The notes under the pieces were generated by a model. It worked only from the letters and a program-made list of their open reading frames with translations, was not told the origin of the DNA and searched no databases. From positions 1-37,814 of IMG/VR virus record IMGVR_UViG_3300030328_002294: 37,814 nucleotides of DNA; one strand, written 5' to 3'. Of the stretch, positions 1 to 37,814 are shown in pieces. How positions within the stretch are numbered: the stretch's first letter is position 1; each line of letters opens with the position of its first letter. Position numbers and translations under genes: made by a program. The stretch comes from a virus.

Positions 1-1389
1 ATCCTCGTCCTCAAAAACAACAAAGGAACCGAAGACAACAGAGTCAGAAAACTTGACTACTCCATCCAGTTAAGCAAGTTATTTTATGAACGCTTTATCC
101 AAGATCAGGAAATCACGCTTTTTTCCCCTCATGATGTTCCTGGTTTGTATGAGAGTTTTGGGACCGATAGGTTTGATGAGTTATATTGCAGTTACGAATC
201 TGATGAATCCATCCCCTCCACAAGAATCGGTGCTCAAGAACTAATCTTAGATCTTCTAAAGGAGAGAGCAGAGACAGGTCGTATTTACATAATGAATATT
301 GATCACTGCAATGAGCATTCATCTTTTAAAGATAAAATAGAGATGAGCAATCTTTGTCAGGAAATTACTTTACCAACTTATCCTATTCAGCATATTGATG
401 ATGAGTTGGGAGAAATTGCTCTTTGTATTCTTTCTGCTGTTAATGTAGGAAAGGTTAGGTCTGATGAGGAATTGGAAGACTTATGTGATCTTGCAGTGCG
501 TGGTTTGGAAGAATTGATAGATTATCAACAATATCCTGTAGCTGCGGCAGAACGTGCTACAAAGGCACGTAGAAGTCTTGGAGTAGGATTCATTGGTCTT
601 GCTCATTATCTTGCTAAGCTAGGATTTAAATATGATTCGCAAGAAGCATGGGATGCTGTTCATGGTCTTTCTGAATCTTTCCAGTATTATCTTTTAAAAT
701 CTTCTAATGAGGTGGCTAAAGAGAAGGGATGGTGTGAAAATTTTGGTCGCACTAAGTATGCTGATGGTATCCTTCCTATAGATACATATAAGAAAGACGT
801 AGACGAAATTAGTAATCAGGCATTGCAACATGATTGGGAGTCTCTTCGGGCATCTATTAATACCTACGGTTTACGGCACTCAACATTGTCCGCACAAATG
901 CCTTCGGAGAGCAGTTCCGTTGTGTCAAATGCCACAAACGGAATCGAACCTCCTAGAGACTACTTGTCCATTAAGAAATCAAAGAAGGGACCTCTTAAAC
1001 AAATAGTGCCGTCATATGGAACACTTAAGAATCATTACACGTTACTTTGGGATATGCCTGGGAATACTGGTTATATTAATGTGGTTGCAGTTATGCAGAA
1101 ATTCTTTGACCAAGCGATTAGTGGAAACTGGTCTTATAACCCAGAGCATTTCGAGAACGCTGAAGTTCCTGTCAGTGTAATGGCTCAAGATCTTTTAACG
1201 ACATATAAGTATGGTTGGAAGACTTCTTATTATCAAAACACTAATGACATGAAGACTGATGAGATTGAGGAACCTGCACATCCTATGGGATGGCATGATA
1301 ATGTTCCTGAAGATCAATCAAAACTTGACAATTTGTTAAGTGAGCTGGAGAATGCTAATGAAGGTGAGTGTGAATCCTGTGCCATCTAA
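1..1389 (+). CDS. nrdA: Ribonucleoside-diphosphate reductase class Ia, alpha subunit (5'-truncated by window)
   Basis: Large subunit of aerobic ribonucleotide reductase, which makes deoxynucleotides for phage DNA synthesis. The frame is open from base 1, so the true start lies upstream; 462 residues of the C-terminal part are visible. The catalytic block NLCQEI (thiyl-radical Cys and acid, nt 349-366) and the partner Cys in ALCILSAVN (nt 418-444) are present. The substrate-loop motif MPSESSS follows near nt 898. The paired tyrosines of the radical-transfer path (SYYQNTND) lie near nt 1230. The C-terminal tail CESCAI carries the two cysteines reduced by thioredoxin or glutaredoxin. nrdB follows after 10 bases. 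Codons in nt 1-130 and 880-1000 are richer in third-position C than the rest of the gene. Confidence 0.97.
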   Translation: MLVLKNNKGTEDNRVRKLDYSIQLSKLFYERFIQDQEITLFSPHDVPGLYESFGTDRFDELYCSYESDESIPSTRIGAQELILDLLKERAETGRIYIMNIDHCNEHSSFKDKIEMSNLCQEITLPTYPIQHIDDELGEIALCILSAVNVGKVRSDEELEDLCDLAVRGLEELIDYQQYPVAAAERATKARRSLGVGFIGLAHYLAKLGFKYDSQEAWDAVHGLSESFQYYLLKSSNEVAKEKGWCENFGRTKYADGILPIDTYKKDVDEISNQALQHDWESLRASINTYGLRHSTLSAQMPSESSSVVSNATNGIEPPRDYLSIKKSKKGPLKQIVPSYGTLKNHYTLLWDMPGNTGYINVVAVMQKFFDQAISGNWSYNPEHFENAEVPVSVMAQDLLTTYKYGWKTSYYQNTNDMKTDEIEEPAHPMGWHDNVPEDQSKLDNLLSELENANEGECESCAI

Positions 1390-1399
1390 TATTAATGGA

Positions 1400-2530
1400 A
1401 TGACAGTCTTTAATACTGAAGACGTTGACACTAAAAAGCAACCAATGTTTTTTGGTAAGCCTTTAGGAGTTCAGAGATATGATAATTTTAAATATCCTGC
1501 TTTTGAAAATCTAACAAAACAACAGTTAGGATATTTCTGGAGACCTGAAGAAGTATCTCTTCAGAAAGATCGTGGAGATTTTCAAACATTAAGACCAGAA
1601 CAAAAGCATATCTATACTTCTAACTTAAAGTATCAGATTATGTTGGATAGTGTTCAGGGTCGTGCTCCTGGTATGGCATTTCTTCCTTATTGTTCCTTAC
1701 CGGAGTTAGAAGCATGTATGGAAGTATGGTCTTTTATGGAGATGATTCATAGTAGATCATATACTTATATTATTAAGAATGTGTATGCAGATCCTGCAGA
1801 TGTATTTGATACTATTATTAAAGATGATCGTATCTTAGAACGTGCTGCAAGTGTTACTGAAGCATATGATAAGTTTATTAATTATGCCCAAGAATGGGGA
1901 CAAGGGTGTAACTGGCACCCAAATTCTCAAGGGTCTCCATCTGCTGAATGGACGAGAAAAGATTTAAAGAAACATCTTTATAGGGCAGTAGCAAATGTTA
2001 ACATCTTGGAAGGAATACGGTTTTATGTTTCTTTTGCTTGTAGTTTTGCTTTTGGTGAACTTAAACTCATGGAAGGTTCAGCAAAAATTATATCCCTCAT
2101 CGCTAGAGATGAGAATCAACACCTTGCATTAACCCAAAACATAATAAACAATTGGAGAAAGGGTGATGATCCTGAGATGGTTGAGATTGTAAAGGAAGAA
2201 GAAGAGTGGACTTATAAACAGTTTGATAAGTGTGTGAATGAAGAAAAGAAATGGGCAGAGTATTTGTTTAAACAGGGAAGTATGATAGGATTAAATGACA
2301 AACTTCTTCATAATTACGTTGAGTGGATTTCTAATAAAAGAATGAAATCAATTGGTCTAAAACCAGTATATGATATTCCTGCTAAGAATAATCCATTACC
2401 TTGGACAGAACATTGGATTTCTTCTAAGGGATTACAAGTTGCACCACAAGAAACAGAGGTAGAATCTTATGTTGTGGGTGGTATTAAACAAGACGTAAAG
2501 AAGGATACATTCTCAGGATTTAAATTGTAA
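1400..2530 (+). CDS. nrdB: Ribonucleoside-diphosphate reductase class Ia, beta subunit
   Basis: Small radical-generating subunit that pairs with NrdA. I start at the ATG at 1400, giving 376 residues, the same length as E. coli NrdB; a longer in-frame start inside nrdA is less likely. The diiron and radical residues sit one position before their E. coli equivalents: Asp83 (MLDSVQG), Glu114 and His117 (MEMIHSRSY) and radical Tyr121. The later ligands appear in NILEG and in ARDENQH. This indicates a complete, normal class Ia R2 protein. The stop codon shares one base with the glgP start codon, so translation is probably coupled. Confidence 0.97.
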   Translation: MTVFNTEDVDTKKQPMFFGKPLGVQRYDNFKYPAFENLTKQQLGYFWRPEEVSLQKDRGDFQTLRPEQKHIYTSNLKYQIMLDSVQGRAPGMAFLPYCSLPELEACMEVWSFMEMIHSRSYTYIIKNVYADPADVFDTIIKDDRILERAASVTEAYDKFINYAQEWGQGCNWHPNSQGSPSAEWTRKDLKKHLYRAVANVNILEGIRFYVSFACSFAFGELKLMEGSAKIISLIARDENQHLALTQNIINNWRKGDDPEMVEIVKEEEEWTYKQFDKCVNEEKKWAEYLFKQGSMIGLNDKLLHNYVEWISNKRMKSIGLKPVYDIPAKNNPLPWTEHWISSKGLQVAPQETEVESYVVGGIKQDVKKDTFSGFKL

Positions 2531-4911
2531 TGACAAACAATCTTTATAATGGTATTAATGAACGTCTTTACTATACTTTAGGTAAAAGACCTGAGATTGC
2601 TACCAAGCATGATTTCTATATGGCATTATGTTATGCTGTAAGAGATCAGATGATGACTTATTGGTTGGATACTCAGAAACCTCCACAGAAAGAAGTTGCA
2701 TATCTATCAGCAGAATTTTTGATTGGTCCACAACTTAATAATAATCTTATCAGTTTAGGTATAAGGAATGATGCAGTAGAAGCATTGAGAGAATATGATT
2801 ATACATTAGATGAGATTCTTGATGTAGCCGAAGAACCTGGATTGGGTAATGGTGGTTTAGGAAGACTTGCTGCATGTTATATGGAGTCTCTTGCTACTTT
2901 AAAAGTTCCTGCTACTGGATATGGTATAAGATATAAGTATGGAATTTTTAAGCAGTTAATTAAAGATAATCAGCAGATAGAAGTTACTGATAACTGGTTA
3001 CATGGTGAATGGCCATGGGAATTGTGTCAACCAGATGAGTCTGTATTGGTAGGATTTGGTGGTAGAGCAGAGAATTATGTATCAGATAGAGGTAATTATA
3101 GAGTAAGATGGGTTCCTGATGAGCAGGTCATTGCTGTTCCTTATGATGTCTTACAGTTAGGTTATAAGGTTAATAGTTGTAATAGATTGAGGTTATGGAG
3201 AGCAGATGCTACTGAGACATTCGATTTATATGCATTTAATATTGGCGATTACTTAGGTTCAGTAGAACAGAGTGTGTCTTCTGAGACTATATCTAAGGTT
3301 CTTTATCCTAATGATGGCACTGATCAAGGCAAAACTCTTAGATTAAAGCAGCAACATTTCTTTGTAAGTGCATCTCTACAAGATATGTTTAACAGTCTTG
3401 AGAGGAGAGGTATTCCTATTGAACAGTTCCCTGAATATTGGCAGGTTCAATTAAATGATACTCATCCTTCTATTGCAGTAGCCGAATTGATGAGACTCTT
3501 AATTGATGAACGGCATATAGAATGGGATCAAGCATGGGAGATAACCAGTAAATCTATTGCTTATACTAATCATACTCTTTTACCAGAGGCATTAGAGAAG
3601 TGGGATCTTAAATTATTTAAGAATCTTCTTCCTCGTCATATGGAGATCATCTATGAAATTAATCGTAGGTTCTTACAGGTAGTAAGACTTAATTATCCTG
3701 GTGACGATAGTAAGTTGGAGAAGATGTCGATTATTGATGAGCATGGTAATAAGTCAGTTCGGATGGCGAATCTTGCAACTGTAGGGTCTCATCATGTTAA
3801 TGGAGTGGCTGCGTTACATTCTGAACTAGTTAAGACTCAATTGATGCCAGAGTTTTATGATCTATGGCCGCATAAGTTTACGAATGTAACTAATGGTGTT
3901 ACTCCAAGAAGGTGGGTAGCATCTTGCAATCCAGCTCTTGCGGAAGTTCTTGATGAATATATTGGAACAGAATGGATTACTAATATGGATTCTCTTCAGT
4001 TGTTAGAGAATAAATTTAACCCTGATCTTTTAGAGAAATTGGGTGAAGCAAAGGTATTAGGTAAACATAATTTAGCTAATTATATTTTTGATACTATTGG
4101 TATATCTGTTGATCCTTCTAGCATGTTTGATGTGCAGGTTAAGAGGATACATGAATATAAGAGACAGCATTTACTTGCTTTATGGATTATATCTCAATAC
4201 TTGCGTATTAAAAATGGTGGAGATTATGTTCCACGCACTGTAATCTTTGGTGGTAAAGCAGCACCTGGATATCATATGGCAAAATTAATTGTTCAATTTA
4301 TTTGTCATATTGCAGATGTTGTTAATAATGATCCTGATATGGATGGTAAATTACGTGTAGTATTCTTACCAAACTATAGTGTGAAGTTAGGAGAGAAGGT
4401 TTATCCTGCTGCTGATTTGTCAGAGCAAATTTCTACTGCAGGTAAGGAAGCTTCTGGTACAGGGAATATGAAGTTCCAAATGAATGGTGCTTTAACTATT
4501 GGAACTTTGGATGGTGCTAATGTAGAAATTCGTGATCTTGTAGGAGAAGATAATTTCTTCTTGTTTGGTCATGATGAAACTGGCATAGCAAATCTATGGC
4601 ATAATGGTTATAATCCACATCAATATATGACGGAAGAATTATGGTCTATTATTAATCTTATTCAAGTGGGTCATTTTAGTCATGGTGATAGGGATATGTT
4701 TGAACCTTTAGTAAATAATCTATTGAGTCATGATCCTTTCTGTGTCATTGCAGATTTTTCTGATTATTGTGATGCACAGGATAGAGTGAGTAATGCATGG
4801 AGGGATCGTGATAGATGGAATAAGATGTCTTTATTAAATATTGCTCACTCAGGATTCTTCTCTTCTGATAGATCTATTAGAGATTATTGTAAAAATATTT
4901 GGGGTATCTAA
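2530..4911 (+). CDS. glgP: Glycogen/alpha-glucan phosphorylase
   Basis: Phosphorolytic enzyme that releases glucose-1-phosphate from the non-reducing ends of glycogen or maltodextrin, using pyridoxal phosphate. At 793 residues it is full length for bacterial enzymes (about 800). The family block GLGNGGLGRLAA lies at residues 104-115, KRIHEYKRQ at 538-546, and the PLP-lysine signature EASGTGNMKF at 640-649 with the PLP lysine at K648, followed by TLDGANVEI. No regulatory phosphorylation extension is evident at the N-terminus. The gene overlaps nrdB by one base and has the same AT-rich codon use as its neighbours, so it is well settled in the phage genome. It is an unusual auxiliary metabolic gene; see findings. 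Confidence 0.97.
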   Translation: MTNNLYNGINERLYYTLGKRPEIATKHDFYMALCYAVRDQMMTYWLDTQKPPQKEVAYLSAEFLIGPQLNNNLISLGIRNDAVEALREYDYTLDEILDVAEEPGLGNGGLGRLAACYMESLATLKVPATGYGIRYKYGIFKQLIKDNQQIEVTDNWLHGEWPWELCQPDESVLVGFGGRAENYVSDRGNYRVRWVPDEQVIAVPYDVLQLGYKVNSCNRLRLWRADATETFDLYAFNIGDYLGSVEQSVSSETISKVLYPNDGTDQGKTLRLKQQHFFVSASLQDMFNSLERRGIPIEQFPEYWQVQLNDTHPSIAVAELMRLLIDERHIEWDQAWEITSKSIAYTNHTLLPEALEKWDLKLFKNLLPRHMEIIYEINRRFLQVVRLNYPGDDSKLEKMSIIDEHGNKSVRMANLATVGSHHVNGVAALHSELVKTQLMPEFYDLWPHKFTNVTNGVTPRRWVASCNPALAEVLDEYIGTEWITNMDSLQLLENKFNPDLLEKLGEAKVLGKHNLANYIFDTIGISVDPSSMFDVQVKRIHEYKRQHLLALWIISQYLRIKNGGDYVPRTVIFGGKAAPGYHMAKLIVQFICHIADVVNNDPDMDGKLRVVFLPNYSVKLGEKVYPAADLSEQISTAGKEASGTGNMKFQMNGALTIGTLDGANVEIRDLVGEDNFFLFGHDETGIANLWHNGYNPHQYMTEELWSIINLIQVGHFSHGDRDMFEPLVNNLLSHDPFCVIADFSDYCDAQDRVSNAWRDRDRWNKMSLLNIAHSGFFSSDRSIRDYCKNIWGI

Positions 4912-4919
4912 ATAGGATT

Positions 4920-5401
4920 ATGACTATAAGAATAGGCAAGTGGAAACCACCTCAAAGACCGGCCTGGGTGAAGGAGGTTATGAAAACCCCTGGATATATA
5001 AGAATTCAGCTTTTACTACTGACGATATTGACAACTTCTTCGGTTTTGTCTACTGTATTACTAATGACAAAACAGGAAGGAAATACATTGGGCGTAAGTA
5101 TTTCTGGAAATTTAGAACTCCAAAAGGTAAGAAACGAAAAGTAAAATCAGAATCTGATTGGAAGAAGTATTATGGGTCTTGTCCAGAACTTAAAGAAGAA
5201 ATTCAGCAATTGGGTAGATGTAACTTTAGCAGAACTATGCTCAGCTTACATAAAACAGCTGGCAAAACAAACTTCGAGGAAACCCGACAACTCTTTGCCC
5301 ACGGAGTTCTTACAGAACAATTTGAGGATGGAACACCAGCATACTACAATAGCAACATCCTCTCAAGATACTTCCGAAAAGATTACTTCGGAGGAGATTG
5401 A
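4920..5401 (+). pseudogene. GIY-YIG (SegE-like) endonuclease, apparently frameshifted near its N-terminus
   Basis: Putative homing or segregation-type endonuclease. The main open frame (about 4940-5401) has the GIY-YIG core GFVYCIT followed by RKYIGRKYFW, then SESDWKKYYGSCPELK. That frame has only a GTG at 4940 as a possible start. The natural ATG at 4920, eight bases after glgP, begins MTIRIGKWKPPQRPAWVK in a different frame, and the sense switches between frames around 4968-4978 (PAWVKE, then GGYENPW). A one-base insertion there would join them. The junction contains AAGGAGG. It could be a decayed gene, a sequencing error, or a frameshifted but expressed gene; translation from the GTG would still give a 153-residue protein with the GIY-YIG domain intact. 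Confidence 0.75.
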
Positions 5402-5594
5402 ACCAGTAGCACAGGTTAGAGAATGGGCAATTAAAAGATTGGAAATGGTAGAACCTATTGGTTATAAAGATGCAATTTATAAAGAGTTTGAAGATTGGAT
5501 TGAAATAGAAGATAAAGAAGAAGTAAATTATATGTGTCTTGAAGATGATACTTGGGGTGATCAAGAGATTGATGTCATTGACAAGGAACCTTAG
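5328..5594 (+). CDS. Small acidic protein of unknown function
   Basis: 88 residues if started at the ATG at 5328, overlapping the end of the SegE-like gene by 74 bases. No family recognised. The protein is strongly acidic, especially in the C-terminal half (EFEDWIEIEDKEE, then LEDDTWGDQEIDVID), with no membrane segment. The part upstream of 5328 in this frame is only the shadow of the endonuclease gene. The start is uncertain because the first 25 residues are shared with that gene in another frame. Confidence 0.6.
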   Translation: MEHQHTTIATSSQDTSEKITSEEIEPVAQVREWAIKRLEMVEPIGYKDAIYKEFEDWIEIEDKEEVNYMCLEDDTWGDQEIDVIDKEP

Positions 5595-5605
5595 TGTGAT
5601 ATAAT
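5578..5605 (+). promoter_or_regulatory. Consensus sigma70-type promoter
   Basis: TTGACA (5578-5583), 16-base spacer, TATAAT (5600-5605): both hexamers match the consensus exactly. It overlaps the end of the preceding gene and points at the small genes from 5690 onward and talC. This is the expected form of an early promoter read by host RNA polymerase. Confidence 0.8.
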
Positions 5606-5617
5606 AGTATTGGGCAG

Positions 5618-5678
5618 CGGAAACACCACCACCACCCGTTTCCGTGTAAGACCCATCAATAAATAAATATTCTTACAC
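5618..5678 (+). repeat. Two adjoining inverted repeats in a 5' leader, with late-promoter-like motifs
   Basis: CGGAAAC (5618-5624) pairs with GTTTCCG (5638-5644) around a CACC-repeat loop. GTGTAAGA (5644-5651) pairs with TCTTACAC (5671-5678). The second loop contains two overlapping AATAAATA motifs (5658-5665 and 5662-5669), close to the T4 late consensus TATAAATA. The region lies between the 5578 promoter and the gene at 5690. There is no T tract after either stem, so neither is a classic terminator. Confidence 0.55.
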
Positions 5679-5689
5679 TATAAAGATCG

Positions 5690-5941
5690 ATGTTAGTAGT
5701 AAGGTGTAAAGATTGCAGTAAAGAAGTTAGCAGTCACCTTTCCCAGTCTCGTTCATGTGGTTGTCCTAATATGACCACTGTTAAGGGAGATGCGGTAAGT
5801 GCTGTTGACTTAAGTAGGATTGTTGTGATAAGCTCTGATATAGAAAAAAGAAAACCTGACGGACTTACTTCTCAAGACCTTCAATGGCAAGAAGAAAGAC
5901 GCAAACGTAAAGTTAGAAAACTTGATTTTGAAATTCGCTAA
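5690..5941 (+). CDS. Small zinc-ribbon-like protein of unknown function
   Basis: 83 residues. The N-terminus has CxxC (VRCKDCSK) and CxC (RSCGCP) cysteines, which could bind one zinc ion. The C-terminus is basic and charged (WQEERRKRKVRK). No enzyme family recognised. It is the first gene after the consensus promoter at 5578, and its stop codon shares a base with the next ATG. Confidence 0.75.
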   Translation: MLVVRCKDCSKEVSSHLSQSRSCGCPNMTTVKGDAVSAVDLSRIVVISSDIEKRKPDGLTSQDLQWQEERRKRKVRKLDFEIR

Positions 5942-6252
5942 TGGATAAGCATGATATTCCAATCATAGGAGATTTCTATACTAAAAGTGAAGTTGATACT
6001 ATGATTGCAGCAGCTCTTGCAGAAGCAAAAGCTATTGATGAAGAATCAATGAAGAAGCATAATCGTAATGCTACTATCATTAGTATGATACTTGGATTTA
6101 CTTGTCTTGCATTGTTTCTTGATGGTACATTGAGACTATTGGGTATTATCCCACCTTTCATGGATATAGATATTAGTATAGTAGATAAGATTGTTGAATT
6201 GGTTGAGAGCGATGTTATTCCATACATAAGTAATAAACTACCAGGAATTTAG
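5941..6252 (+). CDS. Small membrane protein of unknown function
   Basis: 103 residues: a soluble acidic, Ala-rich N-terminal part, a hydrophobic segment at about residues 46-70 (ISMILGFTCLALFL, then LLGIIPPF), and an amphipathic C-terminus. No family recognised. It shares one base with both neighbours (TAATG upstream, TAGTG downstream), so it sits in a translationally coupled trio with the genes at 5690 and 6252. Confidence 0.75.
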   Translation: MDKHDIPIIGDFYTKSEVDTMIAAALAEAKAIDEESMKKHNRNATIISMILGFTCLALFLDGTLRLLGIIPPFMDIDISIVDKIVELVESDVIPYISNKLPGI

Positions 6253-6557
6253 TGGAATATTTTGCTCCTTTTTTATTTTTATTATTTTCTGTAATACTAG
6301 GCGGAGCAGCATTTGCTTTGATGTGGAAGAATATTAGTGATATTAATCGTTTATCCAGAAGAAAAAAGCATCCAGAAGTCGCTGAAATTAGAGATGGTGA
6401 CCAATTACTTGTAGCAAAAATTAATCCAGTGAGTTGTGATCTAGAAGAATATGGAGAACTTCAGGCACGGATAAGGAAAATAAAAGAAGACTTAGAAGAT
6501 TTAGGAGAGGATGAAGAAGAAGATGATGATGGGGATGTCATTATTTCTAGAGTATGA
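6252..6557 (+). CDS. Small membrane protein with acidic tail, GTG start
   Basis: 101 residues from a GTG at 6252 that overlaps the previous TAG by one base. There is an N-terminal hydrophobic anchor (FLFLLFSVILGGAAFALM), a basic stretch (RLSRRKKHP), then a charged region ending in a poly-acidic run (GEDEEEDDDGD). The likely form is a single-pass membrane protein with a cytoplasmic acidic tail. No function recognised. Confidence 0.72.
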   Translation: MEYFAPFLFLLFSVILGGAAFALMWKNISDINRLSRRKKHPEVAEIRDGDQLLVAKINPVSCDLEEYGELQARIRKIKEDLEDLGEDEEEDDDGDVIISRV

Positions 6558-6593
6558 TAAACTTAACTATATAATGGTAATTAGATTATTCAA

Positions 6594-7241
6594 ATGAAAA
6601 TTTTCTTAGACACTGCTGAAACAGATGTCGTTCGTAAACATTGGAAGACTGGTTTGATTGACGGTCTCACTACTAATCCAACTTTAATTAGAAAGAGTGG
6701 TCGTAAGCACGAAGAAGTATATCAAGAATTAAAAGATATTGGTGTACCCGATATCAGTATGGAAGTCATAGGTAATAAGGATAATATGATTTCTGAGGGT
6801 AAGAGACTTTATAAGAAATTTGGTAAGTGTGCTACTATTAAAGTTCCTTGTACATATGATGGTTTACTTGCATGTGCTCATTTAAGTGTAGAAGGTATTA
6901 AAGTTAATGTAACTCTTATCTTCTCTCAGGCACAAGCAATCCTTGCTGCAAAAGCAGGTGCTAAATATGTCTCACCTTTTGTTGGAAGGGTAGATGATAA
7001 TTCTTTTGGTGGTTTATGTCTTGTCAAAGACATTGCCAAGGTATACAGAGAACATATGGTAACAAAGACTGAGGTTCTAGCAGCATCTCTTAGAGGAGTG
7101 AGAGATGTCGGTAGAGCATTTGAGTATGGTGCAGACATTGTTACTATGCCAACGTCAGTTTTTGAGGGTATGTATAATCATATTCTTACAGATAAAGGAC
7201 TGGATCAATTTGATAAAGATTACGAAGCTAGTATTATCTGA
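6594..7241 (+). CDS. talC: Transaldolase, TalC/fructose-6-phosphate aldolase family
   Basis: Transfers a dihydroxyacetone unit in the pentose phosphate pathway (sedoheptulose-7-phosphate + glyceraldehyde-3-phosphate to erythrose-4-phosphate + fructose-6-phosphate). 215 residues, the short TalC form typical of cyanophages. FLDTAE and GLTTNPTL at the N-terminus and the Schiff-base lysine K83 in TIKVPCT mark the family; VNVTLIFS and YVSPFVGR follow. A TATAAT-like -10 occurs at 6570-6575 but has no clear -35 box. TalC in cyanophages is understood to push host carbon flow toward NADPH and ribose during infection; here nrdAB and glgP lie within 5 kb. Confidence 0.97.
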   Translation: MKIFLDTAETDVVRKHWKTGLIDGLTTNPTLIRKSGRKHEEVYQELKDIGVPDISMEVIGNKDNMISEGKRLYKKFGKCATIKVPCTYDGLLACAHLSVEGIKVNVTLIFSQAQAILAAKAGAKYVSPFVGRVDDNSFGGLCLVKDIAKVYREHMVTKTEVLAASLRGVRDVGRAFEYGADIVTMPTSVFEGMYNHILTDKGLDQFDKDYEASII

Positions 7242-7411
7242 TGGAGACATTAACTATTAAAGAATTCGTTGCTGATCCTGATAAGATTATCAAACGAGTG
7301 GAAAATGGTGAAAAAATTGCTGTCACAGATGGAGAAGTCAGTGCGGTGTTAGTTTCTTCTGAGGATTATTATTGCGATTTGCATCACAATACGGGAGGTA
7401 CTGCTATGTAA
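7241..7411 (+). CDS. Very small Phd/YefM-like antitoxin-fold protein
   Basis: 56 residues from the ATG at 7241, which overlaps the talC stop (ATGA type). The sequence METLTIKEFV, then RVENGEKIAVTDG, then SAVLVSSEDY resembles the N-terminal DNA-binding/dimerisation domain of Phd/YefM antitoxins, whose usual pattern is a TI-start, RV-x-NGE-x-I-x-VT and AVLVSxEDY. It lacks the longer C-terminal toxin-neutralising tail and no Doc, YoeB or RelE-like toxin is encoded nearby. It could be an orphan antitoxin or a small repressor; a sigma70 promoter lies five bases beyond its stop codon. Assignment rests on pattern only. Confidence 0.6.
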   Translation: METLTIKEFVADPDKIIKRVENGEKIAVTDGEVSAVLVSSEDYYCDLHHNTGGTAM

Positions 7412-7415
7412 CCAC

Positions 7416-7444
7416 TTGACTTAGGCTCCATTTTTCTCTATAAT
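7416..7444 (+). promoter_or_regulatory. Sigma70-type promoter
   Basis: TTGACT (7416-7421), 17-base spacer, TATAAT (7439-7444), followed by the ATG at 7468. This is a near-perfect early promoter. It probably drives the small genes 7468-8194 and possibly the start of the sugar cluster. Confidence 0.82.
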
Positions 7445-7467
7445 CCTACTGTCAACTATTCAAAGCA

Positions 7468-7683
7468 ATGACGCTTACTTCTAAATTTAAGAAAGATCTC
7501 AGCACTCTTCGTGCTGCAGTAAACAAAGAAATTTATTTAGATATTAAAAATCCCAAATTATATAAAAAAGTCAAACGGTATTATGTTAGTGAGGGATTAG
7601 TTCAATTGTCAGGAGAAGATCCAGAAGCAGATTATGAAGCAATAGTTGAATGTATTGCTGAAGATTTGGAGTTGGTAAAATGA
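7468..7683 (+). CDS. Small basic protein of unknown function
   Basis: 71 residues. A basic N-terminal half (SKFKKDLSTLRAAVNKE, then LYKKVKRYYV) and an acidic C-terminal half (EDPEADYEAIVECIAEDLELV), probably helical. No family recognised. It is the first gene behind the promoter at 7416, and its TGA overlaps the ATG of the next gene. Confidence 0.72.
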   Translation: MTLTSKFKKDLSTLRAAVNKEIYLDIKNPKLYKKVKRYYVSEGLVQLSGEDPEADYEAIVECIAEDLELVK

Positions 7684-7904
7684 ACGTAATTATGGAACGG
7701 TATCCTTACCGTTATGTGGAAGCAGGAACCTTAGAGAATGGTAAACCTGATTTTCGTATTCAAAAAGAAGATTATTACACTAAGAGATATAGGGATATGT
7801 ATCTCTGTGATAATGGAATGCAGTTAGCAACTGCTATTGAAGATCCAGAGTATACGAAATGGTTAGATCCAGAAGGGGTTCCGGCTTATCGAAAGTCTAA
7901 CTAA
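7680..7904 (+). CDS. Small protein of unknown function
   Basis: 74 residues from the ATG at 7680 overlapping the previous stop; a second in-frame ATG lies at 7692. Rich in Tyr and charged residues (YPYRYVEAG, KEDYYTKRYRDMYL), with no membrane segment or known motif. Its stop codon lies inside a CTAAATA late-promoter-like motif. Confidence 0.7.
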   Translation: MNVIMERYPYRYVEAGTLENGKPDFRIQKEDYYTKRYRDMYLCDNGMQLATAIEDPEYTKWLDPEGVPAYRKSN

Positions 7905-7907
7905 ATA
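7901..7907 (+). promoter_or_regulatory. Late-promoter-like motif CTAAATA
   Basis: CTAAATA followed by AA lies 24 bases before the ATG at 7931, a suitable distance for a T4-type late promoter whose -10 consensus is TATAAATA. It overlaps the stop codon of the preceding gene. The same heptamer recurs before other genes in the window. Confidence 0.45.
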
Positions 7908-7930
7908 AAATAGCAGTTTATTTTAAAATC

Positions 7931-8194
7931 ATGGCACGACAAACATCCGGTAGTGGCGCATACATGTCTCAGTATGACACTGAGGTAGAAAAGCGTCTTA
8001 CTGCATTGGAAGCACAGGCACATGAGAAGTGTTGTGATGGTAGCGGTGTGGATGGAGAAACACTTACAAATTTGAAGAAAGCTATTTTTGAAAATGGAGT
8101 TGCTCCCGGCACTGTCGAGGAACTAACTACAAAGGTTGATAAACTTATAGAAATAGTTCATTCAGAGTTGGGAAGATCCTTAAACGACGATTAA
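7931..8194 (+). CDS. Small protein of unknown function
   Basis: 87 residues. The central part is predicted helical (TEVEKRLTALEAQAHEK, and EELTTKVDKLIEIVHSEL), suggesting a short coiled coil, with a CC pair and a Gly-rich link between the helices. No known family recognised. It precedes the sugar cluster by 16 bases and is preceded by a late-type CTAAATA motif. Confidence 0.72.
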   Translation: MARQTSGSGAYMSQYDTEVEKRLTALEAQAHEKCCDGSGVDGETLTNLKKAIFENGVAPGTVEELTTKVDKLIEIVHSELGRSLNDD

Positions 8195-8210
8195 TAGGTG
8201 AGATTTTATT

Positions 8211-8714
8211 ATGAAAATTGGATTTAATTGTAGTTCTTGTGACTTGTTTCATGCGGGTCATGTAACTATGATGAAAATGGAGAAGCAGATGTGCGATTAT
8301 TTGATAGTCGCACTTCAGGTTGATCCTACTATAGATCGTCCTGGTGTTAAGAATAAACCAACCCAATCAGTATATGAACGTTATGTTCAATTACAAGGTT
8401 GTAAGTATGTTGATGAGATTCTTGTGTATGAAACAGAAGCAGACTTGCTTAATTTGATTCAAACTCAGACAATTCATATTAGATTTTTAAGTGAAGAGTA
8501 TAAGGATAGAGACTTTACCGGTAAACAGTATTGCATTGATAATGGGATTGAGTTATACTTCCATATGAGAAGACATCAATATTCTTCTACTGAACTCCGA
8601 AACAGAGTCTATCAGCTTGAAAAAGCAAAAAGAGAAGAGAAAGTAGAAGAAAATGTAGAACAATATTCTCCTAAACTTTTGAATAAGTATTTTGATGAAA
8701 GCGAAGGAAACTAA
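8211..8714 (+). CDS. Cytidylyltransferase-like nucleotidyltransferase (TagD type)
   Basis: 167 residues. The HxGH nucleotide-binding motif HAGH at residues 14-17 and the SSTELR motif at 125-130 are the two signatures of the glycerol-3-phosphate cytidylyltransferase/HldE-type nucleotidyltransferase superfamily. Such enzymes join a phosphorylated alcohol or sugar to CMP or AMP. A charged C-terminal extension (EKAKREEKVEENVEQ) is additional to the usual 130-residue domain. The substrate cannot be set from sequence; glycerol-3-phosphate or a heptose-1-phosphate are possible. First gene of the sugar cluster. Confidence 0.85.
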   Translation: MKIGFNCSSCDLFHAGHVTMMKMEKQMCDYLIVALQVDPTIDRPGVKNKPTQSVYERYVQLQGCKYVDEILVYETEADLLNLIQTQTIHIRFLSEEYKDRDFTGKQYCIDNGIELYFHMRRHQYSSTELRNRVYQLEKAKREEKVEENVEQYSPKLLNKYFDESEGN

Positions 8715-9231
8715 TTTAAAGGATGCATATGTCATCACTACTCCTCGTTATGAAGATGAGAGAGGTTTTTTTATTGAATCTTTTAGTTTCAAGAGGTTTA
8801 ATGATATTATTGGAGAATACACTGAGTTTGTTCAGGATAATCATTCCAAGTCTTCTAAAGGAGTTCTAAGAGGTCTTCATTATCAGATTGTAAAACCACA
8901 AGGAAAGTTAGTTAGATGCACCCAAGGTGCGGTCTATGATGTTATTGTAGATCTTAGAAAGAGTTCTCCTACATTTGGAGAATCTTTTGGTATAGAATTA
9001 AATGAGAATAATGTTATGCTATGGGTTCCTATAGGATTTGCCCATGCATTTTATACTCTTAGTGATTATGCAGAGTTTGAATATAAATGCACAGATTATT
9101 ATCATCCAGAATCTATGGAAACTTTGATGTGGAATGACCCAGACTTAAGTATAGAATGGCCTGGTGATCCTATTCTTTCTGCTAAGGATCAAGTGGGTAA
9201 GTCATTTAAGGATTGTCATAAGTATGAATAA
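8692..9231 (+). CDS. rfbC: dTDP-4-dehydrorhamnose 3,5-epimerase family protein
   Basis: Cupin-fold enzyme that epimerises C3 and C5 of dTDP-4-keto-6-deoxyglucose in the dTDP-rhamnose pathway. 178-179 residues, depending on which of two tandem ATGs (8692, 8695) is used. Counting from 8695, DERGFF is at 21-26, the catalytic histidine H62 in RGLHYQ, K71 in the following strand, and the GFAHAFYTLSD block at 114-124. It overlaps the upstream gene by 23 bases. The partner dehydratase RmlB is encoded at 21017; no RmlA was identified. Confidence 0.93.
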   Translation: MMKAKETNLKDAYVITTPRYEDERGFFIESFSFKRFNDIIGEYTEFVQDNHSKSSKGVLRGLHYQIVKPQGKLVRCTQGAVYDVIVDLRKSSPTFGESFGIELNENNVMLWVPIGFAHAFYTLSDYAEFEYKCTDYYHPESMETLMWNDPDLSIEWPGDPILSAKDQVGKSFKDCHKYE

Positions 9232-10042
9232 ACTTTCTGTCTATGGTGCTACTGGTTTTATAGGTGGCACGTTCTGTGATTTGTATCCTGATGAGGTTAT
9301 TAAGATCCCACGGGAAGAAAGGAAACCACAATCAAAAGATATATTTTATTTGATTAGTACTACCACCAATCATCATGTATTTGATGATCTTCATAAGGAT
9401 GTGGATACTAATCTGACAGTTTTGATGGATGTATTAGAACATTGTAAAGAAGAGGATCTTACTTTTAATTTTGTAAGCACAGCATTTGTGTATGGTAATG
9501 ATATTATTAATGCAAAGGAAGATGATCCATGTGATCCGGGTGGTTTCTATTCTATTACTAAAAGATGTGCAGAGAAATTATTGATATCTTATTGTCAAAC
9601 ATTTGATATTAAGTATCGTATTATGAGAATTGCTAATGTTTATGGTGATGATAAGACTGTTTCTGCTAAGAAGAATGTTCTTAAGTTTTTAATTGGATTA
9701 ATGGCAGAAGATAAGGATCTTCTTCTATATGATGATGGTATGCAACTTAGAGATTATATGCATGTGAGTGATATATGTCGTGCAATGAAACTTGTAATGG
9801 AGAAAGGAGAAATAAATTCTATCTATAACATTGCAGCAGGAAATCCTTTACCATTTAAGATTATTATGGAAAAGGCAAGAGAATATTTAGGAAGTAATAG
9901 TAAATTTAATTATGCAGAGACTCCTACGTTTAATAAGATTGCTCAAGCATATAATTATTCTGTTAATGTAGATAAATTAAAGGGTCTTGGATTCCAACCA
10001 GAGATTAATTTTGAGGAGGGGTTGAAATCTTTGTGTTCTTGA
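9224..10042 (+). CDS. NAD-dependent sugar epimerase/dehydratase (extended SDR)
   Basis: 272 residues from the ATG at 9224, eight bases inside the end of rfbC. The Rossmann motif GATGFIGG is at residues 8-15, the catalytic serine region STAFVYG at 85-91, and the YxxxK pair Y109/K113 in YSITK. A sugar-nucleotide 4-epimerase, dehydratase or reductase is expected. Its position after rfbC would suit an RmlD-like ketoreductase, but substrate is not determined by sequence. Confidence 0.88.
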   Translation: MNKLSVYGATGFIGGTFCDLYPDEVIKIPREERKPQSKDIFYLISTTTNHHVFDDLHKDVDTNLTVLMDVLEHCKEEDLTFNFVSTAFVYGNDIINAKEDDPCDPGGFYSITKRCAEKLLISYCQTFDIKYRIMRIANVYGDDKTVSAKKNVLKFLIGLMAEDKDLLLYDDGMQLRDYMHVSDICRAMKLVMEKGEINSIYNIAAGNPLPFKIIMEKAREYLGSNSKFNYAETPTFNKIAQAYNYSVNVDKLKGLGFQPEINFEEGLKSLCS

Positions 10043-10074
10043 TGTAGAATATATAGTATAGGCATGTATGGATT

Positions 10075-11154
10075 ATGAGTGAGTATAAAAAGACTGCACT
10101 TGTTTTAGGCGCAGGTGGTTTCATCGGTAGTCACATGGTGAAACATCTTGTGTCAGAAGGGTATTGGGTGAGAGGTGTAGATCTTAAATCACCTGAATTT
10201 TCTGAAACACTAGCACATGAATTTGTTCATGGTGATCTGACTGACAGAGATTTTGTTCGTCGTTGTCTTGAATATAAAGGACCTTATAGGAATTTTTATA
10301 ATTCAATTCCTTATAAGATGATAGATTGCTTTGATGAGATCTATCAGTTTGCTGCTGACATGGGTGGTGCAGGATTTGTATTCACTGGTGAGAATGATGC
10401 TGAGATTATGCATAACTCAGTGTCTATTAATCTTCATGTTCTTGAAGAGACTCGTCTTTTAAATGAGAGACTGGATCATTATGAACCAGAGCATCATCCT
10501 AAGAAGCAGCCAACAATATTTTACTCTAGTTCTGCTTGCATGTATCCAGAGTATAATCAGTTAGAACCAGATAATCCTAATTGTCGTGAGGATTCAGCAT
10601 ACCCCGCAGCACCGGATTCAGAATATGGATGGGAAAAATTATTCAGTGAACGGCTCTACCTTACTTACAATCGTAACCATGGTATTCCCGTTCGTATTGC
10701 TCGTTACCATAACATCTTTGGTCCCGAAGGAACCTGGGAAGGTGGAAGAGAAAAAGCACCAGCTGCCATCTGCCGTAAAGTGGCAGAACTCCCTACCAAA
10801 AGTGGAACCATTGAAGTCTGGGGTGACGGAGAACAAACCCGTTCCTTCCTCCTTGTTGATGAATGCGTCGAAGCTACTTACAGATTAATGCAATCTGAGT
10901 TTATGGGACCAGTGAATATTGGTTCTGAAGAAATGGTTACTATTAATGAGTTAGTAGATATTGCTGCTAAGATTTCGGGTAAAAAAGTAGAAAAGCAGCA
11001 TATTGAAGGACCACTTGGAGTAAGGGGTCGTAATTCTGATAACACTCTTATTAGAAACGAATTGGGGTGGGATTATTCTTTAACCCTTGAAGAAGGAATG
11101 AAGAAAACATATGATTGGATCTCTTGGCAAATTTGCAAAAAGATTTATTCTTGA
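10075..11154 (+). CDS. gme: GDP-mannose 3,5-epimerase
   Basis: 359 residues. GAGGFIG at 12-18 binds NAD. All four residues established for the Arabidopsis enzyme appear at a constant offset of ten: Cys155 in SSSACMYP, Tyr184 and Lys188 in EYGWEK, and Lys227 in GGREKAPAA. AADMGGAGF and RGRNSDN near the C-terminus are further family signatures. The plant enzyme makes GDP-L-galactose and GDP-L-gulose; here GDP-mannose or a GDP-heptose are possible substrates. A stretch at about 10590-10870 has clearly more C and G in third codon positions than the rest of the gene. Confidence 0.92.
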   Translation: MSEYKKTALVLGAGGFIGSHMVKHLVSEGYWVRGVDLKSPEFSETLAHEFVHGDLTDRDFVRRCLEYKGPYRNFYNSIPYKMIDCFDEIYQFAADMGGAGFVFTGENDAEIMHNSVSINLHVLEETRLLNERLDHYEPEHHPKKQPTIFYSSSACMYPEYNQLEPDNPNCREDSAYPAAPDSEYGWEKLFSERLYLTYNRNHGIPVRIARYHNIFGPEGTWEGGREKAPAAICRKVAELPTKSGTIEVWGDGEQTRSFLLVDECVEATYRLMQSEFMGPVNIGSEEMVTINELVDIAAKISGKKVEKQHIEGPLGVRGRNSDNTLIRNELGWDYSLTLEEGMKKTYDWISWQICKKIYS

Positions 11155-11179
11155 CTTTTTTCTTTAAGCCTGATAACAT
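11151..11179 (+). promoter_or_regulatory. Probable sigma70-type promoter with extended -10
   Basis: TTGACT (11151-11156) overlaps the stop codon of the epimerase gene; 17 bases later comes TAACAT (11174-11179), preceded by TG as in extended -10 promoters. The ATG at 11204 lies 24 bases beyond. The -10 hexamer is weaker than in the other promoters of the window. Confidence 0.55.
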
Positions 11180-11203
11180 TAATGTATACAAAATTTTAAA
11201 ACC

Positions 11204-11833
11204 ATGTCTGAATATCCTGATGAGTTTGATACCCACACTGGTAATTGGAAACATAGCAAACTTCTTGATCAATGTATTGGTGAGAAATCTAAAATTAAAT
11301 TATTAATTCTTGATGTAGATGGTGTTCTAACAGATGGAACTAAAGTATATACTCAAGAACATCAACCTGTTTATAAAAGATTCCGTTGTAAAGATTTCAC
11401 GGCAATTAAAAGATTTATAGCTGCTGGCGTTAAAGTTATTATGCTTTCCGGTGATAACTGGAATTCTGAGATGGCAAGACAGAGAAATATTCCTTTTTAT
11501 TGCACTCGTGGATCAGATTTGGGATTAGATAAGTCAGTTTATCTTAAACATTTGGAAGCACAGTATAATGTAAAAAGGGAGAACATGGCATTTGTTGGAG
11601 ATGATTACTTCGATCTCTCTATGTTTAAGACTTTATTCTGGACATTTGCTCCTTCAGATTCTCCAAGGATTATAAGACAGAATTGCTTGTATCTTCTTAA
11701 GTCTAAGGGTGGTCAAGGAGTTGTTCAAGAACTTTATGACTTCCTGGTTGGTAAGGGTATTGTAGAAAATGCAACAGAAGAAGCTGTTGCAGAATTGGAT
11801 AAGAAAGAAGCATCCAGTGCAGCGATGAAGTAA
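11204..11833 (+). CDS. HAD-superfamily phosphatase, KdsC-like
   Basis: 209 residues. The HAD motif I LLILDVDGVLTDG at 33-45 supplies nucleophile D37 and D39, motif II is MLSGDN near 79-84, and motif IV is VGDDYFDL. The spacing, with no cap domain, is that of KdsC (3-deoxy-D-manno-octulosonate-8-phosphate phosphatase) and related sugar phosphatases. Neither KdsA nor KdsB was found in the window, so a related sugar phosphate, for example a heptose bisphosphate, may be the substrate. The last 35 residues are an Ala/Glu-rich extension. It overlaps the next gene by one base. Confidence 0.87.
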   Translation: MSEYPDEFDTHTGNWKHSKLLDQCIGEKSKIKLLILDVDGVLTDGTKVYTQEHQPVYKRFRCKDFTAIKRFIAAGVKVIMLSGDNWNSEMARQRNIPFYCTRGSDLGLDKSVYLKHLEAQYNVKRENMAFVGDDYFDLSMFKTLFWTFAPSDSPRIIRQNCLYLLKSKGGQGVVQELYDFLVGKGIVENATEEAVAELDKKEASSAAMK

Positions 11834-12510
11834 TGTGCAAAAGTGTTACCCTATATGGGCATCTTACGGTTGATAGAATATTAGTTGGATTTAAAGAGAC
11901 ACCTTCTCTTGGTGGCATTGCAAATGTCTGGTCAGGATTAGTATCTCAAGGACAAGGGTTGAATGTTTCTATTCAACCTCTCTCTATTGGCCATGCACTA
12001 GTATTGGTAGATAAGGAAAATAATTATAGGGTAGGGAGGTGTTCTTTTAATATAAAAGAAAATCCAGCATCTCCTACTGATGATGATTGGCATCATATTT
12101 CTTATATTAATCAGTTAACTGATACTTCTTTTCTCTCTAAGTTAAAAGGTATTGTATCTGCTGATATTACAAAGGAAAATCCTGAAAGATGTATTGATCA
12201 ACTTCAATATCTTGATTATCTCTTTATTGCTAAAGAAGATTTGTTTATGGATATTTTAGAACTTGGAAAGAAAGTAAAGGGGTGTGTTATAATGCATGAT
12301 CCTCATGGTAGTTCTATTTCTGATGGAGAAACCGTGGAGGATTATACTTTACCTGAGGAATTATATCTCTCAGATATAAATGTTCTGGGTGCAGGAGATT
12401 ACTTTGCTTCTGGTTTTATTAGGTCTATGATTAAAGGAATAGATCTTAAGGAGTCTGTGGTTAAAGCCCATTATATTGCTACTAATTTATTGAAAGAAAA
12501 TTTATTATGA
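11833..12510 (+). CDS. PfkB-family carbohydrate kinase
   Basis: 225 residues, short for a family usually near 300. The C-terminal signature NVLGAGDYFASGF with GAGD at 186-189 provides catalytic base D189 and the anion hole; the N-terminal GHLTVDRI and GGIANV resemble the substrate-binding GG region. Related enzymes phosphorylate sugars or heptose-7-phosphate (HldE/RfaE kinase domain). The substrate is unknown. Starts in TAATG overlap with the HAD gene, so the phosphatase and kinase are probably translated together. Confidence 0.82.
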   Translation: MCKSVTLYGHLTVDRILVGFKETPSLGGIANVWSGLVSQGQGLNVSIQPLSIGHALVLVDKENNYRVGRCSFNIKENPASPTDDDWHHISYINQLTDTSFLSKLKGIVSADITKENPERCIDQLQYLDYLFIAKEDLFMDILELGKKVKGCVIMHDPHGSSISDGETVEDYTLPEELYLSDINVLGAGDYFASGFIRSMIKGIDLKESVVKAHYIATNLLKENLL

Positions 12511-13241
12511 AAAAGTACAATCTCTTAATCCCGATGGTGGGAAAGGGTCAGAGGTTTAGGGATGAGGGATTTACTCTTCCTAAACAATTAGTAGAAGTCG
12601 GTCATAAACAAATGATTGACTGGAGTTTATCTTGTATCAAAACGGATGAATGCAATATAATATTTGTTATTCGTAAAGATACTGTAGATAATAATCAAAT
12701 GGATGATGTTCTTCGTCAGAAATTTGGAGAAGATATTGATATTATTATAGTAGATAGAGAGACTGAAGGAACTGTTTGTTCATGTTTATATGCTGAAGAT
12801 TATATTAATAATGATCTTCCTTTAGTCATTAGTACTCTTGATATGTATTTTGAACCTCACTTTAATCCTGCAGATATTGGTGATGATGTAGATGGTGCAG
12901 TCTTAACTTTCTATGCAGATAATCCTGCTTATAGTTATTCTGAACTCGGAAGAGATGGGTATGTTAAAAGAACAGCAGAGAAGGAGGTGATTAGTAATCA
13001 TTCTCATGCTGGATTATATTACTTTACTAGAGGAAAGGATTTTGTTAGACTAGCATCTAAAATGATTATGAGAAATATTAGAGTAAAGAATGAATTTTAT
13101 ATTGCTCCTCTTTATAATCTTTTTATTGAGGAGGGTATGAAGATTGGTATACATCCGATCAAACAACTCTGGTCTATGGGAACCCCTTCTGAACGTAAAC
13201 ATTTTTTGGAGCATGATTATGCAGACCTTCAACATAAATGA
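12507..13241 (+). CDS. Sugar-phosphate nucleotidyltransferase-like protein (GT-A fold)
   Basis: 244 residues. N-terminal MVGKGQRFRDEG followed by LPKQLVEV (residues 10-31) is the nucleotide-binding loop pattern of NTP-transferases, in which a conserved Arg and Lys contact the phosphates. STLDMYF near residue 112 could supply the metal-binding aspartate. The G-rich loop is less perfect than in RmlA, so a direct RmlA assignment is not justified. ATGA overlap with the preceding kinase gene. Confidence 0.8.
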   Translation: MKKYNLLIPMVGKGQRFRDEGFTLPKQLVEVGHKQMIDWSLSCIKTDECNIIFVIRKDTVDNNQMDDVLRQKFGEDIDIIIVDRETEGTVCSCLYAEDYINNDLPLVISTLDMYFEPHFNPADIGDDVDGAVLTFYADNPAYSYSELGRDGYVKRTAEKEVISNHSHAGLYYFTRGKDFVRLASKMIMRNIRVKNEFYIAPLYNLFIEEGMKIGIHPIKQLWSMGTPSERKHFLEHDYADLQHK

Positions 13242-13539
13242 TATGAAGGGAGGATGGTTTGTTGGTGACTTTGAACCGTCCGTATTTAAGAATCCTTTCT
13301 TTGAAGTTGCTCACCATCAGCATAAGAAAGGTAATCCTCATCAACCTCATATACATAAGGTTACAACCGAACTTACCTATATTATTGAGGGTGAATTAAT
13401 GGTCTCTGGTAAACACTTGAAGGCAGGTGATATGTGGACCTATGGTAAAAATGAGGTTTCTGATGTAGAATGTCTTACAGATGTTAGTCTCATTGTTGTA
13501 AGATGGCCTTCTGTTCCTTCTGATAAGTACTTAGTATGA
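13219..13539 (+). CDS. Small cupin-domain protein
   Basis: 106 residues. The start at 13219 is chosen because GGAG lies seven bases upstream; ATG 13213 is an alternative. It overlaps the previous gene by 23 bases. A His-rich metal-site region (HHQHKKGNPHQPHIHK), then YIIEGELMVSG and LKAGDMWTYG, follow the two-motif cupin pattern. Such small cupins in sugar clusters are often isomerases or epimerases, but no specific activity can be given. Confidence 0.78.
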   Translation: MQTFNINDMKGGWFVGDFEPSVFKNPFFEVAHHQHKKGNPHQPHIHKVTTELTYIIEGELMVSGKHLKAGDMWTYGKNEVSDVECLTDVSLIVVRWPSVPSDKYLV

Positions 13540-13979
13540 AACTTATAGCTCACCGTGGAAATATTAATGGGCGTGATCCATCCACGGAAAATACTCCACA
13601 CCAAATAGAATCTTGTATTGAAAAAGGATATGATGTGGAAGTTGATATTCGATATGATCCAGAGACTAAGAAATTATATCTTGGTCATGATGGTGAAGAT
13701 AATGAAGTAAATTGGTGGTGGTTAGCAGGTAAATCTGCTGTTCTTTGGATTCATTGTAAAGACTTTGCAACTCTTACTGAGTTTGTTAATAATACTAGTG
13801 GATATAATTACTTCTGGCACCAAGGAGATGATTATACATTAACAAGTAAGAACTATGTTTGGTCATCCGATGGTAAACCATATGATAGTAGCACTGTTGT
13901 TATGGTAGAAGATGAAACACGGCTTAAAGAATATGATTGCTATGCAATTTGTAGCGATTATGTGGGGAATCTTGGATAA
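13536..13979 (+). CDS. Compact glycerophosphodiester phosphodiesterase-like protein
   Basis: 147 residues, well below the usual 240 or more. All N-terminal catalytic motifs of the GDPD/PI-PLC-like TIM barrel are visible: HRG at 6-8, EN at 18-19, E35 and D37 in VEVDIR, and HD at 51-52. Family members cleave glycerophosphodiesters to glycerol-3-phosphate. In a glycan cluster that also has a TagD-like cytidylyltransferase a role in glycerol-phosphate decoration is possible, but a non-canonical substrate is equally possible. ATGA overlap with the cupin gene. Confidence 0.72.
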   Translation: MKLIAHRGNINGRDPSTENTPHQIESCIEKGYDVEVDIRYDPETKKLYLGHDGEDNEVNWWWLAGKSAVLWIHCKDFATLTEFVNNTSGYNYFWHQGDDYTLTSKNYVWSSDGKPYDSSTVVMVEDETRLKEYDCYAICSDYVGNLG

Positions 13980-14260
13980 TGTATCAGGCATTACCAAGCC
14001 GATTGCATATAAAAGACAGTCCTATTGCTGGTCAGGGTATCTTTGCGCGAGAAGAGGTTCCTCCAGGCATGGTTTTGGGGATGTCTCATCTTATTGTAGA
14101 TGATGTTATCTACAGGACACCTCTTGGTGGATTTATAAATCATTCAGATGATCCTAACTGTGTTAAATGGTGTGAGGATGATAAGTATTTTGTAAAAACA
14201 ATTAGACCCATTCATAAGGGTGAAGAGTTGTTTTTGAAATATACCTTTTATAATGTATAG
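13979..14260 (+). CDS. Minimal SET-domain protein (putative protein lysine methyltransferase)
   Basis: 93 residues, almost nothing but the SET core. GQGIFAREEVPPG at 18-30 matches the first SET motif (GxGxxA), FINHSDDPNC at 52-61 contains the SAM/pseudoknot motif NHSxxPN, and GEELFLKY at 81-88 contains the GEEL and catalytic Tyr (Y88). There is no pre-SET or post-SET cysteine cluster. The size recalls vSET of chlorella viruses, which acts on histone H3; the target here is unknown. It overlaps the GDPD-like gene by one base. Confidence 0.85.
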   Translation: MYQALPSRLHIKDSPIAGQGIFAREEVPPGMVLGMSHLIVDDVIYRTPLGGFINHSDDPNCVKWCEDDKYFVKTIRPIHKGEELFLKYTFYNV

Positions 14261-14274
14261 TTTGGAGAATTTAG

Positions 14275-15021
14275 ATGACATACGTTAATAAAGAAGCATT
14301 TCTACATCTAAAGGAGAGATATAACCAGATAAATGTTATAGATGTTGGTGCTGCAAGAGCTTCCTTTATGACAGAATTGCTGGGAGTATATGAACGAGAG
14401 GATATTTATTCTGTAGGATTAGATCCGATTAATCATCATACTAGTGCTAAACCAGGAGGACCTATCATTGATAGAACACAAGATCAGTATGATCTTTTTA
14501 TGCAATGTGGGGTTGATAATGTTGGTATAATAACTTCTCGCACTTTTTATATAAATTCTGATGATCAAGCAAGTTCATTTTCTAAGTTAAAATTAGAGAA
14601 TCTATCAATAGATAAGTGGGATAAAAATAAGTACTGGTATCCTTCAGGAGAGCTGGATAAGATAAAAAATATTGCTAATGTCGCTGAGAATGTTCCTGTT
14701 TATCCTTTAGAAGAAGTTATTAAACAACACTTCGGGTATGCTACTAATTTAATTCATTTTATAAAGGTTGATGCTGAAGGGAAGGATTTGGATGTTATAA
14801 AGTCTATAGAAGATAAAACTTTAAGGAAAAGAGTTAAGTTTGTAACGATGGAATGTCCTAATAGGACACCTCGATTTGAAGAAGAATCAACTAAACCGGA
14901 GTGTATTAATTACATGCAATCTAAAAACTTTAAAATTTTCACAGACATGGATTATGAAGATGATCCTGCCAATGGTCAACCTATGAGTGATATTGTCTTT
15001 ATTAATGGAGAAGATATATGA
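14275..15021 (+). CDS. FkbM-family methyltransferase
   Basis: 248 residues. NVIDVGAARASF near the N-terminus is the SAM-binding motif I region, and FIKVDAEGKDLDVIKS at about 162-177 is the FkbM family hallmark (VDAEGxDxxVI). These enzymes usually O-methylate sugars or polyketides, so glycan methylation is likely. A good ribosome site (GGAG) lies nine bases before the ATG. ATGA-type overlap with the next gene. Confidence 0.86.
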   Translation: MTYVNKEAFLHLKERYNQINVIDVGAARASFMTELLGVYEREDIYSVGLDPINHHTSAKPGGPIIDRTQDQYDLFMQCGVDNVGIITSRTFYINSDDQASSFSKLKLENLSIDKWDKNKYWYPSGELDKIKNIANVAENVPVYPLEEVIKQHFGYATNLIHFIKVDAEGKDLDVIKSIEDKTLRKRVKFVTMECPNRTPRFEEESTKPECINYMQSKNFKIFTDMDYEDDPANGQPMSDIVFINGEDI

Positions 15022-15767
15022 AAGTAGCATTATGTTTGTCAGGCCAACCTAGAGTAATTGAAGTTGGTTATCAGAAATTAAAAGCAGCACTTTTAGATCA
15101 TAATGATGTAGATGTGTTTGTTCATACTTGGTTTGATCCAGATAATTTAAGTACTGAATCTGTTATTCCTGGTAGAGAGGGTCATCAATTAGATCCCCAT
15201 GCATTAGAAAAGATATCTCAACTCTATCAACCTAAAGCAATGTTGGTGGAGAAACCTAAGACTTGGAATAGACATTTTGAGTATCCCCAAAAGACTTTTG
15301 AGAAAGCACATACCTGGGCTCTTGAAATACCTGGAGATAATCCAATAGAAAAGGCCACGGGATATCTTGATAATACTACTCACTGTATGTGGTATAGTAT
15401 TATGATGTCTAATTTAACAAAAGAAAGGTATGCTACGGAAAGTAATACTCATTATGATTGGGTAATTCGTAATCGTATGGATTATGCTCCCCATGTTCAG
15501 ATAGAATTTAACGAACCTCCTGAAGATGATAGTGCGGTTTATTACCAACATAATCCAGATCATCCTGATGGTATGATTGGTGATTGGTTTGCTATGGGAT
15601 CTACTAATGCAATGAATGTTTATTCTTCTATGTTTAATTGTTTGGGTCAGTTGGTACGTCAGTCTAATAAGGTAGATGGGTATTGGTGTAATGAATTAAT
15701 TCTTAAACACCATTTAAATAATAATAATATTACTAAAGTTGGTGGAGATTATCAAGTGCATTATTGA
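15018..15767 (+). CDS. Putative glycosyltransferase-like protein, family not assigned
   Basis: 249 residues. Begins with KVALCLSGQPRVI and has WVIRNRMDY near the middle, where a basic-Met-Asp motif would fit a nucleotide-sugar binding site; WFAMGS and YWCNELILKHHL follow. These features resemble uncharacterised glycosyltransferase-like proteins in glycan clusters. Neighbours are FkbM and HddA. Function is inferred mainly from context. Confidence 0.65.
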   Translation: MKVALCLSGQPRVIEVGYQKLKAALLDHNDVDVFVHTWFDPDNLSTESVIPGREGHQLDPHALEKISQLYQPKAMLVEKPKTWNRHFEYPQKTFEKAHTWALEIPGDNPIEKATGYLDNTTHCMWYSIMMSNLTKERYATESNTHYDWVIRNRMDYAPHVQIEFNEPPEDDSAVYYQHNPDHPDGMIGDWFAMGSTNAMNVYSSMFNCLGQLVRQSNKVDGYWCNELILKHHLNNNNITKVGGDYQVHY

Positions 15768-15769
15768 TT

Positions 15770-16816
15770 ATGAAGACAGTATTTGCAAAAGCACCTCTTC
15801 GGATGGCGTTAGCAGGAGGAGGAACCGATCTTGAACCTTATTGGAAAAGGTATGGTGGAGTAGTTCTTAATGGGACCATAGATCAATATGCTTATTGTAA
15901 GATAGAACCTTATGAATGTGGTCGGAAAGAAACGAATTGGGTTTTTAAGAGTGTTGATTTAGGAGTAGAACAAGTTAGAGATTTTTATAGTTCTGATGTT
16001 ATGAGCTATGCATATTCTACTGGTCCTTTAAAACTTCTTATTAATACTTATCAATATTTGACTCATAAAATAGAAAGAGAACCTGTTAAGATTACCACAT
16101 ATGTTGAGGCACCTCCTGGTAGTGGATTGGGGAGTTCTAGTGCTCTTGTAGTGGCATTAGTTGCTGCTATCTGTGAGTATTATGGTCTTCCTGTGGGTGA
16201 ATATGATATTGCAGAAGATGCTATTGAGATTGAGAGAAAGATATGTGATCTTCCTGGGGGAAAGCAGGATCAATTTGCAGCAGCATTTGGTGGGTTTAAT
16301 TATATTGAATGTTTAAAGGATGGAAGAACGGTTGTTAACCCACTGAGGTTAAACTATAAGACACAGAATATGATGGAGTTAAATACTGTTCTCTATTATG
16401 TTGGTAAGCCTCGTAAAGATTCTAGAGTGATTGAAACAACTGCCAAGAATTTGGTAGATAATAAGAAAGTTATTGAAGCGACTCATAAAATTAAGAAGGC
16501 ATGTATAGAATATAAAAATGCATTACTGACAGGAGACTTTGAAAAGATATCTGCACTGATGAATACGTATTGGAAGATGAAGTTAGAGACTAATGAAAAA
16601 GTCGCTTCTCTAGAGCTTATAGATACTTATGATTATGCATTGCGTAATGGTGCAACCGCTGCTAAGATTTCTGGAGCAGGTGGGGGAGGTCATATGGTTC
16701 TCTTTACTGAATTTGAAAAGAGACATAAACTCATCACAGCATTAAAGAAAAGGGAACATGGTAGAGTAGTTCCTTTTAAATTCGTTAAACATGGAGTTGA
16801 TGTATGGAGACAGTAG
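15770..16816 (+). CDS. hddA: D-glycero-D-manno-heptose 7-phosphate kinase-like GHMP kinase
   Basis: 348 residues from the ATG at 15770. The N-terminal APLRMALAGGGTDL is characteristic of HddA-type GHMP kinases; the ATP loop PPGSGLGSSS is at 115-124 and the third GHMP motif KISGAGGGGHMVLF lies near the C-terminus. HddA phosphorylates C1 of heptose-7-phosphate on the way to GDP-D-glycero-alpha-D-manno-heptose. Pairing with hddC two genes downstream strengthens this, although a fucose- or mannose-kinase-like substrate cannot be excluded. Overlaps the next gene by 13 bases. Confidence 0.86.
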   Translation: MKTVFAKAPLRMALAGGGTDLEPYWKRYGGVVLNGTIDQYAYCKIEPYECGRKETNWVFKSVDLGVEQVRDFYSSDVMSYAYSTGPLKLLINTYQYLTHKIEREPVKITTYVEAPPGSGLGSSSALVVALVAAICEYYGLPVGEYDIAEDAIEIERKICDLPGGKQDQFAAAFGGFNYIECLKDGRTVVNPLRLNYKTQNMMELNTVLYYVGKPRKDSRVIETTAKNLVDNKKVIEATHKIKKACIEYKNALLTGDFEKISALMNTYWKMKLETNEKVASLELIDTYDYALRNGATAAKISGAGGGGHMVLFTEFEKRHKLITALKKREHGRVVPFKFVKHGVDVWRQ

Positions 16817-17172
16817 AGAAGGGTGCAGAAATAGCCATTTATCCTAAAGGGTGGGGATATGAGAAGTGGATTGTAAATAAGGAAGAGTATTGTGGTAAAT
16901 TATTGCACATGATCAAGGGTAAGAAATGTTCATGGCATTATCATACATTAAAGGATGAAACTTTTTATTTACAAGAAGGAAAAATTCTGTTAAAATATTC
17001 GGATGATGATGATATAGAAAAGGCAAAGGAGATTGTCCTTAATAGAGGTGATAAGTTTCATATCTATAGGGGATTGAGACATCAGATGTTTGCCTTAGAA
17101 GATACTGACTTATTTGAATTCTCCACACAACATTTTGAGCATGATAGTAACAGAGTTATCGCAGGGGATTAA
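16804..17172 (+). CDS. Cupin-domain protein, sugar isomerase-like
   Basis: 122 residues. KGWGYEKWIVN, then a metal-site segment SWHYHTLKDETFYLQEGKI (HxH then E) and GDKFHIYRGLRHQMFA form the two cupin motifs. The pattern resembles the cupin domain of type II mannose-6-phosphate isomerases and related small cupins between heptose genes. It lies between hddA and hddC, overlapping both, so a role in heptose handling, for example isomerisation in place of the missing GmhA, is worth considering but unproven. Confidence 0.75.
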   Translation: METVEKGAEIAIYPKGWGYEKWIVNKEEYCGKLLHMIKGKKCSWHYHTLKDETFYLQEGKILLKYSDDDDIEKAKEIVLNRGDKFHIYRGLRHQMFALEDTDLFEFSTQHFEHDSNRVIAGD

Positions 17173-17830
17173 GTTATATCTTTTAGTTGGTGGAAGAGGA
17201 ACTCGACTTGCTTCTATTACTAAAGGAATGCCTAAACCATTAGTGGATGTTCATAATAATCCTTTTTTAGATTATGTTCTTAATAACTTAAAGGGATTTG
17301 ATATTACTTTGGTATGTTCTAATTTAAACTATGAGCATTTCAAACAGTATAAAGAGTTTGGAATTGATGTGTTTAATGAGGGGGAACCTTCTGGCACAGC
17401 AGGATTTTTGATGAAGGTAAAATCTCCTGAGTCTTTTTATGTTATGAATGGTGACAGTTTCTTTTCAGGAGAATTGAATTTAGATTGTGATACTTCTACA
17501 TTATTTGTTGCGGAGGAAGATGTAACTACTGATGTGGGTTATATAAAGGGAAAAAATGGAAAGGTTGAATCCTTTGTAGAAAAAAATCCAGATGCTTCAG
17601 GAAGAGAATTGGTTAGTCTTGGTATTTACAAATTTTATAAAAAGGATTTAAATATACCAATGAGATTGCCGTTGAGTATGGAGTATGATATACTAACTAA
17701 TATGGATTTATCCTATAAGATTCTGGATACAGAACGTTTTGACATTGGCACACCTGAAAGACTAGAGAGATTTAAAACATGGCTACCCTCCACATCATCG
17801 GTGCAAAAGGAAATATTGGCAGTAGATTAG
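17141..17830 (+). CDS. hddC: D-glycero-alpha-D-manno-heptose 1-phosphate guanylyltransferase-like enzyme
   Basis: 229 residues from the ATG at 17141; the frame extends upstream but without another ATG. The nucleotidyltransferase loop GGRGTRL is at 17-23 followed by KGMPKPLVDV at 28-37, and VMNGDSFF supplies the metal-binding Asp. Length and motifs fit HddC, which joins heptose-1-phosphate to GMP. It overlaps the cupin gene by 32 bases and the next gene by 52 bases. Confidence 0.84.
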   Translation: MIVTELSQGIKLYLLVGGRGTRLASITKGMPKPLVDVHNNPFLDYVLNNLKGFDITLVCSNLNYEHFKQYKEFGIDVFNEGEPSGTAGFLMKVKSPESFYVMNGDSFFSGELNLDCDTSTLFVAEEDVTTDVGYIKGKNGKVESFVEKNPDASGRELVSLGIYKFYKKDLNIPMRLPLSMEYDILTNMDLSYKILDTERFDIGTPERLERFKTWLPSTSSVQKEILAVD

Positions 17831-18648
17831 TTGAGAAAACTGAAGAAAAATATGATATAAGAAAGGTAGTTTCTCCATCTCGCAATCATTTATTCACTGT
17901 AGATAGTGGATATCACTGTCTAAATCTTGCTGAAAATGGGTTTAGATATGATTATGATACTTTAAAGGTGGGAGATACTGTAGCATTTTGTGCTGCTATT
18001 TCAGAACCTTCTGTATGTTCTAATCAATTTGAACTTGCTTTAAGAGTTAATGTAACTTCCACAGGAGATTTCATTTACGAAGCATTGAAGAGGGGATGTA
18101 AGGTTATATTTCTTTCAAGTGATGCAGTCTACGGCAATGTTCTTGGTGAGTTTGATGAAGAGGAAACCATAGATCCTTTGGGTGTCTATGCTGAGATGAA
18201 AGCATTAATTGAAAAAAGATTCTTGGAGTATCCTTTATTCAAAGCATTGAGATTATCTTATAACTTCTTTAAGGATGATAGATTTACAACTTATTTGAAA
18301 AATTGTGTAGAGGAGGAAGCAACAGCAGAGTTATTTGATCCTTTCTTAAGATCTGTAGTGCATCGAGATGATACTGTTGATGCTATTATTTCTCTTCATA
18401 ATAACTGGGATGTTTGTGAGGAGAGTGTTATAAATTGTGGAGGACCAGAAACATTATCAAGAGTTCAGTTTGCAGATATATTGAAGAAATCTGTTTTCCC
18501 TAAGTTAAAGACTAAGGTAACGACACCTGATGATAAATTTTATAATGATCGACCAGCCATTGTCTCAATGAGATCTAATGTATTGGAAAAGGTATTGGGT
18601 AGACCTGCACGTTCTATTGAAGATGCAGCGACTTTAGAGTTTGTATGA
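17779..18648 (+). CDS. NAD(P)-dependent sugar epimerase/reductase (SDR, RmlD-like)
   Basis: 289 residues. GAKGNIGS at 8-15 is the dinucleotide motif, SSDAVYG is the catalytic Ser/Thr region, and YAEMK is the YxxxK pair. The overall order resembles dTDP-4-dehydrorhamnose reductase-like SDR enzymes. It may reduce the keto intermediate made by RmlB/RmlC or one in the GDP-heptose route. It overlaps hddC by 52 bases and the next SDR gene by 4. Confidence 0.82.
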   Translation: MATLHIIGAKGNIGSRLVEKTEEKYDIRKVVSPSRNHLFTVDSGYHCLNLAENGFRYDYDTLKVGDTVAFCAAISEPSVCSNQFELALRVNVTSTGDFIYEALKRGCKVIFLSSDAVYGNVLGEFDEEETIDPLGVYAEMKALIEKRFLEYPLFKALRLSYNFFKDDRFTTYLKNCVEEEATAELFDPFLRSVVHRDDTVDAIISLHNNWDVCEESVINCGGPETLSRVQFADILKKSVFPKLKTKVTTPDDKFYNDRPAIVSMRSNVLEKVLGRPARSIEDAATLEFV

Positions 18649-19655
18649 TAGTTCTTATAACTGGTATAACAGGACAGGTTGGATCTCAACTTGCTGATTA
18701 TATCCTAGAAAATACAGAGCATGATGTAGTAGGTATGATGCGGTGGCAAGAACCACTGGATAATTTATATCATTTAACGGATCGTATTAATAAGAAAGAT
18801 CGTATTTCTCTTTACTATGCAGATTTGAATGATGGAATGTCTGTTAATAGGATGATAGATGAGGTAAGACCTGATTATATTTCACACTTAGCTGCTCAAT
18901 CATATCCTCAAACTTCTTTTAATATTCCAATAGAAACTTTACAGACAAATATAATAGGGACTGCTAACTTATTAGAAGCAATTCGTCAGGTGAGTCCGGA
19001 ATCACAGTATGACCCCGTGGTCCATGTATGTTCTTCTAGTGAAGTGTATGGTCGTGCTCCTACTGGTGTGACCTTGAAGGAAGATACACCCCTTCACGGT
19101 GCTAGTCCCTACAGTATAAGCAAGATAGGAACTGATTACTTAGGAAGGTTCTATGGGGAGGCATATAATATAAAAACCTTTATGACTCGTATGGGAACTC
19201 ATACTGGACCACGTAGAAGTGATGTGTTCTTTGAGAGTACGGTTGCTAAACAGATAGCATTGATAGAAGCAGGACATCAAGAACCAGTTATCTATGTTGG
19301 TAATTTAGATTGCACTAGAACTTTTCAGGATTGTAGAGATGCTGTGAGAGCATACTGGTTATTAATGAATGCAGATGTAACACCAGGAGAGTATTTTAAT
19401 ATTGCTGGAGAAGAGGCATTTAAATTAACTGAGGTAGTTGATATACTTCTAGGGTTTAGTGATATTGATATTAAGGTTGAGACAGATCCTAATAGATTAA
19501 GACCCATTGATGCAGATTATCAGATGTTTGATAACACAAAGATACGTAATGCGATTGATTGGAAACCAGAGATTCCTGTTAGGCAAACTCTTTTAGATCT
19601 TTTGAATCACTGGAGAGATCAAATTAATAAAGGAAAGATACCTTTAAACAGGTAA
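18645..19655 (+). CDS. GDP-mannose 4,6-dehydratase-type SDR enzyme
   Basis: 336 residues. GITGQVGS at 7-14 and LAAQSYPQTSF resemble the Gmd family (GITGQDGS, LAAQSHV), and SSSEVYG and YSISK are the active-site motifs. RPIDADYQMFDNTKI near the C-terminus resembles the related GDP-4-keto-6-deoxymannose reductases, so either dehydratase or reductase activity is possible. Next to hddA/hddC it could act on GDP-heptose, as in 6-deoxyheptose pathways. Last gene before the promoter at 19659. Confidence 0.83.
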   Translation: MIVLITGITGQVGSQLADYILENTEHDVVGMMRWQEPLDNLYHLTDRINKKDRISLYYADLNDGMSVNRMIDEVRPDYISHLAAQSYPQTSFNIPIETLQTNIIGTANLLEAIRQVSPESQYDPVVHVCSSSEVYGRAPTGVTLKEDTPLHGASPYSISKIGTDYLGRFYGEAYNIKTFMTRMGTHTGPRRSDVFFESTVAKQIALIEAGHQEPVIYVGNLDCTRTFQDCRDAVRAYWLLMNADVTPGEYFNIAGEEAFKLTEVVDILLGFSDIDIKVETDPNRLRPIDADYQMFDNTKIRNAIDWKPEIPVRQTLLDLLNHWRDQINKGKIPLNR

Positions 19656-19658
19656 TTC

Positions 19659-19687
19659 TTGACAGGTTAAATAATATGCATTAGAAT
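19659..19687 (+). promoter_or_regulatory. Consensus sigma70-type promoter inside the sugar cluster
   Basis: TTGACA (19659-19664), 17-base spacer, TAGAAT (19682-19687), then the ATG at 19708 preceded by GAGAAGAG. It lies in the only clear gap in the cluster after 11204 and would begin a second transcription unit covering most of the glycosyltransferase genes. Confidence 0.8.
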
Positions 19688-19707
19688 ATAGAAAACTTGA
19701 GAAGAGT

Positions 19708-20652
19708 ATGCGTAAAATTATTCTTTGGGGTCATAAGCATTATACTGACACAGCCTCTTATTACTTAGTATGTCTTTATAGGACATTCCAGAAGTTGGGA
19801 TATGATGTTTATTGGTTTGATGATAGGGAGTATCCTACTCCTCAGGAATTTGATTATAAAAATTCAGTTTTTGTAATCGATAATCAATCAAGGAGCGATT
19901 TCTATTGCCCAGTAATGAGTGATGGAATTTATATTTCTTGGGATAGATTTACTAACCTTGACAAATATCTTGGTAAGGTAGGTCGCCTTATTAACATGAG
20001 AGTTCCTGAGTATAAGAGACCTGAACCTGATGGTGAAAGATTTATTGAGGTAGATAAGGGTGTTATCTATGACAAGACTCCAGAAGATCCGTATGAGGTA
20101 GTCTATTTCTCACTGGCAACAAACATTTGGCCGGAGGAGATGGAGGAGTCTGATCTTGATCTTAAGAGAGATAATGCATACAATTTCATTGGAACCGTTC
20201 ATGCTCCTAGACCTGGCGTAGATCCATTGCATCAACAATTCATTGAGATTGTAAAGGAGAATGGTATTACATTCAATCATTATGATGCAGAGAAGGTGCA
20301 TGTTCCTTCTGCAGATAAGGCAGTAGATGAAACTACTAATATTCAGTTGATGCAGAAGTCATTCTTTGTTCCTGACTTTAGACCACAAGAACAGAAAGAT
20401 AATCTTTATGTATCCTGTAGGATTATGAAGGCAATTAGTTATGGTTGTCCTGTGGTGGCTGATGCTGCGTATGTTAAAGACTTTATTGATAAGGAAGTTT
20501 TATGTGGTGAAACGGCACAAGAGATCTTTGATCTTGGTGTAGAACATCAGTATGATAAGGAAAGATCCAGACATCTATGGGAGGTTGTTAAAAGGGATCA
20601 TACATATATGAACCGGTGTAATGGACTCATAGAAATTATTAATGGCGTATGA
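19708..20652 (+). CDS. Putative glycosyltransferase (GT-B-like), family not assigned
   Basis: 314 residues. It begins IILWGHKHYTDTASYYL and has a C-terminal part, SCRIMKAISYGCPVVAD, that resembles the nucleotide-sugar-binding region of GT-B enzymes (ExxxxGxPVV). No standard family assigned with certainty. First gene of the second module, with its own promoter. ATGA overlap with the next gene. Confidence 0.68.
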   Translation: MRKIILWGHKHYTDTASYYLVCLYRTFQKLGYDVYWFDDREYPTPQEFDYKNSVFVIDNQSRSDFYCPVMSDGIYISWDRFTNLDKYLGKVGRLINMRVPEYKRPEPDGERFIEVDKGVIYDKTPEDPYEVVYFSLATNIWPEEMEESDLDLKRDNAYNFIGTVHAPRPGVDPLHQQFIEIVKENGITFNHYDAEKVHVPSADKAVDETTNIQLMQKSFFVPDFRPQEQKDNLYVSCRIMKAISYGCPVVADAAYVKDFIDKEVLCGETAQEIFDLGVEHQYDKERSRHLWEVVKRDHTYMNRCNGLIEIINGV

Positions 20653-21020
20653 AGACAATTGCGTTTGATTTGGATGATGTCTTATGCTGGCATTCTCCTG
20701 AATATGATAAACTAGGAGTCGATAAGTATCTCTATTGTGAACCTATCGACTCAGCAATTGATATGGTGAATGAGTATTTTGATAGTGGTAATAAAATTGT
20801 AATCTATACAGCAAGAGGAATGAGTATCTGTAAAGGAGATGTTAATTTAGTATATGATACATTATATAATCTCACCTATGATCAGTTACTTGATTGGGGT
20901 GTGAAATTTCATAGATTAGTGATGGGGAAATTGAGTTATGATTTATTAATAGATGATAAGGTGATAAATTCTAATTTTGCAAATAAGGAAAGAATAAAAA
21001 ACTATTTTGATATAATATGA
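20649..21020 (+). CDS. Short HAD-like phosphatase
   Basis: 123 residues. AFDLDDVLC (D7 and D9) is HAD motif I, IYTARGM is the motif II region and LLIDDK the motif IV region. The size and pattern fit small HAD proteins found in capsule and LPS clusters; substrate unknown. It overlaps the genes on both sides by four bases. Confidence 0.8.
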   Translation: MKTIAFDLDDVLCWHSPEYDKLGVDKYLYCEPIDSAIDMVNEYFDSGNKIVIYTARGMSICKGDVNLVYDTLYNLTYDQLLDWGVKFHRLVMGKLSYDLLIDDKVINSNFANKERIKNYFDII

Positions 21021-21949
21021 TATTCATAACTGGTGCTGCTGGATTTATTGGAAGTAACTTTGCACATTATCTTGCATCAAAAGGAATTGATGAGGTTGTT
21101 ATTCTGGATAAGCTAACTTATGCAGGAGACATGGATAATCTATATGATTTGAAGTTTCCTGTTAAAGGAGTTGACTTAGCATATGGAAGTCATCTGGAGG
21201 AGTTGTTTAAAAAATATAAACCAAGATTTATATTTCATTTTGCTGCAGAAACTCATGTAGATAATTCCATTAATGATGTATATCCTTTCGTTGATGCTAA
21301 TGTTATAGGAACTGTTAACCTTCTTGATTTGTCTGTTAAATATGGGGTAGAAAAGTTTCATCATATCTCCACAGACGAAGTGTATGGTGCTCTGGGGTAT
21401 AATGATCCTCCTTTTACAGAAGAGACCCCTTACGATCCACAGAACCCTTACTCAGCATCAAAGGCAGCAAGTGATCACTTCGTAATGGCATATCATAATA
21501 CATATGGATTACCTGTAGTGATCACTAATTGTTCAAATAACTATGGTCCGCGTCAGCATAAGGAAAAATTAATTCCCAAAACTATTACTAATATTATGCA
21601 AGGTAAAAAGATACCTGTGTATGGTAAGGGTGAGAATATTAGAGATTGGATTTATGTTGAAGACCATTGTAAAGGAATCTTGGAGGTCTTTTATGGTGGT
21701 GGAGTAGGTGAGAAATATAATATTGGTGGTGAATGTGAAGTTAAAAATATTGATTTGGTTAAGACTATTATCAAAGTCATGGGTGCAAGTGAAGATTTGA
21801 TTGAGTATGTTGATGACCGTCCTGGTCATGACTTGCGATACGCTATTGACAATGCTAAAATTAGAGAGACATTAAACTTCCGTCCCGATCATACTCTTGA
21901 GGAAGGATTGAGAAAAACTATTACATGGTATCAGTATGATAGGATTTAA
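21017..21949 (+). CDS. rfbB: dTDP-glucose 4,6-dehydratase
   Basis: 310 residues. GAAGFIGSN at 6-14 binds NAD. HFAAETHVDNSI, STDEVYG with the catalytic Asp-Glu pair, YSASKAASD and NCSNNYGPRQ are the RmlB signatures. It converts dTDP-glucose to the 4-keto-6-deoxy intermediate used by RmlC (8692). The donor dTDP-glucose requires glucose-1-phosphate, the product of the phage glycogen phosphorylase. It overlaps the fucosyltransferase gene by 14 bases. Confidence 0.95.
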   Translation: MIFITGAAGFIGSNFAHYLASKGIDEVVILDKLTYAGDMDNLYDLKFPVKGVDLAYGSHLEELFKKYKPRFIFHFAAETHVDNSINDVYPFVDANVIGTVNLLDLSVKYGVEKFHHISTDEVYGALGYNDPPFTEETPYDPQNPYSASKAASDHFVMAYHNTYGLPVVITNCSNNYGPRQHKEKLIPKTITNIMQGKKIPVYGKGENIRDWIYVEDHCKGILEVFYGGGVGEKYNIGGECEVKNIDLVKTIIKVMGASEDLIEYVDDRPGHDLRYAIDNAKIRETLNFRPDHTLEEGLRKTITWYQYDRI

Positions 21950-22793
21950 TTATCTTGGTAAGTTGGGACAACTGGGTAACCAGATGTTTCAGTATGCTTC
22001 TTTACGGGGTATTGCTAGGAATAGGGGAGTAGATTTTCGTCTTCCTTTTCATAGAGAATTATTTGATGATGGTCAGGGTAATAAGTTAAATCAAGGTAAG
22101 CCATTAAGGATTGAAATATTCGATCCCTTTATAATGTCAAATGTTTCTCAATCTAATATTGGAATGATTGGATCTGATAATCCTCATGATGCTAGTGTTA
22201 TAGACCGAACCATTGCTGAAGAAGGATTTAATTTTAATGAAAATATTTTTAATAATTGCCCTGATAATACAACATTGTATGGTTATTTTCAGTCAGAAAA
22301 ATATTTTAAGAATGTAGAGGAAGAGATTCGTCAAGACTATACTTTTAAGCCTGAGATTGCTATACACTGTAAGCATATGATGAGCACAGTTGATACTCCT
22401 ATTGGTATTCATATTAGAAGAGGGGATTATTTAATTAATGCTGCTAATCATACTAATCTTGGTTTAGATTATTATGAAGAATGTCTTAAAAAGTTTGATA
22501 AAGATAGAAATGTAATTATATTTTCTGATGATCCCGCATGGTGTAAGGAGCAAGATTTATTTTCTTCTGATAGATTTATGGTAGCAGAAGGAAATGATAG
22601 CTTTACTGATTTGTGTTTAATGAGTTTGTGTTCTGACTTTATTATTGCTAATAGTTCTTTTAGTTGGTGGGGAGCATGGTTATCCAAAGGAGTGGATAAG
22701 GTGGTGTGTGCTCCTGGAAATTGGTTTGGTCCTAGTAATGCACACCTAGATACATCGGATTTGTTTCCTGAAGATTGGGTGATTATTAAATGA
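21936..22793 (+). CDS. Glycosyltransferase family 11 (alpha-1,2-fucosyltransferase-like)
   Basis: 285 residues. The three family 11 motifs are clear: GQLGNQMFQYA at 10-20, GIHIRRGDY in the centre (the GDP-sugar-binding HxRRGDY) and NSSFSWWGAWL near the C-terminus. It should use a GDP-linked donor such as GDP-fucose or GDP-L-galactose; the cluster encodes GDP-mannose 3,5-epimerase and Gmd-like proteins that could make such donors. Four-base overlap with the next gene. Confidence 0.92.
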   Translation: MIGFNYLGKLGQLGNQMFQYASLRGIARNRGVDFRLPFHRELFDDGQGNKLNQGKPLRIEIFDPFIMSNVSQSNIGMIGSDNPHDASVIDRTIAEEGFNFNENIFNNCPDNTTLYGYFQSEKYFKNVEEEIRQDYTFKPEIAIHCKHMMSTVDTPIGIHIRRGDYLINAANHTNLGLDYYEECLKKFDKDRNVIIFSDDPAWCKEQDLFSSDRFMVAEGNDSFTDLCLMSLCSDFIIANSSFSWWGAWLSKGVDKVVCAPGNWFGPSNAHLDTSDLFPEDWVIIK

Positions 22794-23566
22794 TATATCT
22801 TACTGGTTCTCATGGAATGGTTGGTAGAAGGTTTAGAGACCTTTATAATAAAGATATTGAATGTATATCTTATAGGGAAGAAGTGAAAGATGTATTCAAC
22901 TCACATAACAAATCTTGTTTGATTCATTTGGGATGGTCTTCTACTACTCGTGATACTGATGGATTAAAGGCAAAGAATGATATCTTTAACAGTCAGAAAT
23001 TATTTAATTATTATTTGGAGAAGAATCCTAATGGTAAAATAATTTTTGTATCTACTGCTGGTGATATGCATTTGAATCATGGAGGTATGTTCTGTTCTGG
23101 ATTGGAAAATCCTACTCCTCGCACTCTATATGGGAAAAGTAAATTTCATGTTGAGCAGATTTTACAGACTCTTAAATGTAAGACAGTTGTATTAAGAACT
23201 TCTAATATTTGGGGTGGAGAAGTTAAGAGTGAAAGGGTTAATGGTTTAGTTGATAAACTTTTGAATGCTGTTGATACTGATAAGGTGGTGGAGATCTATG
23301 CAAATTTAGATACTTACGTTGATCTTATACACCTTGATGATTTTATTAATTTATTAATTAAATCTATTGATACTGATTTGGATCACCAACACGAATTGTT
23401 TCTTGTGGGTGGTCAATCTATTTCTATTAGTGATATAATTAAAAAGATATCTAAAAAAGGATTATTAAATTTGAAGATAGATCAGAAAGCGGAAAGAACA
23501 TTTATAAATGTTCAACCATTTAAAGCTGAGCATGTATTTGGTTGGAAAAGGGAGAATCATCTATAA
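22790..23566 (+). CDS. NAD-dependent sugar epimerase/dehydratase (SDR)
   Basis: 258 residues. GSHGMVGRR at 6-14 is a modified Rossmann glycine motif, HLGWSS follows, FVSTAGDM is the catalytic Ser/Thr region and YGKSK the YxxxK pair. The family is extended SDR; substrate cannot be set. It lies between GT11 and GT6 and shares one base with the next ATG. Confidence 0.8.
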   Translation: MIYLTGSHGMVGRRFRDLYNKDIECISYREEVKDVFNSHNKSCLIHLGWSSTTRDTDGLKAKNDIFNSQKLFNYYLEKNPNGKIIFVSTAGDMHLNHGGMFCSGLENPTPRTLYGKSKFHVEQILQTLKCKTVVLRTSNIWGGEVKSERVNGLVDKLLNAVDTDKVVEIYANLDTYVDLIHLDDFINLLIKSIDTDLDHQHELFLVGGQSISISDIIKKISKKGLLNLKIDQKAERTFINVQPFKAEHVFGWKRENHL

Positions 23567-24297
23567 TGAAATTAGCAGTAACCTTCTGGGGAACACAGTC
23601 TTATCTTGATTTTCTTCCTCAATGGTATGGGAGATTGGAGAAGTATTTTGTACCAGGTATAGAAAAGAATTATTTTGTTTTTACTGATGGTCAATTGGAA
23701 GGTGCTCCAGATAATGTAACTAAGATGGAGATTCCGCATTATGGATTTCCTACAACTTATCATAAGACCTTTGAGGAGATGTTAAAACTTGAAGGTAAGA
23801 TTGATGATTATGATTGGTTAGTATCAGTTGATGCTGATCTGTATGCATGGGATACTATAGAATATTCTGAATTTTTTGATGATTCTAAAAAGTATTTTGG
23901 TGTTCATCATCCTTGTCATCATGTAGGATTTCAACCACATGACCATTATCCTGGAGCATATGATACCAATTCATTGTCAAATGCTTGTATTGATGATAGT
24001 ATTATGGATATGAGTGTTTATTATCAGGGATGTCTTTGGGGTGGTAAAGTTCCTTATATCTTTGATATGATGCATCAAATTGATGATTGGACTAAGGATG
24101 ATGTTTCCAAAAATATTGAGGGAAGATTTTATGAAGAGAGTTATATGAATAAGTGGTTCTTAACTCATCGTGAAGAAACTAGAACTCTTTCTCCTTCTTA
24201 TGCCTATCCTCAAATGTTTGAACAATATTGTGATTTTGCAAACAAAATGATGCACTTGGCCAAAAATAACTCAGAACTTGACAATAACGAATGGTAA
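23566..24297 (+). CDS. Glycosyltransferase family 6 (ABO-type) protein
   Basis: 243 residues from the ATG at 23566 (TAATG overlap). DWLVSVDADLYAWD contains DAD at 89-91, the metal-binding DxD. YQGCLWGG at 153-160 and YEESYMNKWF at 189-198, then LSPSYAYP, correspond to the acceptor-site and (D/E)ESxxNK catalytic regions of histo-blood-group A/B transferases. Family 6 enzymes transfer alpha-linked Gal or GalNAc with retention. As I recall the literature, most bacterial members have NxN in place of DxD while a cyanophage member keeps DxD, as seen here. Confidence 0.82.
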   Translation: MKLAVTFWGTQSYLDFLPQWYGRLEKYFVPGIEKNYFVFTDGQLEGAPDNVTKMEIPHYGFPTTYHKTFEEMLKLEGKIDDYDWLVSVDADLYAWDTIEYSEFFDDSKKYFGVHHPCHHVGFQPHDHYPGAYDTNSLSNACIDDSIMDMSVYYQGCLWGGKVPYIFDMMHQIDDWTKDDVSKNIEGRFYEESYMNKWFLTHREETRTLSPSYAYPQMFEQYCDFANKMMHLAKNNSELDNNEW

Positions 24298-24299
24298 CT

Positions 24300-25064
24300 A
24301 TGAAGACAACAGTTTATTATCATATTTGGACTCCACCTGATAGTGATCTCTGGAAGATTATGGTGGATGATCAGATAAAAAGATTATATGCATCCGGTCT
24401 TCCTGAGGTTGCTACGGTAAAGTGTACTATTAATGGAGCACAGGCATCTAGGGTTAAGCAATTTGTTTCTCTTTATGATTGGATTGATATTATTGGTTGT
24501 AGAGATGGTGATGAAGAGTATGAAGGTTTCTGTTTAAAGAATCTCTATGAAGATTGTGTGAATGAACGTGCTCATAAGGTGATGTATTTTCATACTAAAG
24601 GTATGAGTCATTTTTGTGGGGTAAGAGATCATTATTCTGATCGTAAGGTTCGTGCAGTGAATAGTTGGAGACACCTCATGGAATGGGGATGTATTGATAA
24701 ATGGAAAGAGAACCTAGATAAGTTAGATAGTTATCAGGTATCAGGAGTTAATTACTGTTTAGATCCATGGCCACATATGAGTGGTAATTTTTGGTGGGCA
24801 AGAGCAGATTATATTGCTACTCTTCAACATCCTACTAAGGATGCATTCCATAGGGAGAAGGAAGACTTTGGACCTATTGAGAGAATGAACTTTGAGAAAT
24901 GGGTTGGTATGAAAGATCCATCTGTTTATAGTTTTTATAATCCTCCATTCAGTTATGACTTTAAAGACATGACTCCAGACGTTCAACCTACTCCACCAGG
25001 AGAACCACATTGGTTCTGGTTGTATCGTGACGACATTCATCCCCATTATCTTCAAGACTCATGA
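24300..25064 (+). CDS. Putative glycosyltransferase-like protein
   Basis: 254 residues from ATG 24300; ATG 24291 is in frame and would add three residues while overlapping the upstream stop. YFHTKGMSHF and MSGNFWWARADYI are typical of an uncharacterised glycosyltransferase-like group in LPS clusters (HxKG, then SGNFWWA). A second aromatic-rich part ends the protein. No GT family number assigned. ATGA overlap with the next gene. Confidence 0.7.
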   Translation: MKTTVYYHIWTPPDSDLWKIMVDDQIKRLYASGLPEVATVKCTINGAQASRVKQFVSLYDWIDIIGCRDGDEEYEGFCLKNLYEDCVNERAHKVMYFHTKGMSHFCGVRDHYSDRKVRAVNSWRHLMEWGCIDKWKENLDKLDSYQVSGVNYCLDPWPHMSGNFWWARADYIATLQHPTKDAFHREKEDFGPIERMNFEKWVGMKDPSVYSFYNPPFSYDFKDMTPDVQPTPPGEPHWFWLYRDDIHPHYLQDS

Positions 25065-25789
25065 ACGCAAAATTTGGATGTTTCCATACAGTATATGAAA
25101 ACAAAAAGGCAACAGAATTTATCCTTCAGGAGTTTAGAAAGTTTCATCCTGATGCTCCTTACACTTTATGTGGAGATGGTGGAGCAGATTATAGTGATGT
25201 AGCAGAGAAATATAACTGTAATTATGTTCATTCTTATATGCATATAGGTCGTAGGAATACTGGACATGAATCAGGAGTATATGGTTTTACTAAGGATGAG
25301 TCACTTCATTGGATTCATATGGTACGTGAGGCAGCAAGGTTTGTAAAATCTGCTGGTGGAACACATATGATTATGATGGAGGATGATGTGCTTACACAGC
25401 ATCCAGTAGTCATTCCTTCTGAGTGGGAGATTGCAGGGTTTGATGTGCCTGGTAATAAGATTGCACCTGAACTTCTTCAGTTTCTTGTAGCAAAGTATGG
25501 TGCTAAACCAAATGTAGATTGGTATGGTGCGGGTGGAGGAAGTGTTTATAATATTAATACTTTCTTAGATAACTATCATACAATCTATGACTTTATGGAT
25601 TTTGAATTTGAATTTATATTAAAGCATCTTGACTTTAGGTTTGGTTGGCTAGACCTTTACATGCAAATATGCTATTTTATGTTAGGTAAAGATTATTCAA
25701 TCAATACTAACTTGACTGAGGTTTGGAAGACTCCCAACTTTAGAGAAACAGACTTCTCTCTTATCCACGCTTATAAGGAATTATACTAA
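25061..25789 (+). CDS. Putative GT-A-type glycosyltransferase
   Basis: 242 residues. THMIMMEDDVL provides a DxD-like metal site (EDD), and WYGAGGGSVYN and RFGWLDLYMQ follow in the acceptor half. The N-terminus (CFHTVYENKKATEFIL, then YTLCGDGG) resembles a nucleotide-sugar-binding fold. Family not assigned. One-base overlap with the GT4 gene. Confidence 0.7.
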   Translation: MNAKFGCFHTVYENKKATEFILQEFRKFHPDAPYTLCGDGGADYSDVAEKYNCNYVHSYMHIGRRNTGHESGVYGFTKDESLHWIHMVREAARFVKSAGGTHMIMMEDDVLTQHPVVIPSEWEIAGFDVPGNKIAPELLQFLVAKYGAKPNVDWYGAGGGSVYNINTFLDNYHTIYDFMDFEFEFILKHLDFRFGWLDLYMQICYFMLGKDYSINTNLTEVWKTPNFRETDFSLIHAYKELY

Positions 25790-26769
25790 TGAGACTTGCA
25801 TTAATTGGACCTGGTATTATGCCCATCCCACCTGATGGTTGGGGTGCAGTTGAAAGTTTGATATGGGATTATGCTCTGGAGTTAGATGAGTTAGGTCATG
25901 AAGGTACTATTATCAATACTCCTAATTGGGATGAGATTATTCAGCATTTGAATGCAGAGACATTTGATTTTGCTCATATGCATTACGATGTATTCCATCC
26001 TATAATGGATCGTATTGCTGCTGAAACAACTATACCTAAGCTGGCATTAAGTAGTCACTATCCTTACATTGATCAACCTCATATGCACCGTAGGGATGGA
26101 TATGATAGGACGTTTGATTGGATTATTAATAACAAGCATTATTATATCTTCTGCATCTCTCAGAAGGATATGGACTGCTTTAAGGCAGCAGGAGCAGATG
26201 AAAGTAAGTTGCTTCTCTCTGCTAATGGAGCTAACCATAAGAGATTTACATACCATAAGGAAGCAGTTCTACCTGATCGTTCATTGTATCTTGCACAAAT
26301 TAATGAACGTAAGAAGCAATGGATCTATCAGGGTATTGATTCTATTGATTATGTTGGTAGAATCATGGGTCAGACTCCTTTTGATCCTAAAAAGAATTAC
26401 TTGGGTGAATGGACTGATGAATATAAGAGAGAGCACCTTGGAGATTTTGCTAACCTAGTTCTTCTATCTGATGGTGAGAATGGAACTCCATTAGTTGTGA
26501 AGGAAGCAATGATCTTAGGATTGGGTGTAGTTATATCTAAGTATGCTGCACATGATTTACCCGATCTTCCTTATGTTACAGTAGTTCCTGATGATAAGTT
26601 GGAAGATATTCCTTACATTGAGGAAAAGATTCAAGAGAATCGTGAAGCATCATTAGGAAGAAGAGATGAGATCCGTGAGTTTGCTATTGATAATTTCTCA
26701 TGGGAAGGTCTTGTTAAACTCTATGCTCAAAACATAGAGAAGATGGAACCAAGAAGCAATGCGAATTAG
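25789..26769 (+). CDS. Glycosyltransferase family 4-like protein, copy 1
   Basis: 326 residues. N-terminal GPGIMPIPPDGWGAVESLIWDYA is a GT-B entry motif (PP.GWGAVE) common in GT4 enzymes; the C-terminal domain has LLSDGENGTPLVVKEAMILGLGVVIS, where the ExxxxGxxV loop binds the sugar nucleotide. It overlaps the next gene by 11 bases, and that gene is a clear paralogue. Confidence 0.86.
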   Translation: MRLALIGPGIMPIPPDGWGAVESLIWDYALELDELGHEGTIINTPNWDEIIQHLNAETFDFAHMHYDVFHPIMDRIAAETTIPKLALSSHYPYIDQPHMHRRDGYDRTFDWIINNKHYYIFCISQKDMDCFKAAGADESKLLLSANGANHKRFTYHKEAVLPDRSLYLAQINERKKQWIYQGIDSIDYVGRIMGQTPFDPKKNYLGEWTDEYKREHLGDFANLVLLSDGENGTPLVVKEAMILGLGVVISKYAAHDLPDLPYVTVVPDDKLEDIPYIEEKIQENREASLGRRDEIREFAIDNFSWEGLVKLYAQNIEKMEPRSNAN

Positions 26770-27709
26770 TATTATTGGTCCACCTCTTCCTATTCCACCT
26801 AAAGGTTGGGGTGCAGTAGAGAGTTTGATATGGGATTATAAAATTACTCTTAGTCATTTAGGGCATGAGGTGCAGATTTTAAATGATCCTAATCCCAATA
26901 ACATGCTTGCATCAATGGATCAGTTTAAACCTGATTTTGTTCATATTAATTATGATGATTGGGTTCCTCTTTATCCTTATATAAAATATCCTTGTGCATG
27001 TACTACTCACTTTGCTTATCTTGAACGCCCTGAACTAATGGGGGGTTATAAGCAAAGAGTATTTGATGTCTTTGCAGAGATTAAACCAGTTGTTTTCGGT
27101 CTTTCAGATGGAATTAATGCTGCTTATTATAAAGCAGGAATTCCTTTAGAAAAACTTTTCTTAAATCCTAATGGAGTAATGTCTAGTAACTTTCAGTTCA
27201 GATATACTCCTCATAATGCAGATCGTTCTGTTTATCTTGCTAAAGTAGATGAAAGAAAGAGACAATATTTATTCCAAGATATTGAATCCTTATGGTTCGC
27301 AGGTAATATTGCAGAGCAAAGATTTGATCAGTATAAAAATTATCTAGGAGAGTGGCAAAAGGATACTCTTTATAGGAAACTAACAGAGTATGGTAACCTT
27401 GTGCTTCTCTCTGATGGTGAAGCACACTCTCTGGTTATTATGGAGGCATTTGCGGCAGGTTTGGGTGTGGTTGTAAGTCAATGGGCTACTGCTAATTTGG
27501 ATCTTAGTAAGAAATTTATTACAGTTATTCCTGAAGAGAAAATTGGAGATGTTAGATACATAGAGAATAGAATTATAGAGAATAGAGAATATTCTTTAGA
27601 GCATAGAGAAGAGATTCGAGACTATGCAAAACAGTTTGAATGGAGTAGAATTCTATCAGACTATTACATCCCAAATATAGAGAAAGTTATCGATGGTAAA
27701 ATTAAGTGA
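26759..27709 (+). CDS. Glycosyltransferase family 4-like protein, copy 2
   Basis: 316 residues and paralogous to the preceding gene along its whole length: both have PIPPxGWGAVESLIWDY at the start, KKNYLGEW/YKNYLGEW, then NLVLLSDGE and a GLGVV loop near the end. The substrate specificity may have diverged: copy 2 has HSLVIMEAFAAG in place of TPLVVKEAMILG. The duplication is old enough for substantial divergence. Confidence 0.86.
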   Translation: MRISIIGPPLPIPPKGWGAVESLIWDYKITLSHLGHEVQILNDPNPNNMLASMDQFKPDFVHINYDDWVPLYPYIKYPCACTTHFAYLERPELMGGYKQRVFDVFAEIKPVVFGLSDGINAAYYKAGIPLEKLFLNPNGVMSSNFQFRYTPHNADRSVYLAKVDERKRQYLFQDIESLWFAGNIAEQRFDQYKNYLGEWQKDTLYRKLTEYGNLVLLSDGEAHSLVIMEAFAAGLGVVVSQWATANLDLSKKFITVIPEEKIGDVRYIENRIIENREYSLEHREEIRDYAKQFEWSRILSDYYIPNIEKVIDGKIK

Positions 27710-28589
27710 TACGATGGACAATGAGGAGAAGGAATTGCCTCCTCCTCCTAAGATTGAGATAGTAGTTCCACGAGATAAAAATAAATCTGCTTTTAAACTT
27801 AAGGGGTTTGGTCCCATCTATTGTATTAATTTAGATGGTCAACCTGAGCGTTGGCAATATATGGAGGAGCAATTTAAGTATTGGGATATAAAAAATTACG
27901 AAAGAGTTTCTGCATATGATGGTAGAGAAGATGACTTAAGTGGTATTCTTCATGGGAGGTATCCGGATAATATGAGTGGTGGTGAGATTGGATGTACTAC
28001 TTCTCATTTGAAGGCAATTAAGCATTGGATGGAGACTTCTGATAGTCCCTATGCAATCATGATGGAAGACGATTGTGATCTAGATTTAGCACAGTGTTGG
28101 AATTTTACTTGGGAAGATTTCTATGCACACTTCCCTTATGATTGGGATGTGGTTCAGATGGCAATCATTTGCACTGGTGATCTTCATATTAAAATCCATA
28201 AAAGATTTGTAAATAATTTCTCTACTGCATGTTATGTTATCACAAGACATCATGCAGAGAAGATGATGAGGTTACATTGTAGGGGTGATAAGTATAAGCT
28301 AGACAATGGAGTAAGACCAAGACCTGTAGCAGATGATTTACTTTATAACTCAGGTAATACTTATTCTATTCCTTTATTTAATTACAAGATTGAATTGGGA
28401 TCAAGTATTCATCCAGAACATATTGGTGTATTTCATCATGGTAATAGAGAAGCAATTAGAAATTTTTGGATGACTCAAGGATCAAAATATGGTATCGAGG
28501 AGTTAATGGATCTTAACCCATATCTTGGAAGGATAACCGAAAATACTGCTGCTCAGAAGGCACAAGAGCAACAACAACACCAGGAGTAG
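27693..28589 (+). CDS. Glycosyltransferase family 25 (LPS biosynthesis type)
   Basis: 298 residues from ATG 27693, which has GAGAAAG before it; ATG 27714 is an alternative that avoids overlap. A proline-rich leader is followed by IYCINLDGQPERW, EIGCTTSHLKAIKHWM and IMMEDDCDL, the three conserved GT25 blocks. The C-terminus is Gln/Glu-rich. These enzymes add beta-linked hexoses to LPS or glycoproteins. Last gene of the glycan cluster; a new promoter starts immediately after it. Confidence 0.88.
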   Translation: MVKLSDTMDNEEKELPPPPKIEIVVPRDKNKSAFKLKGFGPIYCINLDGQPERWQYMEEQFKYWDIKNYERVSAYDGREDDLSGILHGRYPDNMSGGEIGCTTSHLKAIKHWMETSDSPYAIMMEDDCDLDLAQCWNFTWEDFYAHFPYDWDVVQMAIICTGDLHIKIHKRFVNNFSTACYVITRHHAEKMMRLHCRGDKYKLDNGVRPRPVADDLLYNSGNTYSIPLFNYKIELGSSIHPEHIGVFHHGNREAIRNFWMTQGSKYGIEELMDLNPYLGRITENTAAQKAQEQQQHQE

Positions 28590-28591
28590 TG

Positions 28592-28620
28592 TTGACAGGA
28601 AAATTAACCTGTAGTATACT
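28592..28620 (+). promoter_or_regulatory. Consensus sigma70-type promoter
   Basis: TTGACA (28592-28597), 17-base spacer, TATACT (28615-28620). The spacer holds a small inverted repeat ACAGG/CCTGT (28595-28612). It begins the leader of the secreted protein gene at 28779. Confidence 0.8.
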
Positions 28621-28625
28621 TAAAC

Positions 28626-28646
28626 TGTCACACACTGAATGTGACA
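28626..28646 (+). repeat. Perfect 7-bp hairpin in the leader
   Basis: TGTCACA and TGTGACA pair around a seven-base loop directly downstream of the -10 box, at the expected transcription start. It could stabilise the 5' end of the RNA or be an operator. Confidence 0.6.
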
Positions 28647-28650
28647 CTTG

Positions 28651-28658
28651 TATAAATA
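28651..28658 (+). promoter_or_regulatory. T4-type late promoter, exact TATAAATA
   Basis: TATAAATA is identical to the T4 late promoter consensus, 30 bases downstream of the early-type promoter and 120 bases before the ATG at 28779. Both early and late expression of the downstream gene are therefore plausible. Confidence 0.7.
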
Positions 28659-28707
28659 ACTTCATACAAAGGACTCGAAAGAATCGTAACCCTGTGTAGA
28701 TGTCAAC

Positions 28708-28750
28708 AAGATCCCATGTCGGGGATCTTATCATCCGCAGGATTTTTTTT
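28708..28750 (+). promoter_or_regulatory. Leader hairpins with T8 run (possible attenuator)
   Basis: AAGATCCC (28708-28715) pairs with GGGATCTT (28722-28729). A second short stem ATCC/GGAT (28733-28743) is followed at once by eight T. GGAT within the first hairpin can also pair with the ATCC of the second, so two exclusive folds exist. The element ends 28 bases before the start codon. Confidence 0.4.
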
Positions 28751-28778
28751 ATTCTTGCGAGACACTTCAAACAAAAAA

Positions 28779-29162
28779 ATGTTTAAACCTCTTATAGCAG
28801 CTGTTGCAGCTGCACCTCTCTTCGCTGGCGCTGCTTTCGCAGGTCCTTACGTTAACGTAGAAGCTAATGCTTCATACCCAGACGGCGAATATTCTTCTGC
28901 TACAACAGACCTTCACTTCGGATTCGATGGTGGTTCTGATAATGGCAAACTTGGATACTATGTTCAAGGCGGTCCTGCTTTCGTTCATAGCGATTCAACT
29001 GATGACACTGAGACTGAACTTTCAGGTAAGGTTGGTGTATCATATGCTGTTGCTGATTCTACAAGTGTATACGGCGAAATCGCTGGTATCACTAACGAAG
29101 ATTCCAGTGGCGATGACATCATCGATTTCTCTGGTAAGTTGGGTCTAACTTACAAGTTCTGA
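28779..29162 (+). CDS. Small secreted outer-membrane beta-barrel-like protein
   Basis: 127 residues from the ATG at 28779. An N-terminal signal peptide (MFKPLIAAVAAAPLFAGAAFA) should be cut after residue 21 before GPYVNVEA. The mature part has alternating short beta strands (KLGYYVQGGPAF, LSGKVGVSYAV, SVYGEIAGI, GKLGLTYKF) and ends in Phe, as outer-membrane barrels do. At about 106 mature residues it is smaller than most porins. Codons are richer in C than in the neighbours, consistent with high expression. It stands alone between a promoter pair and a strong terminator. Role unknown; it could alter the host surface. Confidence 0.8.
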   Translation: MFKPLIAAVAAAPLFAGAAFAGPYVNVEANASYPDGEYSSATTDLHFGFDGGSDNGKLGYYVQGGPAFVHSDSTDDTETELSGKVGVSYAVADSTSVYGEIAGITNEDSSGDDIIDFSGKLGLTYKF

Positions 29163-29189
29163 TTTAATCAGTAAACTTAATATAATTAG

Positions 29190-29218
29190 AAGGGAACCTT
29201 AACGGTTCCCTTTTTTTT
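29190..29218 (+). terminator. Strong intrinsic terminator
   Basis: AAGGGAACC (29190-29198) and GGTTCCCTT (29204-29212) form a nine-base-pair stem with a five-base loop, followed by an eight-T run (29211-29218). It ends the transcript of the beta-barrel gene. Confidence 0.92.
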
Positions 29219-29234
29219 ATGCTATAATATTCTC

Positions 29235-29414
29235 ATGAAAAAAACAGAAGATGTAATAGGACATCCCTTGTGGATTTTTCCAGTATTCTTATTGGTGTTC
29301 CTTTCTTTTATACAAACGATTCATACTATGGCACATCTTCATCAAGAGATAGATGTTCATGGATTTTGCAGACAAAATAAAGAGTATATTCAGATGAGAG
29401 AATATGAGGAGTAA
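29235..29414 (+). CDS. Tiny single-pass membrane protein
   Basis: 59 residues starting at the ATG at 29235, immediately after a TATAAT (29223-29228) that follows the terminator. Hydrophobic segment LWIFPVFLLVFLSFI at about residues 12-26; His-rich middle (IHTMAHLHQEIDVHG) and a charged C-terminus. The His residues could bind metal, but no family is recognised. With a -10 only seven bases before the ATG, a near-leaderless transcript is possible. Confidence 0.55.
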   Translation: MKKTEDVIGHPLWIFPVFLLVFLSFIQTIHTMAHLHQEIDVHGFCRQNKEYIQMREYEE

Positions 29415-29452
29415 TGTAAAGATTTGTAAATGCTGACATTAGGTATTAATAC

Positions 29453-29482
29453 TTGACGGAAATTTAATATTTGCTATATAAT
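29453..29482 (+). promoter_or_regulatory. Sigma70-type promoter of the hli group
   Basis: TTGACG (29453-29458), 18-base spacer, TATAAT (29477-29482), then the ATG at 29507. It probably drives all four hli genes. Confidence 0.72.
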
Positions 29483-29506
29483 TATGTTACGTTTCTTAAT
29501 AAACGA

Positions 29507-29710
29507 ATGACTACATCAGCACAAGTGGTAACCGAAGATGGTGGTCGTCAGAATATGTACGGAGTAGAAACCCGTCCATATATTGATCCTTCATATAAAG
29601 GTTACTGGAAAAATGCAGAACAAACTAATGGTCGTATGGCCATGATTGGTTTTTTTGCTGCTGTACATAACTACATCCTTTTTGGTGCAGTTATACCTGG
29701 CATTTTTTAA
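29507..29710 (+). CDS. hli: High-light-inducible protein (Hli) 1
   Basis: 67 residues from the ATG at 29507. The chlorophyll-binding motif ExxNGRxAMIG is intact (AEQTNGRMAMIG at about 37-48), in a single membrane helix ending in GAVIPGIF. The N-terminal 36 residues form a soluble extension absent from the other three. Hlips bind chlorophyll as dimers and protect photosystem II under stress; in cyanophages they help keep the host photosynthetic during infection. Confidence 0.93.
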   Translation: MTTSAQVVTEDGGRQNMYGVETRPYIDPSYKGYWKNAEQTNGRMAMIGFFAAVHNYILFGAVIPGIF

Positions 29711-29760
29711 TGTAACAGGTCTCTTTCTATCGCTCTATCTACCCCTACTAATCTAAGAAA

Positions 29761-29868
29761 ATGAACGAACAAGCAGAACTAGCCAACGGACGTTGGGCAA
29801 TGATCGGTTTTCTAGCCGCTATTGGTGCATATGCCACCACCGGAAACATTATCCCAGGTATCTTCTAA
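29761..29868 (+). CDS. hli: High-light-inducible protein (Hli) 2
   Basis: 35 residues, minimal size. AELANGRWAMIG holds all three key residues (Glu, Asn, Arg) and is followed by one membrane helix and the shared ending NIIPGIF. Its stop overlaps the next start (TAATG). More C in the third positions than in the genes nearby. Confidence 0.9.
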   Translation: MNEQAELANGRWAMIGFLAAIGAYATTGNIIPGIF

Positions 29869-29981
29869 TGTCTGACATAGCAATTTGGCAAAGAGCACAA
29901 GGACGTGCTGCAATGATAGGAATTTGGGCAATCGCTCTTTCCTATGCTTTCACTGGTCAACTTATCCCAGGTATCTTCTAA
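29868..29981 (+). CDS. hli: High-light-inducible protein (Hli) 3, degenerate motif
   Basis: 37 residues. The motif reads QRAQGRAAMIG: the Arg and the AMIG are kept, but the Glu and Asn are both Gln. The helix and the ending QLIPGIF are conserved. TAATG overlaps on both sides mean it is probably made together with Hli 2 and Hli 4. Confidence 0.88.
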   Translation: MSDIAIWQRAQGRAAMIGIWAIALSYAFTGQLIPGIF

Positions 29982-30103
29982 TGGATGAAACAACACGCTT
30001 TCAGCAAGCAGAGATGTGGAACGGTGCAGCAGCAATCATTGGTTGTGTAGCAGCATTTGCTTCTTACACCTTTACAGGTCAGTTAATTCCTGGTATACTG
30101 TAA
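29981..30103 (+). CDS. hli: High-light-inducible protein (Hli) 4, degenerate motif
   Basis: 40 residues. The motif reads AEMWNGAAAIIG: Glu and Asn are kept but the Arg is Ala, the reverse of the changes in Hli 3. One membrane helix and the ending QLIPGIL follow. Overlaps the Hli 3 stop by one base. Confidence 0.85.
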   Translation: MDETTRFQQAEMWNGAAAIIGCVAAFASYTFTGQLIPGIL

Positions 30104-30115
30104 AACTTAACAAAA

Positions 30116-30122
30116 CTAAATA
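30116..30122 (+). promoter_or_regulatory. Late-promoter-like motif CTAAATA
   Basis: CTAAATA lies 32 bases before the ATG at 30154, in the gap after the hli genes. Same heptamer as at 7901, 32851 and, on the other strand, 37595. Confidence 0.45.
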
Positions 30123-30153
30123 ATTACTCGTAACTTTATCAGCGAACAAAAAC

Positions 30154-30357
30154 ATGGGCGACTTTATAGCCGCATCAGACAGTATATCACCACTAACAGC
30201 CATACTTTGGGTTTTTTATCCTATGGCTGCTTTAGTTTTAATTGAATTATTACTTCGTACATTTAATGATGATGACGATGATGATTTCCAAGGTGGTAAA
30301 GGAGTTCGCATTGGTCAGATGGAACCTGTTCCTGTTTCAGTTCCATCAGGTGCTTGA
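30154..30357 (+). CDS. Small single-pass membrane protein with poly-Asp run
   Basis: 67 residues. One membrane helix (LTAILWVFYPMAALVLIELL, about residues 14-33), followed by a run of six Asp and then a Gly/Lys region (GGKGVRIG) and a Pro/Val tail. No family recognised. It lies between the hli group and the palindromic promoter at 30354, whose -35 box overlaps its stop codon. Confidence 0.72.
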   Translation: MGDFIAASDSISPLTAILWVFYPMAALVLIELLLRTFNDDDDDDFQGGKGVRIGQMEPVPVSVPSGA

Positions 30358-30383
30358 CTAAAGGGTAAAAATACCTATATAAT
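30354..30383 (+). promoter_or_regulatory. Sigma70-type promoter inside an inverted repeat
   Basis: TTGACT (30354-30359), 18-base spacer, TATAAT (30378-30383), with the ATG at 30411. The -35 box and the upstream spacer form the left arm of the inverted repeat listed next; the -10 box lies in its loop. Confidence 0.75.
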
Positions 30384-30410
30384 AACTGTAGAGTATTTTT
30401 ACCTAGTCAA
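30354..30410 (+). repeat. Long inverted repeat spanning a promoter and ending at a start codon
   Basis: Left arm TTGACTA (30354-30360), unpaired AAG, GGTAAAAATAC (30364-30374). Right arm GTATTTTTACC (30393-30403) and TAGTCAA (30404-30410). All 18 bases of each arm pair perfectly; CTA (30375-30377) and TAG (30389-30391) can add three more. The ATG at 30411 follows directly. There is no T run after it, so it is not a terminator. Confidence 0.85.
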
Positions 30411-30491
30411 ATGCCTCAATTAGTATTTTTTGGTTTAGTAAGCGCATATCTTTATTTCAATGGACCCATCAGTTCTATCGTATTTCAATAA
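30411..30491 (+). CDS. Micro membrane peptide A
   Basis: 26 residues: MPQLVFFGLVSAYLYFNG then PISSIVFQ. Almost wholly hydrophobic, a single possible membrane helix. It begins right at the end of the inverted repeat and overlaps the next small gene by 32 bases in another frame. No family recognised; similar in size to small photosystem or cytochrome b6f subunits, but no motif supports that. Confidence 0.5.
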   Translation: MPQLVFFGLVSAYLYFNGPISSIVFQ

Positions 30492-30588
30492 TATATTAAT
30501 ATCTACACCAGCATCTGCTCATGGGTTGCTGGAATTTGCATTCTTTGTTACTATTGGCATCACTGCCGGCTCATTGGGATTAATATAA
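30460..30588 (+). CDS. Micro membrane peptide B
   Basis: 42 residues with a Ser/Ala-rich centre (ISTPASAHG) and a C-terminal hydrophobic helix (LLEFAFFVTIGITAGSLGLI). Probably single pass. ASAHG could be a cleavage site, though the segment before it is short for a signal peptide. Unknown function. Confidence 0.55.
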   Translation: MDPSVLSYFNNILISTPASAHGLLEFAFFVTIGITAGSLGLI

Positions 30589-30589
30589 A

Positions 30590-30697
30590 ATGTTGAATAT
30601 AGCAGAAACCTTTCAAATGGTTGTTATAATGTTAGCCGGTATTGGAATGACTGTTGGTATGTTTATGATTATGATGTCTGCTATGATGGAGAATTAA
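30590..30697 (+). CDS. Micro membrane peptide C, Met-rich
   Basis: 35 residues, of which ten are Met. One membrane helix covers residues 10-33 (VVIMLAGIGMTVGMFMIMM). It starts two bases after peptide B ends. No family recognised. The Met content is unusual and could suit copper binding or simply a Met-rich helix. Confidence 0.55.
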   Translation: MLNIAETFQMVVIMLAGIGMTVGMFMIMMSAMMEN

Positions 30698-30701
30698 TTT
30701 A

Positions 30702-30893
30702 ATGACTAACTCAACTTTAACAGAAGACCAATTAGATTTCCGTCAAAAAGTATTGTTATTACTTTTTAAGAATTTTGGTGACGGTAAATATTCCAATCAG
30801 TCTATCTATGAATGTGCTGATGATTGGTGTGGTAAACAAGTAACCACTAATGGGCTTGTCAGTTATTACAAAGCATACTATAATAATAAATAA
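30702..30893 (+). CDS. Small soluble protein of unknown function
   Basis: 63 residues. It opens with TNSTLTEDQLDFRQKVLLLLFKNFG, predicted helical, then YECADDWCGKQ and a Tyr-rich C-terminus. Two cysteines four residues apart with two aromatic neighbours. No family recognised. Confidence 0.7.
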   Translation: MTNSTLTEDQLDFRQKVLLLLFKNFGDGKYSNQSIYECADDWCGKQVTTNGLVSYYKAYYNNK

Positions 30894-30912
30894 TTCATTT
30901 GTTATAAGACTC

Positions 30913-31173
30913 ATGTGTCAAAAAGTAATTAATGTACTTGCTGTTGCGTCTGCTGCTGTATCTGTTGCCGTTGTTGGCAGTGTTGGTTACGTTTACGTTA
31001 ATCGGACGGCAATCATAGAAGACATTAAAGAAAAAGCCATCGAGAGTATAATGCCAGGTGGTGGTCTTCCTACTGGTGGCGGTGCTCTTACTGGAGATGT
31101 AGGAATGGATTTTGCTCCTACTGCTCCTTCTACGTCTGCACCACAAGCAAAAAGCCCACAAGCTTTTAATTAA
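30913..31173 (+). CDS. Membrane-anchored Gly/Pro-rich protein
   Basis: 86 residues from the ATG at 30913. N-terminal hydrophobic anchor (INVLAVASAAVSVAVVGSVG, about 6-25), a charged helix (EDIKEKAIESI), then a low-complexity Gly/Pro/Ser/Thr tail (GGGLPTGGGALTG). It could be an anchored or exported protein with a flexible tail. No family recognised. Confidence 0.7.
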   Translation: MCQKVINVLAVASAAVSVAVVGSVGYVYVNRTAIIEDIKEKAIESIMPGGGLPTGGGALTGDVGMDFAPTAPSTSAPQAKSPQAFN

Positions 31174-31181
31174 ATAAACCT

Positions 31182-31217
31182 TAAGGCGACTATATATAAT
31201 TAGTTGCCTTATTTTTT
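31182..31217 (+). terminator. Terminator-like hairpin touching the next start codon
   Basis: TAAGGCGAC (31182-31190) pairs with GTTGCCTTA (31203-31211) with one G-U pair, followed by T6 (31212-31217) and then directly by the ATG at 31218. The loop contains TATATAAT, a -10-like sequence without a clear -35 box. Confidence 0.65.
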
Positions 31218-31703
31218 ATGGCTGAAGAAGTAAAAGAAGAACTTCAAGAAGAAGAGCATAAAGACGAAAAAAAGAAAAGTGCTCTGGGTAAAATAAAAGA
31301 TGCTATTCTTCCAGATCAAGAAGAGCAAGCTGCAATCATCTCTACTTTCGTGAGGCTTGGAGTTCTTGTGTGGTCCGGAGGAATATTAACATTAAATTAT
31401 GTGGCAATTCCTGGAGTACCCACTCAGAAAATAGATCCGACATTTATAGCTTCAGTTTTCACAGGAGTTTTAGCTAGCTTTGGAATTCAGACAGCATCTA
31501 AGAAAGGTGATGGAACTATGAAAATGAATGGTAATGGTAATGGTAACAGTGCTCCTCAAGTTTCTAAAGCAGATATGGAGAAGTTAATTGAGAAAGCAAC
31601 TCAAACTGCACCTGCTCAGGTTATTAGAATTGAACAGGCACCTCTTAATCTAACTGCTTCTGCACAACCACCTAAGAAAGACGAACCACCTTATAAAATG
31701 TAA
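31218..31703 (+). CDS. Two-helix membrane protein of unknown function
   Basis: 161 residues. A charged N-terminus (EEVKEELQEEEHKDEKKK), hydrophobic segments at about 40-65 and 75-92 (FVRLGVLVWSGGILTLNYV, FIASVFTGVLASFGI), and a polar C-terminus with Gly/Asn repeats (NGNGNGN). The topology would suit a holin-like or spanin-like protein, but no lysis gene lies nearby. Starts straight after the T6 of the hairpin before it. Confidence 0.72.
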   Translation: MAEEVKEELQEEEHKDEKKKSALGKIKDAILPDQEEQAAIISTFVRLGVLVWSGGILTLNYVAIPGVPTQKIDPTFIASVFTGVLASFGIQTASKKGDGTMKMNGNGNGNSAPQVSKADMEKLIEKATQTAPAQVIRIEQAPLNLTASAQPPKKDEPPYKM

Positions 31704-31717
31704 CTTGGAGGTATATT

Positions 31718-32284
31718 ATGAATAAGTGGATTGGAATTAGTTTAGGAACTGTATTGGGAGTATCTCATATAGGAATGATTGGTTTAATTGCTAGTCGTAG
31801 TAATCTTCCTATGGTAAATCTTCCGGTGAGTGACTATACTTCTTATAGTGTAGAAGCAGGTAAGGATGGTTATAGGATTAATTATCGTGCTAATGATCCT
31901 CTTATAATGGGGGTAAGAAAAGAGATTGATAAACCTGCCGGGTTTCTTGGACTCGGTAGAGCCAGAGTGTCTAGCGAAGAACAGTACACGATGGAGGGGT
32001 CTCGTCACCTGGGAGGTCAAGCAGGTGACCCAAAGTTGTCTGCCAAAGCCGTCTCCTGTATCAAGGCGGAAGGTGGAGGCGAATCAACAGGGAGGATTGT
32101 CGGCGGTAGCATTGGGGCTAGTGCTGCTTCTAGTCTTTCCACTGTGCCTTATGTTGGGTGGGTGCTTGCTGGTGCTGCTACGGTGATTGGAATGGATCAA
32201 GGAGCAGAGATTGGCGGCAATATGGCTAGTAGTCTTGCTGATTGCGATCCTGATCTTATAGATAATGTAGAAGATATACAATGA
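31718..32284 (+). CDS. Membrane-anchored protein with Gly-zipper-like segments
   Basis: 188 residues with a good ribosome site (GGAGG). An N-terminal anchor (ISLGTVLGVSHIGMIGLIA) leads into a polar middle part (about 30-115), then a Gly/Ala-rich segment (GRIVGGSIGASAASS, and GWVLAGAATVIGMDQGAEIGG) with GxxxG spacing typical of glycine-zipper membrane proteins. No family recognised. Bases 31925-32230 are richer in G and C at third positions than the surrounding sequence. Confidence 0.75.
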   Translation: MNKWIGISLGTVLGVSHIGMIGLIASRSNLPMVNLPVSDYTSYSVEAGKDGYRINYRANDPLIMGVRKEIDKPAGFLGLGRARVSSEEQYTMEGSRHLGGQAGDPKLSAKAVSCIKAEGGGESTGRIVGGSIGASAASSLSTVPYVGWVLAGAATVIGMDQGAEIGGNMASSLADCDPDLIDNVEDIQ

Positions 32285-32385
32285 ATAAGTTATTAAAATG
32301 GATCAAACGTTGGATTGATCTCAATCACACAACTCCTTGGAGAAAAAACAATGGGACTTCCAGACAAAGCTCAAAAAGTATTTGA
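32281..32385 (+). CDS. Possible micro protein, basic amphipathic
   Basis: 34 residues (MNKLLKWIKRWIDLNH, then TTPWRKNNGTSRQ) starting in ATGA overlap with the preceding gene. Trp/Lys-rich amphipathic helix that resembles membrane-active peptides. Its end overlaps the next gene by 35 bases. Supported only by start context and composition. Confidence 0.4.
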   Translation: MNKLLKWIKRWIDLNHTTPWRKNNGTSRQSSKSI

Positions 32386-32509
32386 TAAAGTTGTAGCATG
32401 GGATAGAGACCTTGCTCGCAAATTTCAGGATAAGTTTAACTTAACTGATTATCAAATGCTGTGCGTATCTTTTGCTAAAGGATTTATTATTGGTGCTATC
32501 CTTTTATAA
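32351..32509 (+). CDS. Small protein with C-terminal hydrophobic helix
   Basis: 52 residues from the ATG at 32351, preceded by GGAG with ten bases between. A soluble helix (DKAQKVFDKVVAWDRDLARKF) and a C-terminal hydrophobic segment (CVSFAKGFIIGAILL). No family recognised. Confidence 0.65.
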   Translation: MGLPDKAQKVFDKVVAWDRDLARKFQDKFNLTDYQMLCVSFAKGFIIGAILL

Positions 32510-32519
32510 TGAATAAAGA

Positions 32520-32801
32520 ATGGAATTAAATGAATCTAATGTAATAGAGGTTCTTAGTGAACTCTTACCTTATATTGAGGCAGATGGAGGATGGTTAGAG
32601 TTTGTTGAGATAGATCGTAATTTAGATGAAGCAACTAGGATGTATTATGGTGTCAAGGAAGGTGAAGGTGGTATAGTAAAAGTTAGATTGGGTGGTGCGT
32701 GTGAGACATGTGCCATGAGTTCTATGACTTTAAAGCAGGGTATTGAAAAGAAACTAATGATGGAAATTCCAGATGTATTAGGAGTTATTCAGGTTCTCTA
32801 A
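32520..32801 (+). CDS. NifU-like C-terminal domain (Nfu-type Fe-S cluster carrier)
   Basis: 93 residues, just the Nfu domain. VLSELLPYIEADGGW at 11-25, then VKVRLGGACETCAMSSMTLKQG with the CxxC cysteines C61 and C64, then VLGVIQVL. Nfu proteins carry 4Fe-4S clusters as dimers to target proteins. In a phage it may support maturation of photosystem I, ferredoxin or other Fe-S proteins during infection. Confidence 0.92.
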   Translation: MELNESNVIEVLSELLPYIEADGGWLEFVEIDRNLDEATRMYYGVKEGEGGIVKVRLGGACETCAMSSMTLKQGIEKKLMMEIPDVLGVIQVL

Positions 32802-32850
32802 CACAGTCAGTGAGTTCACACATAATTAGGTATTTTTTACTACTTTTAAA

Positions 32851-32857
32851 CTAAATA
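32851..32857 (+). promoter_or_regulatory. Late-promoter-like motif CTAAATA
   Basis: CTAAATATAGG begins 31 bases before the ATG at 32882, in an 80-base gap after the Nfu gene. Good distance for a T4-type late promoter. Confidence 0.5.
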
Positions 32858-32881
32858 TAGGTAGTAACGGATTGAAAGATC

Positions 32882-33109
32882 ATGCCCGTGACTCAACAGC
32901 GTCATTACACAGTTGGATATCACGATAATCAACTACATCATTATGAGATATGTGAGTATGCCATGAGTGCATACGAAGCAATACAACACTCTAAAGAGGA
33001 TGTGCCATTTCTAAGGGCTCATCCTCATTTTGTTGATTACTGTAACGATAAATCAGAAATTGATAATATATCTCGTTTGATGATGTCAGGAATTCCAATG
33101 GGACATTAG
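32882..33109 (+). CDS. Small His/Tyr-rich protein of unknown function
   Basis: 75 residues with many His and Tyr (HYTVGYHDNQLHHYEICEY), then a helical stretch and LRAHPHFVDYC. The centre EYAMSAYEAIQHSKED is helical. No family recognised. Late motif upstream suggests late expression. Confidence 0.68.
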   Translation: MPVTQQRHYTVGYHDNQLHHYEICEYAMSAYEAIQHSKEDVPFLRAHPHFVDYCNDKSEIDNISRLMMSGIPMGH

Positions 33110-33111
33110 TT

Positions 33112-33225
33112 ATGAGAACTATCAATGAACATAAGCATGAAATTATGTGGTGGATGAGTAGAATCACTATCATGGGAACTTCTTTAGGTCTATCAACATG
33201 GCTTGCTGCCCAGGCATATGCATGA
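33112..33225 (+). CDS. Tiny membrane protein
   Basis: 37 residues: charged start (RTINEHKHE), then a hydrophobic helix (ITIMGTSLGLSTWLAAQAYA). Starts three bases after the preceding gene ends and overlaps the next by eight bases. Unknown function. Confidence 0.55.
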   Translation: MRTINEHKHEIMWWMSRITIMGTSLGLSTWLAAQAYA

Positions 33226-33388
33226 GATAGTTTGGTCGGTTAATATAATGATTGCTATTCTTCTTGTGTCAGTAGGAGTTGTATTATACTACATATTCAT
33301 GTATGATACATGGTATCCTAATGAGCGACAAAACATTGAAGGATCTGAAAGTGGATGCACACATAGCAGTGTTGCACACGAAAGTTGA
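33218..33388 (+). CDS. Small single-pass membrane protein
   Basis: 56 residues from ATG 33218. Membrane helix IMIAILLVSVGVVLYYIFM at about 10-28, then a polar C-terminus. The last 68 bases overlap the next gene in another frame. Unknown function. Confidence 0.58.
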   Translation: MHEIVWSVNIMIAILLVSVGVVLYYIFMYDTWYPNERQNIEGSESGCTHSSVAHES

Positions 33389-33761
33389 TGCTTTATTAGA
33401 GAAACAAAAAGAACTTACTCAACGTGTTCGTGCAAATGAGAAAGTAGTAGCCGCTATAGGTCTCTTGGGATCGATAACGGTTGCTTTTATTGGAGCAGGA
33501 TATTTTGCACCAAAAGCAGAAGCATTTCCCAAATATTTGGAACCTCAAAAACAAGTAATAGATGGTTCATTACCTGACACCGCAGCAAATGCTAACACTT
33601 GGATTAATAAAATAAAACAGTGGGAATTGGAGCAAAGTATTAAGGATCCTGCTTTTGATATAAATAATGCACTTGCAGAATATTTTAATGGGAGCAATGC
33701 AACCACCGAGCAGGAAGAGCTGCTACAATTTTCGAGTAGTATCGATAGACAAGGTACTTGA
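33321..33761 (+). CDS. Coiled-coil membrane protein of unknown function
   Basis: 146 residues from the ATG at 33321. A helical, heptad-like N-terminus (IAVLHTKVDALLEKQKELT, about 14-32), one membrane helix (VVAAIGLLGSITVAFIGAG, about 41-59), then a polar domain. The order recalls haemolysin XhlA/holin-like small proteins, but the evidence is weak. Overlaps the nuclease gene by 65 bases. Confidence 0.65.
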   Translation: MSDKTLKDLKVDAHIAVLHTKVDALLEKQKELTQRVRANEKVVAAIGLLGSITVAFIGAGYFAPKAEAFPKYLEPQKQVIDGSLPDTAANANTWINKIKQWELEQSIKDPAFDINNALAEYFNGSNATTEQEELLQFSSSIDRQGT

Positions 33762-34155
33762 TGGCGATACTATTGACGTTACCATTGATCTTGGGTTTGA
33801 TTTATACAAGAAAGAAAGAGTTAGAGTTGCAGGAGTTGATACGCCAGAGAAAAGAACAAGAAACTTGGAAGAGAAGGCACTGGGAATAGATGCTACCAAT
33901 TGGTTGAAGCGAAAACTAGAAGATACTATTGCAGGAGATGGAGATGAACTCACTGTTAGAACTGAACTTGTCGGTGGGACGGGGAAGTATGGCAGGCTTC
34001 TTGGTTGGTTATATATTAACGAGGATACTGTTTCATTAAACGAACAGATGATTACTGAAGGGTATGCTCATGCTTACGATGGTGGAACCAAGGATATGAA
34101 CCTTGAGAAACTACGTGAGATTCGTAGATCATTTGGCACATTAACGGAGGATTAA
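33697..34155 (+). CDS. Staphylococcal nuclease-like (SNase) nuclease
   Basis: 152 residues from ATG 33697; ATG 33688 and 33667 are in-frame alternatives. Residue counts are from 33697. DGDT at 22-25 (D24), RVRVAGVDTPEKR with R43, D48 and E51, and YGRLLGWLY with R100 reproduce the calcium ligands and catalytic Arg/Glu residues of the family. No signal peptide. It degrades DNA or RNA, and together with NrdAB could recycle host DNA into nucleotides. Confidence 0.9.
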   Translation: MQPPSRKSCYNFRVVSIDKVLDGDTIDVTIDLGFDLYKKERVRVAGVDTPEKRTRNLEEKALGIDATNWLKRKLEDTIAGDGDELTVRTELVGGTGKYGRLLGWLYINEDTVSLNEQMITEGYAHAYDGGTKDMNLEKLREIRRSFGTLTED

Positions 34156-34157
34156 TT

Positions 34158-34346
34158 ATGTTTGGAATGTTAAATGTTGTAGAAGCATGGAATGAAATCT
34201 CATGGGCAGATGCTATTCCATTTACTTTAGTAATTATAGGTCTTTACTGGGTTAAAGTTAAGATTGATACATCTGCTGGTTTAGGTAGAAAGAAAAGTAA
34301 ACAGTTGAAAAAGATTATTGTAGAAGCAATTAAAGAAGCAAGATAA
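34158..34346 (+). CDS. Small membrane protein with basic tail
   Basis: 62 residues with a strong ribosome site (GGAGG, seven bases before the ATG). A membrane helix (AIPFTLVIIGLYWVKV, about 19-34) and a basic C-terminus (GRKKSKQLKKIIVEAIKEA). Unknown function. One-base overlap with the next gene. Confidence 0.7.
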   Translation: MFGMLNVVEAWNEISWADAIPFTLVIIGLYWVKVKIDTSAGLGRKKSKQLKKIIVEAIKEAR

Positions 34347-34528
34347 TGGATGTCGTAATTACACCTGATGATACTATGACAAATTTTTTAGGATGGCCAA
34401 CTAAAAAAATCATAGAAGAAGTTGCTCGTCAATTAGGAGGGAAGATAACTTATCTTAATACTCTTAATTCTCAGGGTGTTTCTTCTAAGAAAATTGTTAT
34501 AGAATATGATGTAGAGGAAAAAGTCTAA
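34346..34528 (+). CDS. Small soluble protein of unknown function
   Basis: 60 residues, predicted alpha/beta (TKKIIEEVARQLGGKITYL, then KKIVIEYDVEEK). No family recognised. One-base overlaps on both sides place it in a coupled run from 34158 to 34794. Confidence 0.68.
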   Translation: MDVVITPDDTMTNFLGWPTKKIIEEVARQLGGKITYLNTLNSQGVSSKKIVIEYDVEEKV

Positions 34529-34794
34529 TGGACATACAAAAAATCGCCACCTACGGATCAGCCGCTGCAGTTGTTGGGACTGGTTCGATTATGGGTGGTG
34601 GTCATCTTATTGATCAACAAACTGGTGGTCCTCAAAAGAGAGCAGAGGCACAAGCAACTGAACTTAGAATTATAGTAAGAGAAGAAATTAAGAAGGCAAT
34701 GTGGGAAGCATGGCCAGAGAATACAGGAACGGTTAGAGGATTAAAAAAACCTGAACCGGATGCTGATTATCGGGAAACTACACCTTCACGATAA
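34528..34794 (+). CDS. Small protein with Gly/Ala N-terminus
   Basis: 88 residues. N-terminal weakly hydrophobic Gly/Ala segment (AAAVVGTGSIMGGGHLI), a charged helix (EAQATELRIIVREEIKKAM) and a polar C-terminus. Possibly membrane associated. Unknown function; shares one base with each neighbour. Confidence 0.66.
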   Translation: MDIQKIATYGSAAAVVGTGSIMGGGHLIDQQTGGPQKRAEAQATELRIIVREEIKKAMWEAWPENTGTVRGLKKPEPDADYRETTPSR

Positions 34795-35669
34795 TGATTC
34801 CTGATATTGGTAATATTAACGTTAATGTAAATGGGATACCTGTGGTTGGTATTGGTGATGTTAATGTTAATGATGTTCAATCAATAAGAGTTGCCGATAA
34901 TCGTATATGGACAGTTCAACCACCTAATGCTACTTTGTTAGAACCTCCTGTAGTAGTTCAGGTAGGAACACCAGTTGTTAATATTGCTGGGTGTGTAGAG
35001 GTTCATAAAGAGAATGCTAGAACAAGAAATAGAAATAAGCAGTTAGTAGATAATGATCCTAAAGGTAATACAGTACTGTGTGATTCAGGTGCTCCCAGTT
35101 TTAGAGCAATTGATTATCAAGCTAATAGATTAAAGTGGGAAACTTTTTATGGAGATCCTCCTGAAGTAAATTCAGGTGTAGATGTAGGTGATCCTCCAAC
35201 ACCTCCTACTCCAGACACCCCAGAACCTCCTAAGACTGGTGAAGATACAGCAGAAGACCCTCCTTGTCCTGGTCCTGTTGCTCCACGTATAGGAGACGTA
35301 GCACAGAATCAGAAAGAGAAGGTTAGTGGATTTGAATTGCAGAGAGATCCTAGAAATCCTGATGGAGCAAAGATATGTGTTACTTTATATGAGGATATTG
35401 GAGCAGTAGAAGCATTTCTTCCAGCACCTCAACTTGTAACAACTACTGCGGTGATTGCAACGGTGGCCACTGGATCGGCCCTCCTAGCAAAGCCTCTGGC
35501 TGATCTTCTACTGAAGGTGGTGAAGCCTGTTGTGAAAAAGGCCATAACCTTTGTAAAAACGAAGGTTCTAAAGCAGAAGGAGCCGACGTTATCTCTTCGC
35601 GAGAGGATGTTGAAGCAGCGGGAACTGACTGAGGCTGTTCGGGCAGAACGGAAGTTGAAGGGGAAGTAG
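34794..35669 (+). CDS. Proline-rich protein of unknown function, convergent overlap at its 3' end
   Basis: 291 residues. The N-terminus has a short repeat (NINVNVNG and GDVNVND), then a beta-rich domain, a Pro/Thr linker (PPTPPTPDTPEPPK), a hydrophobic segment at about 217-241 (TTAVIATVATGSALLAKPLA) and a highly basic C-terminus (KKAITFVKTKVLKQK). It may be a virion or membrane protein, but no family was recognised. The last 227 bases overlap the minus-strand gene ending at 35443, and third-position G/C rises in just this part. Confidence 0.72.
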   Translation: MIPDIGNINVNVNGIPVVGIGDVNVNDVQSIRVADNRIWTVQPPNATLLEPPVVVQVGTPVVNIAGCVEVHKENARTRNRNKQLVDNDPKGNTVLCDSGAPSFRAIDYQANRLKWETFYGDPPEVNSGVDVGDPPTPPTPDTPEPPKTGEDTAEDPPCPGPVAPRIGDVAQNQKEKVSGFELQRDPRNPDGAKICVTLYEDIGAVEAFLPAPQLVTTTAVIATVATGSALLAKPLADLLLKVVKPVVKKAITFVKTKVLKQKEPTLSLRERMLKQRELTEAVRAERKLKGK

Positions 35670-36612
35670 AAGTATTATCTTCTTCAAACTTAGGTCTTGG
35701 TATTTCATGAGTATGAGGAACGATAGTTCCTGGAGGTGTTGATACAACTACGTCAGCACAAATAGCAGCATAAGGAGATCTAGGGTGGAACTGAATACCT
35801 TTTAGCATTAATTCACCACAATTTTTGAGACGTGCGATCTCGAAATCTAATCTTTTATTAGCAGTGATTTGTAGTTGTTGATTTATTTGGGTTTGTGCGG
35901 CATTCTTACAGAGTTCTTGTAATTTATGATCAAGTGGTAATGATAAGGTAGCAGATAAACCAATATTAAAATTATTATTAGCCCTCATGTCAGTACGAAC
36001 TGGTTTATTCCACACTACTTCACCGGGACTATCAGGTACACCATCAGGACCATCTACTTCCATTTCAATTTGCATGTCAGCACCATCCTCCCAGTATCTT
36101 TGAGGATTGCCATCATCATCTAGGATAGGATTACCAGATGCGTCTTCTTTAACAGCATCATTATACCAGTTTTCTTCTATGGGTATATAATCTCCATTAG
36201 CATCTGTAAGGAGGGGACCCATTGTACCATCAGCATTATTAGGACCTCGTGCATATCCATCATACCAAGGGTAGTTCTTTACAGTAACAGTTTGAGTAGT
36301 TGTTCTCCCAGTAAAGTCATTGTTATTATATTGTGGTTGCATATAATGTCTCTCAAATGGATCCTTCCATGAGTTACTATACTGAATATATGGTGTGAAG
36401 TTAGCAGTAGGACCTTGGCAACTAATCTGATTTCCGTAGGTGTTAGTTATGTAAGGACCTTGTAAGACTTGGATGGCTTGATTCGTAACTGAGCCAGAAC
36501 TATTGGCGATAGGATTAGCAGTCGCAGAAACACCGCCGACACTTTCAGCAAGTGCAGCGGTAGGATTAACTATTCCAAGTAGTGCTAATGCTACTGGGTA
36601 AAGACGCTTGTG
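35443..36612 (-). CDS. Signal-peptide protein 3, start codon missing
   Basis: About 389 residues. The open frame continues upstream, but sense begins at KRLYPVALALLGIVNPTAALA, a clear signal peptide (nt 36609 downward). The codon at 36612-36610, where Met is expected by analogy with MKR in the two upstream paralogue-like proteins, is CAC. No ATG, GTG or TTG exists in frame between there and the ATG at 36906, which lies deep inside the upstream gene. The mature protein is polar and ends in a Pro/Ser-rich tail (STSPSTSVLPEQPQSVPAA) that overlaps the plus-strand gene. Unknown function; possibly a surface or virion protein. Confidence 0.68.
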   Translation of the reverse strand, partial: HKRLYPVALALLGIVNPTAALAESVGGVSATANPIANSSGSVTNQAIQVLQGPYITNTYGNQISCQGPTANFTPYIQYSNSWKDPFERHYMQPQYNNNDFTGRTTTQTVTVKNYPWYDGYARGPNNADGTMGPLLTDANGDYIPIEENWYNDAVKEDASGNPILDDDGNPQRYWEDGADMQIEMEVDGPDGVPDSPGEVVWNKPVRTDMRANNNFNIGLSATLSLPLDHKLQELCKNAAQTQINQQLQITANKRLDFEIARLKNCGELMLKGIQFHPRSPYAAICADVVVSTPPGTIVPHTHEIPRPKFEEDNTSTSPSTSVLPEQPQSVPAASTSSREEITSAPSALEPSFLQRLWPFSQQASPPSVEDQPEALLGGPIQWPPLQSPQ

Positions 36613-37064
36613 GTATCTGTTACGCTTTCTATCACAGTGGTACGTTGAATGATCGTCTGGTTGGTCATTCCGGGTCCTTGATATGTTTGGGAAAATTGAA
36701 ATGCTCCCCCAGGTTCCGATATCGTATAACTTCCTGCGCTGTCCATGTCGAGTGAGTCGAAGGAGCTCGTTAAGACTCCTGTTACTGCGTCGTTTCCACC
36801 CGTTGTTCCGGTTGCCGGTGTTATTGATACCGAACTTGAATTTACATCGGGGTTGATTGGTTGCCCGTTGTTGTCCACCCCTACTCCGGTTACACTGTAT
36901 TCCCATCCTGTTCTATAGTCAATTGAATTAATAGTCTCTGTCACGGTGGAGTTTGTCTCCGTGTGAGTAGTCATCGAACCTTGTGTAAAGTTCGGAACTA
37001 CAGGGACTGCCCTAGCAGCGGTCCCTAAACCTAGAAGTAATGCTAAAGGGATTAACCTTTTCAT
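36591..37064 (-). CDS. Signal-peptide protein 2
   Basis: 157 residues. Signal peptide MKRLIPLALLLGLGTAARA, then a Thr/Ser/Gly-rich beta-type sequence. The section EPGGAFQFSQTYQG resembles DPGEAFSFSTSFIQG of the preceding gene, and VTGVGVD resembles ISGTNVD, so they are paralogues. Its end overlaps the signal-peptide region of the third gene. More GC-rich than plus-strand neighbours. Confidence 0.82.
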   Translation of the reverse strand: MKRLIPLALLLGLGTAARAVPVVPNFTQGSMTTHTETNSTVTETINSIDYRTGWEYSVTGVGVDNNGQPINPDVNSSSVSITPATGTTGGNDAVTGVLTSSFDSLDMDSAGSYTISEPGGAFQFSQTYQGPGMTNQTIIQRTTVIESVTDTTSVFTQ

Positions 37065-37073
37065 AATCTTTAT

Positions 37074-37568
37074 TTAGTCCACGGTAATTTCCGTTACAAA
37101 TTGGCCAGTAGCTGTAGTTCCAGCTCCACCAGCTGTCACAGTCAAAGCACCTTGACTAGTTACTGTACCAGCTAAATTGCCAGCAGTTCCAGCACCAGTA
37201 GACAACTGATTAGAATATGCTGAAACATCACCTACAGAAGGTCCAGATGTATCAATAGCATCCCCTTGGATAAACGAAGTTGAGAAGCTGAATGCCTCCC
37301 CTGGGTCGTCTTGTGTAGCACTAATAGTACCAGGTCCATAGACACCGCTACTTATGGCACCAGCACTCACTGTGCCAGCTGTCGTTCCATCAGTTGTGTC
37401 CACGTTAGTGCCAGAAATACTATAAGAGTTTCCAACTCTTTGCATTTGAGTTGCAGCAGCATTAACTGTCAGCTGAACACTGGATGTCATTCGTGATGTA
37501 ATATCGGCACGAGCCGCCAAGGGGGTTGCCGCCATCGCTAACATAATGAAAGGAATAATCCTTTTCAT
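37074..37568 (-). CDS. Signal-peptide protein 1
   Basis: 164 residues. Signal peptide MKRIIPFIMLAMAATPLAARA followed by a Thr/Ser/Gly-rich, beta-type sequence with no cysteine. Paralogue of the next gene (see there). The composition suggests an exported, surface or virion-associated fibrous protein; no family recognised. A CTAAATA motif lies 27 bases upstream, and the stop codon overlaps another CTAAATA. Confidence 0.82.
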   Translation of the reverse strand: MKRIIPFIMLAMAATPLAARADITSRMTSSVQLTVNAAATQMQRVGNSYSISGTNVDTTDGTTAGTVSAGAISSGVYGPGTISATQDDPGEAFSFSTSFIQGDAIDTSGPSVGDVSAYSNQLSTGAGTAGNLAGTVTSQGALTVTAGGAGTTATGQFVTEITVD

Positions 37569-37594
37569 AATTTTTGAGATAATATACCTATGGT

Positions 37595-37601
37595 TATTTA
37601 G
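37595..37601 (-). promoter_or_regulatory. Late-promoter-like motif CTAAATA (minus strand)
   Basis: Read on the minus strand this is CTAAATAACC, 27 bases before the ATG of the gene starting at 37568, a good distance for a T4-type late promoter. Confidence 0.5.
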
Positions 37602-37690
37602 AAGCTAATTATTATTAAGAAAATCTTACACGTATCATTATATACATGTGGTGGTGCATAGGGGTTCGGATAAGGAACTGTCTATAGATG

Positions 37691-37719
37691 TTGACAGATG
37701 CTTAACATTAGTTTATAAT
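37691..37719 (+). promoter_or_regulatory. Consensus sigma70-type promoter overlapping a late motif
   Basis: TTGACA (37691-37696), 17-base spacer, TATAAT (37714-37719): an exact consensus. AATAAATA (37717-37724), a late-promoter-like motif, overlaps the -10 box. It points out of the window. Confidence 0.8.
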
Positions 37720-37729
37720 AAATAAATCG

Positions 37730-37751
37730 GATAGGCATTTGCTTATCTTTT
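37730..37751 (+). repeat. Hairpin just after the 37691 promoter
   Basis: GATAGGC (37730-37736) and GCTTATC (37741-37747) pair with one G-U pair around ATTT, followed by TTTT overlapping the stem end. A weak terminator, attenuator or 5' stabilising hairpin about ten bases beyond the -10 box. The rest of 37569-37770 holds no other gene that I can see. Confidence 0.45.
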
Positions 37752-37770
37752 ATTACCCCAAACCGAGACC

Positions 37771-37814
37771 ATGGGGATCCGCACTGGAATAGTCTCTCAT
37801 TCTATCTACTCCAA
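37771..37814 (+). CDS. Possible start of a gene running off the window
   Basis: ATG at 37771 opens a frame (MGIRTGIVSHSIYS) to the window end, downstream of the promoter at 37691. Only 14 codons are visible, so it may be chance. Confidence 0.22.
   Translation, partial: MGIRTGIVSHSIYS

Follow-up and report, generated by a model that had tools for sequence, protein, structure and literature searches.

The 57-base element at 30354-30410 on the + strand of the window (the whole 37,814-nt stretch of DNA analysed here) is an inverted repeat that contains a promoter and ends directly before an ATG at 30411. We consider it an even call that the element carries paired operators for a DNA-binding regulator at a sigma70-type promoter, a reading that comes from comparison of sequences. 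This explanation ranks above an RNA switch acting on translation, for which we see a smaller though real chance, and both may hold. The window is a fragment of a T4-like cyanophage, a virus of ocean cyanobacteria, and its nearest records are marine single-cell viruses and Prochlorococcus phages such as P-TIM68 and P-RSM6. Upstream of the element on the same strand lie four hli genes and a 67-aa gene (30154..30357) that matches phrog_7843, a PHROG family with no function assigned. No description of this element was found in the literature searched.

The geometry given in the original prediction is exact in the sequence: 18 pairs (7 + 11) with a three-base bulge on the left, the -35 box in the left arm, the -10 box in the loop and the right arm ending at ATG 30411. 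The outer left arm TTGACTA (30354-30360) pairs with its complement TAGTCAA at 30404-30410, as seen by both sequence and folding, and is followed by the bulge AAG (30361-30363). The 11-base inner arms, GGTAAAAATAC at 30364-30374 and GTATTTTTACC at 30393-30403, were the longest inverted repeat found locally in an inverted-repeat search. Between them, the 18-base loop (30375-30392) carries the -10 box TATAAT (30378..30383), within TATATAAT at 30376-30383. With the -35 box TTGACT (30354..30359), found by sequence and promoter scan, it forms a TTGACT-18-TATAAT promoter that agrees with the consensus at 11/12 positions. From the promoter geometry, transcription is predicted to start at 30390, the 7th base past the -10 box. 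The upstream gene ends with a TGA stop (30355-30357) inside the TTGAC of the -35 box. Each arm is itself a 12-base near-palindrome, recognized from the sequence and from relatives: the left site GGTAAAAATACC (30364..30375) lies in the spacer between -35 and -10, and the right site AGTATTTTTACC (30392..30403) ends 7 bases before the start codon.

RNA covering 30340-30430 folds at -28 kcal/mol compared with -12.6 ± 2.8 for dinucleotide shuffles (z -5.6), and 0/200 shuffles folded as well. A transcript that begins at the predicted start near 30390 is not notably structured (-4.9 kcal/mol, z +0.6). A terminator scan detected no terminator-like site in the element, and the sequence has no T run 3' of the stem. 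A search of Rfam gave no family match, the best hit being mir-684 at chance level (20 bits versus a cutoff of 100, E 0.85).

The element recurs in T4-like cyanophages on >100 distinct viral contigs. Recruitment of relatives by the upstream 67-aa protein, which is blind to the element, yielded at least 34 distinct copies of the window type, and a pattern scan raised this to at least about 105. Since the scan pattern fixed the left arm, copies recruited in this way necessarily have it conserved; a second, unforced scan served as a check. The collections consist of fragmentary metagenome contigs. In these relatives the arms, the promoter and the start codon are kept together, which bears out the expectation that the arms would be conserved. 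The right arm is always close to the ATG, ending 1-7 bases before it, whereas the left arm shifts relative to the promoter. The left site occurs in three placements: upstream of -35, in the spacer, or on -10. Among the copies recruited by the 67-aa protein, the left arm abuts -35 in four (L012, L015, L032 and L035) and lies on -10 in five (L042, L050, L051, L053 and L058). Promoter spacers measure 15-18 bases, almost all 17-18, the leader from the predicted start is 15-21 bases long, and the spacing between the two sites varies from 25 to 29. Relatives keep only part of the outer TTGAC/GTCAA pairing seen in the window copy, and trailing sequences vary. An upstream stop codon inside the -35 box, as in the window, is found in 65/105 relatives. 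In another 38/105 the upstream gene is short and hli-like, and its stop TAG/TAA lies inside the left arm GGTAG/GGTAA (e.g. L013, L020, L023 and L031); in these copies one sequence is stop codon, palindrome arm and promoter spacer. A host origin was considered and rejected, as the sole GTDB genome match, Prochlorococcus AG-363-K07, lacks the right arm and is not the element.

The gene that follows the element on the + strand is a 26-codon microprotein gene, MPQLVFFGLVSAYLYFNGPISSIVFQ (30411..30491), recognized by its sequence, homologues and codon-position bias. In 104/105 relatives a frame of 24-27 codons begins at the first ATG beyond the right arm; in the exception, L187, such a frame opens from an ATG a few bases further on. 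These frames encode ~80 different sequences with a common hydrophobic plan, M-x-Q-x-x-F.... Changes are about one third as frequent at second codon positions (309) as at first (983) and third (1100) positions, which is the pattern of a conserved hydrophobic protein. The presence of such a microprotein after nearly all copies argues that ATG 30411 is a real start, and the predicted 26-aa product is a membrane-type microprotein. The window microprotein has no Pfam or PHROG match, and the small gene is unannotated in P-TIM68 and P-RSM6, both of which carry the element. At loci lacking the element the small gene often stands directly at the upstream stop, for example in a TAATG overlap. Downstream in the window, a 42-aa ORF (phrog_17067, 30460-30588) overlaps the microprotein gene out of frame and is followed by a 35-aa hydrophobic ORF at 30590-30697.

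The arm palindromes share the consensus (TA)GGTA-N4-TACC(TA). Two copies of a palindrome always pair, so a long inverted repeat arises automatically and only the centre and flanks can discriminate between an RNA and a DNA function. In the right arm the GTA/TAC cores are 91-100% conserved and the centre drifts. Conserved cores with free centres, as at the site of a dimeric protein, place paired operators above an RNA switch, and the operator alternative named in the original prediction fits the comparative pattern better than the switch it put forward. The most telling support for a DNA site comes from lone palindromes at hli promoters, which have variable centres and no right arm. With at least 7/8 core matches, a lone palindrome is present near -35 in 41/75 hli promoters, where ~0.5 was expected from mononucleotide shuffles; because of the kinship among these promoters, the count overstates the independent support. 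In the window a single palindromic site GGTATTAATACT (29442..29453, + strand), identified from sequence and relatives, abuts the -35 of the hli-operon promoter TTGACG-18-TATAAT (29453..29482, + strand, promoter scan) and has no partner arm.

Several observations count against paired operators. Nearly all left centres are rich in purines and the right ones in T, an inverted orientation not needed by independent symmetric sites. The variable spacing between the two sites means that there is no fixed helical phase, the hli promoter of P-TIM68 lacks the site, and the native arm pairs have a slight folding advantage over re-dealt ones (see below).

A genome-wide regulon was rejected, as the remaining palindrome matches in P-TIM68, nearly all of them inside genes, have the appearance of chance hits. 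MerR promoters typically have spacers of 19-20 bases, and an operator of this type was rejected on the spacers found here. An NtcA site, with a spacing of N8 (PMC3037559), was also rejected on spacing, which is N4 here. No named motif in the literature searched matched (TA)GGTA-N4-TACC(TA).

Two further features of hli promoters were seen. Between the -10 box and the hli start, the window has GTTACGTTTCTTAATAAA at 29486-29503, and the 75 related hli promoters that were compared read GTTACATTACTTTACAAA and similar at this position. These sequences resemble the HLR1 site of the host light regulator RpaB (HLR1 examples: PMC6331805), and they may possibly form a host-light switch on the phage hli operon. 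In L201, around 3994 on the - strand, the promoter of an hli-type gene combines the spacer palindrome of the element with an HLR1-like tandem, without a right arm, and is apparently a hybrid of the two promoter types; a spacer site that lacks a partner arm also speaks for a DNA site.

Under the paired-operator explanation, a compact sigma70-type promoter would drive the microprotein gene, with one copy of the palindrome between -35 and -10 and the second immediately downstream of the start site. Most likely a dimeric DNA-binding protein, encoded by phage or host, would bind both copies and block RNA polymerase. Repression rather than activation is suggested by geometry alone: relative to the predicted start the left site would lie at about -26..-15 and the right at about +3..+14, both polymerase-blocking positions. 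The palindrome at the hli promoter would tie the microprotein gene to the neighbouring hli operon; the lone site there centres near -41.5, where either activation or block is possible. The hairpin predicted to fold against the start codon on hli read-through RNA would be a by-product or a second, translational layer, and is probably not what selection mainly maintains.

The RNA switch proposed in the original prediction is a tentative explanation. According to it, read-through RNA from the hli genes pairs the two arms and blocks the ribosome at ATG 30411, whereas local RNA without the left arm is translated. The hli promoter is the likely source of such RNA, and in a scan of the stretch from there to 30354 no + strand terminator was convincing. 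Predicted folding agreed with this proposal. In 105/105 relatives, pairing of the start region (-18..+6) is greater in the long RNA than in the local-promoter RNA, with a mean unpaired probability of 0.25 versus 0.59, and a right arm that is always near the ATG while the left arm moves is as a switch would have it. Native arm pairs fold at -13.6 kcal/mol compared with -12.8 for re-dealt pairs, about 0.8 better (0/300), a difference for which shared ancestry could suffice. A permutation on the arm pairs with G.U allowed gave p 0.0002, which is not a true probability because many of the sequences are related.

The co-variation of the arms, the test by which the prediction itself was to be judged, mostly failed, changes being largely uncompensated. 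Among changes confined to the right arm in 48 sister pairs, a Watson-Crick pair became a non-pair 37 times and wobble and Watson-Crick pairs were swapped 10 times; only 2 double changes kept Watson-Crick pairing. An uncompensated A.A stands mid-stem in one fifth of the elements. In the unforced scan, changes at the left-arm centre were matched by the right arm in one of four groups: the L239 variant ATAA/TTAT was matched, that of the L222 group was tolerated as G.U, and those of the L223 and L225 groups were uncompensated. A compensated C-G change was seen in L063. Hairpin energies range from -24 to -5 kcal/mol across relatives, and 19/105 hairpins are weaker than -9 kcal/mol. In addition, the upstream gene has its stop codon within the -35 box or left arm in 103/105 copies, so terminating ribosomes would cover the left arm and the hairpin block should weaken when that gene is well translated. 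The lone palindromes at hli promoters are also unexplained by a switch.

There is precedent for such a switch in T4, where genes e, soc, 49 and I-TevI have start-blocking hairpins with an embedded promoter (PMC3014915); Aeh1 mobE belongs to the same type (PMC3014915, PMC2988022). As in the e/soc/I-TevI type, the promoter here lies within the 5' side of the hairpin, and in silico the long RNA folds over the start while the local RNA cannot, in 105/105 relatives and in the window. In the T4 type the promoter is a late one, TATAAATA, and the switch is one of timing, whereas the promoter here is of the sigma70 type, like the upstream hli promoter. Unlike in T4, the arms here are themselves palindromes, compensation is weak and the folding is predicted only. 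The element also resembles double-operator promoters of dimeric repressors, with palindromes within the promoter and just after the start, conserved cores, a free centre and the same site at hli promoters; binding here is putative.

A DNA operator and a start-blocking hairpin are combined at one promoter in T4 I-TevI (PMC2988022). We regard it as doubtful that the element similarly has two roles, providing a pair of operators to a regulator that also acts on hli and silencing read-through messages as a translational insulator. If true, the 26-aa microprotein would be made only once the shared regulator frees its own promoter.

It is unlikely that the main role of the promoter and repeat is to provide a homology patch for exchange of small genes, in the manner of the promoter early stem-loop (PeSL) cassettes. 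The same element does stand behind two different upstream genes, in 65 and 38 of 105 copies, near-identical microproteins occur in both contexts, and outer variants resemble a fusion of an hli promoter with a right arm. The shared microproteins and the hybrid-looking variant suggest that the element takes part in module exchange, which is better seen as a consequence than as its function; homology alone would not need such precise conservation of promoter and palindrome. The PeSL stem-loop is said, after Arbiol 2010, to be a terminator. In the element described here the repeat encloses the promoter and lacks a terminator tail, and the complete P-TIM68 genome has one copy, unlike the many PeSL copies per genome. 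PeSL cassettes, mentioned for cyanophage S-PM2 (PMC4503421), do share with it a small sigma70 promoter and a stem-loop in plastic regions of T4-like genomes. Finally, that the repeat is chance or mere AT-rich promoter sequence without function is scarcely credible: the background is AT-rich and promoter-like matches as a class are no commoner in this region than in its shuffles, but the shuffles do not reproduce the fold, the >100 distinct conserved copies already refute it, and the sole GTDB genome-contig match has no right arm.

The paired palindromes mark a shared, recognizable control site in the light-stress (hli) gene clusters of cyanophages. The element is a clean test case for distinguishing RNA hairpins from paired palindromic operators, two kinds of element that resemble each other when one sequence is viewed alone. 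It exposes a diverse family of hydrophobic phage microproteins of 24-27 residues that had gone unannotated in the two named isolates checked, and it points to a DNA-binding regulator that may act during infection of Prochlorococcus and Synechococcus.
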